A stretch of 64,000 nucleotides of DNA from Achromobacter xylosoxidans (lineage in GTDB: Bacteria; Pseudomonadota; Gammaproteobacteria; Burkholderiales; Burkholderiaceae_B), in contig NZ_CP061008.1 in the NCBI RefSeq assembly GCF_014490035.1, forward strand, positions 372,001 to 436,000, written 5' to 3'. The notes under the pieces were generated by a model. It was given only the letters and a program-made list of their open reading frames with translations. It was not told the origin of the DNA and made no database searches. Both the position numbers and the translations under genes were made by a program. Positions 1 through 64,000 of the stretch are shown in pieces (the first letter of the stretch is position 1; each line of letters opens with the position of its first letter).

Positions 1-127
1 CGTCCCACATGTGCAGCGTGGTGCCGATGGAGTTCGCCAGCACCAGCGTGGGCAGATCCGCACGGCCATCGTAACGGTAGGCGATGCGCGCGCCGTCGCC
101 GGCGGTGTAGTAGGAGATGTCTTGCAT
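1..127 (-). CDS. pcaD: 3-oxoadipate enol-lactonase-like alpha/beta hydrolase, 5' end only
   Basis: Only the first 42 codons lie in the window; the gene runs off the left edge. The start is the ATG whose complement lies at 125-127. The visible N-terminus (MQDISYYTAGDGARIAYRYD, then a hydrophobic strand and NSIGTTLHMWD) matches the opening of PcaD-type enol-lactonases, where the NSLGT-like stretch carries the oxyanion loop of the alpha/beta fold. The family hydrolyses 3-oxoadipate enol-lactone in the protocatechuate branch of the beta-ketoadipate pathway. It is transcribed away from a LysR gene, the usual arrangement for aromatic catabolic genes. Another alpha/beta hydrolase of the family is possible because the catalytic triad is not visible. 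Confidence 0.7.
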   Translation of the reverse strand, partial: MQDISYYTAGDGARIAYRYDGRADLPTLVLANSIGTTLHMWD

Positions 128-203
128 GATGCTTGGCCTCGCGGTGGTTGGTGTGAGGCAAATCGTAGTTGCGCGCCGTTAGAGAAAAAATTACAAAGTT
201 TGC

Positions 204-214
204 ACAATCATTGT
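204..214. promoter_or_regulatory. Candidate LysR-type operator between divergent pcaD-like and LysR genes
   Basis: An 11-bp perfect dyad ACAAT-C-ATTGT lies in the 100-bp divergent spacer, 13 bases before the LysR start. Dyads of this size in a divergent spacer are typical of LysR recognition or activation sites. The assignment rests on position and symmetry only. Confidence 0.35.
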
Positions 215-227
215 CGGAAAAACAGAC

Positions 228-1151
228 ATGAGCGAATTCACGCTGCACGATCTCCAATGCTTCGACGCGGTGGCGCGCGCCGGCGGCTTTCAGGCGGCCG
301 CGGCAACGCTGCACCGTTCGCATCCGGCGGTATTCGCCGCCGTGGCCAAGCTGGAACGGCAGTTGGATCTGGCCTTGCTGGACCGCAGCGGCTACCGCGT
401 GAGCCTGACAGCCGCGGGGCAGTCCTTCCATGCGCGCGCGCAAGCGCTGCTGCGCGAGCTGACCGCCTTGCGCGCGCACGCCGAACAACTGGCCATGGGC
501 GAGGAAACCGAGCTGCGCATCGTGATCGGCGACTTCTGTCCGCGCCCCTACGTGCTGGGCTTGCTGAGCCGCTTTTTCGCGGACTGTCCGGCCACGCGCC
601 TGGACCTGCACTTCGAGGCCGTGTCCGGGCCGCAGGAACGCCTCTACGACGGCGAGGCCGACCTCATCCTGCATCGCGTCGCCAAGAACGACGCCCGCAT
701 CGAATGGGTCGACCTGGCCAAGGTGCCTTTCGTACCCGTAGTGGCGCCGGGCTTTCTGCGTGAACCCGTACCGCGCGCGATCAAGCCCGCGCTGATGCGC
801 GACTACACGCAATGCGTCATGCGCGACACCGCCAGGCACATGCCGCCGCAGGATTACTTCACCGTGGAAGGCGCGCGCCAGTGCACGGTGGCGGACCAGC
901 TGATGAAGAAGGAAATCATCCTGCAAGGCATGGGCTGGGGTCACATGCCGCGTTTTCTCGTCGAAGACGAACTGCGCGACGGACGTCTGATCTCGATCGC
1001 CAACCGCCATCTGCCGGGCAGTGTCGAAGAGCTGGTCGCCGCGCGCCGCACGGACCGCGCGCAAGGCCCGGTCTCGAACCGCTTGTGGCACTACTTGCAG
1101 AATGCCGCGCCAGCCTTGCGCCGCGCCCTGGCAGCGAGCCGCGGCCGCTAA
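228..1151 (+). CDS. LysR-family transcriptional regulator
   Basis: A 307-residue protein of normal LysR length. Residues about 5-62 form the winged helix-turn-helix (LHDLQCFDAVARAGGF, then LHRSHPAVFAAVAKLERQL), followed by a linker helix and an effector-binding domain to the C-terminus. Where most LysR proteins have a VSQPAVS recognition helix it reads RSHPAVF, a divergent but recognisable form. It is divergent from the pcaD-like gene, 100 bp away, so control of that catabolic gene is the simplest inference. A strong terminator follows the stop. The inducer cannot be read from the sequence. Confidence 0.9.
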   Translation: MSEFTLHDLQCFDAVARAGGFQAAAATLHRSHPAVFAAVAKLERQLDLALLDRSGYRVSLTAAGQSFHARAQALLRELTALRAHAEQLAMGEETELRIVIGDFCPRPYVLGLLSRFFADCPATRLDLHFEAVSGPQERLYDGEADLILHRVAKNDARIEWVDLAKVPFVPVVAPGFLREPVPRAIKPALMRDYTQCVMRDTARHMPPQDYFTVEGARQCTVADQLMKKEIILQGMGWGHMPRFLVEDELRDGRLISIANRHLPGSVEELVAARRTDRAQGPVSNRLWHYLQNAAPALRRALAASRGR

Positions 1152-1261
1152 GGGAAAATACGCATGGCATAGCGCCACACGCTTCTTCAGAATGCCTTCC
1201 AGACGCAAGTTCGTCTTCAAATTTTCGCCGACTGCCAGTGTTGCCAGTCAGGCGTAGGGCA

Positions 1262-1298
1262 AAAAGGCCCGAGCCGGAATTTCCGGCTCGGGCCTTTT
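1262..1298 (+). terminator. Rho-independent terminator after the LysR gene
   Basis: Perfect 18-bp inverted repeat (AAAAGGCCCGAGCCGGAA and its complement) around a one-base centre, ending in a T-run. The A-run on the left side would let it work in both directions. It isolates the downstream urt-ami operon from the LysR gene. Confidence 0.93.
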
Positions 1299-1506
1299 CG
1301 TTTTCCGTTTGTCCATCGCTTTTCTTCGAATGGCGTTTCGCTGCGCCGTGGGCGCAGCTTTGCCTGAAGAAACGTGGCAGGCAGCGGGCGGACGGCAGTC
1401 GTCGTGATGTGGTGGGCAAAGGCGCCTGCCCAATCCCGGGCAGTTCAGGGCTTGCGTGCAAGCCCTAGCCGGAGGCTTGCCTTCAGAAACGCACAGGAGC
1501 GCAACG
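1299..1506 (+). promoter_or_regulatory. Leader of the urt-ami operon with mutually exclusive hairpins
   Basis: About 208 non-coding bases precede urtA. I see three stems. 1411-1430 has arms GGTGGGC and GCCTGCC (two G-U pairs) and a six-base loop AAAGGC. 1447-1466 is a perfect 8-bp stem, AGGGCTTG with CAAGCCCT. 1458-1480 is a 7-bp stem, GCAAGCC with GGCTTGC, that shares bases with the previous one, so only one of the two can form. ANTAR antiterminators such as AmiR bind hairpins with hexaloops having A at position 1 and G at position 4, which the first hairpin satisfies. Antitermination control is therefore plausible. No clear second hexaloop hairpin and no obvious T-run are visible, and I could not identify the promoter. 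Confidence 0.5.
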
Positions 1507-2700
1507 ATGAGCGTATACAACCGCCGCCGCTTTCTGCAGCACAGCGGCTCCATGGTCCTACTGAGCGCCGCGTCGGGGATGGCAGCCTTGCCCCGCCAGG
1601 CTTACGCCCAAGACACAGTCAAACTGGGCCTGCTGCATTCGCTGTCCGGCACCATCGCCATCGCCGAGGCGTCGCTGGTGGACGCGGAGAAGCTGGCGAT
1701 CGAAGAGATCAACGCCTCGGGCGGCGTGATGGGGCGCAAGATCGAACCCGTAGTCGAAGACGGCGCGAGCGAGAACGCCGTGTTCGCCGAGAAAGCGCGC
1801 AAGCTGCTCGACCGCGACAAGGTCGCCGCCATCGTGGGCTGCTATACCTCGGCTTCGCGCAAGGCGCTGCTGCCGGTGCTCGCGCGCAGCAAGGGCCTGC
1901 TGTACTACCCCACCTACTACGAGGGCCAGGAACAGGACGCGCGGGTGTTCTATCCGTCGCAGGAAGCCACGCAGTCCGTGATCGCGGCGGTGGAGTGGAT
2001 GGCGCGTGAAAAGGGCAAGACCTTTTTCCTGGTCGGTTCCGACTACATCTATCCGCGCACCTGCAACAAGATCGCCAAACCGGCCATTGCCCGCATGAAT
2101 GCCAAGGTGGTGGGCGAAGAGTACGCGCCGTTGGGCCATACCGAGTTCTCTTCCATCATCAACAAGATCAAGGCGGCCAAGCCCGAGTGCATCTACAGCA
2201 CCGTGGTGGGCGGCTCCAACGTGGCGTTCTACAAGCAGCTGCGCGCCGCCGGCCTGGACGGCACGCGCGTGGTGCTGCTGTCCACCGTGGTGTCCGAGAA
2301 CGAGATCGAAGGCATCGGCAAGGACAACGCGGCGGGCTACTACGCCTGCATGGGTTACTTCCAGAGCCTGCAGAATCCGGCCAACGAAAAATTCGTCAAG
2401 GCCTTCAAGGCCAAGTACGGCCAGGACCGCGTCATCGGCGACCCGATGGAGGTTGCCTACAACAGCGTGTACCTGTGGAAGCTCGGCGTGGAGAAGGCCG
2501 GTTCGTTCGATCCCGACAAGGTGATCGCGGCCTCCGCCGGGCTGACACTGCAGGCGCCGGAGGGGACCGTGCGCGTGCACGAGACCAACCATCACGTCTG
2601 GAAGAAGGTGCGGGTGGGGCGGGCGCGGCCGGACGGGCAGTTCGACATCGTCTGGGAATCGGCCGACCTGATCGAGCCCAATCCCTTCCCGAAGCTGTAG
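1507..2700 (+). CDS. urtA: Urea/short-chain amide ABC transporter, periplasmic binding protein (UrtA type)
   Basis: A 397-residue precursor. The start at 1507 is chosen for its AGGAG at 1495-1499. Residues 5-11 (NRRRFLQ) are a twin-arginine motif, followed by a hydrophobic stretch and AYA at 32-34, so Tat export with cleavage near residue 34 is likely. The mature part is a type I periplasmic binding fold (KLGLLHSLSGTIAIAEASL, VGCYTSASRKALLPVL, VGSDYIYP). It captures the substrate for the permease encoded by the next four genes. It is clearly related in sequence to the cytoplasmic amide sensor AmiC encoded later in the same operon, which suggests that the ligand here may be an amide as well as urea. 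Confidence 0.9.
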   Translation: MSVYNRRRFLQHSGSMVLLSAASGMAALPRQAYAQDTVKLGLLHSLSGTIAIAEASLVDAEKLAIEEINASGGVMGRKIEPVVEDGASENAVFAEKARKLLDRDKVAAIVGCYTSASRKALLPVLARSKGLLYYPTYYEGQEQDARVFYPSQEATQSVIAAVEWMAREKGKTFFLVGSDYIYPRTCNKIAKPAIARMNAKVVGEEYAPLGHTEFSSIINKIKAAKPECIYSTVVGGSNVAFYKQLRAAGLDGTRVVLLSTVVSENEIEGIGKDNAAGYYACMGYFQSLQNPANEKFVKAFKAKYGQDRVIGDPMEVAYNSVYLWKLGVEKAGSFDPDKVIAASAGLTLQAPEGTVRVHETNHHVWKKVRVGRARPDGQFDIVWESADLIEPNPFPKL

Positions 2701-2705
2701 CCCGC

Positions 2706-2751
2706 GCTTGCGGATGTGCGCAAGCCCTTGGCCGGCGGCCTTGCCGCCGGC
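2706..2751 (+). repeat. Tandem intercistronic hairpins between urtA and urtB, similar to the operon leader
   Basis: The 69-bp gap holds a 7-bp stem with a six-base loop (GCTTGCG, loop GATGTG, CGCAAGC; 2706-2725) and a 9-bp stem (GCCGGCGGC, loop CTT, GCCGCCGGC; 2731-2751). The stretch 2718-2745 resembles 1456-1481 in the leader: GTGC, AAGCCCT, GCCGG, GGC and TTGCC occur in the same order. A likely role is transcript stabilisation upstream or downstream of a highly expressed binding-protein message, as is common after binding-protein genes. It may instead be an attenuator. Confidence 0.6.
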
Positions 2752-2769
2752 GCAGCCAGGAACGTGACC

Positions 2770-3672
2770 ATGAATATCGACATCGCGGCAATGCAGCTGT
2801 TCAACGGGATCAGCCTGTTCAGCATCCTCCTGCTGATGGCGATCGGCCTGGCCGTCGTGTTCGGCCTGATGGGCGTCATCAACATGGCGCACGGCGAGCT
2901 GATGGCCATGGGCGCCTACACCACCTACCTGGTCGCGGTCGCGTTTCAGCATTGGGCCCCCGGCTGGATGGACGTCTACCTGTTCGCGGCCATTCCGCTG
3001 GCGTTCCTGGTCACCTTCGCCTTCGGCTATGTGCTGGAGCGCGGCTTCATCCGCTGGTTCTACAACCGCCCGCTGGACACGCTGCTGGCGACCTGGGGCC
3101 TGAGCCTGATCCTGCAACAAGCCTACCGTTCGCTGTTCGGTGCGCAGGAGGTCAGCGTGCCGCTGGCCTCCTGGCTCAGCGGCGCGTGGGAGCCCACGCC
3201 CGACCTGCAGTTCCCGCTGAACCGCATCTTCATCCTGGGCCTGACGCTGCTGGTGGCGGTGGGCGTGTATCTGCTGCTTTACCGCAGCGCGTGGGGACTG
3301 CGCGTGCGCGCCGTCACCCAGAACCGCGCGATGGCGGGCGCCGTCGGCATCAACACGCGGCGCGTGGACGCGCTGACCTTCGCGCTGGGCTCCGGCCTGG
3401 CAGGCATCGCCGGCTGCGTCTTCACCATGATCGGGTCGACCAACCCCGGCACGGGCCAGCTCTACATCGTCGATTCATTCATCGTGGTGGTATTCGGCGG
3501 CGTCCAGAGCCTGCTGGGAACGGCGTTCTCCGGCCTTGCGATCGCACAGTCGCAGACCACGCTGGAATACCTGATGAGCGGCTCGATGGCCAAGGTCACG
3601 ATCCTGGTCCTGGTGATCCTGGTCCTCTATTTCCGCCCGAACGGGCTGTTCGCCAACAAGACTCGGGGGTGA
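2770..3672 (+). CDS. urtB: Urea/amide ABC transporter permease UrtB
   Basis: A 300-residue integral membrane protein of the LivH/UrtB branched-chain permease family. It has about eight hydrophobic segments and the family's conserved start GLAVVFGLMGVINMAHGEL near residues 27-45. The start at 2770 has AGGAA at 2758-2762; an in-frame upstream start at 2716 lies inside the intercistronic hairpins and is rejected. Some UrtB proteins carry an extra N-terminal domain, which is absent here. Together with UrtC it should form the membrane channel of the importer. The next gene begins four bases after its stop, so co-translation is likely. Confidence 0.92.
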   Translation: MNIDIAAMQLFNGISLFSILLLMAIGLAVVFGLMGVINMAHGELMAMGAYTTYLVAVAFQHWAPGWMDVYLFAAIPLAFLVTFAFGYVLERGFIRWFYNRPLDTLLATWGLSLILQQAYRSLFGAQEVSVPLASWLSGAWEPTPDLQFPLNRIFILGLTLLVAVGVYLLLYRSAWGLRVRAVTQNRAMAGAVGINTRRVDALTFALGSGLAGIAGCVFTMIGSTNPGTGQLYIVDSFIVVVFGGVQSLLGTAFSGLAIAQSQTTLEYLMSGSMAKVTILVLVILVLYFRPNGLFANKTRG

Positions 3673-3676
3673 TGCG

Positions 3677-4723
3677 ATGAAGGCCCTGCACCGGAAAACC
3701 GAAGAGATCGCGATCCTGCTGGTCGCGGCGCTGATCCTGGCCGTCCTGCCCCTGTCGCTGGATCCGTTCCGGTTGAACCTGGTCGGCAAGTACATGGCGT
3801 TCGCCTTCGTGGCGATAGGCATCGTGCTGACCTGGGGCTACAGCGGCGTGCTGAGCCTGGGCCAAGGAATTTTCTTTGGACTGGGCGGGTACATGATGGC
3901 CATGTTCCTGAAGCTGGAGGCGTCCGCGCCGGAGCTGCCCGACTTCATGGTTTGGAGCAGCGTGGAGAGCCTGCCGGTCTGGTGGCAGCCATTCCATTCG
4001 CTGACGTTGACGCTGCTGCTGATCGTGGTCCTGCCGGGACTGGCGGCCTATCTGTTTTCGTTGGCGATCTTCCGCAAGCGGGTCAGCGGCGTGTATTTCG
4101 CCATCGTCACGCTGGCCCTGGCAATGACGCTGACCGTGCTCATCATCGGCCAGCAGGGAGACACAGGCGGCGCCAACGGCATTACCGACTTCCGCACGCT
4201 GCTGGGCTGGGACATCGTCGGCGATGAAGGCAAGCAGGCGCTGTACTTCATCGAAGCCGGCGCGCTGGTCGTGGCGATGCTGGCGGCGCTGGCGATTGTG
4301 CGCAGCCGGCTGGGCAAGATCCTGATCGCCATCCGCGACCGCGAGGACCGCGTGCGGTTCTCGGGCTACGACACCGCGCACGTAAAGGCCTGCATCTTTT
4401 GCGTGGCGGCGATCCTGTCCTCCATCGGCGGCGCCTTCTTCACGCTGCAGGTAGGCCTGATCTCTCCGGGCGCGATCGGCGTGGTCGCGTCGATCGAGAT
4501 GGTGATCTATGCGGCGGTCGGCGGCCGGCTTTCGATTCCCGGGGCCGTGGTCGGGGCCTTGCTGATCGGCTTTCTCAAGTCCTATCTGTCAGAGACGTTC
4601 CCGGAAGTCTGGCTGTATTTCCTGGGGGCCATTTTTATTGCGGTCGTCGTGGTCATGCCCAACGGCCTGGCCGGCGTGTTCGGCCAGATTCAGGCGCGCC
4701 GCGCCGCGGGGAGCGTGCGATGA
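3677..4723 (+). CDS. urtC: Urea/amide ABC transporter permease UrtC
   Basis: A 348-residue membrane protein of the LivM/UrtC family, with the typical motifs YSGVLSLGQGIFFGLGGYMM (about residues 55-74) and FSGYDTAHVKACIFCVAA. The C-terminus ends in the hydrophobic stretch plus VVMPNGLAG common to this family. It starts four bases after urtB and its stop codon overlaps the urtD start in an ATGA, indicating translational coupling. It pairs with UrtB as the second half of the inner-membrane channel. No irregularity is visible. Confidence 0.92.
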   Translation: MKALHRKTEEIAILLVAALILAVLPLSLDPFRLNLVGKYMAFAFVAIGIVLTWGYSGVLSLGQGIFFGLGGYMMAMFLKLEASAPELPDFMVWSSVESLPVWWQPFHSLTLTLLLIVVLPGLAAYLFSLAIFRKRVSGVYFAIVTLALAMTLTVLIIGQQGDTGGANGITDFRTLLGWDIVGDEGKQALYFIEAGALVVAMLAALAIVRSRLGKILIAIRDREDRVRFSGYDTAHVKACIFCVAAILSSIGGAFFTLQVGLISPGAIGVVASIEMVIYAAVGGRLSIPGAVVGALLIGFLKSYLSETFPEVWLYFLGAIFIAVVVVMPNGLAGVFGQIQARRAAGSVR

Positions 4724-5517
4724 GTGCCACCCTGGACCTGCAGGAGCCCGCCAGCATGGAAATGAGCAGCGACCGCCCGGCGCCCGGCGCCATCCTGAGC
4801 GTCGAGGACCTGACGGTCTCTTTCGACGGTTTTCGCGCCGTGGACGGCTTGAGCCTGCGCGTGGCGCAGGATGAGCTGCGCGTCATCATCGGCCCGAACG
4901 GCGCGGGCAAGACCACGCTGCTGGACATCATCTGCGGCAAGACCCGGCCTTCAGCGGGCCGCGTGATGTTCCAGGGGCGCGACCTGGTGCGCATGGCGGA
5001 ATTCGACATCGTGCGGGCCGGCGTCGGACGCAAATTCCAGACGCCGTCGGTCTATGAAGACCTGACGGTGCTGGAGAACTTCGAGATCTCGCTGCCGAAC
5101 GCGCACGGGGTGGTGCGCTCGCTGCGATTCCGGCGCACGGCCGAAATCCGCGAACGCATCCAGGACATGGCGGGGCAGGTGTTCCTGCAGGACCGCCTGG
5201 CGGAGAAGGCGGGCCGCCTGAGCCACGGCCAGAAGCAATGGCTGGAGATCGGCATGCTGCTGATGCAGAACCCGCAGTTGCTGTTGCTGGATGAACCCGT
5301 GGCCGGCATGAGTCCGCGCGAACGCGAACAGACGGCCGAGCTCCTGGCGCGCATCTCGCGCGGCAAGTCTATGGTGGTCATCGAGCACGACATGGATTTC
5401 GTCAAGCGCATTGCGCACAAGGTCACCGTGTTGCATCAGGGCCGCTTGCTGAGCGAAGGCACGGTGGCCGAGGTGCAGGCTGACCCGCGCGTGCTGGACG
5501 TGTACCTGGGCCATTGA
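4720..5517 (+). CDS. urtD: Urea/amide ABC transporter ATP-binding protein UrtD
   Basis: A 265-residue ABC ATPase. Walker A is GPNGAGKTT at residues 58-66, the signature is LSHGQKQWLEIG, and Walker B is LLLLDEPVAGM, all in the order expected; the degenerate SHGQ signature is characteristic of UrtD/LivG proteins. The start at 4720 overlaps the urtC stop (ATGA); the open frame extends further upstream, but that part lies inside urtC. It is one of two different ATPases, with UrtE, that should form the cytoplasmic heterodimer energising uptake. Confidence 0.93.
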   Translation: MSATLDLQEPASMEMSSDRPAPGAILSVEDLTVSFDGFRAVDGLSLRVAQDELRVIIGPNGAGKTTLLDIICGKTRPSAGRVMFQGRDLVRMAEFDIVRAGVGRKFQTPSVYEDLTVLENFEISLPNAHGVVRSLRFRRTAEIRERIQDMAGQVFLQDRLAEKAGRLSHGQKQWLEIGMLLMQNPQLLLLDEPVAGMSPREREQTAELLARISRGKSMVVIEHDMDFVKRIAHKVTVLHQGRLLSEGTVAEVQADPRVLDVYLGH

Positions 5518-5531
5518 GAGGAGGGCGCGCC

Positions 5532-6221
5532 ATGTTCCAGATCGAAAAGTTGAACGTGAGCTACGGCGAATCGCACGTCGTTCACGACGTGTGCTTCGAC
5601 GTGGCGCCACGGGAATCCGTGGCCATCATGGGCCGCAACGGCATGGGCAAGACCACCTTGCTCAAGGCGCTGATCGGCATGCTGCGGTCGGGTTCGGGCA
5701 GCATCCGGCTGGATGGCGTGGAGCTGGCCGGCATGGAGAGCTACCAGCGCGTGCGCAGCGGGCTGGCCTTCGTGCCGCAGGGCAGGATGATCTTTCCCTT
5801 CCTGACCGTGGAGCAGAACATCCTGACCGGCGCGGAGCGCAGCGGCCTGAAGGCCGTGCCGGAATACCTGTACCGCTTTTTCCCGGTGCTGCACGAGATG
5901 CGCCGGCGCAAGGGCGGCAACCTGTCCGGCGGGCAGCAGCAGCAACTGGCGATCGCCCGCGCGCTGATTTCCGATCCGCGCGTGCTGATCCTGGACGAAC
6001 CCACCGAGGGCATCCAGCCTTCCATCATCAAGGACATTGCACGGGTCCTGAACGCGCTGCGCGAGGAACGCGGCTTCGCCATCGTCGTGTCGGAACAGAT
6101 GCTGAGCTTCGCGCTGGACCTGGCCGACCGCTTCCTGGTGATAGACCGGGGCCGCATCGTGCACGAAGCCTGCCGCGAGAGCCTGGACCAAGACAAAGTC
6201 AGATCTTTCCTGACGGTATGA
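5532..6221 (+). CDS. urtE: Urea/amide ABC transporter ATP-binding protein UrtE
   Basis: A 229-residue ABC ATPase of the LivF/UrtE type. Walker [10 protein letters not shown] is at residues 34-42, the signature is [15 protein letters not shown] and Walker B is [14 protein letters not shown]; the GMGKTT and EGIQPS variants are the usual UrtE/LivF forms. GAGGAGGG lies about seven bases before the ATG, 14 bases downstream of the urtD stop. It is the partner of UrtD. The amidase follows after 25 bases, so uptake and hydrolysis are co-transcribed. Confidence 0.93.
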
Positions 6222-6246
6222 CCGTCAACCACCGAGGAGCATTGTC

Positions 6247-7284
6247 ATGAGACACGGAGATATCTCCAGCAGCAACGATTGCGTGGGCGTGGCCGTCGTG
6301 AACTACAAGATGCCGCGGCTGCATACCCGCGCGGAGGTGATGGAGAACGCCCGCAAGATCGCCGACATGGTCGTGGGCATGAAGCGCGGCCTGCCCGGCA
6401 TGGACCTGGTCATCTTCCCCGAGTACTCCACCCACGGCATCATGTACGACGCCAAGGAAATGTACGAAACCGCTTCGGCCATCCCGGGCGAAGAGACCGC
6501 GGTGTTCGCCGACGCCTGCCGCAAGGCCAACGTATGGGGCGTGTTCTCGCTGACGGGCGAGCGCCACGAAGAGCATCCGAACAAGGCGCCGTACAACACC
6601 CTCATCCTGATGAACAACAAGGGCGAGATCGTGCAGAAGTACCGCAAGATCATGCCCTGGGTGCCGATCGAAGGCTGGTATCCGGGCGATTGCACCTATG
6701 TGTCGGAAGGCCCCAAGGGCTTGAAGATCAGCCTCATCATCTGCGACGACGGCAATTACCCCGAGATCTGGCGCGATTGCGCCATGCGCGGCGCCGAGCT
6801 GATCGTGCGCTGCCAGGGCTATATGTATCCGGCCAAGGACCAGCAGGTCATGGTGTCCAAGGCCATGGCGTGGATGAACAACGTCTATGTGGCGGTGGCC
6901 AATGCCGCGGGCTTTGACGGCGTGTATTCCTATTTCGGCCATTCGGCCATCATAGGCTTCGACGGCCGCACGCTGGGCGAATGCGGTGAAGAAGACATGG
7001 GTGTGCAATACGCCGAGTTGTCCACCAGCCTGATCCGCGACGCGCGCAAGAACATGCAGTCGCAGAACCACCTGTTCAAGCTGGTGCACCGCGGCTACAC
7101 CGGCAAGATCAATTCCGGCGAAGAGGCCACGGGCGTCGCGGCCTGCCCGTACAACTTCTACGCCAACTGGATCAACGATCCGGAGGCCACGCGCAAGATG
7201 GTCGAGTCCTTTACCCGGTCCACCGTGGGCACGCCGGAGTGCCCCATGGAAGGCATCCCCAACGAGGACGCCAAGCACCGCTAG
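6247..7284 (+). CDS. amiE: Aliphatic amidase (acylamide amidohydrolase)
   Basis: A 345-residue nitrilase-superfamily amidase, one residue shorter than Pseudomonas aeruginosa AmiE, that hydrolyses short aliphatic amides to the acid and ammonia. The catalytic triad can be read at the standard numbering: Glu59 (IFPEYS), Lys134 (YRKIMPW) and Cys166 ([11 protein letters not shown]). The N-terminal [20 protein letters not shown] is typical of AmiE, and the family forms cytoplasmic hexamers. GAGGAG precedes the ATG. It lies between the transporter and the amiC/amiR sensor genes, so the operon imports and degrades its own inducer, releasing ammonia as a nitrogen source. Formamidase is a close alternative, but the regulatory genes favour AmiE. 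Confidence 0.95.
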
Positions 7285-7304
7285 GCATGCCTGCCGACCA
7301 TCCG

Positions 7305-7333
7305 GTCCGTCCGGCCCGCCGCGCCGGACGGAC
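7305..7333 (+). repeat. Intercistronic hairpin after amiE
   Basis: Perfect 10-bp stem, GTCCGTCCGG with CCGGACGGAC, around a nine-base loop. There is no T-run, so it is better read as a 3' end stabiliser or partial attenuator setting a high amiE to downstream ratio than as a full terminator. Confidence 0.55.
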
Positions 7334-7353
7334 GCCTTCCGAGGACATGAACC

Positions 7354-8160
7354 GTGCCGTCTCCGCTCGAAACCTACCGGATTGCGCAAGAACCCTTCTA
7401 CCGTCCCACGGGACGGGAAACCGCGTTATACGAGCATGCGTACGCGCACCGGCTGCCCATGATCCTCAAGGGGCCCACCGGCTGCGGCAAGACGCGCTTC
7501 GTGGAGTACATGGCCTGGAAGCTGGGACGCCCGCTGGTCACGCTGGCCTGCAACGAGGACATGACTGCCTCCGACCTGGTGGGCCGCTACCTGCTGGATG
7601 CCGACGGCACCGCCTGGCACGACGGCCCGCTGACGCTGGCCGTGCGCCATGGCGGCATCTGCTACCTGGACGAGATCGTCGAAGCGCGCCAGGACACCAC
7701 GGTGGTGATCCATCCGCTGACCGATGCCAGGCGCATCCTGCCGCTGGACAAGAAGGGCGAGGTGGTGCGGGCCCATCCGGACTTCCAGCTGGTGGTGTCC
7801 TACAACCCCGGCTACCAGAGCAGCGCCAAGGATCTCAAGCCCTCTACCCGGCAGCGTTTCGTGGCGCTGGATTTCGACTATCCGGAGCCCGGGCGCGAAG
7901 CCGAGATCGTGGCGCATGAGGCCGGCATAGACACCGGCTTGGCGCAGCGGCTGGTGCGCATCGCGCACAGTTCGCGCGAGCTCAAGCGTCACGGCTTGGA
8001 CGAGGGCGTGTCCACCCGCATGCTGATCTACGCCGGCATCCTCATCCGCGACGGCGTCAGTCCCGCCGAAAGTTGCGACATGACCATGACGCGCGCGCTG
8101 ACCGACGATCCCGACATGGCGGCGGCGCTGCGGTCGCTGGTCGACGCGAACCTGGAATGA
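7354..8160 (+). CDS. MoxR-class AAA+ ATPase (CbbQ/NirQ/NorQ family)
   Basis: A 268-residue AAA+ protein with a GTG start. Walker A GPTGCGKT is at residues 40-47, GGICYLDEI is Walker B, and SYNPGYQ and LKPSTRQRF (sensor and arginine-finger regions) are typical of CbbQ/NorQ proteins. These ATPases work with a VWA partner to remodel or activate an enzyme such as Rubisco or nitric oxide reductase. The partner is encoded next, with an ATGA overlap. In this operon it occupies the place of amiB of Pseudomonas, itself an ATPase of unclear role. Its client here is unknown; the amidase or the transporter are candidates. Confidence 0.88.
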   Translation: MPSPLETYRIAQEPFYRPTGRETALYEHAYAHRLPMILKGPTGCGKTRFVEYMAWKLGRPLVTLACNEDMTASDLVGRYLLDADGTAWHDGPLTLAVRHGGICYLDEIVEARQDTTVVIHPLTDARRILPLDKKGEVVRAHPDFQLVVSYNPGYQSSAKDLKPSTRQRFVALDFDYPEPGREAEIVAHEAGIDTGLAQRLVRIAHSSRELKRHGLDEGVSTRMLIYAGILIRDGVSPAESCDMTMTRALTDDPDMAAALRSLVDANLE

Positions 8161-10142
8161 ACATGCGAGCCGTCCTGTCCGCGGGTGAAGGGGCCGGCGC
8201 TGGCGCACGCCTGGCCGGCACGCTGGACGACAAGCTGCGCCGGCTGGCCGCGCGCGGCGGCGAGGACCAGGCGGTTCAAGCGCGGCGCTGGATCGAAGCG
8301 CTGCACCGCGAAGACCCCGATTGCGCCGCCGCGGTGGCGGAGCGCTTCGACCAGTTGATGGCGAAGCTGACGGCCGGTGGGCTGGGGCGCTGGATGCTGG
8401 CCGGCCTGCGGCGCTACGAGCGCCAGCCCGGTCCGCTGCGCGCGTATTTCCAGCTGCGCGATGCCTATGCCCGCGAGGCCTTGAACAGCGAAGCGGGCGC
8501 GCAGGAGCTGGAAGCCGCGCAGGCGGGGCTGTCGTGGCTCTTGTGCGGCCTCGCTGGCAGGGCGATGGCGGTCGAGGCCTTGCGGCGTCCGACGCTGGAC
8601 GGGCCGCCGTCGCGCCCCATCCTCGCGCCTTCGCATTTGCTGGTGCCGGATAGCTATACCGTGCTGGACGGCGCCGACCGCCGGGCGTTGTACCGCGCGG
8701 CCGTGGCGCATGCAGCGGCCCATCTGCGCTACTCGCCGGCCGCGCAGCCGGTACTGAGCCTCAAGCCCATGGGCGTCGCAGTGGTGTCGGCTATCGAGGA
8801 TGCGCGGGTGGAGCGGCTGCTGGCGGCCGACTATCCCGGCGTGCGCCGCTGGTTCCGGCCCTTCGTGCCGCCGCCGCCCGATCCGGCGGACCTGGGATTC
8901 GCGGCGCTGATCCAGCGCATGAGCCGGCTATTGATGGATCCGTCGCTGCACGACGACAACCATTGGGTGAACAAGGCGCGGGCGCTGTTCGAGGCGCAGG
9001 CCGCCGACCTGCGCGACACGGCGGCCTTTCGCCGCCTGGCGTCGGTGCTGGCCAACGACCTGGGCCAGATGCGGGTGCGCTTCAACCCGCAGCAGTACGC
9101 CGTGCCCGTGCCCTATCGTGACGACAACGCCTATCTGTGGGACTACGGCGACGCGGCAGAGCCGCCGCCTGAGCTGACCCTGGGATCGCAGGGTGTGGCG
9201 CCCGAGCGGCGCGACGCCGCGCCGCAAGGCCAGGACGAGCCGGCGCCAGCCGCCGGCGAAACGGAGCTGGGACGCTACCGATATCCCGAATGGGACTACA
9301 AGCTGGGCCGCAGCCGGCCGGACTGGTGCACAGTGATCGAGAAGCTGCCGGGTTGGACCGGCACGCCGCCGCCCGCGCCCGCCGGGCCTGCACAGCGCCT
9401 GGCCCTGCCGCAGTCGCGCCGCCTGAGCCGCGCGCGCCGTTTGAGGCGCCAATGGGAGGGCGATGACATCGACCTGAACGCCGCGATCGAGGTCTTGATC
9501 GACCGGCGGCTGGACCTGGCCCCCGACGCCCGCTTCTTCATGCGGCCCGGCAGCCAGCCCTGCGCCAGCAGCACGCTGGTGCTGCTGGACCTGTCGGCGT
9601 CGGCCAACGACCTGGCGTCCGACGCAGGGGCGGCGGTGCTGGACCTGGAGAAGCGCGCGGCAATGCTGCTGGCGCAGGCCACCTCAGGCGACGGCGACCG
9701 GATTGCCGTGCACGGCTTTTGCTCGGACACGCGGGCGGCGGTGTACTACTACCGCCTGCTGGAGGCCGGCGCCCCGATCGCGGCCGCGTTGGGCCGCATA
9801 GGCGGGGCCCAGGCCCGTTATTCGACGCGCCTGGGCGCGGCGTTGCGGCATGCCGGCGCGCTGGCGCTGCAGGTGCCGGGAGAGCGGCGCGCCATCATCG
9901 TCGTGACCGACGGCGAACCCTCCGATATCGATGTGCACGACCCGCGCTATCTGGTGGACGATGCCCGCGAGGCGGTGCTGGAACTGCGCGGGCGAGGCGT
10001 CAGCGTGCATTGCGTCGCGTTGGACGCGCAGGCCGAACCGCAGCTGCGCGCGATGTTCGGCTTTCGCGGTTACCGGATCGTGACAAGCCCGGCGGCATTG
10101 CCGCAGGCGCTGATCCGCGCCTATGCCAGGACGGCGGCATGA
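8157..10142 (+). CDS. VWA-domain protein of the NorD/CbbO type, partner of the MoxR ATPase
   Basis: A 661-residue soluble protein. The start at 8157 overlaps the ATPase stop. The C-terminal part, from about residue 470, is a von Willebrand A domain with an intact MIDAS start Asp478-x-Ser480-x-Ser482 (DLSAS) and VTDGEPSD further on. The N-terminal 450 residues are alpha-helical with a central charged, proline-rich segment, as in NorD and CbbO. The family acts as the adaptor that connects a CbbQ/NorQ hexamer to its client. The pairing with the previous gene is tight. Function in amide metabolism is inferred from context only. Confidence 0.85.
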   Translation: MNMRAVLSAGEGAGAGARLAGTLDDKLRRLAARGGEDQAVQARRWIEALHREDPDCAAAVAERFDQLMAKLTAGGLGRWMLAGLRRYERQPGPLRAYFQLRDAYAREALNSEAGAQELEAAQAGLSWLLCGLAGRAMAVEALRRPTLDGPPSRPILAPSHLLVPDSYTVLDGADRRALYRAAVAHAAAHLRYSPAAQPVLSLKPMGVAVVSAIEDARVERLLAADYPGVRRWFRPFVPPPPDPADLGFAALIQRMSRLLMDPSLHDDNHWVNKARALFEAQAADLRDTAAFRRLASVLANDLGQMRVRFNPQQYAVPVPYRDDNAYLWDYGDAAEPPPELTLGSQGVAPERRDAAPQGQDEPAPAAGETELGRYRYPEWDYKLGRSRPDWCTVIEKLPGWTGTPPPAPAGPAQRLALPQSRRLSRARRLRRQWEGDDIDLNAAIEVLIDRRLDLAPDARFFMRPGSQPCASSTLVLLDLSASANDLASDAGAAVLDLEKRAAMLLAQATSGDGDRIAVHGFCSDTRAAVYYYRLLEAGAPIAAALGRIGGAQARYSTRLGAALRHAGALALQVPGERRAIIVVTDGEPSDIDVHDPRYLVDDAREAVLELRGRGVSVHCVALDAQAEPQLRAMFGFRGYRIVTSPAALPQALIRAYARTAA

Positions 10143-10212
10143 CCACCCCAGGAATCCACGTGTTGACGGCGGCTGCGGCTGTGCTGAAACTGATGAACTC
10201 GACAAAGGATGG

Positions 10213-11394
10213 ATGTCCGCGCCAGCGGGCCTCCCGATCATGGCAAACAAAGATCCTATCCGCGTAGGCGTGTTGTTTTCCGAAACAGGTGCCACATCGA
10301 CCATAGGCCGGTCCCAGCTGCATGGCACCTTGCTGGCCATCGACGAAATCAACGAGGCGGGCGGGGTGGATGGCCGCGAGATCGTGCCGGTGCGCTACGA
10401 CCCGAGGTCCGACCCCGCCACCTACAGCGTGCTGGCCGAAAGACTCATCACGCAAGACCGCGTCAACGTCATATTCGGCTGCTACATGTCCAGCAGCCGC
10501 AAGGCGGTGCTGCCGGTGGTCGAGAAATGGAACCGCCTGCTGTTCTATCCGACGCTGTACGAAGGGTTCGAGTTTTCGAACAACATCATCTACACCGGCG
10601 CCGCGCCCAACCAGAACAGCGTGCAGCTGGCGGAATTCATGACCGCAAACTTCGGCGCGCGGGTCTACCTGATCGGTTCGGACTACATCTATCCCTACGA
10701 GTCCAACCGCATCATGGGCGAACTGGTGCTGCAGCGGCAGGACAGCGCCAAACTGGGCGAACGCTACGTGCCCTTGACCGCGACGGAGCGCGACTACCGG
10801 GAGATCCTGGACGACATCCGCAACAAGCGGCCGGACTTCATCTTCTCCACCGTGGTGGGCAATTCCACGGCCTGCCTGTACCGCGCCTATGCGGATGCGG
10901 GCTTCGATCCGAAGACCATGCCCATCGCCAGCCTGACAACCTCCGAAGCGGAGATCTCGCAGATGGAGCCCGAGGTGGCGGCCGGCCACTTCACTTCGGC
11001 GCCGTATTTCCAATCCATCGATTCCGATATCAACCGGCGCTGCCTGGAACGATTGCGGCGGCGCTTCGGCCATGACTGCGTGCCCAACCTCTGCTGGGAA
11101 GCGGCGTACTTCCAGATGCACATCTTCGCCAACGCCTTTCGCGACACCGGCACCGACGAGATCGCGCAGATCCTTCCGCGCGTGCTGCAAAGCGAATTCC
11201 AGGCGCCGCAGGGCCGCGTGCGCATCGACCCCACCAACCACCACACCTGCCTGTATCCGCGTGTCGGCAGGGTCAACGCCAAGGGCCAATTCACCATCGT
11301 GCGCGAGGCCACGCGGTCCGTGCATCCCGATCCGTACCTGGTCACCCATTCGCTGGGCGACTGGACGGCCACCCTGAGTTCGCTGGATATCTGA
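10213..11394 (+). CDS. amiC: Amide-sensing negative regulator AmiC
   Basis: About 393 residues from 10213, where AAGGA lies just upstream. An internal ATG at 10240 gives 384 residues, very close to the 385 of Pseudomonas AmiC, and may be the true start. There is no signal peptide. The type I binding fold carries the AmiC hallmarks VGVLFSETG, GCYMSSSRKAVLPVVEKW, YPTLYEGFEFSNNI, APNQNS and SLTTSEAEIS. In Pseudomonas, AmiC holds AmiR inactive until an amide is bound. Its stop overlaps the amiR start (TGATG), which is consistent with complex formation during translation. It is a cytoplasmic paralogue of the UrtA-like protein in the same operon. Confidence 0.93.
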   Translation: MSAPAGLPIMANKDPIRVGVLFSETGATSTIGRSQLHGTLLAIDEINEAGGVDGREIVPVRYDPRSDPATYSVLAERLITQDRVNVIFGCYMSSSRKAVLPVVEKWNRLLFYPTLYEGFEFSNNIIYTGAAPNQNSVQLAEFMTANFGARVYLIGSDYIYPYESNRIMGELVLQRQDSAKLGERYVPLTATERDYREILDDIRNKRPDFIFSTVVGNSTACLYRAYADAGFDPKTMPIASLTTSEAEISQMEPEVAAGHFTSAPYFQSIDSDINRRCLERLRRRFGHDCVPNLCWEAAYFQMHIFANAFRDTGTDEIAQILPRVLQSEFQAPQGRVRIDPTNHHTCLYPRVGRVNAKGQFTIVREATRSVHPDPYLVTHSLGDWTATLSSLDI

Positions 11395-12023
11395 TGGGCG
11401 ATACCGCCAGCCGCCAGCGCGCGGAGCGCGCGACGCCATCCCTGCTCAAGGACCTGCGCACGCTGCGGATCGCCGTCTATCACCCCGACGATGCCGATGG
11501 CCGCCAATTGACGCAGCAGCTGCAACGGATCGGCTGCCAGGTGCAGACCTTCTGGCCTCCGGCGCCCACCTTGCCCGAAGGGCTGGATGCGGTGTTCCTG
11601 GCCGTGCGTCCGGACGTGATCGACCTGGGTTTCGAGTGGGCCAAGAGTGAAGACGCGCCCATGGTCATCGCCATCGTCACCTACGAGAATCCAACCATCG
11701 TCGAGGCGGTGTTGCGCATCGGCGCGAAAGCGGTGCTGCCTTCGCCCGTGCGCTCGTTCGGGCTGTTGTCGTCATTGGTGGTGGCGCGCCAGGTCTACGA
11801 CGACATCAAGTCGCATGCCCGGCGCCTGCGCAAGCTGGAGGGAAAACTGCTGGGCGTGCGCCGCATCGCGGAAGCCAAGAGCATCCTCATGCGCACGCGC
11901 AACGTCACCGAGGACCAGGCCTACGACCTGATCCGCGAGCAGGCCATGAACAAGCGCGTCACCACCGAAGAGATCGCCGGCGCCATCGTCAACGCCAACG
12001 AAATCCTGTCGCTGGGCAAGTAG
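11394..12023 (+). CDS. amiR: ANTAR-domain transcription antiterminator AmiR
   Basis: A 209-residue RNA-binding regulator. Residues about 25-135 form a pseudo-receiver with no recognisable phosphoacceptor (where the acid would be it reads DAVFLAVRPD). A coiled helix follows, and the C-terminal ANTAR domain (AKSILMRTRNVTEDQAYDLI, then NKRVTTEEIAGAIVNA) covers about residues 155-205. AmiR binds leader RNA and prevents termination when AmiC is loaded with amide. The target should be the 1299-1506 leader of this operon. The gene is last in the operon; Pseudomonas has amiS after amiR, and no channel gene is present here, the ABC importer presumably replacing it. Confidence 0.94.
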   Translation: MGDTASRQRAERATPSLLKDLRTLRIAVYHPDDADGRQLTQQLQRIGCQVQTFWPPAPTLPEGLDAVFLAVRPDVIDLGFEWAKSEDAPMVIAIVTYENPTIVEAVLRIGAKAVLPSPVRSFGLLSSLVVARQVYDDIKSHARRLRKLEGKLLGVRRIAEAKSILMRTRNVTEDQAYDLIREQAMNKRVTTEEIAGAIVNANEILSLGK

Positions 12024-12039
12024 GACGCGCCGCGCAGCC

Positions 12040-12801
12040 TCAGTACTTGCCCGTCAGCAGTTCGCCCGCATTGGGCACGCGCGCTTCCAGGTCCAGCACC
12101 TTCAGCATCCGGTAGACGGTGGCCGCCGCCGCCGTCACCACCGGCAGACCCAGGCGGTCCTGCACCGGCTGGATCGACGCCAGGGACGGCATCTGTACGC
12201 AGGCGGACAGCACCACCGCGTCCACGCCGCGCGTGTTCAGGCGAGCCACATGGCTGGCCGGCGCCATCGGATCCTGCGCGCCAACCTTCAGATTGTCGGG
12301 AATCTCCAACGACAGGCTGTCCTGCACCTCGATGCCTTCGTTCTCGATGTAGTCCACCACCAGCTTGGTCAGCGGTTTCATGTAGGGCGTCAGGATCGCG
12401 ACCTTGCGCGCGCCGATGGCATGCAGGCCTTCCACCAGCGCGCCCGCGCTGGAGATCACCGGCGCCGGCGCGCCGTTGTCCACCGTGGCCTGGTGCAGGC
12501 GTTCCTGCGAGACGCGGTGATAGCCCAGCCCCTGGCTCATGATCGCCACCAGGCAGGCATAGCCCAGCACGTCCACGCGCGCATCGGACAGCTCCTGCGC
12601 GCAACGGTCCGACTCCCGGTCCATCGACGCCAGTTCCGCCGCCGTCACCTGCTTCATGCGCATGCGGCTGGAATGGAAAGTGAAGCGCTCCGGCGCGATG
12701 GTCTCGCGCAGGCGCAGCATGGCCGGGATCTCCGTTTCCATGGTGGTGTTGGAACTGGGGACGATCTGGCCGATGCGCAGGGCGCGGGGGGATGTGGTCA
12801 T
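12040..12801 (-). CDS. maiA: Maleate cis-trans isomerase
   Basis: A 253-residue member of the Asp/Glu racemase superfamily that converts maleate to fumarate without cofactor. The N-terminal RIGQIVPSSNTTMETEIPAM is the family's substrate loop. The two catalytic cysteines are present as Cys83 (GYACLVAIM) and Cys201 (VLSACVQMPS), within one residue of their positions in characterised maleate isomerases. It converges on amiR with 16 bases between and is divergent from a LysR gene. Maleate arises at the end of nicotinate, gentisate-type or maleamate degradation, but no other gene of such a pathway is in the window. An arylmalonate decarboxylase-like function is less likely, given both cysteines and SSNT. 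Confidence 0.87.
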   Translation of the reverse strand: MTTSPRALRIGQIVPSSNTTMETEIPAMLRLRETIAPERFTFHSSRMRMKQVTAAELASMDRESDRCAQELSDARVDVLGYACLVAIMSQGLGYHRVSQERLHQATVDNGAPAPVISSAGALVEGLHAIGARKVAILTPYMKPLTKLVVDYIENEGIEVQDSLSLEIPDNLKVGAQDPMAPASHVARLNTRGVDAVVLSACVQMPSLASIQPVQDRLGLPVVTAAAATVYRMLKVLDLEARVPNAGELLTGKY

Positions 12802-12982
12802 GGCGATGCTCCTCGAAAGGCGTGAGAGGGCCGGCCCGCTGCGGCGCGCGGGAACTCGGCAGTGCGGAATGCGGATGTCAGCCGGTGGCGGTGCCTGCGG
12901 CGGCGAGCGCTGGTCTCATGGCAGGTCCCCGGATGTTTGTCGTGTGCTCTATCGGCAGGACTTATTCTGGTCGCCGGGAACG

Positions 12983-12996
12983 ATATTTTCCAATAT
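12983..12996. promoter_or_regulatory. Candidate LysR operator in the maiA/LysR divergent spacer
   Basis: The 14-bp dyad ATATT-TTCC-AATAT sits in a notably AT-rich patch (about 12956-13030) of the 238-bp spacer, 43 bases before the LysR start. The patch probably holds the promoters of one or both genes. Assignment is by position and symmetry. Confidence 0.4.
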
Positions 12997-13039
12997 AGTT
13001 TTTATCTGGTTTGATATCTTTCCCAAATAACTGGCCGCC

Positions 13040-13921
13040 ATGGAAATCCGCCAACTCCGTTATTTCGCCGTGCTGGCCGAAGAGCTGAACTTCACCCGGG
13101 CCGCGGCGCGCCTGCACATCTCGCAACCGCCGCTCAGCCTGCAGATCGCCCAGCTGGAGCGCGAACTCGAGGTCAAGCTGTTCGATCGCAACAACCGCCG
13201 TGTGACCCTGACCGAGGCCGGCGAAGCCTTCCTCAACGACGTGCGCGCGCTCCTCGCCAGCCTGAAGGACGCCACCGTCCGCGCCCGCGCCGTGGACCAG
13301 GGCCTGGCGGGCCGCATCGAGGTCGGCCTGTCCGGCTCGCACTTCATGGGCCCCGTGCCGGCGCTGATCGCCCGCTACAAGGCCTCCCATCCCCAGGTCT
13401 CGGTCCTGCTCAACGAAATGAACCCCGCCGCGCAGCTGGACGCGCTGCGCGGCCACCGCATCGACGTCAGCATCTCGCGCACCGCCGTCGACGACGAGGA
13501 ATTGCAGTCCATGCCCCTATGGCCCGATCCCGTCGTGGCCGTGCTCCCCAAGGGCCACCCGCTGTCCGCCCGCAAGCGGCTGGCACTCGGCGACCTGGCC
13601 GGCGAAGCCTTCGTCATGCTGCGCCAGGACACCTCCGCCTTCGCCCGCACCCTGGCCGAAACCTGCGCCCGCGCCGGCCTGCCGCTGTCAGCCGCCCAAA
13701 CCGTCGCCGAAGTCCCCGCCCAATTGGCACTGGTCGCCGCCGGCCTGGGCGTGGCCTTGGTGCCGCGTTCCGCCTGCCGCCACGCCACCGACCGCATTGC
13801 CGTTTGCACGTTGCCCGCCGACATCGCCCGCGCCATGGTCTATGCCGTCACCCGCCGGCAAGGCAGGAGACGCGCGCTGGATACGTTCTTGCAGACGGCG
13901 GCGCAAATGAAGGAAGAGTGA
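13040..13921 (+). CDS. LysR-family transcriptional regulator, probably of maiA
   Basis: A 293-residue canonical LysR protein. Residues 1-60 are the winged helix-turn-helix (MEIRQLRYFAVLAEELNFTR, then RLHISQPPLSLQIAQLE), and the remainder is the periplasmic-binding-like effector domain (LAGRIEVGLSGSHFM). The MEIRQLRYF and ISQPPLS forms are those of the CatR/BenM branch that senses dicarboxylate or aromatic intermediates. It is divergent from maleate isomerase, which suggests maleate or a precursor as effector. The stop is followed by a long non-coding gap. Confidence 0.92.
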   Translation: MEIRQLRYFAVLAEELNFTRAAARLHISQPPLSLQIAQLERELEVKLFDRNNRRVTLTEAGEAFLNDVRALLASLKDATVRARAVDQGLAGRIEVGLSGSHFMGPVPALIARYKASHPQVSVLLNEMNPAAQLDALRGHRIDVSISRTAVDDEELQSMPLWPDPVVAVLPKGHPLSARKRLALGDLAGEAFVMLRQDTSAFARTLAETCARAGLPLSAAQTVAEVPAQLALVAAGLGVALVPRSACRHATDRIAVCTLPADIARAMVYAVTRRQGRRRALDTFLQTAAQMKEE

Positions 13922-14022
13922 CAACCGCAAGCGTTCATTCGACGCGCCGAGAGACCCGCCAAATTCAGAAGCAGCATCAACCAGCGCGCAGCGCCATCAT
14001 CGATCGCAAGACACCGCATAAG

Positions 14023-14055
14023 CCCCAGAAGGCCGCCCGCGCGGCCGCCCTGGGG
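14023..14055. repeat. GC-rich compound hairpin after the LysR gene
   Basis: Nested arms: CCCCAG with CTGGGG outside, GGCCGC with GCGGCC inside, loop CCGC. It is about 100 bases after the LysR stop, with no T-run on either strand. It could end transcription weakly or act as a processing barrier. Confidence 0.5.
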
Positions 14056-14149
14056 CGGACCCCGCAAGACACACCACCCATCCACCAGCCGTGGCCAAAA
14101 CGCCAAGCACACCACCCGCCCCAGCGCTCGCCAAGATTCAAACAGCACA

Positions 14150-14313
14150 GCCTGGCGCGGCGGCCCGGCCGGTGGCGCGGGGCGTCGATAAGCCCAAGGG
14201 AATCCGAAGGAACCGCCGCAGGCGGTGACGAGGATGACGCAGGGGCAGTCCGGAGCGAACGCTTCGGACCGCAATCGTTGCCCCGCGCCACCGGCCGGGC
14301 CGCCGTGCCAGGC
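14150..14313. repeat. 164-bp cruciform element with 33-bp inverted arms
   Basis: Arms at 14150-14182 and 14281-14313 are complementary over 33 bases with a single G/T mismatch; each contains GGCCCGGCCGGTGGCGCGGG or its complement. The 98-base interior holds two more perfect or near-perfect hairpins: ACCGCC-GCA-GGCGGT (14212-14226) and GTCCGGAGC-GAAC-GCTTCGGAC (14248-14269). Open frames cross it but show no credible coding signal. It lies between two convergent gene ends. The compound structure looks like a miniature mobile element or dispersed repeat, or a structured RNA, rather than a simple terminator. Confidence 0.75.
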
Positions 14314-14335
14314 GTCTTAAGAACACAAAGACCGG

Positions 14336-14373
14336 CCCCAAAAACAAGGGACCGTCTCACAAAAAGACGGCCC
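14336..14373 (-). terminator. Terminator of the M61 peptidase gene
   Basis: Read on the minus strand, a stem GGGGCCGTCT with AGACGGTCCC (one mismatch), loop TTTTGTG, is followed by TTGTTTTT. It lies 28 bases beyond the stop of the peptidase gene. Confidence 0.75.
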
Positions 14374-14400
14374 CAAGAAAACCAAGCAAAGCAAAACAAC

Positions 14401-16179
14401 TCAGCCCGTCAACACGCAATCCAAAGCCTCCGGCGCACCCAACCGCACCCGGAACGCTCTCAACTCATCCCGCCGGAATACATGCACGGTCACGCGATCC
14501 CCCGCCCGGTACTGCGCCAATAGCAGTTCCTGCCCCGCCGGCGCATCCACCCGCAAGCCGTCCACCGCCACCAGCACATCCCCCGCCGACAACCCGCCCT
14601 TGTGCCCCGCGCCGCCCTCCAGTACCGTCGCCAGCACCAGCGATTCCCCCTGCTTGCGCGTACGCACATCCAGCGAAGGAATGTTGGCCGCCGTCTTCCA
14701 TTGCAGCTTGATGCCCTGCGGCTCCAGCAGCTCCGCCAATGGCACATCCGCCGTCCCATAGGCATGGCGCGCGATGAAGCGCCGTGTATCCACGCCCGTG
14801 GCTTCGAGGATCAGCGCCGGCAGCCCATCCTCCGGCAACCCTTGCGGCTTGCCCTGATAGAAATCACGCCCATAGCGGCTCCACAGCAGACGCATCACAT
14901 CGTCCAGCGAGTGCGCACCGTCCGTTTCCCGGCGGATCAGCAGATCCAGTCCCAGCGCCACCAACGCACCCTTGGTGTAATAGCTGACCAGCGCATTCGG
15001 CGAATTTTCATCCTGCTTGTAATAACGCGTCCAGGCATCGAACGAACTCTCCGCCACCGACTGCTTCAACCGCCCTGGCGTACGCGCCACGCTGGTGATG
15101 GTCTTGGCCAGCAGCCGCAGATAGTCAGGTTGCGTGATCGCGCCCGAACGCAACAGCAGCAGATCGTCGTAATAGGACGTGAAGCCCTCGAACACCCACA
15201 GCAGGCGCGTCAGGTCGGGTTGCGAGAGATCGTAGGGAACAAAGGCGTCCGGCTTGATCCGCTTGACGTTCCAGGTATGGAAATACTCATGGCTCACCAG
15301 ACCCAGAAAGCCGCGATAGCCTTCGCCCTGGCCCTGCTGGCCCATCACCGGCAGATCCTTGCGCGCCGTCATCAGCGCCGTGCTGGCGCGATGCTCCAGC
15401 CCGCCATAGCCGTCGCCCGTGACCATGGTCATGAACACGTAGCGGTCCGAGCTGTCCAGGAAAGGCGCGCGCTTGGTGCGCGGCTCGAAGAACGCAATCT
15501 GCGTTTCGCAGATCTTGCGCACGTCTTCCGTGATCCGTGCCAGGTCCAGGTTGGGCGTAACCCCGGTGAACACCAGTTCATGTTCGGCGCCATGCGCCGT
15601 GAAGCTCGATACCTGCGGCGTGCCCATTTCCACCGGATGATCGATCAGCGCGTCATAGTCCGGCGCCAAATACAGCCCGAAACCATGGCGGCGCGCGGCG
15701 CCCTTGTGGCCGCGCGCTTCCGGCAGGCTGGTGTAGACCTTCCAGCCCGGAATCGAGCGCGGCGGCGCCAGGTCCACCAGGCAGGGCAGGTGGTCCTGGC
15801 CATGCACCCGCAGGAACACGCTGGTGCCGTTGAAAAAGCCGTGGGTCTCGTCCAGGTGCGCGCCGCGCACCGACAGATCCCAGGCATAGACCTCGTACTC
15901 CACCCGCAGCGGACCATCGCAGGGCGCAGCCTGCCAGGTATGGTTGTCGATCTTTTCGACAGGCACGCGCCGCGCGCCCGAATGGGCCGTCAGCGATTCG
16001 ATCTGGCGCGAGAAATCGCGGATCAGATAGCTGCCCGGAATCCAGGCCGGCAGCGACAGGCGCTGGCCGTCGGGGGAGGGCGCTGCGATGCTTAGGGTTA
16101 TCCGGTAGCGGTGTCCGGCCGGATCATGGGGCGCGAGGCGGTAAAGTAGCGGCAAAGCGTAGTCTTTTTCCATGGCCAT
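14401..16179 (-). CDS. M61-family glycyl aminopeptidase with C-terminal PDZ domain
   Basis: A 592-residue protein. The N-terminal half is the M61 beta-sandwich domain ([19 protein letters not shown]). The thermolysin-like catalytic domain has HEYFH at residues 297-301 followed by WNVKRIKP, and [10 protein letters not shown] supplies the third zinc ligand. Residues from about 480 form a PDZ domain ([20 protein letters not shown]). The family cleaves N-terminal glycine or alanine from peptides. There is no signal peptide, so it is probably cytoplasmic. A start at 16173 is equally possible. It is divergent from the enoyl-CoA hydratase with 31 bases between starts, so the promoters must overlap. 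Confidence 0.9.
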
Positions 16180-16210
16180 ATCTTACTTTCATACTTATTC
16201 GGAGACATCA

Positions 16211-16987
16211 ATGAGCGAGTCGTTTGTGCTGGTCGAAACCCGGGGCCGCGTCGGCCTGCTGACGCTGAACCGCCCCAAGGCCCTGAACGCCTTGAACGAT
16301 CAACTGATGGATGAGCTCGGCGCGGCCCTGCTGGCGTTCGAAGCGGACGCCGATATCGGCGCCGTGGTCATCACCGGCAGCGAAAAGGCCTTCGCCGCCG
16401 GCGCCGACATCGGCGCCATGAAAGACTGGTCATACATGGACGTGTATGGCAGCGAATACATCACGCGCAACTGGGAAACGCTCAAGCGCATCCGCAAACC
16501 CGTGATCGCCGCCGTGGCCGGTTACGCCCTGGGCGGCGGCTGCGAACTGGCCATGATGTGCGACATCATCATCGCCGCCGACACCGCCAAGTTCGGCCAG
16601 CCCGAAATCAAGCTGGGCGTGATCCCGGGCGCCGGCGGCACCCAGCGCCTGCCGCGCGCGGTGGGCAAGGCCAAGGCCATGGACCTGGCGCTGACCGCCC
16701 GCATGATGGGCGCCGAAGAAGCGGAACGCGCCGGTCTGGTGTCGCGCGTGGTGCCGGCCGACAAGCTCATGGAAGAAGCCATGGACGCGGCCACCGTCAT
16801 CGCCTCCATGTCCTTGCCGTCGGTCATGATGGCCAAGGAGTGCGTCAACCGCGCCTTCGAAGGCTCGCTCAACGAAGGCCTGCTGTTCGAGCGCCGCGTG
16901 TTCCATTCGCTGTTCGCCACGGAAGACCAGAAGGAAGGCATGGCCGCGTTCACCGAAAAGCGCAAACCGGATTTCAAACACCGTTAA
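16211..16987 (+). CDS. Enoyl-CoA hydratase (crotonase), short-chain type
   Basis: A 258-residue crotonase. Both catalytic glutamates are in place: one in [11 protein letters not shown] and one in [21 protein letters not shown]. The oxyanion-hole motif AAGADIGAM is also intact. This is the standard sequence of a single-domain 2-enoyl-CoA hydratase acting in beta-oxidation or phenylacetate degradation. The start at 16211 has GGAG eight bases before it; an upstream in-frame start at 16172 overlaps the divergent peptidase gene and is rejected. It is transcribed alone and ends at a strong terminator, so it is probably a housekeeping enzyme. Confidence 0.93.
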
Positions 16988-17037
16988 TCCTTGTTACGCC
17001 CGGGCGGCCAGCCCGGGTACGCCAGGATCCGCCCCGC

Positions 17038-17063
17038 GCGCCCTCCCAGGGCGCTTTTTTTTT
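17038..17063 (+). terminator. Terminator of the enoyl-CoA hydratase gene
   Basis: 7-bp stem GCGCCCT with AGGGCGC, loop CCC, followed directly by nine T. Confidence 0.95.
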
Positions 17064-17243
17064 GCATGCCTTCAAGCGCATGAGGGGCGTTGCGCCTTGA
17101 AACGGTTCGGCAGCACCTTGTTGCAGAGTTCGGCCCTATCCTGAAAAAGCGTCACCGCGAGGTGCCGCGCCAGAGAGGCTTGCCCGAACTGGCAAGTCCG
17201 GCGCGGCGGCTCGCTTGCAGAAAAAATCAATAAGGAGCCTTGC

Positions 17244-18794
17244 ATGCGTACATTCATCGCTACCCGCCGCTGGTCCGCCGCGGTCCTTGCTGGCGCGCTC
17301 AGCGCCTGCTTCGTTACCGCCGCCCAGGCGCAATCGCCGCGCCCCTCGTTGCGCCTGGTGTCCGAGACGCCGTATCCGGCCGCCTCCGCGCCCGCGGCGC
17401 AGATGAGCGAGCAAGAGCTGCGCGACATCGCCATCGACGCCTATGTCTATGCCTATCCGATGGTGCTGATGGAATTGGCCCGGCGTAAGGCCACGGCCGT
17501 GCAGACGCCGCTGGACGGCAAGGCGCCGGTGAACCAGTTCGGGCACAAGGCCGCCTTCCCCGATCCGCGCGCGGGCGACGTGCCCTGGCCCAGCGCCGAT
17601 GCGCTCTATTCGAGCCTGTGGTTCGACGTGTCGCGCGCCCCGCTGATCGTGAACCTGCCCGCGACCGGCGACCGCTATATGGTGTTGTCGGCGCTGGACA
17701 TGTGGAGCGACGTATTCGCCTCGCGCGGCACGCGCACCAACGGTAGCGGCGCCCAGTCCTTCGCCATCGTCGGCCCTGGCTGGCAGGGCAGCGTGCCCCC
17801 CGGCATGGACGTGATCCACAGTCCTACGGCTACCGGCTGGCTGATCGGCTGGACCCAGGCGGGCGGTCCGCAGGACTATGCCGCCGTCAATCAGATCCAG
17901 GCCGGCATGACCGCCAGCCCGATGGCCGCGCCCGTCACCGCCAGGCCCGCAGCCAGCCGCGGTTCCGGCAGCGCCTATCCGCAGACCGGGGCCGGCGTGG
18001 GGTCGGCGCCGATCGGCAGCGACCTGCCGCCGCCCATGCCCGTGACCGTGCCCGACGGCACGCCGGCCGAACAGGCCGCCGGCATGGACGCGGCCTCGTT
18101 CTTCACGCTGTTCTTCGACGTGATGCGCAATAACCCGCCGCATGCCAACGACACGCCCATTCTGGATCGCATGCGCCGCATCGGTTTGGACAGCCGTCAG
18201 CCGTTCTCGTATGGTCGCCTGAGTCCCGCCGTGCAGCAGGCGCTGGCGCAGGCCCAGCCGCTGGCGGGCCGGCGCATCGCCGACGGCGTATCGCGCCTGG
18301 GTACGCCCATGAACGGCTGGAGCACCGTGCTGTCCGGCATCGGCACCTATGGCACCGACTACACGCGCCGCGCCGCCATCGCCTATGCGGGCCTGGGCGC
18401 GCCGACCCCGGAAGACGTGCTGTACCCGGTCACGGTGTCCGACTCCAAAGGCCGCGCGCTGAATTCCAATGAAGACTACGTGCTGCACTTCGACAAGGGC
18501 CAGCTGCCGCCGGTCAACGCCTACTGGTCGCTGCACGTCTACGACGACAAGCACGGTTTCGCCGACAATCCGGCCAACCGCTATGTGCTGCGCAGCACCG
18601 ACGGCCTGAAGTACAACGCCGACGGTTCGCTGGACATCTACATCCAGCGCCGCGACCCCGGCGAGCGCAAGCGTTCGAACTGGATCGCCACGCCGGCCGC
18701 CGATGCGCCGTTCCTGCTCAGCATGCGTTTGTACGCGCCGCAGGATACGGCGCTGGACGGACTGTGGGCGCCGCCGCCGGTCAAGGAGGATTGA
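17244..18794 (+). CDS. Exported DUF1254/DUF1214 domain protein
   Basis: A 516-residue precursor with a signal peptide (residues 1-29, RRWSAAVLAGALSA and then AAQAQ). DUF1254 follows (IAIDAYVYAYPMVLMELARR, PWPSADALYSSLWFDVS), then a low-complexity Ala/Pro/Gly insert at about 230-270, and DUF1214 at the C-terminus (VNAYWSLHVYDDKHGFADNP, NRYVLRS). Family function is not established; such proteins are periplasmic. AAGGAG precedes the ATG. The gene stands alone between two terminators. The proline-rich insert is unusual and may be a linker. Confidence 0.9.
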   Translation: MRTFIATRRWSAAVLAGALSACFVTAAQAQSPRPSLRLVSETPYPAASAPAAQMSEQELRDIAIDAYVYAYPMVLMELARRKATAVQTPLDGKAPVNQFGHKAAFPDPRAGDVPWPSADALYSSLWFDVSRAPLIVNLPATGDRYMVLSALDMWSDVFASRGTRTNGSGAQSFAIVGPGWQGSVPPGMDVIHSPTATGWLIGWTQAGGPQDYAAVNQIQAGMTASPMAAPVTARPAASRGSGSAYPQTGAGVGSAPIGSDLPPPMPVTVPDGTPAEQAAGMDAASFFTLFFDVMRNNPPHANDTPILDRMRRIGLDSRQPFSYGRLSPAVQQALAQAQPLAGRRIADGVSRLGTPMNGWSTVLSGIGTYGTDYTRRAAIAYAGLGAPTPEDVLYPVTVSDSKGRALNSNEDYVLHFDKGQLPPVNAYWSLHVYDDKHGFADNPANRYVLRSTDGLKYNADGSLDIYIQRRDPGERKRSNWIATPAADAPFLLSMRLYAPQDTALDGLWAPPPVKED

Positions 18795-18812
18795 TCCTGT
18801 TTTGATGGTATA

Positions 18813-18843
18813 AAGCGCGGCCTCCGTGACGGAGGCCGCGCTT
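18813..18843 (+). terminator. Terminator of the DUF1254 gene
   Basis: Perfect 14-bp stem AAGCGCGGCCTCCG with its complement around loop TGA. Only a short T-rich tail follows (CTTCATT), but the stem is very strong and 18 bases after the stop. Confidence 0.85.
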
Positions 18844-18945
18844 CATTGAGCAGGGTTTGCTCAGCATGCTGCGAGGGGTGATTCGCGTCCCTAATTTCGG
18901 CCGATCCAGGCGTTGTTTGCGCCTTACAAACGGCCGAAAGTTCAT

Positions 18946-18975
18946 TTGCTAGGGTAAAAAGAATCACGCTATACT
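18946..18975 (+). promoter_or_regulatory. atpIp: Probable sigma-70 promoter of the atp operon
   Basis: TTGCTA (18946-18951), 18-base spacer, TATACT (18970-18975), in a locally AT-rich stretch. It is about 170 bases before atpI, leaving a long untranslated leader (about 18982-19145) in which I see no further clear structure. This is the only good promoter-like sequence in the gap 18844-19145. Confidence 0.6.
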
Positions 18976-19145
18976 CTGCGGGTTTGACGCTTGCGGGATA
19001 AGAACACGTAGCGGCTGACAAGTAGCGGGCACGGCGTTGATGAGCCTTTTGAAATCAACGACTTGGCGCCGGCTATGGGAGGCAGCTACGGGCAGCGAGA
19101 CGCGCCGGTTCTGATAGGGGCAAAGAAGCAAAGCGAGGAAGTTTG

Positions 19146-19646
19146 ATGCAACAGAACTCCATGCAGCATGAAGTGCGGCAGGGTCCGGTTGACGGTCAGG
19201 GTCAGCAGCAAGCAATGTTTGACCACGACATGGCGGATAAAGTTCTGGTTCTCAGTGACGCGGATCGCGCGGCGCTGAATGCTCAAGCCAGTCGCGGGCT
19301 CCTGTTGGCATTGGCAGCGCAAGGTGCCATGGGGCTCGCAGCAGCAGTAATTGCGGGGGTTGTCGGAGGGGCGGCGGCAGGTTGGTCGGCGCTGGCGGGG
19401 GCGGGAGCGTATTTCATTCCCAATGCGTTGTTCGCATTGCGCCTGGCTGTCAGCGTACGGGCCGGTAAGTCCAGTCCCTTTACCTTTCTCTCTGGTGAGT
19501 TGATCAAGTTGTTCGCAACGGCGCTGCTGTTGTGGCTGCTTTCGCGTGTGGCGCAGGATAGCCTCGTATGGCCTGCCGCGTTGCTCGGTCTGATACTCAC
19601 ATTGAAGGGCTATCTCCTGCTCTTGATGTTCCGCAAGTTGTCATAG
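19146..19646 (+). CDS. atpI: ATP synthase protein I
   Basis: A 166-residue membrane protein with four predicted transmembrane segments between about residues 50 and 163, and an acidic N-terminal tail rich in Gln. AtpI assists assembly of the c-ring of the Fo sector and is the usual first gene of atp operons. The start at 19146 is preceded by GAGGA at six bases; a TTG three bases upstream is rejected. It precedes atpB by 82 bases. The sequence is poorly conserved in the family, so recognition rests on topology and position. Confidence 0.9.
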   Translation: MQQNSMQHEVRQGPVDGQGQQQAMFDHDMADKVLVLSDADRAALNAQASRGLLLALAAQGAMGLAAAVIAGVVGGAAAGWSALAGAGAYFIPNALFALRLAVSVRAGKSSPFTFLSGELIKLFATALLLWLLSRVAQDSLVWPAALLGLILTLKGYLLLLMFRKLS

Positions 19647-19716
19647 CGCCGAGCAGGTTTGCGGCAAACGAAATCGTGGAATCGTCCGGTTCGCAAGGGC
19701 CGGGCACAGCAAATAG

Positions 19717-20610
<894 letters not shown>

Positions 20611-20622
20611 TCCCCCGAATTT

Positions 20623-20650
20623 CCCGTGCTGGCCACCCGGCCAGCACGGG
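20623..20650 (+). repeat. Intercistronic hairpin between atpB and atpE
   Basis: Perfect 12-bp stem CCCGTGCTGGCC with GGCCAGCACGGG, loop ACCC, without a T-run. A smaller stem GCAAGA-TTA-TCTTGC (20654-20668) follows immediately. The pair probably protects or sets the high level of the atpE message, since about ten c subunits are needed per enzyme. Confidence 0.7.
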
Positions 20651-20701
20651 ATAGCAAGATTATCTTGCATTGAGCAGTACCCCTTATTTTTCAATTTTTG
20701 A

Positions 20702-20971
<270 letters not shown>

Positions 20972-21115
20972 GGCACCGCCCGCCGGCGAAAAGGCGGGTC
21001 ATGACGCTGGCGGCGGTGCGGGTGCAAGCTCCGTCGCCGCCCAGCAAAGTATCGAGTGCTCCGTGACGCCCCTTTCCGGGTGCGGTCGGAGCCGCAAGGT
21101 GTTAAAGGAACGACC

Positions 21116-21586
21116 GTGAATCTGAACGCGACGATCATTTTCCAGATGCTCGTGTTCTTCGTTCTTGGCTGGTTCACGATGAAATTCGTGTGGCCTCCCC
21201 TGACGAAGGCGATGGACGAGCGCCGCCAGAAAATCGCCGACGGCCTGGCCGCCGCCGAGAAGGGCAAAGCCGATTTGGCTCAAGCCCAGGCGCGCGTCAG
21301 TCTGATCGAGGCTTCTGCCAAGTCCGAAAACCACGCCCGCATCATCGAGGCCGAGAAGCAAGCCGCCTCCCTGATCGAGCAGGCCCGCCGTGAAGCGGAA
21401 GCCGAACGCGCCCGCATCGTGGCGCAGGCTGCCCAGGATGCCGCGCAGGAAGTCCAGCGCGCCCGCGACCTGCTGCGCGACGACGTCGCTGCGCTGGCCG
21501 TCAAGGGTGCTGAACAGATCCTCAAGCGCGAGGTTGACGCCCGCGCACACGCCGAGCTGCTCAACCAGCTCCGCGCGCAGCTTTAA
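21116..21586 (+). CDS. atpF: F0F1 ATP synthase subunit b
   Basis: A 156-residue protein with a GTG start at 21116, preceded by AAGGA. This gives the family's standard length and N-terminus ([20 protein letters not shown]). One N-terminal membrane helix (residues about 5-25) is followed by a long charged helix rich in Ala, Glu, Lys and Arg that forms the peripheral stalk dimer. The open frame continues upstream to 21056, but that portion is not family-like. It ends 12 bases before atpH. Confidence 0.96.
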
Positions 21587-21598
21587 TCCGGGACCGTC

Positions 21599-22138
21599 AT
21601 GGCTGAACTTTCCACTGTTGCCCGGCCCTACGCTGAAGCGCTCTTCAGCGCGGCGCGCGACGACAAGGCCGGCTTGCCGGCCTGGTCCGATCTGGTCAGC
21701 GAACTGGCTCAGGTCGCCTCCAACCCCGACGTGCGCGAGGCCATGGCCGACCCGCGTCTGGGCGACAAGCAGCGCGTCGAGCTGTTCTCCGGCCTGGTAA
21801 AGGCCGAACTGCCTCAAGCCGCCCGCAATTTCATCGAGCTGCTGGTCGAAAACGACCGGCTGCTGCTGCTGCCCGACATCGCCGCGCAATTCGCGGTGCT
21901 CCGGAATCGTCACGACGGCACGGCGCAGGCGGAAATTACCAGCGCGTTCGAAATGAGCGATGCCCAGGTCAAAGAGCTGGTCAGCGCGCTCGAACAAAAA
22001 TTCGGCCTCAAGCTCAAGCCCAGCGTCACCGTTGATCCGTCGCTGATCGGCGGCGTGCGCGTGGCCGTCGGTGACCAGGTGCTCGATACTTCCGTACAAG
22101 CCCAATTGGCCCGCATGCGCGATCAGCTCGCCGCTTAA
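21599..22138 (+). CDS. atpH: F0F1 ATP synthase subunit delta
   Basis: A 179-residue soluble subunit linking the peripheral stalk to the top of F1. The N-terminal six-helix domain starts [15 protein letters not shown], and the C-terminal part has the conserved [22 protein letters not shown]. Length and both motifs agree with the family. It begins 12 bases after atpF and ends 28 bases before atpA. Confidence 0.97.
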
Positions 22139-22166
22139 GGCAACTAACAGGATTCCAGGAGTCAAT

Positions 22167-23708
<1,542 letters not shown>

Positions 23709-23714
23709 GAAAGT

Positions 23715-23747
23715 GATGGGTTAGGCGTCCGCGACGCCTCACCCATC
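23715..23747 (+). repeat. Intercistronic hairpin between atpA and atpG
   Basis: 15-bp stem with one mismatch (GATGGGTTAGGCGTC with GACGCCTCACCCATC), loop CGC, six bases after the atpA stop. There is no T-run, so it is more likely a stabiliser or processing site than a terminator within an essential operon. Confidence 0.65.
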
Positions 23748-23806
23748 CTTCCCGGATGGATGAGGCGCCAGCGGAACCCATCGGCCAGTCTTCACAGGAA
23801 AGCGCA

Positions 23807-26156
<2,350 letters not shown>

Positions 26157-26165
26157 GGAACCGAT

Positions 26166-26591
26166 ATGGCTACCCTGCATGTGGATGTCGTCAGCGCAGA
26201 GGAAGCGATCTTCTCCGGTGAGGCGAAGTTCGTGGTGCTGCCTGGCGAAGCGGGTGAACTGGGCATTCTGCCCGGCCACACCCCGCTGATTTCGCGCATA
26301 CGCCCCGGGACGGTCAAGATCGTTCGTGCCGACCAAGGCGAGGAAAACATCTTCGTCGCCGGGGGCATTCTGGAAGTGCAGCCGGGCAGCGTGACGGTTC
26401 TGGCCGACACGGCTATCCGTGCCGCCGACCTGGACGAAGCCCGCGCCCTGGAAGCGCGCCAGAAGGCCGAACAGGCCCTGGCCAACGCCAAGGACAAGGC
26501 GGACATCGCCGTGGTCGAAGCGGAACTCGCCATGCTGGCTGCGCAAGCCATCGCGGCGCGCAAGCTGCGCCAAGGCGGCCGTTCGCACTAA
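26166..26591 (+). CDS. atpC: F0F1 ATP synthase subunit epsilon
   Basis: A 141-residue subunit with an N-terminal beta-sandwich ([36 protein letters not shown]) and a C-terminal helical hairpin ([20 protein letters not shown]). It binds gamma and can inhibit ATP hydrolysis. It is the last gene of the operon, with a terminator about 40 bases after the stop. Confidence 0.97.
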
Positions 26592-26633
26592 GCGGCGAAG
26601 CTGTGCCCCGGGGTTCGCTCCGGAATCGAAAGA

Positions 26634-26656
26634 AGCGGCCTCCGGGCCGCTTTTTT
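26634..26656 (+). terminator. Terminator of the atp operon
   Basis: 7-bp stem AGCGGCC with GGCCGCT, loop TCCG, followed by six T. Confidence 0.93.
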
Positions 26657-26793
26657 CATGCTCGTGTTTTTCATGTCCACGTGAACGCCCGCCGCGCCGC
26701 CCTTTGTGCGAGCCGCAATGCGATCACTACGAATAGCTGCAAGGCGGTTGCAACAGTAGCCTTCAGTCTTCCTAGTCAAGCGTAGGGGGAAGC

Positions 26794-27660
26794 GTGCGAG
26801 AAGTCCTGGATTGCGGGGTACTGCTGGCGCCCGGCCACGATGGGCCGATGCGCGACCTGGTCGCGCTGCACCCGGCCAGGCAGACGCGTGTGCGGCTGCA
26901 TCTGGTGTCGCTGAGTCCGGTGCGCTATGCGGCTCCCGGCGTGGCGGCACGCGATGCCGCATCCGGCGCGCAGAGCGATGCCCATGCGCAGGCCGAAGGC
27001 CAGGAAGCGGACGTGCAGGCGTTGGCGCGGCTGGCGGTGGCGCTCAGGCGCTACGACTGCTGCATCCTGCCGGTGGCGCCGCCATCGCTCTCCTGGACGC
27101 GGATGGCCCTGCAACAAGCGGGCAGCGCCTTGAGCACGCCGGTGCTGTTGCTGATCTCCGATGTGAAGGCGCCCGCCATCGAAGACCTGCTGAGCCTGGG
27201 CGCGTCGGATTTCATCATGCAGCCGGCCTGCCTGGAGAGCATGCGGGTGCGGCTCGGCCGCCTGGCCGGCGCGGCGCAAGGGCGAGGCTTGGCGCGGACG
27301 GATATCCGCGAGCCCGCGACGGCCTATCGCGAGGCGCAGCCCCAGTTGGGTACGGACGGGGTGTCGAGGCACGCTGTCCTGCGCTCGCGGGTGCCGGTGG
27401 ATCAGGTCGAGCAAGCCTTGTCGGGCATGCGCAAGCAGCACCCGCGGCCTTCGCACGAATCCTTCCGGATCGCGAAGGCGCGAGTGGTGGACGGCTTCGA
27501 GCGCGACTATATCCGGCATGCGTTGTCGCGCCATGGCGGCAACGTGGCGCAGGCGGCGCGGGCGTGCTGCAAGCATCGGCGGGCGTTCTGGGCCCTGATG
27601 CGCAAGCACGGCATCGAGGCGGCGCCGTACCGGCAGGCCGCGCAGGAGCGGGGAGCCTGA
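26794..27660 (+). CDS. Fis-type HTH regulator with a degenerate receiver domain
   Basis: A 288-residue protein with a GTG start and AGGGGGA just before it. The C-terminal 50 residues are a Fis/NtrC-type helix-turn-helix (FERDYIRHALSRHGGNVAQA, ending RAFWALMRKHGI). The first 165 residues have the order of a response-regulator receiver, ending LSLGASDFIMQPA. However, the position of the phospho-aspartate reads YDCCILPVAPP, so no aspartate is present, and the conserved lysine before proline is Gln. It therefore looks like a phosphorylation-independent pseudo-receiver. No kinase gene is adjacent. The target is unknown; hemE follows 173 bases downstream. Confidence 0.75.
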   Translation: MREVLDCGVLLAPGHDGPMRDLVALHPARQTRVRLHLVSLSPVRYAAPGVAARDAASGAQSDAHAQAEGQEADVQALARLAVALRRYDCCILPVAPPSLSWTRMALQQAGSALSTPVLLLISDVKAPAIEDLLSLGASDFIMQPACLESMRVRLGRLAGAAQGRGLARTDIREPATAYREAQPQLGTDGVSRHAVLRSRVPVDQVEQALSGMRKQHPRPSHESFRIAKARVVDGFERDYIRHALSRHGGNVAQAARACCKHRRAFWALMRKHGIEAAPYRQAAQERGA

Positions 27661-27833
27661 AACGACGGGGCGGTGGCCAACTGGTCGCGCGGGGCCAGCC
27701 AGCGGGACGTCACGCGCGCCGTCTTGCCCCGGAAAGCGCCCCGCTTGCGCGGCGGCAAGTGCGGCGCAGAGCCTGGCTGCGACTTGTCAGCCAGGGGAAG
27801 TAAAATCACGGCTTCCGATCATCGAGGATAGTC

Positions 27834-28907
27834 GTGTCTGCTTCCGTACTGAAGAACGATGTGTTCTTGCGCTCGCTGCTGCGCGAGCCCGTGCCCTACA
27901 CCCCGATCTGGCTGATGCGCCAGGCCGGCCGCTACCTGCCTGAGTACCGCCAGACGCGGGCCCGCGCGGGTTCCTTCATGGGCCTTGCTCAGAACCCGGA
28001 CTACGCTTCGGAAGTCACGTTGCAGCCGCTGGAGCGTTTCGACCTGGACGCAGCCATCCTGTTCTCGGACATCCTGACGGTGCCGCACGCCATGGGCCTG
28101 GGCCTGGACTTCGCCGAAGGCGAGGGTCCGCGCTTCGCCCGTCCGGTGCGTACCGAAGAAGACGTGGCGCGCCTGGAAGTGCCGGACATGGACAAGCTGC
28201 GCTACGTGTTCGATGCCGTGCGCACGATCCGGCGCGACCTGGACGGCAAGGTGCCGCTGATCGGCTTTGCCGGCAGCCCCTGGACCATCGCCTGCTACAT
28301 GGTGGAAGGCCAGGGCAGCGACGACTACCGCCTGATCAAGACGCTGCTGTACGCGCGTCCCGACTTGCTGCACCGCATCCTCGAAATCAACGCCGAAGCC
28401 ACGTTGCAGTACTTGAACGCGCAGATCGCCGCCGGCGCCCAAGCGGTGATGCTGTTCGACAGCTGGGGCGGCGTGCTGGCGGATGGCCTGTTCCAGCAGT
28501 TCTCGCTGGCCTACACCCGCAAGGTCGTGGCCGGGCTGACCCGCGAACACGAAGGCCGCCGCGTGCCGGCCATCGTCTTCACCAAGGGCGGCGGCCAGTG
28601 GCTGGAACAGATCGCCGCTTGCGGCGCCGATGCCGTGGGCCTGGACTGGACGGTGGATCTGGCCGCCGCGCGGCGCCGCACCGGGGACTCGGTCGCGTTC
28701 CAGGGCAACCTCGACCCCATGGCCTTGTTCGGCGGCGGACCCGCCATCCGTGCCGAGGCGCGGCGCGTGCTGGACGCGTTTGGACCGGTGGGCAAGGGCG
28801 GCCATGTGTTCAACCTGGGACACGGTATTTCCCGCTTTACTCCGCCAGAAGCCGTAGCCGAATTGGTTGATGAAGTCCATCAGCACAGCCGTTCGCTGCG
28901 GGGGTAA
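27834..28907 (+). CDS. hemE: Uroporphyrinogen decarboxylase
   Basis: A 357-residue haem-biosynthesis enzyme that decarboxylates the four acetate side chains of uroporphyrinogen III to give coproporphyrinogen III. Family motifs are intact: [16 protein letters not shown] near residues 22-37, with the conserved arginines, [14 protein letters not shown] with the catalytic aspartate, and [16 protein letters not shown] start with GAGGA upstream. It stands alone between the Fis-type regulator and the AT-rich gap before priA. Confidence 0.97.
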
Positions 28908-29211
28908 GTGAGTGAACGCTTCGGTCTACAGGGCCGGAGCAGGAGGGTCCCCGGGGACACTTGTGCACAGCAAGATTGCTCTCGGGGAAAACCCTTTAGA
29001 TGCTAGTTTACAATCTCGGAAGCTCTAATAAGTCATTGTTTTTAATGATTAAATTAGGGTTTTCAACAAGATTTCGCAAGTTTGCGCAATCTTGTCAAAT
29101 TCCAATTTTCGATGTTGCTCCAGCCTTTTCCCCAAAGTTATCCACAGGCGGAAAATGGGGCGCGCGGGCATCATCCGGGATCATCCGTCTACATGCTCCG
29201 TCCTAGCTCCC
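28908..29211. other. AT-rich hemE-priA gap with DnaA box and palindromes
   Basis: A 304-base gap, strikingly AT-rich from about 28990 to 29130. It contains a perfect DnaA box TTATCCACA (29138-29146), a near-box TTGTGCACA (28960-28968, two mismatches), the run TGTTTTTAATGATTAAATTA (29038-29057), and a 30-base palindrome 29066-29095 with arms ACAAGATT and AATCTTGT around CGCA-AGTT-TGCG. No credible gene is present. The combination resembles part of a replication origin or a DnaA-controlled promoter of priA. Only one box is a full match, so an active origin is not shown. Confidence 0.55.
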
Positions 29212-31299
29212 ATGTCTGAAGCGCAGCCGAATACGACCCCCGCGGTCTGCTGGGTGCGGGTGGCGCTGGACGTGCCCTTGCCCGGCCCCTTCGATTACCG
29301 CAGCGACGCGCCGGTGACGGTGGGCCTGCGGGTCATCGTGCCGTTCGGCCGCCGCAAGCTGATTGGCGTGGTGGTGGACAACCCGGCGGAGCCGTCTTTC
29401 GACCCCAAGCAGATCCGGCCGATCGAAGAGGTGCTGGATGACCTGCCGCCTTTCGACGAGGACTGGCTGCGTCTGGCCCGCTTTGCCGCCGACTACTATC
29501 AGCGGCCGCTGGGCGAGGTGATGCTGCCCACGCTGCCGCCGCCGCTGCGCAAGCCCACGGCCTACCAGGGCAAGCGCTCGGCCGGCGGACCCGTGGCGCG
29601 CCTGGACGGGCGCAAACGCAAGGTGGTGCGCGCGCCGGCCCAGGCGGATCAGCCGCCGGAACTCAACGACGCCCAGCGCGAGGCGGTGGACGCCATCGGC
29701 GCGCTGGACGGGTTCAAGCCCGTGCTGTTGCACGGCGTGACGGGTAGCGGCAAGACCGAGGTGTACCTGCGCGCGGCCGAAAGGGTGTTGGCGGCGGGAC
29801 GCCAGGTGTTGCTGATGGTGCCCGAAATCAACCTGACGCCGCAGCTCGAAGGCGCGCTGCGCGCGCGCCTGGAGGCGCTGGTCGGACCGGACGGCCTGGC
29901 GGTCATGCATAGCGGCCTGTCCGATGGCGAACGCCTGCAGGCCTGGACCCGCGCCCAGCGCGGCGAGGCCCGCATGTTGCTGGGCACGCGCATGTCGGTG
30001 TTCGCGCCCTTGAGCCAGTTGGGCCTGATCGTGGTGGACGAAGAACACGACGCGTCCTACAAGCAGCAGGACGGCTTGCGCTATTCGGCGCGCGACCTGG
30101 CGGTGTGGCGCGCCCATGACCTGAATATCCCGGTGGTGCTGGGGTCGGCCACGCCGTCCCTGGAGACCTGGCAGCATGCCGAGCGCGGCCGCTACCTGCG
30201 ACTGACCCTGCCGGGCCGCGCGCGCGCCAGCAGCCTGCCGTCCATGCGCCTGATCGACACGCGGCGCCTGCAACTGAAGCAGGGCATGTCGCCGCAGTTG
30301 CTGGACGCCATCGGGCAGCGTCTGGAACGCAAGGAACAGTCGCTCATCTTCCTGAACCGCCGCGGCTATTCGCCGGTGCTGCATTGCCAGTCTTGCGCCT
30401 GGGTCAGCAATTGCCCGCGCTGCACCGCGTTCACCGTCCTGCATCGCACCGACGGCCGCGGCCATCGCCTGCAATGCCATCACTGCGGCTATCAGGCCCC
30501 CGTGCCGCGCGCCTGCCCCGAATGCGGCGACCAGGACCTGGCGCCGATGGGACGCGGCACGCAGCGGGTCGAGGAGCATCTGGCGGAGTTGTTTCCCGAG
30601 GCGCGCATCCTGCGCATCGACGCCGACAGCACGCGCAAGAAGGGCAGCGCCGAAGCGCTGTTCGCCTCGGTGCATGCCGGCGAGGTGGACATCCTGGTCG
30701 GCACGCAGATGGTGGCCAAGGGCCACGACTTCGCGCGCCTGGGACTGGTGGGCGTGCTGAACGCGGATTCCATGCTGTTCGCGCACGACTTCCGCGCGCC
30801 GGAGCGTTTGTTCGCGCAGCTGATGCAGGTGGCGGGCCGCGCCGGCCGCCATCAAGGCAACGGCGAGGTGCTGATACAGACCAACTACCCTGAGCAGCCG
30901 GTCTACCAGGCGTTGCTGCGGCACGATTACGCGGGCTTTGCCCGCCATGCCCTGCACGAGCGGGAAAGCACCGGCCTGCCGCCTTTTGTTTACCAAGCCC
31001 TGCTGACCGCCGAGGCGCGCGAGCTGAAGGTGGCGCTGGAGTTCCTGGAGCGGGCGCGGGCCTTGCCGGAAGGCGAGTGGGCGGCCGACTTCCCGGGCCT
31101 GGACGCCATCATGCTGTACGACCCGGTGCCGCTGCGCGTGGTACGCGTGGCCAATATCGAGCGTGCGCAGTTGCTGGCCGAAAGCAGCAGCAGGCCGGCC
31201 TTGCAGGCCTTCCTGACGTCCTGGTCGCATCACCTGCCGTACCTGGCCAACGAAGCGCGCGTGCGCTGGCAACTGGAAGTCGATCCGCTGGAAATCTGA
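29212..31299 (+). CDS. priA: Primosomal protein N', replication restart helicase PriA
   Basis: A 695-residue superfamily 2 DNA helicase. An N-terminal 3'-DNA-binding domain (VALDVPLPGPFDYRS) is followed by Walker A GVTGSGKTEVY at about residue 176 and the DEEH box VVDEEHDASYKQQ. A zinc module with eight cysteines follows (CQSCAWVSNCPRC and CHHCGYQAPVPRACPECG), then the C-terminal helicase motifs (GTQMVAKGHDFARL). PriA reloads the replisome at stalled forks. The start at 29212 fits the family, but no ribosome-binding site is visible; the open frame extends upstream into the AT-rich gap and that part is rejected. Confidence 0.96.
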   Translation: MSEAQPNTTPAVCWVRVALDVPLPGPFDYRSDAPVTVGLRVIVPFGRRKLIGVVVDNPAEPSFDPKQIRPIEEVLDDLPPFDEDWLRLARFAADYYQRPLGEVMLPTLPPPLRKPTAYQGKRSAGGPVARLDGRKRKVVRAPAQADQPPELNDAQREAVDAIGALDGFKPVLLHGVTGSGKTEVYLRAAERVLAAGRQVLLMVPEINLTPQLEGALRARLEALVGPDGLAVMHSGLSDGERLQAWTRAQRGEARMLLGTRMSVFAPLSQLGLIVVDEEHDASYKQQDGLRYSARDLAVWRAHDLNIPVVLGSATPSLETWQHAERGRYLRLTLPGRARASSLPSMRLIDTRRLQLKQGMSPQLLDAIGQRLERKEQSLIFLNRRGYSPVLHCQSCAWVSNCPRCTAFTVLHRTDGRGHRLQCHHCGYQAPVPRACPECGDQDLAPMGRGTQRVEEHLAELFPEARILRIDADSTRKKGSAEALFASVHAGEVDILVGTQMVAKGHDFARLGLVGVLNADSMLFAHDFRAPERLFAQLMQVAGRAGRHQGNGEVLIQTNYPEQPVYQALLRHDYAGFARHALHERESTGLPPFVYQALLTAEARELKVALEFLERARALPEGEWAADFPGLDAIMLYDPVPLRVVRVANIERAQLLAESSSRPALQAFLTSWSHHLPYLANEARVRWQLEVDPLEI

Positions 31300-31435
31300 T
31301 CGGCCGCGGCCTGGGCCAATGCGCCGTCGATCCGATTGTTCTATGATCTTTCTCCTCTATCGCGCCGGCGCGGCAGGCCCGCTGCGGCGGCTGCGCCCGT
31401 CCCCTTTTTCTCGCGTGTTACCGGCCCGCTGACGG

Positions 31436-31465
31436 GCGGCCGCAAGCTCCGTGCTTGCTGGCCGC
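31436..31465 (+). repeat. Hairpin in the leader of rep
   Basis: 12-bp stem GCGGCCGCAAGC with GCTTGC(T)GGCCGC, one bulged T, loop TCCGT. It lies between priA and rep and covers the first possible start codon of the rep frame (31451), arguing that translation begins downstream. There is no T-run. Confidence 0.5.
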
Positions 31466-31507
31466 AGCTTCAATGCGGCCGCCGCGATGCATGATCACCT
31501 GACTCAA

Positions 31508-33571
31508 ATGTCCGCCAGCGAACCTATAGCCCAAGGCATGAACCCCGCTCAACGCGAAGCGGTGCTGTACCTGGACGGCCCCTGCCTGGTGCTGGCCGGC
31601 GCCGGCAGCGGCAAGACGCGCGTGATCACGCAGAAGATCGCCTACCTGCTGCGCGAATGCGGCTACATGGGGCGCAACGTGGTGGCGCTGACCTTCACCA
31701 ACAAGGCCGCGCGCGAGATGGATGAGCGCGTGAAGACCCTGGTGGACCGCAAGCTGTCCAAGGGCCTGATCATCAGCACCTTCCATTCGCTGGGTGTGAA
31801 GATGCTGCGCGAGGAAGCGCGCAATGCGGGGCTGAAGCCGACGTTTTCGATCCTGGACGCCGACGATGCCATGGCCATCATCCAGGAACTGCTGAACACT
31901 ACCGACAAGGCCCGTCTGCGCCACGTGCAGGGCATCATCTCGCTGTGGAAGAACGGTTTGATGGAACCGGACGATGCCGCGCGCGAGGCCATCACGCCGG
32001 CCGACGTGGAAGCGGCCAACGTCTACCGCAGCTACGCCGCCACGCTGGCCGCCTACCAGGCGGTGGACTTCGACGACCTGATCCGCATCCCGGCGCTGCT
32101 GCTGGCCAACAACGAAGAAGTGCGCACCCGCTGGCAGAACCGCGTGCGCTATCTGCTGGTGGACGAGTACCAGGACACCAACGTGTGCCAGTACCGCCTG
32201 GTGCAGTTGCTGACGGGCTCGCGCGCCATGTTCACGGCGGTCGGCGACGACGACCAGGCGATCTACGCCTGGCGCGGCGCGACCATCGAAAACCTGGCCA
32301 AGCTGACCACCGACTACCCCAACATCAAGCTCATCAAGCTGGAGCAGAACTACCGTTCGGTGCAGCGCATTCTGGCGGCCGCGAACCAGGTGATCGAAAA
32401 GAATCCCAAGCTGTTCGACAAGAAGCTGTGGTCCGAGCTGGGGGTGGGCGAACCCATCCTGGTGTCGGCCATGGACGGCGAGGAACAGGAGGCCGAATCC
32501 ATCGCCATGAAGGTGTCGGCGTCGCGCTTCGAGCGCCAGGCGCAGTGGAAGGATTTCGCCATCCTGTACCGCAGCAACCATCAGTCGCGCATCCTGGAAC
32601 AGGCGCTGCGCAACCTGAAGATTCCGTACACGATTTCGGGCGGCCAGAGTTTTTTCGACAAGACCGAAGTGCGCGACGTGCTGGCCTATCTGCGCATCCT
32701 GGCCAACGACGACGACGATCCGGCCTTCATCCGCGCGGCCACCACGCCCAAGCGCGGCATCGGCCAGGCCACCTTGCAGACGCTGGGGCAGTACGCCGCC
32801 AGCCGTGAACTGTCCCTGCTGGCGGCAGTGGCCGAGACCGGCCTGGAAAGCCTGCTGGCGCCACGGCAGTTGGAGCCGCTGCGCACCTTCACCGAGTTCA
32901 TCCGCCGCATGCAATGGCGCGCCGGCCGCGGCGCGGCCGATGCCAAGACCGCCGCGCCGTCCGAGCCCGCGGGCGTGCTGCTGGACGATCTGCTGGAGGC
33001 CATCCAGTACGAACGCCATCTGTATGAGCTGTTCGAAGAGCGGCCCGCGCAGACGCGCTGGCAGAACGTGCTGGAGCTGACCGGATGGCTCAAGCGCAAG
33101 GCCGAAGAAGACAACATGACGCTCTTCGATCTGGTGCAGCACGTGGCGCTGGTCACCATGCTGGAGCGCGGCGAGGAAGAAGAGCCCGATGCCGTGAAGA
33201 TGTCCACCCTGCATGCCTCCAAGGGGCTGGAGTATCCGCACGTGTACCTCGCGGGCGTCGAGGAAGGCTTGCTGCCGCACCTGGGCAAGGACGACGAGGT
33301 CGGCGACCCGGCGCGCGCGGCCGAGAACCTGGCTTCGCGCATCCAGGAAGAGCGCCGGCTGATGTACGTGGGCATCACGCGCGCGCAGCGCAGCCTGAAC
33401 CTGAGCTGGTGCAAGCGCCGCCGCCGGGCGCGCGAGGACCTGGTGCGCGAGCCTTCGCGCTTCATCGAGGAAATGGGCCTGGGCGATGTGCGCATGCAGG
33501 AAGACGCGGCCACCGCCGCGATGAATCCCAAGGAGCGCATGGCCATGCTCAAGGCGCTGCTGAAGAAATAG
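31508..33571 (+). CDS. rep: ATP-dependent DNA helicase Rep (UvrD/Rep family)
   Basis: About 687 residues from 31508. Motif I AGAGSGKT is at residues 30-37, motif II is VDEYQDTN, QAIYAWRGA and LEQNYRS follow, and VGITRAQ stands near the end, all in superfamily 1A order. The opening MNPAQREAVLYLDGPCLVLA and the ISTFHSLGVKML segment are closer to Rep than to UvrD. Rep moves 3' to 5' and clears proteins ahead of replication forks, which suits its position after priA. Starts at 31451, 31487 and 31538 are possible; none has a good ribosome site. Confidence 0.92.
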   Translation: MSASEPIAQGMNPAQREAVLYLDGPCLVLAGAGSGKTRVITQKIAYLLRECGYMGRNVVALTFTNKAAREMDERVKTLVDRKLSKGLIISTFHSLGVKMLREEARNAGLKPTFSILDADDAMAIIQELLNTTDKARLRHVQGIISLWKNGLMEPDDAAREAITPADVEAANVYRSYAATLAAYQAVDFDDLIRIPALLLANNEEVRTRWQNRVRYLLVDEYQDTNVCQYRLVQLLTGSRAMFTAVGDDDQAIYAWRGATIENLAKLTTDYPNIKLIKLEQNYRSVQRILAAANQVIEKNPKLFDKKLWSELGVGEPILVSAMDGEEQEAESIAMKVSASRFERQAQWKDFAILYRSNHQSRILEQALRNLKIPYTISGGQSFFDKTEVRDVLAYLRILANDDDDPAFIRAATTPKRGIGQATLQTLGQYAASRELSLLAAVAETGLESLLAPRQLEPLRTFTEFIRRMQWRAGRGAADAKTAAPSEPAGVLLDDLLEAIQYERHLYELFEERPAQTRWQNVLELTGWLKRKAEEDNMTLFDLVQHVALVTMLERGEEEEPDAVKMSTLHASKGLEYPHVYLAGVEEGLLPHLGKDDEVGDPARAAENLASRIQEERRLMYVGITRAQRSLNLSWCKRRRRAREDLVREPSRFIEEMGLGDVRMQEDAATAAMNPKERMAMLKALLKK

Positions 33572-33675
33572 GGGCGGGGCGGCGGCTTGTGGAAAGCCGC
33601 GGCCTGCTCCTACACTGGACTGCGCCCGCCCCACGGTCCGGGGCGCGGCAACCCCGTGGATCGAAGGAGCGCGCC

Positions 33676-34530
33676 ATGTGTCGCTGGCTGGCTTATACCG
33701 GTAGTCCCATACAGATGGAGAGTGTGCTGTTCAAGGCCAAGCACTCCCTGATCGACCAGAGCCTGCACTCGCGGCTGGGCGCCACCACCACCAATGGCGA
33801 CGGCTTCGGGCTGGGCTGGTATGGCCGTCAACACGAAGGCCAGCCGCTCGAGCCGCCGTTCCGCTACCGCAGCGTGCATCCGGCCTGGAACGACCGCAAT
33901 CTGCGCGAGGCCGCGCGCGCGATCCATGCGCCGCTGTTCGTGGCGCACATCCGCGCCGCCACCGACACGCCCGCGCAGGAAACCAACTGCCATCCGTTTC
34001 GCCATGGCCAGTGGCTGTTCGTGCACAACGGCGTCATCCGCGACTATCCGCTGCTCAGGCGCGACCTGATGCTGATGATCGCGCCGGCCTATTTCGGGTC
34101 GCTGGAAGGGTCCACGGATTCCGAGGTGATGTTCCTGCTGGCCTTGAGCTTCGGCCTTGAGGAAGACCCGCTGGCGGCGCTGGCTCGCATGGTGGGCGCG
34201 GTGGAAGAGACTGGCAGGCGGCATGGCGTGGCGCAGCCCATCAACATGACGGTCTGCGCGCTGGACGGCCAGCGCCTGATCGCCGTGCGCTATTCCAGCG
34301 AGGCCGATTCGCGCACGCTGTTCCACAACACCTGCGTGCGCCATCTGCGCCAGCTGTATCCCGACAATCCGCAGATCGCGGCGTTGGATGATGACGCCTT
34401 CATGCTGCTGTCGGAGCCCTTGACCGAGATGCCCGGCGCCTGGGAGGAAGTGCCCGAAGCCACCGCCATCATCGCGGGCGGCGGCACGGTGGCGCATTAT
34501 CCTTTTGTGCCGGTGCCGCCAGGAGCCTGA
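33676..34530 (+). CDS. Class II glutamine amidotransferase (YafJ family)
   Basis: A 284-residue Ntn-hydrolase-fold protein. The catalytic Cys2 is exposed after removal of Met1 (MCRWLAYTG), and NGDGFGLGWYG, AHIRAATDTPAQETNCHPF and FVHNGVI are the glutaminase-site motifs. AAGGAG lies seven bases before the ATG; the frame is open far upstream, but that part overlaps rep and is rejected. The family resembles the glutaminase half of larger amidotransferases or EgtC, but this branch has no proven substrate. It converges with the following dapD-type gene, with eight bases between. Confidence 0.9.
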   Translation: MCRWLAYTGSPIQMESVLFKAKHSLIDQSLHSRLGATTTNGDGFGLGWYGRQHEGQPLEPPFRYRSVHPAWNDRNLREAARAIHAPLFVAHIRAATDTPAQETNCHPFRHGQWLFVHNGVIRDYPLLRRDLMLMIAPAYFGSLEGSTDSEVMFLLALSFGLEEDPLAALARMVGAVEETGRRHGVAQPINMTVCALDGQRLIAVRYSSEADSRTLFHNTCVRHLRQLYPDNPQIAALDDDAFMLLSEPLTEMPGAWEEVPEATAIIAGGGTVAHYPFVPVPPGA

Positions 34531-34538
34531 GCCAGGGT

Positions 34539-35522
34539 TCAGTGCCCCGTATGCAGGGCCGGATTCAGCGTGCCCCAGGCGGCGGTGCGCACCAGGCACT
34601 CCACGGCGCCGGTCTGCGAATTGCGGCGGAACAGCAGGCCTTGCTGGCCCGCCAGCGAGGTGGCCTTCACCACCGCGCCTTCCGGCGTCAGCACGCGCGT
34701 GCCGGCGGTGATGTAGCAGCCGGCTTCCACCACGCAGTCGTCGCCCAGCGAAATGCCGATGCCCGAGTTGGCGCCCAGCAGACAGCGCTTGCCGATGGAC
34801 ACCACCTGCTTGCCGCCGCCCGACATGGTGCCCATGATGGATGCGCCGCCGCCGATGTCGCTGCCGTCGTCGACGATGACGCCGGCGCTGATGCGGCCTT
34901 CGACCATGGACGCGCCCAGCGTACCGGCGTTGAAATTGCAGAAGCCTTCATGCAGCACCGTGGTGCCGGGCGACAGATGCGCGCCCAGGCGCACGCGCGC
35001 GGTGTCGGCGATGCGCACGCCGCCGGGCATGACGTAGTCGGTCATGCGGGGAATCTTGTCCACGCCGCGGATTTCCAGGATCTGGCCAGAGGCGCGCAGG
35101 TGCCAGCGCAGCGCATCCACCTGATCCACCGCGCAGGGGCCGGCCGAGGTCCAGGCCACGTTGGCCAGCACATTGAACAGGCCGTCCAGGTTGGCGTCGT
35201 GCGGGCGGATCAAGCGGTGGCTGAGCAGGTGCAGGCGCAGATAGGCGTCGTGCGCATCGACCGGCGGTTCGTCCAGCGACGAGATCGCGGTACGCACGGC
35301 GACGATGTCGACCTTGCGGCGGGTGTCGCGGACCAGGGCGGTGGGCACGTGTTCGCCCAGCGCGGCGCGGGCTTCCTCGGGCGACAGGTGGCGGGTGCCG
35401 GTGGCCGGCGAGTTGTCGGCCAGCGAGGGACGCGGATACCAGGTGTCCAGGATGGCGCCGTCGGCGGCCAGCGTGGCGACGCCATAGGCGATGGCGCTGA
35501 GGGGCTTGGGGGAGTCGGCCAT
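34539..35522 (-). CDS. dapD: Tetrahydrodipicolinate N-succinyltransferase, long actinobacterial/pseudomonad type
   Basis: A 327-residue left-handed beta-helix acyltransferase. Hexapeptide-type repeats run from about residue 170 (VRIADTARVRLGAHLSPGTT, GRISAGVIVDDGSDIGGGAS, GKRCLLGANSGIGISLGDDC). The MGTMSGGG motif and the N-terminal ferredoxin-like domain match the longer DapD class known from Pseudomonas and Mycobacterium rather than the 273-residue E. coli class. It transfers succinyl from succinyl-CoA in lysine and diaminopimelate synthesis. The gene is isolated from other dap genes. A different acyl acceptor is possible but not suggested by the sequence. Confidence 0.85.
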   Translation of the reverse strand: MADSPKPLSAIAYGVATLAADGAILDTWYPRPSLADNSPATGTRHLSPEEARAALGEHVPTALVRDTRRKVDIVAVRTAISSLDEPPVDAHDAYLRLHLLSHRLIRPHDANLDGLFNVLANVAWTSAGPCAVDQVDALRWHLRASGQILEIRGVDKIPRMTDYVMPGGVRIADTARVRLGAHLSPGTTVLHEGFCNFNAGTLGASMVEGRISAGVIVDDGSDIGGGASIMGTMSGGGKQVVSIGKRCLLGANSGIGISLGDDCVVEAGCYITAGTRVLTPEGAVVKATSLAGQQGLLFRRNSQTGAVECLVRTAAWGTLNPALHTGH

Positions 35523-35581
35523 GATGAAAGAGGAAGGGCGCAGTCTGAGTGCGTAATTCTAAGGCGAAAGGGCTGCGGCTT

Positions 35582-36562
35582 TCAGAGGTTGCCGAAGGCC
35601 CATCGCAGGCTCAGCGAGCCAGTGTGCTCGCGGTTGCCGCCGCCATACTGGCCGCCGTAGGCCAGGCCGATGACGGCCGAGCGCGACACGGCGATTTCCA
35701 GGCCCGCGCCCGCCAGCGCAGCGGACCGGGCGATGGGCGCGCCGGCCACCGACAGTACGCTGCCGCCGTCCAGCACCAGGGTGGTTTCCGGCTGCACGTC
35801 GCCGAAGGCCCGGCGCCAGCCCAGCGTCGCATGCAGCTTGCCAAAGGTGGGGCCGAGCGCGAAGCCGGTCTGGCCCCGCAGCCCCAGCGTGGTGGTGGTC
35901 TGCCGGATCCGTCCCGCGTCGCCCGAGAGCGCCGTGGAACCGCCCGATTCGCTGAAGCTGCGCGTGCGCACATTGCGCACGGCCAAGCCGGCGAACGGTT
36001 CGATGGCGGCGCGTGGCGACAGTGCCAGCTCGTAACCCAGTTCCGAGAAGGCCTGCGCGGTGTAGGCGCTGAAGTCGGCGGTCAAGGTCTGCCGGGCGAT
36101 GCCGGGCATCTCGAAATGCCGTCGGGTGTCGATGTCGTGCCAGGTGTAGGAGGCGGCCGTCAGCAGGTTCAGCTTGCCCGGGCCCGCGTCGAACGACCTC
36201 TTGCCATAGATCCCCGCGGTATAGCTGTACACGTCCAGCCGCGCATCGGCCGCGTCGATGCGGACCCGGCTGCGGGTGGCGCCCAGCGCGCCGCCCAGGC
36301 GCCAGCCGGCGCCGGCATCGAATTCGCCGCCGCCATACACGCCGGTGGTGCGTTGCTTGATGCGGGCCGTGTTGGCGCCGCCTTCCAGCGTCTGCCAATT
36401 GTCGACGGCGACGAGCCAGCCCGGCTGGGTCGGCGCGGGACGGGTCGGCCGATCGGCAAGCAGGCTGTGGTCCGGTTCGGCCTGTCCGGTGTGGGCGTGC
36501 GCCGCGCCAGCCGCGCACAGGGCTTGCATGGCGAGCGCCCGCGCCAGCAGTTGCCGGCGCAC
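35582..36562 (-). CDS. Autotransporter beta-barrel domain protein with almost no passenger
   Basis: About 326 residues from a GTG at 36562; a TTG at 36580 and an ATG at 36532 are alternatives. A signal peptide (RRQLLARALAMQALCAAGAA, then HAH) is followed by only about 30 residues before the barrel. The barrel has alternating amphipathic strands typical of the autotransporter domain (GAGWRLGGALGATRSRVRID, YTAGIYGKRSF, AFSELGYEL, GLRGQTGFALG) and ends in LRWAFGNL with an aromatic near the terminus, the outer-membrane insertion signal. It starts 25 bases beyond the M20 peptidase gene. It may be a remnant of a larger autotransporter or a barrel serving another secreted protein. Confidence 0.8.
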   Translation of the reverse strand: MRRQLLARALAMQALCAAGAAHAHTGQAEPDHSLLADRPTRPAPTQPGWLVAVDNWQTLEGGANTARIKQRTTGVYGGGEFDAGAGWRLGGALGATRSRVRIDAADARLDVYSYTAGIYGKRSFDAGPGKLNLLTAASYTWHDIDTRRHFEMPGIARQTLTADFSAYTAQAFSELGYELALSPRAAIEPFAGLAVRNVRTRSFSESGGSTALSGDAGRIRQTTTTLGLRGQTGFALGPTFGKLHATLGWRRAFGDVQPETTLVLDGGSVLSVAGAPIARSAALAGAGLEIAVSRSAVIGLAYGGQYGGGNREHTGSLSLRWAFGNL

Positions 36563-36587
36563 GGCTATCGGTGGCGGCAAGGACTTT

Positions 36588-37718
36588 TTACGCCAGTTCT
36601 TTCAGCAGCAACTCCCAGAATTTCATGCGCTGTTCCAGCGTCGAAACCAGGATGTACTCGTTCAAGGTGTGCGCGCCGTCGCCGTCGGCGCCCAGGCCGT
36701 CCAGCGTCGGGATGCCCATGGCGGACGTGAAGTTGGCGTCGCTGCCGCCGCCCGTCATGGGTGCGTCTTCCAGCAGGAAGCCGGCGCGTTCGGCGTAGCC
36801 CTGCACCAGCGCCAGCAGATCGGCGGCGGCTTCGGTCTTCACCATGGGCGGACGGTTCAGTTCCACGTCGATGTCCAGTTCCACGTCCGGACCCACGGCG
36901 CACAGCTCGCGCATGCGGCGCAGCACGTCCTCGGCGGCGCCCATGTCGGGCACGCGGAAGTCGACCACGCAGCGGCACAGCGCCGGCACGGTGTTGGTCA
37001 CGGTGCCGCCGGCGATGGTGCCGACGCTGACGGTGATGCCACGGTCATAGTCGGTCATGGCTTCCAGCGCCAGCACCTGGTGGGCCATTTCGCGGATGGC
37101 GCTGCGGCCTTTCTCGTGCTGCATGCCGGCATGGGCCGGACGGCCCTTGACGTTCAGGTTCAGCATGCCGGTGCCCTTGCGCGCCGTGACGCACTTGCCG
37201 CCGTTGGGGCGGGCGGGTTCGCAGACCAGCGCGTACTTGGCGTTGGCGGCGAAGCGCTCGATGTGCGCGCGCGACGCGTGGCTGCCGGTTTCTTCGTCGG
37301 GCACCACCAGGAAATCCACCGGCAGCTGGGTCGCGCCGGGGCGAGCCAGGCCGGACAGCGCGGTCAGCGCCAGGTAGATGCCGGCCTTCATGTCGTAGCC
37401 GCCGGGACCATAGAGGCGGTCGCCTTCGATGCGTACCGGGTTCTCCAGCAGCGTGCCTACCGGATGCACCGTGTCCATGTGCGCCAGGATCAGGATGCCG
37501 GGGCGCGTGTCGCCGGGGGCGCGGTTGGTCGCGTACAGCAGCGGGCCCGTGGTCGGGCCCAGCGACGACAGTTCCACCGTCAGGCCGGCGGCCGCGGCGT
37601 AGTCGGCGATGATGCGCGCCATGGCGGCGATGCCTTCGGGGAAGTTCGAGGGCGATTCGCATTGCAGCCAGCTCTTGATGCCGGCGACGATCTGTTCAGT
37701 GCTCTGGGTGTTGGACAT
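36588..37718 (-). CDS. M20 metallopeptidase, carboxypeptidase G2-like
   Basis: A 376-residue di-zinc hydrolase. Metal and catalytic residues are readable: His and Asp in LILAHMDTVHP, Asp in GPGGYDMKAG, the Glu pair in PDEETGS and His in GDGAHTLNEYI. The dimerisation domain sits in the middle (RPAHAGMQHEKGRSA). CPG2-like enzymes release C-terminal glutamate or other amino acids from N-acyl substrates or peptides. The start at 37718 is an ATG; a TTG at 37739 is rejected. It is in line with the peptide importer genes upstream and probably degrades what they import. Confidence 0.88.
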   Translation of the reverse strand: MSNTQSTEQIVAGIKSWLQCESPSNFPEGIAAMARIIADYAAAAGLTVELSSLGPTTGPLLYATNRAPGDTRPGILILAHMDTVHPVGTLLENPVRIEGDRLYGPGGYDMKAGIYLALTALSGLARPGATQLPVDFLVVPDEETGSHASRAHIERFAANAKYALVCEPARPNGGKCVTARKGTGMLNLNVKGRPAHAGMQHEKGRSAIREMAHQVLALEAMTDYDRGITVSVGTIAGGTVTNTVPALCRCVVDFRVPDMGAAEDVLRRMRELCAVGPDVELDIDVELNRPPMVKTEAAADLLALVQGYAERAGFLLEDAPMTGGGSDANFTSAMGIPTLDGLGADGDGAHTLNEYILVSTLEQRMKFWELLLKELA

Positions 37719-37757
37719 GACGGTATCGGATATCTGCAACGAAGAAAATGGGAGCGG

Positions 37758-38662
37758 TCAGGCGACCTGCTGGCCGGCCAGGCGGGCCAGTTCGGCGTCA
37801 TCGGGCATCTTGCCATCGAACCAGAGGCTGGCGCACACGGCGGACATGGCGCGGCCGTCGTGGCCGATGCCGGGCACGACCTGCAGCTTCCAGCCGAACG
37901 GCACGCCGCGGCGCTCGGCCTCCTTGCGGCCGAACTCGAAGTAGTTCTGGGCGCGCGCAAAGCGGTGCGGGCCTTGACGCATGGCGGCGGGTTCGGACGG
38001 CAGGTTGGGGTCGTCGGTGGCGATGTCCTGGTCGCCCGCCAGGATGGTCATCGGGTAGGCCAGCAGCTTGACCAGGTGCTCTTCGGTCAGGCCGACGCCG
38101 TCCATGCCTTCGGGGAAGGGATAGTCGAACGTGGGCAGCGTGTACCAGCCCGGGTTGCCGGCAGTCACGGCCTTGAACGGCGCGTGCGGCTGGCTGCTCA
38201 TCAGGCGGTGCACGAACTGGCCGCCCGCGGAATGGCCGAACAGGTAGACGTTCTGGCCGTCGGTGATTTCGCCGGCGATCAGGTCCTTGATGACGTTGCC
38301 CACCAGCGCGTAGGTCCAACCGTCGATGTGGCGCGGATTGCCGCCGGCCGAAAACACGCGGCCGTTGTTGTAGCTTTCCACGCCGGGCCAGATCTCGTTG
38401 GAGAAGGTCAGCGCCACGATCAGCAGCTTGTGCTTGTCGGCGGCTTCCACCCAGAAATCGCGGTACTCGTCGCCGTTGCGCAGCACGCCGTGCTGCACGA
38501 TGACCACCGGCATGTCGGGCGTGTAGCCGTAGGGGCGGTAGGTCTGGAGCTTGAAGGGACGGTCGGAGTTGCGGTCCTCGTCCACATACAGGATGGCGTT
38601 GCGGCCGGCATGGCCCAGTTCGATGGCGATGCGGTCGACGTTGGACATCTCGGAGGGTTTCA

Positions 38663-38663
<1 letters not shown>
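37758..38663 (-). CDS. Alpha/beta hydrolase of the peptide-import operon
   Basis: A 301-residue soluble alpha/beta hydrolase. The nucleophile elbow is GHSAGGQFVHR, VVIVQHGVLRNGDEY supplies the oxyanion region, and GIGHDGRAMS carries the catalytic histidine. No signal peptide. Its start overlaps the stop of the upstream ATPase gene (TGATG), so it is coupled to the transporter. Probable role: hydrolysis of an ester or amide bond in an imported compound; the substrate is not evident. Confidence 0.85.
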
Positions 38664-39669
<1,006 letters not shown>

Positions 39670-39673
<4 letters not shown>

Positions 39674-40653
39674 ACCGGCTGGGCCTCGCGGGTAATCGGC
39701 ACGTAGCAGCGGTAGTTGCGCGCGCCTTCGGTGGTGACGGTGGGGGCTTGTTCGGTGCAACGCGTGACCGCGCTGGTGCAGCGCGGGCGGAACGGACAGC
39801 CCGAGGGACGGCCGGCGAGGCTGGGCGCCATGCCGTTGATCTGGTGCAGGCGTGCGCCAGGCTGGGTGGCGCCGGGCATCGAATCCAGCAGGCCCTTGGT
39901 GTAGGGGTGGCGCGGCGCATCCAGCACCTCTTCGACCGGGCCGCTTTCGACGATGCGGCCGGCGTACATCACGGCCACGCGGTCGGCCAGTTCGGCCACC
40001 ACGCCCAGGTCGTGGGTGATCCAGATCAGCGCCGTGTTGTGCTCGCGGCAGATCTCCTGCATGCGGTAGAGGATCTGGCCCTGGATGGTGACGTCCAGCG
40101 CCGTGGTCGGCTCGTCGCAGATGATCAGGTCGGGCTTGTTCAGCATGGCGATCGCGATCGCCACGCGCTGGCGCATGCCGCCCGAGAATTCGTGCGGATA
40201 GCTCTTCAGGCGCTTTTCGGGTGAAGGAATGCCGACCATGGCCAGCGCCTCGCGGCAGCGTTCCTCGGCTTCCGCGCGCGGCACGTTTTCGTGGGTGAGG
40301 ATGGCTTCCATCATCTGCTCGCCGATGCGCAGCACCGGATTGAGCGTCATCAGGGGATCCTGGAAGATCATGGCGATGCGGTTGCCGCGCAACTGGCGCA
40401 TCTGCTCTTCGCTCAGCTTGCGCAGGTCCGTGCCCTTGAACTTCACTTCGCCGTCCACCACTTCCCCGGGCGGGTCGATCAGACCCAGGAGCGAAAAGCC
40501 CGTGACGGATTTGCCGGAACCCGATTCGCCGACCAGGCCGACGATCTCGCCGCGGCGCACGGTCAGGTCGACGCCGTCGACCGCCAGCCAGGCGCCGGCT
40601 TCGGTATGGAATGCGGTGCGCAGGCCGCGCACTTCAAGAATGTTTTCGCTCAT
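39670..40653 (-). CDS. Peptide ABC transporter ATP-binding protein (DppD/OppD type)
   Basis: A 327-residue ABC ATPase. Walker A is GESGSGKS, the signature [16 protein letters not shown] and Walker [14 protein letters not shown]. The C-terminal family extension has [16 protein letters not shown]. Start at 40653, [11 protein letters not shown]; an upstream in-frame extension crosses the intergenic repeat and is rejected. It overlaps the next gene by four bases. It is separated from the permease gene upstream by the 132-bp gap that holds the repeat at 40709-40785. Confidence 0.94.
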
Positions 40654-40708
40654 TTCAGTTGCCCATTGCGCCAACCGCGGCGCATGTAATGGAGATAGCT
40701 CCATCGGG

Positions 40709-40785
40709 ATGCCGCGGAGCCGGCTTTGCCGGTCCGCAGGCATGCCCCCTTGAGGGGGAAGCGCGCAGCGCTTCGGGGGTGGGCC
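40709..40785. repeat. Palindromic intergenic repeat within the peptide-import operon
   Basis: Three adjoining dyads: GCCGGCTTTGCCGGT (from 40720), CCCCC-TTGA-GGGGG (40745-40758) and AAGCGC-GCA-GCGCTT (40759-40773), ending GGGGGTGGGCC against the permease stop. I recall this block as a dispersed intergenic repeat in Burkholderiales genomes; that is recollection, not a search. It may reduce transcription into the ATPase genes or stabilise the upstream part of the message. Confidence 0.65.
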
Positions 40786-41703
40786 TCATCTCTTGGGGTC
40801 CAGGCTTTCGCGCAGGCGGTCGCCCACGATATTGATGGAGAGGATCAGCAGCAGCAGGGCGATGCCCGGGAACAGGCTGATCCAGTAGTCACCCGACAGC
40901 AGGTACTGGAAGCCGTTGGAAATCAGCAGGCCCAGCGAGGGTTCGGTGATGGGCACGCCCACGCCCAGGAACGACAGCGTCGCTTCCAGCGCGATCGCGG
41001 TTGCGATCTGGATGGTGGCGAACACCATGACGGGACCCAGGCAGTTGGGCAGCAGGTGGAACAGCATGATGCGCCAGGCCGGGAAGCCCAGGTTGGCGGC
41101 GGCTTCCACGTATTCCTTGCGGCGTTCCTGCAGCGCGCGGCTGCGCATGATGCGGGCGTAATGCCCCCACTGCACCAGCACCAGGGCCAGGATCACCTTG
41201 TCGACCCCGCGCCCCAGCACCACCAGCAGCACCAGCGCCACCAGGATGGTCGGAAAGCCCAGGATGAAGTCGACAATGCGCATGAGCACGGTGTCGACCA
41301 CGCCGCCGACATAGGCGGCCACCAGGCCGATGGCGCCGCCCACGGCGGTGGCCAGCACCACGGCGGACAGGCCCACCATCAGGCTGATGCGCAGGCCATA
41401 CAGGATGGCGCTGAGCATGTCGCGGCCCTGGTCGTCGGTGCCGAGCCAGGCGATGCTGCCGTCCATCAGCGCCTGGCGCGGCGCCAGGCGGCCGTCCATC
41501 AGCGAAAGGTTGGCGAGGTCGTAGGGATTCTGCGGCGCGAAGTAGGGCGCGAAGACCACCAGCACGATCAGGATGGTCAGCGCGATGACGGAGCCGCGCA
41601 CCGTCGGGCGCGCGTGCAGTTTCTTCAGGATGGAGGCGCGCTGGGGCGTCTCAGCCAGGGGCTGGACGGTGCGGGTGCGGCCGGGATTCGGAGTTTGAGC
41701 CAT
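40786..41703 (-). CDS. Peptide ABC transporter permease (DppC type)
   Basis: A 305-residue inner-membrane permease. One helix near residues 40-60 precedes the binding-protein-dependent transport domain, whose EAA loop reads EYVEAAANLGFPAWRIMLFHLLPN. LGTDDQGRDMLSAILYGLRI is the conserved entry to the DppC core. It begins six bases after the partner permease gene. Together they form the peptide channel. Confidence 0.94.
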   Translation of the reverse strand: MAQTPNPGRTRTVQPLAETPQRASILKKLHARPTVRGSVIALTILIVLVVFAPYFAPQNPYDLANLSLMDGRLAPRQALMDGSIAWLGTDDQGRDMLSAILYGLRISLMVGLSAVVLATAVGGAIGLVAAYVGGVVDTVLMRIVDFILGFPTILVALVLLVVLGRGVDKVILALVLVQWGHYARIMRSRALQERRKEYVEAAANLGFPAWRIMLFHLLPNCLGPVMVFATIQIATAIALEATLSFLGVGVPITEPSLGLLISNGFQYLLSGDYWISLFPGIALLLLILSINIVGDRLRESLDPKR

Positions 41704-41709
41704 GGCGGA

Positions 41710-42687
41710 TTATTGAGCGGGAGTCACGAGCTGCACGCGCGGATCGAGCGTGGCGTACAGGATGTCCACAACCAGGTTGATGATCACGAAGATCAGGGTG
41801 ACCAGCATCACGTAGGCCACCACGACCGGGCGGTCCAATTGGTAGACGCTGTCGATCAGCAGCTTGCCCATGCCTGGCCATGCGAACACGGTTTCGGTGA
41901 TGGTGGAATAGGCGATGAGGGTGCCGAATTCCATGCCGATCACGGTGACCACGGGGATCAGGATGTTGCGCAGGATGTGGCGGCGCACGATGCGGCCGGG
42001 CTTGACGCCCTTGGCGCGCGCGAACTTCACATAGTCCTGGCTGCGGGCCTCGACCACGCCGGACGCGGTCAGGCGCAGCACCAGCGCGATGTTGGCCAGC
42101 GCCAGGTTGATGGCCGGCATGATCAGGTGCGACCAGCCGTCGGCAGTCAGAATGGACAGGGGCACGCCCAGCACGGTGACCGTGTCGCCGCGGCCGGTGG
42201 CGGGCAGCCAGCCCAGCCACACCGCAAACAGCAGGATCAGCATCATGCCTTGCCAGAAGTTCGGCAGCGAAAAACCCAGCACCGAGGATGCCATGATGCC
42301 GCGGCCCAGCGGCTGGTCGCGGTACAGGCCCGCGATCAGCCCCAGCGGAATGCCGAACACACAGGTCAGCATGATGGCCACGACCACCAGCTCGAACGTG
42401 GCGGGAATGCGCTGCACGATCAGTTCGATGGCGGGGATGCCGTGCACGAAGGAGGTGCCCAGGTCGCCGTGCAGCGCGCGCCACAGGAATCCTGTGTATT
42501 GCTGCCATACCGGCAGGTCCAGGCCCAGGCGGGCGATCATCGCCTCGCGTGCGGCCTGGCTGGCTTCGGGGCTGACCAGCAGTTCGATCGGATCGCCCAC
42601 GGCATAGACCGCGAAGAAGACCACGACCGAAACGGCCAGCAGCACGAACAGACTCTGTATCAGTCTGCGTAGGATGAACAAGGCCAC
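41710..42687 (-). CDS. Peptide ABC transporter permease (DppB type)
   Basis: A 325-residue permease with the DppB architecture: N-terminal helix (FILRRLIQSLFVLLAVSVVV), large periplasmic segment, then the core domain with the EAA-type loop ARAKGVKPGRIVRRHILRNI and the C-terminal TLDPRVQ typical of the family. It lies 49 bases beyond the binding-protein gene and six before the second permease. No irregularity is seen. Confidence 0.94.
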   Translation of the reverse strand: MALFILRRLIQSLFVLLAVSVVVFFAVYAVGDPIELLVSPEASQAAREAMIARLGLDLPVWQQYTGFLWRALHGDLGTSFVHGIPAIELIVQRIPATFELVVVAIMLTCVFGIPLGLIAGLYRDQPLGRGIMASSVLGFSLPNFWQGMMLILLFAVWLGWLPATGRGDTVTVLGVPLSILTADGWSHLIMPAINLALANIALVLRLTASGVVEARSQDYVKFARAKGVKPGRIVRRHILRNILIPVVTVIGMEFGTLIAYSTITETVFAWPGMGKLLIDSVYQLDRPVVVAYVMLVTLIFVIINLVVDILYATLDPRVQLVTPAQ

Positions 42688-42736
42688 GAGATTATTTCCT
42701 TGGTGGGCTCAGGGTTTGCGGGCGCCGCGTAGGGTC

Positions 42737-44368
42737 TTACTTGGCGGGCTTGGCCGACATGGCCAGGGTGTACTGGTCGGCGCGGCCTTCATAGGTCAGT
42801 CCCTTGCGGAACGCCCAGATGCTGCTTTCGAAATGCAGGGGAATGCTGGGCAGGTCGGCCAACGCCAGCGTCAGCGATTCCTGCAGCAGTTTCTCGCGCG
42901 CGGCCGGGTCCACGGTGACGAGGGCGCGCTTGAACACGCGGTCGAACTCGGGGTTGTCATAGCCGCCGTAGTTGCTGGTGCCCAGGCCGTGTTCCTTGTC
43001 GAACGCGCTGACCCAGTATTGCAGGAAGGACGAGGCCTCGCCGGTTTCCGACGACCAGCCGCCCATGGCGAAGCTGAACTCGCGCTTGGCGCGCTTGGGG
43101 AAGTAGACCGAGCGCGTCATGGTGTCGACGGTGGTCTTGATGCCCACGCGCGACAGGTATTGCGCTACCGCCTGCGTGATCTGCGCGTCGTTGATGTAGC
43201 GGTCGTTGGTGGACGAGACGGTCAGTTCGAAGCCGTTCGGGTAGCCGGCCTCGGCCAGCAGCTTCTTGGCGGCGGCCGGGTCGTACTTGAGCTCGGGCGG
43301 CTTGGGCAGGGTGCCGAACATGCCGTCGGGCAGGAATTGGTTGGCCGGCGTGGCGGCGCCGTCCATGATGCGGTCGGCGATGGTCTTGCGGTCGATGGCC
43401 ATGGAAATGGCGCGGCGCACGCGCACGTCCTGCAGCGGGTTCTTGCCGTCGGCGGCCTTGACGCCGGGGCTGGGATTGCGCGCCACGTCGGGCTGGAAAT
43501 ACACCACGCGTACCGACGGCGTGATGACGTGGCCGAAACCCGGGGTCTCCGAAATGCGCTTCACGTCGCGCGCGGCGGGGTTTTCGATCAGGTCGAAGTC
43601 GCCCGCCAGGAGGCCCGTCAGGCGCGGGCCGGCAGCCGGCACCGGCACCATCTTCACGTCCTTCCATGCGGGCTTCGCGCCCCAGTAGGCATCGTTGCGC
43701 GTCAGCTCGATCGCGGTGCCCTTGACGTAGCTCTTCAGCGTGTAGGGCCCGGTGCCGATCACGGAGCGGCCGGTATTGAAGTCGGCCACGGTGGGCCAGG
43801 CGCCGGTGACGCCGCACTTGTTCTTCAGGTCGAAGCTGATCGGGCCGTGTTCGGCGATGCCGTTCCACAGCATGCCCATGCGGGTCAGGTCGTTGGGCAG
43901 CAGCGGATAGGGCTGGCGCGTCTTGATCACCAGCGTGTTGCCGTCGCGCACCTGGACGTCGGCGAACTTCTGCACGATGGAAGGGTACGAGCTGCTGATG
44001 GACTGCTCGTTGTTGACCACGCGGCAGAAGGTGAACAGCACGTCCTGCGCCGTGAAGGGCTGGCCATTGGAAAACTTGACGCCGTCGCGCAGCGTGAATT
44101 CCCAGGTCGTGTCGTCCACCGGCTTCCAGGCCGTGGCCAGGCGCGGGATCAGGTCCATCTTGGCATCCTGCCCCACCAGCGTCTCGAACATGTGCGAGGT
44201 CATCGCATCGTTCGGCGTGGCCTGGTGGTAGTGCGGATCCATCGACGTCGGCTCGGACGACAGGCCGATCCGCAGAACGCCGGCGGCGTCCTGCGCGATG
44301 GCCGCGGTGGTACAGGCGGCCATGGCGAAGGCCGTGAGCATGCTGCGGTAGAGCGTCTGGGCAGACAT
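42737..44368 (-). CDS. Peptide ABC transporter substrate-binding protein (SBP family 5)
   Basis: A 543-residue precursor with a signal peptide ending near AIAQD (about residue 26). The family-5 signature region is RIGLSSEPTSMDPHYH, with VKFSNGQPFTAQDVLFTF following. AAAGGGAC precedes the start. It heads the permease-ATPase operon. It is strongly similar throughout to the binding protein encoded at 46672-48285, for example both have NKCGVTGAWPTVADFN or a near copy and STNDRY. Probable ligand: di- or oligopeptides or N-acylated amino acids, inferred from the hydrolases encoded alongside. Confidence 0.92.
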   Translation of the reverse strand: MSAQTLYRSMLTAFAMAACTTAAIAQDAAGVLRIGLSSEPTSMDPHYHQATPNDAMTSHMFETLVGQDAKMDLIPRLATAWKPVDDTTWEFTLRDGVKFSNGQPFTAQDVLFTFCRVVNNEQSISSSYPSIVQKFADVQVRDGNTLVIKTRQPYPLLPNDLTRMGMLWNGIAEHGPISFDLKNKCGVTGAWPTVADFNTGRSVIGTGPYTLKSYVKGTAIELTRNDAYWGAKPAWKDVKMVPVPAAGPRLTGLLAGDFDLIENPAARDVKRISETPGFGHVITPSVRVVYFQPDVARNPSPGVKAADGKNPLQDVRVRRAISMAIDRKTIADRIMDGAATPANQFLPDGMFGTLPKPPELKYDPAAAKKLLAEAGYPNGFELTVSSTNDRYINDAQITQAVAQYLSRVGIKTTVDTMTRSVYFPKRAKREFSFAMGGWSSETGEASSFLQYWVSAFDKEHGLGTSNYGGYDNPEFDRVFKRALVTVDPAAREKLLQESLTLALADLPSIPLHFESSIWAFRKGLTYEGRADQYTLAMSAKPAK

Positions 44369-44438
44369 GGATTTTGTCCCTTTGTTGTATTGGTTATGGT
44401 GTTGCAGGGCAGCGTTCCTGGCGGGCCGCCGCGGATCT

Positions 44439-45410
44439 TCAGGCGATGGGCTGCGCCAGCCGGACGACGGTCACGCCGGGCCGCAGATTGGCGGTGGACG
44501 GCATGATCAGCACGCAGTCGTCATAAGGCGTGACGACGGGCTCGCCCTCGGACCAGCCGATCAGGTCGCCGGCGCGGGCCAGCGTTTCCAGGCCCTTCCA
44601 GGGCTGGGCGAAGCGGAAATCGGCGCTCTTGGCGGCGATCGCATGCGTGACGCGCAGTGCGCGCTGCGTGGGCGCCGCGGGGGCGAACCAATCCGCGGGC
44701 AGGTCGCCGCGGTCCACCGTGCCCGCTTCCACCAGGAAGCGCGCCATCTGGTCGACGGCCACGCCGCGCGCCTCGGGCGCGCCATGGAAGCCGCATTCGA
44801 TCAGCAGGGAACGGGTGCCGTTGTCACCGGCTTCGCCGAAGCGGCCGTAGTCGCGCATGCGCACGCCCGCGGCATGGCCGGCGTCGGCGATGATGGTGGC
44901 GGGGTTGCCCAGCGCCAGCGCCAGATCGATATTGCGTTGCTCCATGCCGGTCAGCTGCAGCGGCACGTCGGAATTGCTCATCGAATGGAAGTCCAGCAGC
45001 CAGTCGGCCTGCTCGACCCAGGGCTGGATCTCGGCTGCGCGGCGGCGTTCCTGGCTGGCGGGCGCGCTCAGCTTGTCGTCGCTCCAGACGCGGTTCATGT
45101 CTTCGTCGACAAAGCGCGCGGGCGCGTAGTTGGCGGGGTCGAAGCGGTCGAACGCCGCCAGGTTGCAGAACGCCAGCGTCAGCGAACCGCGGCGCGGGCG
45201 CAGGCCTGCCGCCAGCGCGTCCTTCAGCGCCCAGGCGCCGCAGAGTTCATTGCCGTGGATCAGCGCGCTCAGCATGACGCGCTTGCCCGGCACGCCCGAA
45301 TCGAAATGCCAGACCCCCGGGGTATCCGTGTTGCCCACCCGCTCCGCCGACAAGTTCGGACAGGCAAGTAGAAATGGGCGCGGTGTGGACGCGGGGGCGG
45401 ACGTGGGCAT
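44439..45410 (-). CDS. Succinylglutamate desuccinylase/aspartoacylase family metallohydrolase
   Basis: A 323-residue M14-like carboxypeptidase-fold enzyme. Zinc ligands are His and Glu in ALIHGNELCG and His in LLDFHSMSN; the substrate arginine region FVDEDMNRVWS and the catalytic glutamate in SLLIECGFHG are also present. Enzymes of this family remove acyl groups from N-acyl amino acids. It precedes the transporter operon on the same strand (70 bases to the binding-protein gene) and is divergent from a LysR gene, suggesting that N-acyl amino acids or peptides are the imported substrate. Confidence 0.87.
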   Translation of the reverse strand: MPTSAPASTPRPFLLACPNLSAERVGNTDTPGVWHFDSGVPGKRVMLSALIHGNELCGAWALKDALAAGLRPRRGSLTLAFCNLAAFDRFDPANYAPARFVDEDMNRVWSDDKLSAPASQERRRAAEIQPWVEQADWLLDFHSMSNSDVPLQLTGMEQRNIDLALALGNPATIIADAGHAAGVRMRDYGRFGEAGDNGTRSLLIECGFHGAPEARGVAVDQMARFLVEAGTVDRGDLPADWFAPAAPTQRALRVTHAIAAKSADFRFAQPWKGLETLARAGDLIGWSEGEPVVTPYDDCVLIMPSTANLRPGVTVVRLAQPIA

Positions 45411-45691
45411 GGGAACTCCGATGAAGCGACGGGATTGTATAGGCGATGGCGCTGGGGTGGCGGCTAGCCGCCGGCATGAGCGGGCGCCGCGGCGCGGCGG
45501 GCGCTGAAACAGGCTGCTAACACGGGTTTTCCCTTATATATAGGGCGCGTCAGGCGCGCGCCGCCTTTGAGTATTGGGCGAATTCTAGGAGCTTGGCTGC
45601 TTTCTCTACAATTAGAATATTTATCTCAAGCTTTGCAGAAAAGGCAAAGCTTGTTCCCCATTCCCAATCCCTGAGAACCGCGAGGGCTGAC

Positions 45692-46606
45692 GTGCACGGC
45701 ATCGCCTTGAAGTATTTTCTGGAGGTTGCCCAGGCGGGCAGCCTGAGCGGCGCGTCCGAGCGCCTGCATGTGGCGGTGTCGGCCATCAGCCGGCAGATCG
45801 CCAAGCTGGAGGAAGAGGCGGGCGCGCCGCTGTTCGAGCGCGCCGCGCGCGGCATGGTCCTGAGCGAAGCGGGGCAACTGCTGCTGGCGCATGCCCGCCG
45901 CACCATGCTGGAAGCCGATTCCGTGCTGCAGGAAATCGCCGCCATCAAGGGAGCCGCGCGCAACGAGATCCGGGTGGCCTCGGTCGAGGGCGTGGCGCGG
46001 ATCTTCCTGCCCTCGGTGATGGCGCGTTTTCGCCGCGACTGGCCCAACATCCGCTTCGACCTGCACGTGGGTTCGCCGGCCGAGGTCAGCCGCCGGGTGG
46101 CCGAAGGCAGCGTGGAGCTGGGGATGGTCTTCATCGCCGAACGCATAGGCGGGGTCAGTCCGCGCTATTCGCGCCGCGCGCCGGTGCATGCGGTGATGGC
46201 GGCCGACCATCCGCTGGCGGGCCGCGCCAGCGTCAGCCTGCAGGATCTCAGCCAGTATCCGCTAGCCTTGACCGGGCCCGGCACCACCACGCGGCAGCTG
46301 TTCGAAATGGGCTGCGCGCTGGAGTCGGTGCAGCTGGAGCCGGCGCTGACCTGCAACGATTCCTCGCCGCTGCACGGTTTTGTCTTCGGGTCGGACGCCA
46401 TCATGCTCAGCGGCTATATCTCGGTGGCCTGGAGCTTGCGGCGCGACGAGCTGATCGCCGTGCCGATTTCCAACGCCGAGCTGCAATCGCGCACCCTGCA
46501 GATCCAGGTCATGCCGGGCCGGGTGCTGCCGCCGGCGGCCGAAGCCTTCGTCGAACTGCTGGCGCGGGAACTGGACGACGCGTTGCAAGGCAGGGCGGCG
46601 GCATAG
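45692..46606 (+). CDS. LysR-family regulator of the peptide-import region
   Basis: A 304-residue LysR protein with a GTG start at 45692 and GAGGG upstream; an open extension to 45593 is rejected because the family begins with ALKYFLEVAQAGSLSGASE. Helix-turn-helix in residues about 1-60 (LHVAVSAISRQIAKLEEEAG), then the effector domain. It sits between the two paralogous binding-protein units and is divergent from the aspartoacylase-like gene, with a 281-base spacer. It is the obvious candidate regulator of both units. The spacer has an AT-rich patch (TTATATATAGGG near 45532) but no dyad I trust. Confidence 0.92.
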   Translation: MHGIALKYFLEVAQAGSLSGASERLHVAVSAISRQIAKLEEEAGAPLFERAARGMVLSEAGQLLLAHARRTMLEADSVLQEIAAIKGAARNEIRVASVEGVARIFLPSVMARFRRDWPNIRFDLHVGSPAEVSRRVAEGSVELGMVFIAERIGGVSPRYSRRAPVHAVMAADHPLAGRASVSLQDLSQYPLALTGPGTTTRQLFEMGCALESVQLEPALTCNDSSPLHGFVFGSDAIMLSGYISVAWSLRRDELIAVPISNAELQSRTLQIQVMPGRVLPPAAEAFVELLARELDDALQGRAAA

Positions 46607-46625
46607 TCTGCCAAGGGTGCAAAAA

Positions 46626-46653
46626 AAAAACGGCTGCCCTGGGGCAGCCGTTT
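46626..46653. terminator. Bidirectional terminator between convergent LysR and binding-protein genes
   Basis: Stem AAAACGGCTGCC with GGCAGCCGTTTT, loop CTGG, with A-run on the left and T-run on the right, so it can stop transcription from both sides. It is 20 bases from both stop codons. Confidence 0.93.
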
Positions 46654-46671
46654 TCGTTCAGGCGGACCTGA

Positions 46672-48285
46672 TTACTTCTTTTCGGGCGTGACCGAGGTGG
46701 CCAGCGTGTACTGGTCGCGGCGGCCTTCGTAGGTGATGCCCTTGCGGAAGGCCCAGATGCTGCTTTCGAAGTGCAGCGGGATCAGCGGCACGTTGTCCAA
46801 TGCGATCTGGGTGGACTGCTGCAGCAGCTTCTCGCGCTTGGCCGCGTCCACCGTCACGATGGCTTCCTTGTAGACCTTGTCGAAGTCGGCATTGCTGAAG
46901 CCGCCGTAGTTGCTGGTGCCCAGGCTGTTGGGGGAATCCAGGGATGCCACCCACAGCTGGAACAGCGCCGAGGCTTCACCCGTTTCCGCCGGCCAGCCGC
47001 CCATCGAGAAGCTGAACTCGCGCTTGGCGCGCTTGGGGAAGTAGATGGAGGCCGTCATGGCGTCCACATTGGTCTTGATGCCGACGCGGGCCAGGTACTG
47101 GGCCACGGCTTGCGCCACCTGGCCGTCGTTGACGTAGCGGTCGTTGGTCGACGACAGCGTCAGTTCAAAGCCGTTCGGGTAGCCGGCTTCGGCCAGCAGC
47201 TTCTTGGCGCCTTCCGGGTCGAACTTGATTTCCGGAGCCTGGGGCAGCGCGCCGAACATGCCGTCGGGCATGTACTGGAAGGCGGGCGTGGCCATGCCGT
47301 CCATGATGCGGGCGGTGATGGTCTTGCGGTCGATGGCCATCGAGATGGCCTTACGCACGCGCAGGTCCTGCAGCGGGTTCTTGCCGTCGGCGCTCTTGAC
47401 GAAGGGGCTCGGGTTGCGGCCCACGTCCGGCTGGAAGAACACCAGGCGGGTCGACGGGGTGGCGACGAAGCCGAACTTGGGGTTGTCCTTCAGGCGCGGC
47501 AGGTCGCGAGCGGCGGGGTTTTCGATCATGTCGAAGTCGCCGGACAGGAGGCCGGTCAGGCGCGGGCCGGCCGACGGCACCGGCACGAACTTCACTTCCT
47601 TCCAGTACGGCTTGGGGCCCCAGTAGTTTTCATTGCGGACCAGCTCGATGCCGGTGCCCTTGACGTAGGACTTCAGGGTGTACGGGCCGGTGCCGATGGC
47701 ATCCTTGCCGTTGTTGAAGTCGGCCACGGTGGGCCAGGCGCCGGTTACGCCGCAACCCTTCTTGGGGTCGAACGTCAGCTTGCCGTGCTCGACGATGCCG
47801 TTCCAGACGATGGGCAGCGAGCGCGCCAGTTCGGCGGGCATCAGCGGGAAGGGCTCGCCGGTCTTGATGATGACGGTGTGCGCGTCCGGCGTCTGCACGT
47901 CGGTGATGCGCTTGGTCATGTCCATGTAGGACTGCGACACGTTGGTTTCGTTGTTCAGCGTGCGGCAGATGGTGAACAGCACGTCTTCGGACGTGAACGG
48001 CTTGCCGTTGGAGAACTTGACGTCGTCGCGCAGCTTGAATTCCCAGGTCTGGTCGTCCAGCGTCTTCCAGGAAGTGGCCAGTGCGGGCACCAGCTTCATG
48101 TCGGCGCTGCGACCCACCAGGGAACTGTAGACGTGCGCGGAGAACGCGTCGTTCTGCGTCATCTTGTGATAGTGGGGGTCCGCCGAGGTGGGTTCGGCCG
48201 ACAGGCCGATCTTCAGCGTCTGGGCTTGGGCGGCGGCCAGGGGAATGGCGGCGGCCGCAAGGGCCAGGGTAGTGCGCAACTTCAT
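46672..48285 (-). CDS. Second peptide ABC transporter substrate-binding protein (SBP family 5)
   Basis: A 537-residue precursor starting at 48285 with GGAG upstream. Signal peptide TLALAAAAIPLAAAQAQ, then LKIGLSAEPTSADPHYHKMT. It is collinear and highly similar to the binding protein at 42737-44368, differing mostly in surface segments, so the two are recent paralogues. No permease or ATPase genes accompany it; it presumably uses the same membrane complex with a different ligand range. It has its own strong promoter (48416-48445) and terminator and is thus a separate transcript. Confidence 0.92.
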   Translation of the reverse strand: MKLRTTLALAAAAIPLAAAQAQTLKIGLSAEPTSADPHYHKMTQNDAFSAHVYSSLVGRSADMKLVPALATSWKTLDDQTWEFKLRDDVKFSNGKPFTSEDVLFTICRTLNNETNVSQSYMDMTKRITDVQTPDAHTVIIKTGEPFPLMPAELARSLPIVWNGIVEHGKLTFDPKKGCGVTGAWPTVADFNNGKDAIGTGPYTLKSYVKGTGIELVRNENYWGPKPYWKEVKFVPVPSAGPRLTGLLSGDFDMIENPAARDLPRLKDNPKFGFVATPSTRLVFFQPDVGRNPSPFVKSADGKNPLQDLRVRKAISMAIDRKTITARIMDGMATPAFQYMPDGMFGALPQAPEIKFDPEGAKKLLAEAGYPNGFELTLSSTNDRYVNDGQVAQAVAQYLARVGIKTNVDAMTASIYFPKRAKREFSFSMGGWPAETGEASALFQLWVASLDSPNSLGTSNYGGFSNADFDKVYKEAIVTVDAAKREKLLQQSTQIALDNVPLIPLHFESSIWAFRKGITYEGRRDQYTLATSVTPEKK

Positions 48286-48415
48286 GGTGACAACTCCGGA
48301 TGGGGAACGAACCGGATCGCGCCTGCGTGTAAACCGGCCTGCGCCAGCCGCGCGGGCGGCGTCGCCTGGAAGGGGCTCAGGGGGTTTTGGCGCCGGGCAC
48401 GACGGCAAGGGGCCG

Positions 48416-48445
48416 ATTATCGGTAGGGGCTTCGCGCACTGTCAA
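48416..48445 (-). promoter_or_regulatory. Sigma-70 promoter of the second binding-protein gene
   Basis: On the minus strand TTGACA (48445-48440), 18-base spacer, GATAAT (48421-48416), about 130 bases before the start codon. The -35 is a perfect match and the -10 matches five of six. Confidence 0.75.
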
Positions 48446-48671
48446 TGCGCAATGGCAAGCGCGGCGCTAGGGAAAACGCGGAGAGGGAGGGGGAAAGAGG
48501 GCGCCGCGCTGCCTCGTCTGGAGGCCTGCGCGGCGCGATGGCGCCCGGGTGAGGGACTGGGCGCCGAAGAACCGCCGCAAGGGGCGCCGGGAAGCCGGCG
48601 GGCGTTGCGGCGGGGTCGCGCCAGGCTGAATCGCGGGAGATCGATCGCGACTCAGGCCGGCGCGGCAGGGC
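48446..48671. other. Non-coding gap without recognisable content
   Basis: About 226 GC-rich bases between the promoter of the binding-protein gene and the stop of the small gene. Open frames here are short or shadow frames. I see the small dyad TCGCG-GGAGATCGATCG-CGA near 48631-48650 but no terminator or promoter that I would defend. Confidence 0.4.
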
Positions 48672-48905
48672 TTACCACTGCGAACCGGAGAAGCGCGAGC
48701 TGGCGGCGCGGGCCTTGTTCATCGACTCGTTCACTTCGTCGATGAAGGAAAACACGGCGGCAACAGCTGCCACTACGGCTTGGCCGGCCTTCTTCAGGCT
48801 GGTCAGCGGATGGGAATTCGGTTGGTTCTCGAGGGCGCCGCGTAGCAGATCGCGCTCCAGCGCGTCGGTCAGGCGGGCAGTGTGGTTCAGGGTCAGTTCG
48901 CTCAT
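48672..48905 (-). CDS. Small conserved-looking hypothetical protein
   Basis: A 77-residue protein that I do not recognise. The N-terminal 30 residues are polar and helical (MSELTLNHTARLTDALERDL), followed by an Ala/Val-rich hydrophobic segment of about 15 residues (QAVVAAVAAVFSF), then a charged, Ser-rich tail. The hydrophobic stretch could be a short membrane anchor or amphipathic helix. GGAG is positioned well before the ATG, and a consensus promoter lies upstream, which together support a real gene. It is next to nnrD but transcribed from its own promoter. Function unknown. Confidence 0.7.
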   Translation of the reverse strand: MSELTLNHTARLTDALERDLLRGALENQPNSHPLTSLKKAGQAVVAAVAAVFSFIDEVNESMNKARAASSRFSGSQW

Positions 48906-48940
48906 GGTTTGCTCCAGTCCGTTTCGTCTTGGTGTAAACC

Positions 48941-48993
48941 ATTATAGGGATAACCCTAGGGTCGATGCAATGCTATTTTTAGGGTAAACCCCT
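48941..48993 (-). promoter_or_regulatory. Promoter of the small gene with two GGG-N4-CCC dyads
   Basis: The minus strand has a perfect -10 TATAAT (48946-48941) with a weak -35 TTGCAT (48970-48965) at 18 bases. Dyad AGGG-ATAA-CCCT (48946-48957) abuts the -10, and a second copy AGGG-TAAA-CCCC (48981-48992) begins exactly 35 bases further upstream. Two similar dyads flanking the -35 suggest binding by a dimeric regulator. Confidence 0.6.
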
Positions 48994-49025
48994 ATATGTT
49001 GTAAAAATGTTTATTCCCCAGGGAC

Positions 49026-49886
49026 TTAGCCGCTATTTCGCAGGGCGCGGGCTGCGTCCGCCAGCTCTCCGGCGGTCAGTCCGATGGGGCCGACACCCTG
49101 GGCCACCAACGCATCGGCCGCCGCTCCGTGCAGCCAGACGGCGCCGGCCACGGCCTGGTCCAACGGCAGCTTCTGGGCGATCAGCGAACCCAGCATGCCC
49201 GCTAATACGTCCCCGGTTCCGGCGGTGGCGAGCCCCGGATTGCCGCTGGTGTTGACCCGCAGATCGCCATCCGGGGAGCTGACCACGGTGCCTGCGCCCT
49301 TCAGCACGATCCAGGCGCGGTAGCGTAGCGCCAGTTTCCTGGCGGCGGCCGGGCGGTCGGCCTGCACCTCGGCCGTATCCACGCCAAGCAGCCGCCCGGC
49401 CTCGGCCGGATGGGGCGTCAGCACCACGGTGCCCTCGCCCCAGTTGGGTTGGATGTCGCCGCGGGCCAACAGATTCAGCCCGTCCGCGTCCAGCACCAGC
49501 GGCGCTGCGCGGCGCAGCACGAACAGTTCGGACAGGGCGTTGGCCGCCAGGGCGCCCGTGCCTATGCCGCATCCCGCCACCCAGGCGGTGACGCCCCAGT
49601 CTTCTTCCAGCAGCGAGCGGGCGTCGCGCAGCATCAGTTCGGGCTGCTGCGGATCGCAGGCCAGCGGCGCGGCGTCCTGGGCGAAGCCGACCAGCACCTT
49701 GCCGGCGCCGGTCTTCAGGGCGGCGCGCGCGGCCAGCAGCGCCGCGCCCGTCATGCCCGGGCCGCCGCCCACCACGCCCACCGTGCCGAAACTACCCTTG
49801 TGAGTGTCGCGGCCGCGCGGCGCGAACAGGGCGGGCAGGGCGGCGCGGTCGATGGCGCCGCCGGCGGACGGGGCGGTAGTGTTCAT
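49026..49886 (-). CDS. nnrD: ADP/ATP-dependent NAD(P)H-hydrate dehydratase, stand-alone
   Basis: A 286-residue ribokinase-like repair enzyme that dehydrates damaged NAD(P)HX back to NAD(P)H. Motifs [35 protein letters not shown] and [20 protein letters not shown] (nucleotide site and catalytic aspartate) are intact. In E. coli this is the C-terminal half of a fusion with the epimerase NnrE; here there is no epimerase domain, so NnrE must be elsewhere. It is divergent from a crotonase gene, with 112 bases between. Confidence 0.92.
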
Positions 49887-49998
49887 GGGCTGAGGCTCCT
49901 GGGGATGGCGGCGTGGCGCGAAGGCGCGTATCTACTATAGTGCGCCCAAACCGGCCGGCATCCGGTCCGGCCCAAGACTAGACGACGTGGAGACGAAC

Positions 49999-50832
49999 AT
50001 GAGCGACATCACGCTGGAACACTATTCCGCCTATGAGTCCCTGAAACTGCGCCGGCACCCCGGCGGGGTGCTGGAGGTGATCATGGGCGCCAAGGGCGGC
50101 AAGCCGGGCAAGCTGTCCACCGCCGACGACCGCATGCACCGCGAACTGGCAGACATCTGGCGCGATATCGACACCGATCCGGACACCCGGGTGGTGGTGA
50201 TCCGTGGCGAGGGCAAGGGCTTTTCGGGCGGGGGCGACCTGGACCTGGTGCAGCAGATGGCCGACGATTTCGACGTGCGCACCCGCGTCTGGCGCGAGGC
50301 CCGCGACCTGGTCTACAACATCATCAACTGCAACAAGCCCATCGTGTCCGCCATGCATGGCGCGGCCGTGGGCGCGGGCCTGGTGGCCGGCCTGTTGGCC
50401 GACATCTCCATCGCCGCACGCGACGCGCGCATCATCGACGGTCATACCCGCCTGGGCGTGACGGCCGGCGACCATGCCGCCATCGTCTGGCCGTTGCTTT
50501 GCGGCATGGCGCGCGCCAAGTACTACCTGATGCTGTGCGAAACCGTGACCGGCGAGGAAGCCGAGCGCATCGGCCTGGTGTCGCTGTGCGTGGACGAGGC
50601 CGAACTCATCGGACGTGCCTTCGAAGTCGCCAACAAGCTGGCCGCAGGCTCCCAGACCGCGATCCGCTGGACCAAGTATTCGTTGAACAACTGGCTGCGC
50701 ATGGCGGGGCCGAGCTTCGATACCTCGCTGGCCCTGGAATTCATGGGCTTTGGCGGCCCGGACGTACGCGAAGGGATCCAGTCCCTGCGTGAACGCCGCG
50801 CGCCGAACTTCCGGCCGGATTCGCCGTTCTGA
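49999..50832 (+). CDS. Crotonase-family protein lacking the canonical hydratase glutamates
   Basis: A 277-residue crotonase-fold protein. The start at 49999 has GGAG six bases upstream; a GTG at 49987 is rejected. The oxyanion motifs are present (FSGGGDLDL and [18 protein letters not shown]), but where hydratases have Glu in GGGCEL this reads GAGLVA, and the second Glu (QPE) reads [21 protein letters not shown] carries an aspartate and histidine that could act instead. It is therefore probably not a classical hydratase; a hydrolase, isomerase or lyase on an acyl-CoA is more likely. It lies beside an acyl-CoA degradation cluster but on the other side of a convergent terminator. Confidence 0.85.
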
Positions 50833-50837
50833 GGCGG

Positions 50838-50872
50838 CGGATTGCGCGCGTTGGGGCAGGGCGCGCAATCCG
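50838..50872. terminator. Convergent terminator between two crotonase genes
   Basis: 12-bp perfect stem CGGATTGCGCGC with GCGCGCAATCCG around an 11-base loop, directly between the two convergent stops. Short T-rich tail on the plus side (GGCTTTCCT). Confidence 0.75.
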
Positions 50873-50878
50873 GCTTTC

Positions 50879-51619
50879 CTACTTCTTGAAGAACTTCGCG
50901 AACGCCGCCTGCGCTTCCTCGGATTGCAGGCGGATGCGGAACTGCTGGGCTTCGTAGTCGAGCGTGTCCTGGATCGCCTGGCGGTCCGGGCGGCGTAGCA
51001 TGGCCTTGGTCAGGCGCAGCGCGGCCGGCGGCTGGCGCGCCAGGTCGGCGGCGGTGGCCTGCGCCGCCGCCAGCGCCTGGCCCTTGGGCGTGACCGACGT
51101 GGCCAGCCCGGCGTCGCAGGCGTCTTGCGCCGTGAAGGCCTTGCCCTGCAACAGCCATTCGGCGGCGCGGCGGGCGCCGGCCAGGCGCGGCATCAGCAGG
51201 CTGGAAGCGCCTTCCGGACACAACCCCAACGCCACGAACGGCATGCGCAAGGTGGCGCCTTCGCCGATGTGGACGAAATCGCAGTGCTGCAGCAGCGTCA
51301 CGCCGATGCCGATGGCATAGCCTTCGACCGCGGCAATGACCGGCACGTCCGCCATGGACAGCGCGCGCAGGAAAGTCAGGCCCGCGCTGTCGCCGGCGCC
51401 GCGCTCCGCCTGGAAGTCGCGCAAATCGTTGCCCGCCGTGAAATGCTCGCCCGCGCCGGTCAGGATGACGGCCGCCAGCGCGGTGTCGGCCGACGCCAGC
51501 GCGATCTGCTCGGTCAGCGCGGCATAGGTGGCGGTATCCAGCGCGTTGCGGCGATCCGGACGGTTGATGGTCAGCGTCAACACCGCGCCGTCGCGGCTGA
51601 CCTGCAGACCGGCGCTCAT
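50879..51619 (-). CDS. Enoyl-CoA isomerase-like crotonase
   Basis: A 246-residue crotonase. The oxyanion motif [10 protein letters not shown] and [11 protein letters not shown] are intact. The hydratase glutamates are absent (GVTL, RMPF), while [20 protein letters not shown] carries the glutamate used by peroxisomal-type Delta3-Delta2-enoyl-CoA isomerases, so isomerisation of unsaturated acyl-CoA is the better call. Its start overlaps the stop of the upstream FMN oxidoreductase gene by four bases. Both are divergent from the TetR gene and belong to its probable regulon. Confidence 0.85.
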
Positions 51620-52587
51620 GCGCCGAAACCGTTGGCCAGACGGGTCTTGGCGTCTGCGTATTCGCTGCGCAGCGTGTCCACGATCTGGCGGGTCGGCAGC
51701 ACGCTGGCGATGCCGCCCACGCCCTGGCCCGCGCCCCAGATGTCCTTCCAGGGCTTGACCCGGGTCGAGCCGAAATTCGACGCGCCGCTGTCGGGCTGCG
51801 GCAGGTTGGCCGGATCCAGCCCGGCGGCGGCGATGCTGGCCTTCAGGTAGTTGCCGGGGATGCCGGTGAAGAACGGGGTATACAGGATGTCCGAAGCGCT
51901 GGCATCCACGATGGCGGATTTGTAGCCTTCGCTGGCGTTGGCTTCCTCGCTGGCGATGAAGCGCGTACCCATATAGGCGAAGTCCGCGCCCATGGCCTGC
52001 GCGGCCAGGATGTGCGCGCCCGAGGTGATCGCGCCCGACAGGATCAGCGGGCCGTCATAGAAGCGGCGCACTTCGGACACCAGCGCGAAGGGGCTGAGCG
52101 TGCCCGCATGGCCGCCGGCGCCGGCGCACACCAGGATCAGGCCGTCCACGCCGGCTTCCAGCGCTTTTTCGGCGTGGCGGATGGTGGTGACGTCGTGGAA
52201 TACCTTGCCGCCCCAGTCATGCACGCCTTTGACCAGGTCTCCGGGGGCGCGCAGGCTGGTGATGATGAGCGGCACGCGGTGGCTGGCGCACACGGCCAGG
52301 TCCTGCTCCAGCCGGTCGTTGGACTGGTGGATGATCTGGTTGACCGCGAATGGCGCAACCGTCGCCCCGGGGTTGGCCTCGCGGTGCGAGGCCAGGCCGG
52401 CCTGGACTTCGTCCAGCCAGTCGGTCAGCAGGCTTTGCGGACGCGCGTTCAGCGCGGGGAACGACCCCACGATCCCGCTGGTGCACTGCGCCACCACCAG
52501 CTTGGGGTTGGACACGATGAACATCGGGGCGCAGATGACCGGCAGGGACATCTGGCCGTACAAATCAGTCACAAGAGAGTGGGGCAT
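51616..52587 (-). CDS. Nitronate monooxygenase family FMN protein
   Basis: A 323-residue TIM-barrel flavoprotein of the 2-nitropropane dioxygenase family. FMN-phosphate motifs [20 protein letters not shown] and [20 protein letters not shown] are present, with [13 protein letters not shown] at the start. Start 52587; the extension to 52641 lies over the operator region and is rejected. Members next to crotonase, CaiB and acyl-CoA dehydrogenase genes are frequent and may act as reductases or oxidases on acyl-CoA rather than on nitronates. Coupled to the isomerase gene downstream. Confidence 0.85.
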
Positions 52588-52667
52588 GGCGTCGTCGCGG
52601 AAAAAGGTCACTGGAGGACTTGAACATCGGGACTTGAGCATCCTAGGCGGGTGTGCCTATAATTACC

Positions 52668-52683
52668 TACCGACCGTCCGGTA
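52668..52683. promoter_or_regulatory. Palindromic TetR-type operator
   Basis: The 16-bp imperfect palindrome TACCGACCGTCCGGTA lies midway between the divergent FMN-protein and TetR genes, inside an AT-rich flank (AATTA on one side, ATTAATTAAT on the other). It closely resembles the ACCGACCGGTCGGT form that I associate with acyl-CoA-responsive TetR proteins. It probably overlaps both promoters. Confidence 0.7.
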
Positions 52684-52781
52684 ATTAATTAATCCTTATT
52701 AAACGGCATGCGCTGAATCGCTGTCAATGGAGGTACGCGAGTCCCTCCGGCAGCTGCGGCGCGGCCCCTGCAAAGGCTGCC

Positions 52782-53405
52782 ATGGCGACCTCCGCCCCTC
52801 CTGCCCAGAAACGCGCCCGCGCCGGCCGCCCACCCACCGTGGCGGCCCCGCGCGAACGCATCCTGGAAGAAGCCGCCAAGCTCTTCGCCCAAAGCGGCTA
52901 CGACGGCAGTTCGGTGTCCGACCTGGCCGGCGCGCTCGGCGTGTCCAAGGCGGCCATCTATCACTACTACACCACCAAGCAGGACATCTACGACGCCATC
53001 ATCCTGGCCGTGCTGAGCGGCCTGACGCAGGCCGTCGCCCAGGATGTCGCGCGGGCCGAGGGCGCCACGGCCCGCCTGCGCGCCTTCATGGTGGGCCACG
53101 CGCGCTACTTCGAGCAGCACCACGCCGAGTTCGTCACCATGCTGATCGGCTATTCCGGCATGGCGCTGACCGAACGCGAAGACGCCGCCCGGCTGCGCGA
53201 CGGCTACGAGAAGCGCCTGCGCGAACTGATCGCGCAAGGCGTCGCCGCCGGCGAGTTCCGCGCGCTGGACGTGGCCGCCGCGGGCCGCGCCGTGCTGTCC
53301 ATGCTGAATTGGATGGTGCGTTGGTACAAGCCCGGCCAGGGCGACAGCGCCGAAGCCATCGCCGCCGGCTATTTCGATCTATTGGTCGGAGGCATGCGCG
53401 CCTGA
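52782..53405 (+). CDS. TetR-family regulator of the acyl-CoA cluster
   Basis: A 207-residue protein. The TetR helix-turn-helix occupies residues about 25-70 (RERILEEAAKLFAQSGYDGS, VSDLAGALGVSKAAIYHYY), followed by an alpha-helical ligand domain (AVLSMLNWMVRWYKPG). It is divergent from the FMN-protein/isomerase pair and upstream of the acyl-CoA dehydrogenase gene by 46 bases, so it may repress both sides. An acyl-CoA ligand is a reasonable inference from the gene neighbourhood. Confidence 0.92.
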   Translation: MATSAPPAQKRARAGRPPTVAAPRERILEEAAKLFAQSGYDGSSVSDLAGALGVSKAAIYHYYTTKQDIYDAIILAVLSGLTQAVAQDVARAEGATARLRAFMVGHARYFEQHHAEFVTMLIGYSGMALTEREDAARLRDGYEKRLRELIAQGVAAGEFRALDVAAAGRAVLSMLNWMVRWYKPGQGDSAEAIAAGYFDLLVGGMRA

Positions 53406-53451
53406 GGCGCGGCTGTCCCCGGCTTGCCCCGCTTTTTGTGAGACTCCCATC

Positions 53452-54600
53452 ATGGCCCTCGATACCGAAACCCTGAACCTGTTGCTGGACGCCGTGCGCC
53501 GCTTCGTGCACGAACGCCTGATCCCCGCCGAAGACGAACTGGCCGAAAGCGGCCAGGTGCCGTCCGACATCGTCAACGAGATGCGCGAGCTGGGCCTGTT
53601 CGGCCTGTCCATCTCGCCCGACCATGGCGGCCTGGGCCTGACCATGGAAGAGGAAGTGCGCGTGGTCTTCGAGCTGGGTCAGACCTCGCCCGCGTTCCGC
53701 TCGCTGGCCGGCACCAACATCGGCATCGGCTCGCAAGCCATCGTGCTGGCCGGCACCGACGAGCAGCGCGCCCGCTACCTGCCCAAGCTGGCCAGCGGCG
53801 AATTGATCGGCTCGTTCGCGCTGACCGAACCCGACGCCGGTTCCGACGCGATGGCGCTGCGCCTGTCCGCGGTGCGCGACGGCGACAGCTACGTGCTCAA
53901 CGGCACCAAGCGCTACATCACCAACGCGCCCATCGCCGGCCTGTTCTCCGTCATGGCGCGCACCGCGCCGGAACGCCGCGCCAATTCCATTTCGTGCTTC
54001 CTGGTCGAAGCTGGCACGCCCGGCCTGAGCATCGGCAAGCCGGACAAGAAGATGGGCCAGGCCGGCGCCCTGACCAGCGACGTGGTGTTCGACAACTGCC
54101 GCGTCCCGGCCAGCGCGCTGCTGGGCGGCGAAGAGGGCAATGGTTTCCGCACCTCGATGCGGGTGCTGGACAAGGGCCGCCTGCATATCTCGGCGCTGTG
54201 CGTGGGCATCGCCGACCGCCTGCTGAGCGATGCCGTGAAGTACGCCATTGAGCGTAAGCAATTCGGCCAACCCATCGCCGAATTCCAGCTGATCCAGGCC
54301 ATGATCGCCGACAGCCAGGCCGAACTCTACGCCGCGCGCTGCATGGTGCTGGACGCCGCCCGCATGCGCGACCGCGGCGAGAACACCACCATGCAGGCCG
54401 CCTGCTGCAAGCTGTACGCCACCGAAATGGTGGGCCGCGTGGCCGACCGCGCGGTGCAGATCCACGGCGGCGCCGGCTACATGTCGGAATACGCGGTCGA
54501 GCGCTTCTACCGCGACGTGCGCCTGTTCCGCATCTTCGAAGGCACTTCGCAGATCCAGCAGCTGGTGATCGCCCGCGAAACCATCAAGGCGCATTCCTGA
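53452..54600 (+). CDS. Acyl-CoA dehydrogenase
   Basis: A 382-residue FAD enzyme that introduces an alpha-beta double bond in acyl-CoA. FAD and substrate motifs are SFALTEPDAGSDAMALRLSA and GTKRYITNAPIAGLF, and the C-terminal IFEGTSQIQQLVIARETI carries the catalytic glutamate in the short-chain position. The AAVQIHGGAGYM-equivalent (RAVQIHGGAGYMSEYAVER) is present. It lies directly downstream of the TetR gene on the same strand and is closed by a terminator. Confidence 0.94.
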   Translation: MALDTETLNLLLDAVRRFVHERLIPAEDELAESGQVPSDIVNEMRELGLFGLSISPDHGGLGLTMEEEVRVVFELGQTSPAFRSLAGTNIGIGSQAIVLAGTDEQRARYLPKLASGELIGSFALTEPDAGSDAMALRLSAVRDGDSYVLNGTKRYITNAPIAGLFSVMARTAPERRANSISCFLVEAGTPGLSIGKPDKKMGQAGALTSDVVFDNCRVPASALLGGEEGNGFRTSMRVLDKGRLHISALCVGIADRLLSDAVKYAIERKQFGQPIAEFQLIQAMIADSQAELYAARCMVLDAARMRDRGENTTMQAACCKLYATEMVGRVADRAVQIHGGAGYMSEYAVERFYRDVRLFRIFEGTSQIQQLVIARETIKAHS

Positions 54601-54722
54601 GCGCGGACCCGGCGCAAGAGGCTAATATCCTGCATGACTGACGGTGATCCGGCGCACGGCCCCAGGCCGCGCCGGCATATGACGCGCCAGCGGCCGCGCG
54701 CCGCCGGCATGACGGAATTCCA

Positions 54723-54758
54723 GTCTGGCTTGCGCGCCGCCGCAAGCCAGACGTTTTC
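54723..54758 (+). terminator. Terminator of the acyl-CoA dehydrogenase gene
   Basis: 12-bp perfect stem GTCTGGCTTGCG with CGCAAGCCAGAC, loop CGCCGC, followed by GTTTTCATTTCTCTT. Confidence 0.9.
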
Positions 54759-54785
54759 ATTTCTCTTCTAGCGAAAAGATTACTA

Positions 54786-56015
54786 ATGTCGCAACGTCCC
54801 GCTCCCCTTACCGGCATACGCGTGCTGGACCTCACCCGCGTCCTGGCGGGTCCCTGGTGCACCCAGAACCTCGCCGACCTTGGCGCCGAGGTCATCAAGA
54901 TCGAACGTCCCGGCGCGGGCGACGACACGCGGGCCTGGGGGCCTCCGTACCTGAAGGACGAGGCGGGCAACGACACCACGGAAGCGGCCTATTACCTGTC
55001 CGCCAACCGCAACAAGCTGTCGGTGGCGCTGGACATCGCCTCGCCGCGCGGCGCCGAGCTGGTGCGCGAACTGGCGCTGCAAAGCGACATCCTGGTTGAA
55101 AACTTCAAGGTCGGCGGCCTGTCGAAGTACGGCCTGGACTACGAAAGCCTGAAGGAACTCAACCCGCGCCTGATCTACTGCTCCATCACCGGCTTCGGCC
55201 AGACCGGCCCTTACGCCAGCCGTCCCGGCTATGACTTCATGATCCAGGGCATGGGCGGCCTGATGAGCATCACCGGCGAACGCGACGACCTGCCCGGCGG
55301 CGGTCCGCAGAAAGCGGGCGTGGCCGTGACCGACCTGATGACCGGCATGTACTCCACGGTCGGCATCCTGGCCGCGCTGCACGAACGCTCGCGCAGCGGC
55401 CTGGGCCAGCACATCGACATGGCGCTGCTGGACTGCCAGGTCAGCATGCTGGCCAACCAGAACCTCAACTACATGACCTCGGGCGTGGCGCCCAAGCGCG
55501 CAGGCAATGCCCACCAGAACCTGGTGCCGTACCAGGTCTTCGCGGCCAGCGACGGCCACCTGATCGTGGCGGTCGGCAACGACAGCCAGTTCCGCAACTA
55601 CTGCGGCGCGATCGGCCTGCCCGAGCTGTCGGCCGATCCGCGCTTTGCCACCAATCCGCAGCGCGTGAAGAACCGCGCCGAGCTGGTGCCGCTCCTGGCC
55701 GAACGCATGGCCACCGGCGCGCGCGACCACTGGCTGGCCGCGCTGGAAGGCGTGGGCGTTCCCGCCGGCCCCATCAACACGCTGGACCAGGTCTACGAAG
55801 ACCCGCAGGTCCTGGCGCGCGGCATGAAGCGCGAGATGCCGCATCCGACCGCGGGCACGGTGCCCATTGCCGCCAGCCCGCTGAAGTTTTCCGACAGCCC
55901 CGTCGAGTACCGCCGTCCGCCGCCCATGCTGGGCGAGCACACCGAGCAGGTGCTGTCCGAGAAGCTGGGCCTGTCGGCCGAAGAAATCCTGGCGCTGGCG
56001 CAAAGCCGGGCCTGA
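54786..56015 (+). CDS. CaiB/BaiF family (class III) CoA-transferase
   Basis: A 409-residue CoA-transferase. The N-terminal VLDLTRVLAGPWCTQNLADL and IKIERPGAGDDTR are hallmark motifs, and the catalytic aspartate lies in SRPGYDFMIQGMGGLMSITG. These enzymes move CoA between acyl-CoA and a free acid and are often the activating step of acid degradation. It probably forms an operon with the 3-hydroxyacyl-CoA dehydrogenase gene 30 bases downstream. The donor and acceptor acids cannot be read from the sequence. Confidence 0.93.
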   Translation: MSQRPAPLTGIRVLDLTRVLAGPWCTQNLADLGAEVIKIERPGAGDDTRAWGPPYLKDEAGNDTTEAAYYLSANRNKLSVALDIASPRGAELVRELALQSDILVENFKVGGLSKYGLDYESLKELNPRLIYCSITGFGQTGPYASRPGYDFMIQGMGGLMSITGERDDLPGGGPQKAGVAVTDLMTGMYSTVGILAALHERSRSGLGQHIDMALLDCQVSMLANQNLNYMTSGVAPKRAGNAHQNLVPYQVFAASDGHLIVAVGNDSQFRNYCGAIGLPELSADPRFATNPQRVKNRAELVPLLAERMATGARDHWLAALEGVGVPAGPINTLDQVYEDPQVLARGMKREMPHPTAGTVPIAASPLKFSDSPVEYRRPPPMLGEHTEQVLSEKLGLSAEEILALAQSRA

Positions 56016-56045
56016 ACCCCATCCAATAAAAGCAGGAGAGTGGTG

Positions 56046-57572
56046 ATGAAGGAGATTCAAACCATCGGCGTCGTCGGCGCCGGGGCCATGGGGCGCGGCA
56101 TCGCGCAGATCGCGGCGCAAGCCGGGCTGCGCGTGCGCCTGTACGACACCAGCGCGGACGCCGTCGCGGCCGCGCGCGAGTCGCTGCGCCAGACCTGGGA
56201 CAAGCTGGCCCAGAAAGGCAAGATGAGCGCCGCCGACGCGCAGGCGGCGCTGGAGCGCGTGGAATCCGCCACCGCGCTCACCGATATGTCGAACTGCCAG
56301 CTAGTGGTGGAAGCCATCGTCGAGCGCCTGGACGTCAAGCGTGATCTGTTCGCCGCGCTGGAAGGCGTGGTGGCCGAAGACTGCATCCTGGCGTCGAACA
56401 CCTCGTCGCTGTCGATCACCGCCATCGCCGCCGCCTGCAAGCGGCCGCAACGCGTGGCCGGCTACCACTTCTTCAACCCCGTCGCGCTGATGAAGGTGGT
56501 CGAAGTCATCGACGGCCTGCGCAGCGCGCCCGAAGTCGGCGACGCGCTGGCCGAGCTGGCGCGCCGCATGGGCCACACGCCCGTGCGCGCCAAGGACATG
56601 CCCGGCTTCATCGTCAACCATGCCGGCCGCGGCATGAATACCGAAGGCCTGCGCGTGGCGCAGGAAGCCGTGGCGACCTTCGCCCAGGTCGACGCCGTCA
56701 TGCGCGAGCAGGCCGGTTTCCGCATGGGCCCGTTCGAACTGCTGGACCTGACGGCGCTGGACGTGTCCCATCCCGTCATGGAATCCATCTACCGCCAGTT
56801 CTTCGACGAGCCGCGCTTCCGTCCCTCGCCGATCACCACCGTGCGCCTGGCCGGCGGCCTGATCGGCCGCAAGGCTGGCGAAGGCTTCTACGTCTACGCC
56901 GACGGCCAGAAGCAGGTGCCGGCCGAGCCGCCCGTGCCTGCGCTGCCCGAGAACCTGAAGGTCTGGGTCAGCCCCAAGCACGCCGAAGGCTACGCCCGCG
57001 CCGCCGCGCTGGTCGAAAAGCTGGGCGCCACGCTGGTGACCGGCTCCACGCCTGACGCCGACGCGCTCATCCTGGTCACGCCCTACGGTGAAGACGTCTC
57101 CACCACCGTGTCCGCGCAAAGCCTGAACGCGGCCCGCACGGTCGGCCTGGACACGCTCTACGCCTTCGACAGCGCCAAGCGCCGCACCATCATGGTGTCG
57201 CCCGCCACCGAAGCCAAGTGGCGCGACGCCGCGCACGCGCTGCTGGCCGCCGACGGCGTGCCCGTCACGGTGATCGAGGATTCGCCTGGCTTCATCGCCC
57301 AGCGCATCGTCGCCACCATCGTCAACATTGCCAGCGACATCGCGCAGCAGCAGATCGCCACGCCCAAGGACATCGACCTGGCGGTGACGCTGGGCCTGGG
57401 TTATCCGGTGGGTCCGCTGGCCCTGGGCGACAAGCTCGGCGCCGACCGCATCCTGGAAATCCTGAAGAGCATGCAGCGCGTGACCGGCGATCCGCGTTAT
57501 CGCCCCAGCCTGTGGCTGCAACGCCGTGTGCAGCTGGGCATGTCGCTGACCAAGGCGGCTGGCGAACAGTGA
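56046..57572 (+). CDS. 3-hydroxyacyl-CoA dehydrogenase, PaaH/PaaC type
   Basis: A 508-residue enzyme. Start 56046 with AGGAG seven bases before; two GTG codons just upstream are rejected. The N-terminal Rossmann domain begins IGVVGAGAMGRGIAQIAAQA. The catalytic His lies in GYHFFNPVALMKVVEV, and the first C-terminal 3HCDH domain (PGFIVNHAGRGMNTEGL) is followed by a second (DSPGFIAQRIVATIVNIASD), which is the architecture of the PaaH/PaaC group acting in phenylacetate-like degradation. It should oxidise a 3-hydroxyacyl-CoA made in this cluster, though a thiolase gene is not in the window. Confidence 0.93.
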   Translation: MKEIQTIGVVGAGAMGRGIAQIAAQAGLRVRLYDTSADAVAAARESLRQTWDKLAQKGKMSAADAQAALERVESATALTDMSNCQLVVEAIVERLDVKRDLFAALEGVVAEDCILASNTSSLSITAIAAACKRPQRVAGYHFFNPVALMKVVEVIDGLRSAPEVGDALAELARRMGHTPVRAKDMPGFIVNHAGRGMNTEGLRVAQEAVATFAQVDAVMREQAGFRMGPFELLDLTALDVSHPVMESIYRQFFDEPRFRPSPITTVRLAGGLIGRKAGEGFYVYADGQKQVPAEPPVPALPENLKVWVSPKHAEGYARAAALVEKLGATLVTGSTPDADALILVTPYGEDVSTTVSAQSLNAARTVGLDTLYAFDSAKRRTIMVSPATEAKWRDAAHALLAADGVPVTVIEDSPGFIAQRIVATIVNIASDIAQQQIATPKDIDLAVTLGLGYPVGPLALGDKLGADRILEILKSMQRVTGDPRYRPSLWLQRRVQLGMSLTKAAGEQ

Positions 57573-57618
57573 TGCGATGAGCATGACAGGCGCCGACCTG
57601 GCATGCGCAAGAAAAAAA

Positions 57619-57652
57619 CCCGCAAGACATCGTGTCTTGCGGGCTTTTTTTT
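57619..57652. terminator. Bidirectional terminator after the dehydrogenase gene
   Basis: 11-bp perfect stem CCCGCAAGACA with TGTCTTGCGGG, loop TCG, with seven A on the left and eight T on the right. It serves both the dehydrogenase gene and the convergent Bug gene. Confidence 0.96.
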
Positions 57653-57667
57653 GCGACGCCGGCCGCC

Positions 57668-58633
57668 TCAGTTCGCCGGCTTGACCCCGATCAGGGACAC
57701 CAGCGGCGTCCACAGCGCGATGTCGTCGCGGATGCGGCGCGCAAACTTCTCCTTCACTTCGCCTGCCCGCGGCTGGCTGCCGGACGCGTCGAATTTGCTC
57801 AGCACGTCCGGGTCGCGCAGCATGACCTGCACGGCGTCGGCCAGCCTGTCCACCACTTCGGCGGGTGTGCCGGGGGGCGCGAACAGGCCATTCCAGGTTT
57901 CGATCTCGTGGCCGGAGATGGTGTCGGCGATGGCCGGGACGCCGGGCAGCTGAGGTACGGGCTGGCGGCTGGATACGCCCAGGAAGCGGATGCGGCCGCT
58001 GTCCTTGTACGGCAGGATCTCCGAGATGTTGGCCGAGTAGAGATCGGTCGTGCCGCCCATGGTGTCCAGCAGGGCGGGCGCACCGCCGCGATAGCCGATC
58101 AGCGTCGCCTCGATACCCGCGCGCTTGAGAAACACCAGCACCGACATATGCGACATCGACCCCTCGCCGCCGTGCGCGACGGTCAGCGCGCCCGGTTTGG
58201 CCCGGCCATACTCGATCAGTTGCGCCAGGTTCTGGAAACGCGAGCTGGACGGCACCGTGAGCACCAGCGGATTGCTGGCGATGTTGGCGACCGGCACCAG
58301 ATCGTTCAACGGGTCGTAACGCACATTGAACAGAAAGCGCACCAGCGAAACCTGGCCGATGGAGCCCACCATCAGCGTGTTGCCGTCGTTGCGCGAGCGT
58401 ATCAACGCATCGGTGGCAATGGTTCCGCCTGCGCCGGCCTGGTTCTTCACCACGACCGACGAGCCCAAGGTGCGGCGTAGCGAATCGGAGGTAATGCGCG
58501 CCACATAGTCGGTGTTGCCGCCGGGCGGATACGGCACGATCAAGGTGATGGCGGTCCCGTCCTGGGCGCGGACCAACGCGGGCAGCAGCAATGGCGCAGA
58601 GGCCAGCAGCCGCGAGAACTGACGACGTTTCAT
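57668..58633 (-). CDS. Bug-family (tripartite tricarboxylate type) solute-binding protein
   Basis: A 321-residue periplasmic protein. Signal peptide at residues 1-23 (RRQFSRLLASAPLLLPALVR, AQD). The Bug fold motifs are ITLIVPYPPGGNTDYVARIT and VVVKNQAGAGGTIATDALIR, the loops that bind the carboxylate of the ligand. No membrane-component genes are adjacent, as is usual for the many orphan Bug proteins of Bordetella and relatives. It is the third gene of the CobW-amidohydrolase operon, 41 bases beyond the amidohydrolase, so its ligand may be a cyclic amide or the resulting carbamoyl acid. Confidence 0.92.
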   Translation of the reverse strand: MKRRQFSRLLASAPLLLPALVRAQDGTAITLIVPYPPGGNTDYVARITSDSLRRTLGSSVVVKNQAGAGGTIATDALIRSRNDGNTLMVGSIGQVSLVRFLFNVRYDPLNDLVPVANIASNPLVLTVPSSSRFQNLAQLIEYGRAKPGALTVAHGGEGSMSHMSVLVFLKRAGIEATLIGYRGGAPALLDTMGGTTDLYSANISEILPYKDSGRIRFLGVSSRQPVPQLPGVPAIADTISGHEIETWNGLFAPPGTPAEVVDRLADAVQVMLRDPDVLSKFDASGSQPRAGEVKEKFARRIRDDIALWTPLVSLIGVKPAN

Positions 58634-58674
58634 GATGTTTTCCCCTTGTGTCGTAGTGATGCGCGGCCTGGGCT

Positions 58675-60054
58675 TCAGCGTACCGCGGCAGCCATCTGAC
58701 CGCCGCCCTTGGCGCCGACCACTTTACCGTCCGCATACACCGTGGCGCCGCGCACCAGCGTATGCACCGGCTTGCCCTTGAGGCGGCGGCCGGCATAGGG
58801 GCTCCAGCCCACCAGGCTGAGCACGTCCTCGTCGCGCACTTCGTATTCCGTCTCCAGATCGACCAGCACCAGGTCGGCGTCCAGGCCCACGCGGATTTCG
58901 CCCTTGCTGCGCAACCGGAACAATTCGGCGGGCTTGGCCGAACATGCCTCGGCCACGCGTTCCAGGCTGATTTTGCCTTCCTGGGCCGCCGTCAGGAACA
59001 TGCTCAGGTAGAACTGCGTCGACGGCGTGCCGGTGTGGGCTTTCCAGCCATCGGTCCAGCCCACTTCCTTTTCTTCGCGCGTGTGCGGCGCATGGTCGGT
59101 GGCGACGATGTCGATCGTTCCGTCGTTCAGGCCTTCCCACAAGCCCGGCACGTTCTTCTCCGGCACCCAGTACGACAGCGCATACGAGCCCAGGCGCTGG
59201 ATGGCCGACCATTCGCAACCCAGGAACAAGGCCCAGGGATTGATTTCGCAGGTGACCTTCTGGCCCGCCGCCTTGGCCTCGCGGATGAGCTGGACGCTGC
59301 CGGCGGTCTGGGTGTGCAGGATGTGCAGGTGGCAGCCGGCCGCCTTCTGCAGGCGCAGCAAGGTGGCGATGGCGGTTTCCCAGATCACGCCGTCGTGGGC
59401 GGCGTAGGCGCGCGCATAGGCGAGGGCGTCGCGCTCGCCCCGGTCCCAATAGGTCTGTTCGATCACGTCCATCAGGGCCTGGTCGTGCGGATGCACCATC
59501 AAGGGCACGTCCAGTTCAGCGCAGCGCTGCATGATGCGCAGCAGCTTGCCGTGGTCATGCACGCCGATGCCGGGCATGTGCGGATAGTCCCGTCCCGTGT
59601 CCACCACCATGAAGATCTTGAACGCGGCGATGCCCGTGGCGGTCATGGCTTCCATTTCCGACTCTATCGTCGGCGCCGGGTTGAAGTTCCAGTCGACCAC
59701 GGCATCGCTGCGGTAGATGGCGAACTGCTTTTCCAGCAGGTCCAGCGAGTTTGGCGGCGGATTGACGTTGGGCATGCCCACGCTGGTGGTGACGCCGCCC
59801 GCGGCGCATTGCTGCGTGGCGGTGAGGATGGTGTCCTTGTACTCGAATCCCTTCTGCGAACCCTGGCGGTGGTGCGAATGCATGTCGATGGCTCCTGGCA
59901 ATACTGCCAGGCCGCTGGCATCGATGACGTTGCGCGCGTCGGGTTCGCTGCCGGCCTCGTACAAGCCGGCGATCTTGCCGTCGCGGATGCCGATGGAGGC
60001 GCGCACCTGGCCCTGGGGAGTGACCACCAGGCCGTTCTTGATCAAAGTGTCCAT
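58675..60054 (-). CDS. Dihydropyrimidinase/allantoinase-like cyclic amidohydrolase
   Basis: A 459-residue metal-dependent amidohydrolase. Metal ligands His59 and His61 are in IDMHSHH, the bridging carboxylated lysine is Lys146 (AAFKIFMVV), and later histidines and aspartate are in MVHPHDQAL, HLHILHTQ and VATDHAPHT. This is the complete binuclear set of hydantoinase, allantoinase and dihydroorotase enzymes. Substrate specificity is open; the insert IDMHSHHRQGSQKGFEYKD is unlike classical dihydropyrimidinases. It is co-transcribed with a CobW GTPase, suggesting metal delivery, and with a Bug binding protein that may supply the substrate. Confidence 0.88.
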   Translation of the reverse strand: MDTLIKNGLVVTPQGQVRASIGIRDGKIAGLYEAGSEPDARNVIDASGLAVLPGAIDMHSHHRQGSQKGFEYKDTILTATQQCAAGGVTTSVGMPNVNPPPNSLDLLEKQFAIYRSDAVVDWNFNPAPTIESEMEAMTATGIAAFKIFMVVDTGRDYPHMPGIGVHDHGKLLRIMQRCAELDVPLMVHPHDQALMDVIEQTYWDRGERDALAYARAYAAHDGVIWETAIATLLRLQKAAGCHLHILHTQTAGSVQLIREAKAAGQKVTCEINPWALFLGCEWSAIQRLGSYALSYWVPEKNVPGLWEGLNDGTIDIVATDHAPHTREEKEVGWTDGWKAHTGTPSTQFYLSMFLTAAQEGKISLERVAEACSAKPAELFRLRSKGEIRVGLDADLVLVDLETEYEVRDEDVLSLVGWSPYAGRRLKGKPVHTLVRGATVYADGKVVGAKGGGQMAAAVR

Positions 60055-60088
60055 GCTGTTTTCCTTGTGATGGGGAATGCCAAAACGA

Positions 60089-61153
60089 TCAGGCCGCGCG
60101 GGCGGCAGGCGGGAGGGCGCGCTGGCGCACCGTGTTCCAGACCTGCAGGACGTAGTCCTTGCTCAGGCCCTTGGTGATGAAAACCATGCGGGATTGCCGG
60201 TCTGTGTCGGGCCATTGCGGCAACTCGGCAGGCGGATGGAACAGGCGCTGCACCGCTTGCAGCACGATGGGGCGTTCGTGGCCAGCGATGTGCAGGATGC
60301 CCTTCACGCGCAGCAGTTCGTCCGGGTGCGCCATGACCAGCGCATCCAGCCAGGCGCTGACCTGCGGCCAGTGCAAGGGGGCGGCGAAGTCCAGGCAGAA
60401 GCTGTCGATGCGCGCATGGTCATGGTCATGGGCATGCGCGTGTTCATGGTGATGTCCGTGCCCGTCCGCGTAGGGCGCGGCGTTGAGCCATTGCCGGGCC
60501 TGCTCCGGGCGCACGTCCATGTCATAGACGTCAGGACCTTCCAGCACGGAAGCATCCGGCCGGGTCGCAAGGTTGCAGGCCACGCGCGTGGCGCCCGGAT
60601 TGACGCGCGCAAGCGTGTCCATCAGCGCTGCGAGTTGCGCTCCGGGCAGGTCAGTCTTGGTGACGATCAAGGCATCGGCGACAGCGACTTGCTTGACGGC
60701 CTCCGGGTGCGCGGCCAGGGTGGCCGGACCGTTGACGGCGTCCACCACGGTCAGCACGCGGTTCAGGCGGAACGAGCGCGCCACCGGAAATGTCATCAAG
60801 GCCTGGATGACCGGCACCACGTCGGCCATGCCCGTGGTCTCGATCAGGACGCGGTCGAAGGCCGGAATCTGGCCGGCGCTGCGCTTGGCGCGCAAATCGC
60901 GCAGCGTCTCCACCAGATCGCCTTGCACGGTGCAGCACAGGCATCCCGTGCTCAGTTCGATGGTGTTGTCGTTGCTGCTGGCGATCAGGGAATGATCGAT
61001 GCCGATCTCGCCAAACTCGTTGACGATGACCGCCGCATCGGCCAGCGCGGGGTCGCGCAGCCAATGATTCAGCAAGGTGGTCTTGCCGCTGCCCAGGAAG
61101 CCCGTCAGCAACGTGACGGGAATACGCGGTTCGGGGGTCTCACCGTTTGCCAT
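60089..61153 (-). CDS. CobW/COG0523-family metal-chaperone GTPase
   Basis: A 354-residue G3E GTPase. Walker A GFLGSGKTT is at residues 18-26, the metal-binding C-x-C-C motif is Cys71-Leu-Cys73-Cys74, and the NKxD equivalent is TKTD. A His-rich linker (GHGHHHEHAHAHDHDHA) precedes the C-terminal CobW_C domain. Start 61153 with AAGGTGG upstream. Members deliver zinc, cobalt or iron to client enzymes. It is first in an operon with a binuclear metallohydrolase, 34 bases away, a likely client. One operator-like palindrome lies 28 bases before its start. Confidence 0.92.
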   Translation of the reverse strand: MANGETPEPRIPVTLLTGFLGSGKTTLLNHWLRDPALADAAVIVNEFGEIGIDHSLIASSNDNTIELSTGCLCCTVQGDLVETLRDLRAKRSAGQIPAFDRVLIETTGMADVVPVIQALMTFPVARSFRLNRVLTVVDAVNGPATLAAHPEAVKQVAVADALIVTKTDLPGAQLAALMDTLARVNPGATRVACNLATRPDASVLEGPDVYDMDVRPEQARQWLNAAPYADGHGHHHEHAHAHDHDHARIDSFCLDFAAPLHWPQVSAWLDALVMAHPDELLRVKGILHIAGHERPIVLQAVQRLFHPPAELPQWPDTDRQSRMVFITKGLSKDYVLQVWNTVRQRALPPAARAA

Positions 61154-61180
61154 GATCCACCTTTGCAAAAAACATTAAAT

Positions 61181-61195
61181 TCGCAACCGTTGCGA
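61181..61195. promoter_or_regulatory. Operator-like palindrome upstream of the CobW gene
   Basis: Perfect 15-bp dyad TCGCAA-CCG-TTGCGA, 28 bases before the CobW start, sharing the TCGCA/TGCGA half-site with the two palindromes by the IclR gene. It is a likely IclR binding site at the catabolic promoter. Confidence 0.65.
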
Positions 61196-61304
61196 TTAAA
61201 TGGATTTTTGCATCGAGTTGACGCTTTGGCAAGCCCCCGCGATTTCGCACCGTTGGCCCGGGGAGCAGACGGGAGGATGGCGCTGCTAGAATCGCGGGGG
61301 AATA

Positions 61305-61332
61305 AAATTTCGCAATGGATGCGAAATTTCGC
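61305..61332. promoter_or_regulatory. Overlapping operator-like palindromes upstream of the IclR gene
   Basis: AAATTTCGCA-ATGGA-TGCGAAATTT (61305-61329) is a perfect 25-base dyad. It overlaps GCGAAATTTCGC (61321-61332), also perfect, giving three phased TTTCGC half-sites 34 bases before the IclR start. Probable autoregulation site. Confidence 0.7.
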
Positions 61333-61365
61333 GCCGTAGAGGCGTAACGACAGGGAGAGGGCGAC

Positions 61366-62139
61366 GTGGCGGGTGAAATCAGGACGCGCAACCGGATACT
61401 GCACATCCTGCAGCTCTATGACAGGAGCGCCGCATGGTCGGTGGAGGAAATCGCCGTTGAAATGGATGTGTCGGTCAGCTCGGCCTATCGCGACGTGCAG
61501 GAACTGGTGCGCGCGGATTTCCTGACTCCGGTGATGGGCGCGCGCTATGTGCTGGGGCCGACGTTTGCCCATTTCGATCTGCTGATGCGCCATGGCGACC
61601 CCTTGCTCAAAGTGGCGGAGCCGCTGATGCGGCGGCTGGTGGCGGCAACTACGCCTTCGTCGGCCTCGGTGCTCACGCGCAGCTACCAGGACAAGGTCAT
61701 GTGCATCCACCAGGAAATCGGCGATCCGGCCGCCCGCGTCGGACGCTACGAACGCGGCGCCACCATGCCGATGTTTCGCGGCGCGACCTCCAAAGTCATC
61801 CTGGCGCACCAGAGCCGCCGCGCCCTGGAGCGCATGTACCTGGCCCATGAAGAGGAAGTGCGCGCCATTTCGCACTGGAAGAGCCTGAAGGACCTGTGCC
61901 TGGAACTCGATGCCATCCGCGAGGCGGGCGTGGCCGTCAGCGATTCAGAAATCACGCCGGGGACCACAGGCATTGCAGCGCCCATTTTCCTGGAGCAGCG
62001 CGTGGTGGCCGGACTGAGCCTGATCGTGCGTACCGAGCATTGCCGTCTCGAGCCTTTCCGCGCGGCGGTCATCGACGCCGCCAGCCAGATCAGCAGCCAG
62101 TTGGCCGCGGTGGACGGCGCCTGGGTCGCCCGCACCTGA
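61366..62139 (+). CDS. IclR-family transcriptional regulator
   Basis: A 257-residue protein with a GTG start and GGGAGAGGG upstream. The N-terminal winged helix-turn-helix occupies residues about 5-65 (NRILHILQLYDRSAAWSVEE, MDVSVSSAYRDVQELVRADF). The C-terminal IclR effector domain includes GATSKVILAHQSRRALERMY and the GTTGIAAPIF strand. It is divergent from the CobW-amidohydrolase-Bug operon and has palindromes on both sides of the spacer, so it most likely controls that operon and itself. Confidence 0.92.
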   Translation: MAGEIRTRNRILHILQLYDRSAAWSVEEIAVEMDVSVSSAYRDVQELVRADFLTPVMGARYVLGPTFAHFDLLMRHGDPLLKVAEPLMRRLVAATTPSSASVLTRSYQDKVMCIHQEIGDPAARVGRYERGATMPMFRGATSKVILAHQSRRALERMYLAHEEEVRAISHWKSLKDLCLELDAIREAGVAVSDSEITPGTTGIAAPIFLEQRVVAGLSLIVRTEHCRLEPFRAAVIDAASQISSQLAAVDGAWVART

Positions 62140-62157
62140 ACACAGGCCTCCAGCCGC

Positions 62158-63063
62158 TCAGTCGGATCGCAACTGGCGGTCCCGGCCCAGGCGGCGCAAT
62201 TCATCCAGCGTGTGGCGCAGCAACTCCGAGGGCTCGCTCTCCCGCCGGACATACATGCCGACCGAGCGCGAGAGCGCCTGCCGCAGGCGGGTCTTGCGCA
62301 CGCCGCGCTGCGTCGCGTTGTCCAGCGACGACTCCGGCAACAGCGCAATGCCGCAGTTGTGCTGCACGAAGCGCGCGATGGTGTTCAGGTCCCGCAGGGA
62401 ATAGAGTGGATTGAAAGGCTGGGACGCGGCCTGGAAGGCGCGTTCGGTCAGGACGCGCACGCTGGTGCCAGGCGGCATGCTGATCAAGGGCAGCCGGGCC
62501 AGTTCCGTGGGCATCCAACGCGTGACGTCCGGTTTGATTTGGACGCTGTGGAACAGCACGAAGGGCTCGGTAAACAACTCCTGATAGACCAGGTCGGCAG
62601 CGCCTTCCTCGTTCATCGTGGTCACGGCAATGTCCACCCGCCGCTCGCGCAGCAATTGCAGGGCTTCGTTGGCGATGGGATCGTAGACCTCTACGCGGAC
62701 CCGAGGGTGCTTGCGCGCGAGACTCTGGATCAATAGCGGGATGAGCGACGCCGCAAGCGTGGGCAAGGCCGCGACGGCGACGCGGTTGTTGCGGTCGCGC
62801 AGCCGATGGTCCAGTTCCAGCATGCCTTTCTCGTGCAGTGCCGTGATCTTGCGCGCGATCTCCAGGATGTCCTGGCCTTCGCGCGACAGGCGCACCATGC
62901 GAGTGGTGCGCTCGAAGAGTTTGACGCCCAGCGTCTCTTCCGTTTCCTTCAGCAGTTTGCTCAGCGTGGGCTGAGTCACATGCAGCATTTCGGCGGTCCT
63001 CTGGAAGCTCAGGGTCTCTGCCAGCAGCACGAAGATGCGCAGTTGTCTCGTCGTCAGATTCAT
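62158..63063 (-). CDS. LysR-family transcriptional regulator
   Basis: A 301-residue LysR protein with a standard helix-turn-helix in residues about 1-60 (TTRQLRIFVLLAETLSFQRT, MLHVTQPTLSKLLKETEE) and an effector domain with the VAVAALPTLAASLIPLLI opening typical of the CysB/TsaR-like branch. It converges with the IclR gene (18 bases between stops) and is divergent from the short-chain dehydrogenase gene, its probable target. Confidence 0.93.
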   Translation of the reverse strand: MNLTTRQLRIFVLLAETLSFQRTAEMLHVTQPTLSKLLKETEETLGVKLFERTTRMVRLSREGQDILEIARKITALHEKGMLELDHRLRDRNNRVAVAALPTLAASLIPLLIQSLARKHPRVRVEVYDPIANEALQLLRERRVDIAVTTMNEEGAADLVYQELFTEPFVLFHSVQIKPDVTRWMPTELARLPLISMPPGTSVRVLTERAFQAASQPFNPLYSLRDLNTIARFVQHNCGIALLPESSLDNATQRGVRKTRLRQALSRSVGMYVRRESEPSELLRHTLDELRRLGRDRQLRSD

Positions 63064-63083
63064 TCTTCTTGTCTATCAATGCC

Positions 63084-63097
63084 GTTCAAATTGGAAC
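63084..63097. promoter_or_regulatory. Candidate LysR operator upstream of the dehydrogenase gene
   Basis: GTTC-AAATTG-GAAC, a 14-base dyad in the 92-base spacer between the LysR and dehydrogenase genes. Position fits LysR autoregulation; short arms make it tentative. Confidence 0.35.
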
Positions 63098-63155
63098 TTA
63101 ACCGGAGGAGCCGGCTGCCTTAGCCTCTACATCACGATCTTTCTCTGGAGCTGGG

Positions 63156-63950
63156 ATGTTTCGTCTTGATGGCAAGGTAGCCCTGGTGACCGGTTGCGGC
63201 ACGCTGGGCGAGGGGTGGGGCAATGGCAAGGCCGCCGCGGCGGTGCTTGCCAGGCAGGGCGCGGCGATTTTCGGTTGCGACCTGAACATCGACGCGGCGC
63301 GCCAGTCCGCGCAGGCCGTGGCCGCCGAGGGCGGCAAGATTACGGTCCGGCAGTGCGACGTCACGGATGGCGGCCAGGTGGCGGAACTGGTGCGGGCCTG
63401 CATGGACACATACGGCCGCATCGACGTGCTGGTCAACAACGTGGGCCGCTCGGAACCGGGCGATCCGGTCTCCATGCCGGAGGATCTTTGGCACGATCAG
63501 ATCCAGGTGAACCTGACCTCCGCCTTCCTGTGCTGCAAGCACGTCATCCCCCTCATGAAGAGCGCCGGTGGAGGATCGATTATCAACATTTCATCCATCG
63601 CCGGGCTGCGTTATGCGGGCAAACCCCAGGTCGGCTACGCCGCCGCCAAGGCCGCCTTGATGCAGATGACGGCAACCACGGCTGTCATCTATGCGCAAGA
63701 CGGCGTGCGGCTGAACTCGGTGGTCCCGGGACTGATGTTCACGCCCCTGGTGGAGCGCCTGGCGCAGAAATACGCCAAGGGCGATTACGAGGGGTTCGTG
63801 GCCCACCGCCATGCCCAGGTGCCGGCGGGCCGCATGGGCGACGCCTGGGATGTGGCCCATGCCGTGGCTTTCCTGGCCAGCGATGAGAGCCGCTACATCA
63901 CGGGGCAACAGATCGTGGTGGATGGCGGCATCACCATGGCGACGCGTTGA
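63156..63950 (+). CDS. Short-chain dehydrogenase/reductase
   Basis: A 264-residue SDR. The nucleotide-binding glycine motif is TGCGTLGEGWGNG near residues 13-25, longer than the usual TGxxxGIG loop. NNVG, the catalytic serine in INISSIAG, YAAAK with the catalytic Tyr and Lys, and the C-terminal GQQIVVDGG are standard. GGAG precedes the ATG. The substrate is unknown. A probable second gene of the same operon begins 16 bases after its stop. Confidence 0.92.
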   Translation: MFRLDGKVALVTGCGTLGEGWGNGKAAAAVLARQGAAIFGCDLNIDAARQSAQAVAAEGGKITVRQCDVTDGGQVAELVRACMDTYGRIDVLVNNVGRSEPGDPVSMPEDLWHDQIQVNLTSAFLCCKHVIPLMKSAGGGSIINISSIAGLRYAGKPQVGYAAAKAALMQMTATTAVIYAQDGVRLNSVVPGLMFTPLVERLAQKYAKGDYEGFVAHRHAQVPAGRMGDAWDVAHAVAFLASDESRYITGQQIVVDGGITMATR

Positions 63951-63966
63951 GCGGAGGACAGTCGCG

Positions 63967-64000
63967 ATGCATGTGCATGAGCAAGCGAGCGCCGGGCGCC
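63967..64000 (+). CDS. Start of a further gene, cut by the window edge
   Basis: An ATG preceded by GGAGGA at nine bases opens a frame (MHVHEQASAGR) that runs to the window end. Too little is visible to name it. The spacing suggests co-transcription with the short-chain dehydrogenase gene. Confidence 0.45.
   Translation, partial: MHVHEQASAGR

What the first reader, a model, noticed from the sequence alone, without database searches (positions are those of the whole stretch)
1507..12023. Self-contained amide uptake, hydrolysis and sensing operon (urtABCDE-amiE-moxR-VWA-amiC-amiR)
Seen: ten tightly spaced genes, several overlapping by one or four bases, covering importer, amidase, an AAA+/VWA pair, ligand sensor and antiterminator. 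Known: in Pseudomonas aeruginosa the ami operon is amiEBCRS, with a channel AmiS rather than an ABC importer, and urtABCDE normally accompanies urease. Inference: the urt genes here import short amides, not (only) urea, and the system has exchanged its channel for a high-affinity importer.
Basis: partly seen in the sequence, partly recalled or inferred. Interest (0 to 1): 0.72.

Follow-up and report, generated by a model that had tools for sequence, protein, structure and literature searches.

The report
Amide-eating operon with dedicated enzyme activase
This Achromobacter gene cluster looks like a self-regulated kit for importing and breaking down small amides, and its amidase carries at its very end the same two-residue tag by which some Rubisco enzymes are recognised by an ATP-driven repair machine, whose relatives are encoded right beside it.

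Summary
The ten genes are real and tightly packed. Import: UrtA passes the urea HMM but lacks urea-binding W120, Q144 and N246. In one search, 52 of 52 UrtAs near amiE lack Q144/N246; 49 of 50 others keep them; fresh loci, 31 of 31 lack them; one genome (L212) also has a urea-type copy near amiE. Control: a covarying ANTAR-type leader (1220-1298) precedes urtA, so AmiR should control the whole operon. New: the 'MoxR-VWA' pair is CbbQ/CbbO-type, the Rubisco-activase family. AmiE ends in H-R, the C-terminal HK/R motif that CbbQO needs on Rubisco. Of 115 AmiEs counted, 69 of 69 with CbbQ/VWA nearby have penultimate His, 4 of 46 without; in loci fetched after the rule was seen, 10 of 10 against 0 of 28. 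AmiB, a Clp-type AAA+, takes the slot elsewhere, with other tails. Prior art covers urt-amidase linkage and the amiE-CbbQ-NorD-amiCR order; the tail link was not found in print. Channel 'exchange' is not supported.

The parts
1220..1298 (+). Leader RNA (model R1): hairpin P1, hairpin P2 and an intrinsic terminator sharing P2's 3' arm; predicted AmiR target
   Evidence: 98.9 bits and best match in the own genome (the window is a training sequence); covariation on 18 sequences: 12 of 23 pairs with two-sided changes, 0/500 shuffles reach the score; z -7.3
1226..1254 (+). Hairpin P1, hexaloop AGTGTT (A at 1, G at 4)
1257..1270 (+). Hairpin P2 GGGC-AAAAAG-GCCC, excludes the terminator; A at 1 but A, not G, at 4
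1262..1298 (+). Intrinsic terminator of the leader
1507..2700 (+). urtA: amide-type substrate-binding protein, pocket YSYYEYYVV
2770..3672 (+). urtB permease
3677..4723 (+). urtC permease
4720..5517 (+). urtD ATPase, 4-nt overlap with urtC
5532..6221 (+). urtE ATPase
6247..7284 (+). amiE aliphatic amidase; E59, K134, E142, C166 present; C-terminus ...EDAKHR
7276..7281 (+). Codons for the C-terminal His-Arg of AmiE (HK/R motif)
   Evidence: motif function on Rubisco: PMC4660213, PMC8718961 (passages)
7354..8160 (+). cbbQ-type MoxR AAA+ ATPase (GTG start)
8157..10142 (+). cbbO-type VWA protein, MIDAS DLSAS...T...D intact
10213..11394 (+). amiC amide sensor (alternative start 10240), pocket YSYLEYYVT
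11394..12023 (+). amiR, AmiR_N plus ANTAR

Best explanation
One AmiR-controlled operon for scavenging short amides (acetamide most likely). Inferred cycle: without amide, AmiC holds AmiR and transcription stops at the terminator at 1262-1298. Amide binding to AmiC frees AmiR, which stabilises the P1-P2 antiterminator, so urtABCDE-amiE-cbbQO-amiCR is transcribed and the importer is induced with the enzyme. UrtA uses an AmiC-like pocket in which the side chains that hold urea's first amino group (Q144, N246) are replaced by Tyr and Val, so a methyl-bearing amide fits and urea should not. AmiE hydrolyses the amide to acid and ammonia. The CbbQ/CbbO-type pair is an amidase activase: it recognises AmiE by the free C-terminal His-Arg, as CbbQO recognises the HK/R end of Rubisco, and uses ATP to remodel AmiE, probably freeing a blocked active site. 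Shown here: genes, pocket residues, leader covariation, tail-partner covariation. Inferred: ligand, antitermination, activase action and what it relieves.
For: Pocket: 52/52 UrtA rows near amiE lack Q144/N246, 49 of 50 others keep them; fresh loci 31/31 lack them; residues needed for urea from PMC10392092 (passages). Own genome: no match over the urease-alpha cut-off of TIGR01792; urea carboxylase at 1,350,070, 2.3 kb from the second, urea-type Urt. Leader: covariation; a match in 18 of 19 loci with amiR against 2 of 30 without; it sits before amiE where urt is absent (L070, L086, L113). Activase: CbbQ 67% to a Rubisco CbbQ, 59% to NorQ; VWA aligns along its length to CbbO (297 bits) but only C-terminally to NorD (123 bits); NorQ set apart at 100. 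Tail: penultimate His 69/69 with CbbQ/VWA against 4/46 without; fresh loci 10/10 against 0/28; 66 of 69 end HR or HK, His at -2 although tail length varies. CbbQO needs that motif on Rubisco. acs follows amiE-cbbQO on two plasmids and amiE-AAA+ on one, fitting acetate as product.
Against: UrtA-E all pass NCBIfam urea models. L212 has a second, urea-type UrtA about 1.1 kb downstream of amiE. P2 has A, not G, at loop position 4. 33 of 117 AmiE loci show no such partner in the stretch, so AmiE does not always need one. Ten loci have VWA without CbbQ. Four AmiEs with H-R lack a neighbouring pair; their genomes hold a CbbO-type protein elsewhere, but so do 6 of 11 genomes with tail-less AmiE. L110 (tail HG, left out of the 46) shows no pair in 9.4 kb downstream and its genome G166 no match: a counter-example; with L093 and L110 kept, 6 of 48. 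On supported branches only 4 independent pairs could be drawn, about 3.8 concordant, none opposite (sign test p 0.125). No inhibited state of this AmiE is known. No experiment.
Confidence: 0.66

Rival explanations
1. The CbbQ/VWA pair serves another client (the Urt permease, a urease, or metal insertion as NorQD does) and only travels with amiE.
For: MoxR-VWA pairs are known for metal insertion (PMC9976466, PMC13036017, passages); in several relatives ureEFABCGD lies between amiE and cbbQ.
Against: The pair sits beside amiE in stretches without urtA, ureC and amiR (L092, L104, L231); no CbbQ or VWA hit is listed for the 48 urea-type urt loci, of whose UrtA rows 30 have ureC near. It is AmiE's own C-terminus that changes with the pair. 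AmiE is not known to need a metal (recalled).
Confidence: 0.17
2. The His-Arg tail is a lineage marker that happens to be inherited with the gene neighbourhood.
For: AmiE sequences are 74-100% identical to the window's in the samples; only 4 supported independent pairs.
Against: 12 changes of the partner and 11 of the tail on the core tree; within one family (f246) L254 has the pair and HR, L256 and L257 have neither; the rule held in 38 fresh loci without exception; His stays at -2 while tail length varies; the motif equals an experimentally defined CbbQO recognition motif (PMC4660213, passages).
Confidence: 0.12
3. The AAA+ pair, or AmiB elsewhere, recognises the tail to unfold or destroy AmiE (turnover) rather than to activate it.
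For: AmiB is Clp-like (PF07724 + ClpB_D2-small).
Against: CbbQ-type rings are not known to feed proteases (recalled); CbbQO and NorQD are described as activating their clients (passages).
Confidence: 0.1
4. The Urt genes import urea, possibly to induce or feed an unseen pathway.
For: Urea HMM names; TIGR03407 just over its cut-off (515.5 against 492.75).
Against: W120, Q144 and N246 are replaced; no urease-alpha match over the TIGR01792 cut-off in the genome; a separate urea-type Urt lies 2.3 kb from urea carboxylase.
Confidence: 0.06

Closest known systems
CbbQO Rubisco activases (Acidithiobacillus ferrooxidans; PMC4660213, PMC8718961, passages)
   Same: CbbQ AAA+ with a VWA partner that keeps the MIDAS, encoded beside the client; the client ends in HK/R at the C-terminus; relatives without the pair tend to have shorter or other tails
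   Different: The client is an aliphatic amidase of the nitrilase superfamily, not Rubisco; the VWA protein is shorter (661 against 775 aa in L266)
P. veronii plasmid operon amiE-AAA(CbbQ_C)-NorD-like-amiC-amiR (PMC13209695, passages)
   Same: The same ami half, and a suggestion that the pair may assemble or activate amidase
   Different: No urt genes named in it; no tail motif, leader or pocket analysis in the passages seen
P. aeruginosa amiEBCRS (AmiC-AmiR antitermination; PMC5259723, PMC3369931, passages)
   Same: AmiE, AmiC, AmiR, leader terminator with an ANTAR hairpin motif
   Different: AmiB (Clp-type) in the place of CbbQO; AmiS and no Urt in the operon
Urt-like importers beside amidase genes: B. 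japonicum blr0968-0973 (PMC3098086, passages), Methylophilus fmdDEF (cited in PMC10781810, passages)
   Same: Urt-type importer next to amidase or formamidase, proposed or reported to carry short amides
   Different: Formamidase-linked; the FmdA-linked UrtAs found here have the pocket WSYFEYWVS, the window type YSYYEYYVV. The B. japonicum and Methylophilus proteins themselves were not compared
NorQ/NorD (PMC9976466, PMC13036017, passages)
   Same: MoxR-VWA architecture; the VWA domain matches NorD structures best (no CbbO structure matched)
   Different: NorQ lies outside the AmiE-linked group; NorD aligns only over the C-terminal part

Membership tests
CbbQO-type activase | CbbQ AAA+ ATPase with CbbQ_C domain | tested here: met
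   PF07728 + PF08406; best solved relatives 5c3c (named CbbQ/NirQ/NorQ domain protein) 403 bits and 6l1q (CbbQ) 390, before NorQ 324; 67% to Rubisco CbbQ of L266
CbbQO-type activase | CbbO partner alike along its length, MIDAS intact | tested here: met
   297 bits over residues 60-657 against CbbO of L266; DLSAS, T and D present
CbbQO-type activase | client with C-terminal HK/R motif | tested here: met
   AmiE ends HR; of 69 with the pair nearby 66 end HR/HK, 3 HA/HQ
CbbQO-type activase | ATP-driven reactivation of an inhibited client | not testable with these tools
   needs purified proteins
NorQD metal-insertion chaperone | AAA+ groups with NorQ, VWA protein alike to NorD along its length | tested here: not met
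   NorQ apart at 100; NorD match limited to the C-terminal part
UrtABCDE urea transporter | five subunits passing urea models | tested here: met
UrtABCDE urea transporter | urea-binding residues W120, Q144, N246 | tested here: not met
   Y, Y, V
AmiE-AmiC-AmiR amidase operon | amidase with catalytic E59, K134, E142, C166 (numbers recalled) | tested here: met
AmiE-AmiC-AmiR amidase operon | AmiC-like sensor and ANTAR antiterminator protein | tested here: met
AmiE-AmiC-AmiR amidase operon | leader with two hairpins whose hexaloops have A at 1 and G at 4, the second excluding a terminator | tested here: inconclusive
   P1 meets it; P2 has A at 4; overlap with the terminator present
AmiE-AmiC-AmiR amidase operon | AmiB and AmiS as in P. 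aeruginosa PAO1 | tested here: not met
   no AmiB-like hit in the window stretch; no PF02293 match in the genome

The most novel reading that the evidence does not exclude
CbbQO is not a Rubisco-specific activase but a general enzyme-repair machine that reads a C-terminal His-Arg/Lys tag. Aliphatic amidases form a second client class. AmiB of Pseudomonas is an unrelated AAA+ that does the same job through a different tail, and in autotrophs such as the genome of L087/L266 one CbbQO may serve both Rubisco and amidase.
Probability: 0.5. Interest if true: 0.85.

Novelty: new variant of a known kind. Interest (0 to 1): 0.75.

Why it matters
In the papers seen here CbbQO is described as a Rubisco activase. 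A second client, carrying the same two-residue end, would make the recognition code testable outside carbon fixation and with a soluble, easily assayed enzyme. It would suggest a role for AmiB, whose function was not described in the passages read here, and for 'CbbQ/NirQ/NorQ' genes annotated beside amidases. It also gives simple rules to re-annotate 'urea' importers as amide importers (Q144/N246) and to predict the AAA+ partner of an amidase from its last residues.

Tried and rejected
Rfam gave no relevant family for the leader, so a model was built. A first alignment of leaders used guessed coordinates and was useless. Large terminators alone score up to 44 bits with R1 (the reverse strand of the same terminators), so weak or odd hits were read by eye and those of L215, L214 and L205 were not counted as ANTAR leaders. 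The leader hit of L101 shows no P1 in its fold and L091 is cut before any amiCR could be seen; both are counted as hits without amiR. Read as a metal-insertion pair (NorQD): rejected as family membership, kept as a rival. Read as a channel-for-importer exchange: not supported. The AlphaFold model of the VWA protein is weak (pLDDT 63.5), so its Foldseek result is only a side note. The test whether H-tail genomes without a neighbouring pair hold one elsewhere was not decisive. A paper search for inhibition of amidase by urea or hydroxyurea found nothing.

Dropped rows: L069 (same contig as L056) left out but still among the 52; L093 and L110 left out of the 2x2 (L093 is a 4.9-kb contig; L110 is cut only upstream, so leaving it out favours my reading, see the Against line); UrtA hits of L070, L113 and L114 are AmiC cross-hits and were subtracted; UrtA matches under 330 aligned residues were left out. 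Of 64 plasmid records with amiE 15 were fetched.
Full report
Observation. The window lies in a 6.76-Mb genome (G000). The closest named contig found is from Achromobacter aegrifaciens, whose ten proteins are 95-100% identical, so the genus is very probably Achromobacter. A lysR gene ends at 1151, about 70 nt before the leader; a gene on the other strand follows downstream (12040-12801).

Leader. A strong terminator at 1262-1298, about 210 nt before urtA, is preceded by a hairpin with hexaloop AGTGTT and by a second small hairpin that shares its 3' arm with the terminator. Seventeen relatives (five Achromobacter, six Variovorax, two Hydrogenophaga, one each of Rhodoferax, Polaromonas and Simplicispira, one unnamed) keep the fold with compensatory changes: 12 of 23 pairs change on both sides, 97.3% of cells pair, and no shuffle of 500 reaches the covariation score; with partners slid by 1-3 columns 21.5-44.3% of cells pair. 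This is the arrangement described for ANTAR targets, including the amiE leader of P. aeruginosa (PMC3369931, passages). P1 has A1 and G4; P2 has A1 but A4, a deviation; in the group with divergent amiCR, P2 has G4 in 8 of 11 leaders read. A covariance model hits the own genome at this place with 98.9 bits; the reverse strand of the same terminator gives 40.2 and the next place 25.2. In the 49 amiE loci of the order sample the model hits upstream in 18 of 19 loci with amiR (17 at E up to 0.02, L079 at 0.16; L114 misses; the window and L078 are training sequences and L069 is a copy of one) and in 2 of 30 without (L091 is cut off before amiCR could be seen; the hit of L101 lacks P1). Where urt is absent (L070, L086, L113) the leader stands before amiE; where urt is present it stands before urtA, in L071 before the two genes ahead of urtA. 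So the importer should be part of the AmiR regulon; this is inferred from sequence. Outside the order but in the same class the model found it in 1 of 3 loci with amiR (L207 yes; L213, L214 no).

Importer. The urea contacts of UrtA are known from a complex (PMC10392092, passages): Q144 and N246 side chains hold urea's first nitrogen; S122, the Q144 main chain and Y190 hold the rest; W120A cannot bind, and mutation of S122, Q144, Y190 or N246 lowers or abolishes binding. The window's UrtA keeps S122, Y141, E146 and Y190 and has Y, Y and V at 120, 144 and 246, as AmiC has Y, P/L, V. Of 102 UrtA rows placed by context, 52 of 52 with amiE within 11 kb have Y or F at 144 and V at 246; of the 50 others 49 have W, Q, N, 30 of these with ureC within 11 kb, and one (L118, third system of this genome) is neither. 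The urea set is biased, because it was collected with a urea-type gene, by mistake in a wrong frame. Outside the order, eight importer proteins in amiE loci lack Q/N as well, two of them (L213, L214) with exactly the AmiC pocket; but L212 carries in addition a urea-type UrtA about 1.1 kb downstream of amiE. In the 38 later loci, 31 of 31 full-length importer proteins lack Q144/N246: 25 WSYFEYWVS, 5 YSYLEYYVT, 1 YSYYEYYVV (made while checking this report). In a 61-row tree the UrtAs of amiE loci, except L213, L214 and the urea-type copy of L212, are one clade (100/99), sister to the urea clade (94/86), while L213/L214 fall near AmiC with weak support (88/68); the program warned of long branches. 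The own genome has no match over the cut-off of the urease-alpha model TIGR01792; PF00449 gave one partial match over its low cut-off (49 of 121 positions) at the same place, taken for another amidohydrolase. It has urea carboxylase at 1,350,070-1,353,669, 2.3 kb from its second Urt, whose pocket is W, Q, N. That is a natural control inside one genome. Against this reading stand the database names: all five subunits pass the urea models.

Enzyme and its partner. AmiE has the four residues recalled as catalytic. Downstream lie an AAA+ ATPase and a VWA protein. Compared with a Rubisco pair in L266 (a gene that reads as Rubisco large subunit, ending HK, then cbbQ and cbbO; named by sequence recalled, no family search) and with norQ-norD of Pseudomonas (L066, beside norC-norB-like genes), the AAA+ is 67% identical to CbbQ and 59% to NorQ, and NorQ is set apart at 100 in a 29-row quick tree in which the Rubisco CbbQ falls among the AmiE-linked ones (weakly, 84-86). 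The VWA protein aligns with CbbO over nearly its whole length (297 bits) and with NorD only at the C-terminal end (123 bits); among solved chains only NorD matched. In 62 amiE loci of order and class, 30 have both, 10 VWA alone, 2 CbbQ alone (stretch or contig ends), 3 a Clp-type AAA+ and 17 none of these. The Clp-type protein (PF07724 + PF10431) is 68% identical to a P. aeruginosa protein, and a relative is named AmiB; that it is the AmiB of the P. aeruginosa operon is recalled. No CbbQ or VWA hit was listed in the 48 urea-type urt loci.

The tail. Comparing 61 AmiEs between these groups, the columns that differ most are the last ones: 41 of 41 with CbbQ/VWA have His at the last but one place; the 3 with AmiB end EKEA or EKEAGA; of 17 with none, 11 lack it and 6 have it, among them L093 (a 4.9-kb contig) and L110. 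I then fetched 38 fresh loci (15 of 64 plasmid records, all 23 new genomes of a phylum sample): penultimate His in 10 of 10 with CbbQ/VWA, 0 of 16 with neither, 0 of 12 with AmiB. Over 117 sequences, 115 counted: 69 of 69 against 4 of 46 (6 of 48 if L093 and L110 are kept). The tree of AmiE without its tail needs 12 changes of partner and 11 of tail; on supported branches only 4 independent pairs could be drawn, on average 3.8 in the same direction and none opposite, which cannot reach significance alone. 52 end HR, 14 HK, 2 HA, 1 HQ; His stays at -2 although it lies 7 to 11 residues after the G of GIP, as expected if the free end is read. AmiB-linked tails mostly read LPxxGKE[KR] in Proteobacteria but not in the two actinobacterial ones (L239, L240). 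Only after this did I find the precedent: Rubisco large subunits encoded with cbbQO end in HK/R, one-residue deletions or additions abolish activation, the last residue may vary, and carboxysomal Rubiscos without cbbQO generally end earlier (PMC4660213, PMC8718961, passages). The match in motif, position and pattern of loss is the main new result. Searches for it in print: searches listed no paper that I could see linking CbbQO to amidase, apart from the remark in PMC13209695 that the neighbouring pair could be involved in assembly or activation of amidase; searches also listed PMC8926400, which holds both words and which I did not read.

Open points. The four AmiEs with H-R but no neighbouring pair (L087, L096, L107, L108) come from genomes with a full-length CbbO-type match elsewhere (about 590-602 bits), one of which is the Rubisco pair of L266; but 6 of 11 genomes with tail-less AmiE (G079, G230, G319, G087, G042, G706) have one too, and G166, whose AmiE (L110) ends HG and has no pair in 9.4 kb downstream, has none (43 genomes). 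What the pair relieves is unknown; inhibition of amidase by urea or hydroxyurea is recalled, not found here.

Verdict. The operon is a widespread type: the same set with the regulators in front is annotated on alphaproteobacterial plasmids (Roseibium, Rhizobium etli, and Ancylobacter with urease genes between and the pair on the other strand), with importer proteins of AmiC-like or window-like pocket. What is new is the reading of the importer pocket across contexts, the leader, and above all the evidence that the AAA+/VWA pair is an amidase activase of the CbbQO kind.

Noticed in passing
L074 10498-15795 and relatives (L081, L095, L098, L099, L102, L103, L116, L237): A second urease cluster with accessory genes (ureC, ureG, ureE/F-like, a 231-residue fused small subunit) lies between amiE and cbbQO, or beside them in L237, in operons whose UrtA has an amide-type, not a urea-type pocket; some of these genomes (e.g. 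G075, G029, G023) also carry a canonical urt-ure cluster.
   Followed up: partly
L118 (own genome 3,975,000-3,994,900): A third Urt/Liv-like importer with its own AmiC-AmiR paralogues (44% and 35%) and an M81/MlrC-family protein; the pocket is neither urea- nor amide-type.
   Followed up: no
L049 12264-16514; L071 13712-16739; L228 8605-11004: Some relatives add an NCS1 cytosine-type permease, an alpha/beta hydrolase and (L049) an amidase-family enzyme; in L049 and L071 copies of the ANTAR leader stand before these genes.
   Followed up: partly
L203-L206, L208-L211, L075, L077: CbbO-type VWA gene downstream of amiE without a cbbQ in the stretch, yet AmiE keeps the penultimate His.
   Followed up: partly
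L213, L214, L228, L230, L232, L243, L245: Another type of Urt-like importer beside amiE, with a binding pocket identical in type to AmiC (YSYLEYYVT).
   Followed up: partly
L266 1134-6247 with L087: Probable autotroph whose Rubisco ends HK beside cbbQO and whose AmiE ends HR without a pair of its own nearby; possible sharing of one activase.
   Followed up: partly
window 59827-60069 (-): Weak urease-alpha-like match inside a 495-residue open frame, probably another amidohydrolase, not urease.
   Followed up: no
window 57613-57684 (-): Strong intrinsic terminator that scores weakly with the leader model; no hexaloop hairpin in its fold.
   Followed up: no
window 12040-12801 (-): Arylmalonate-decarboxylase-family (PF17645) gene convergent with amiR.
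   Followed up: no
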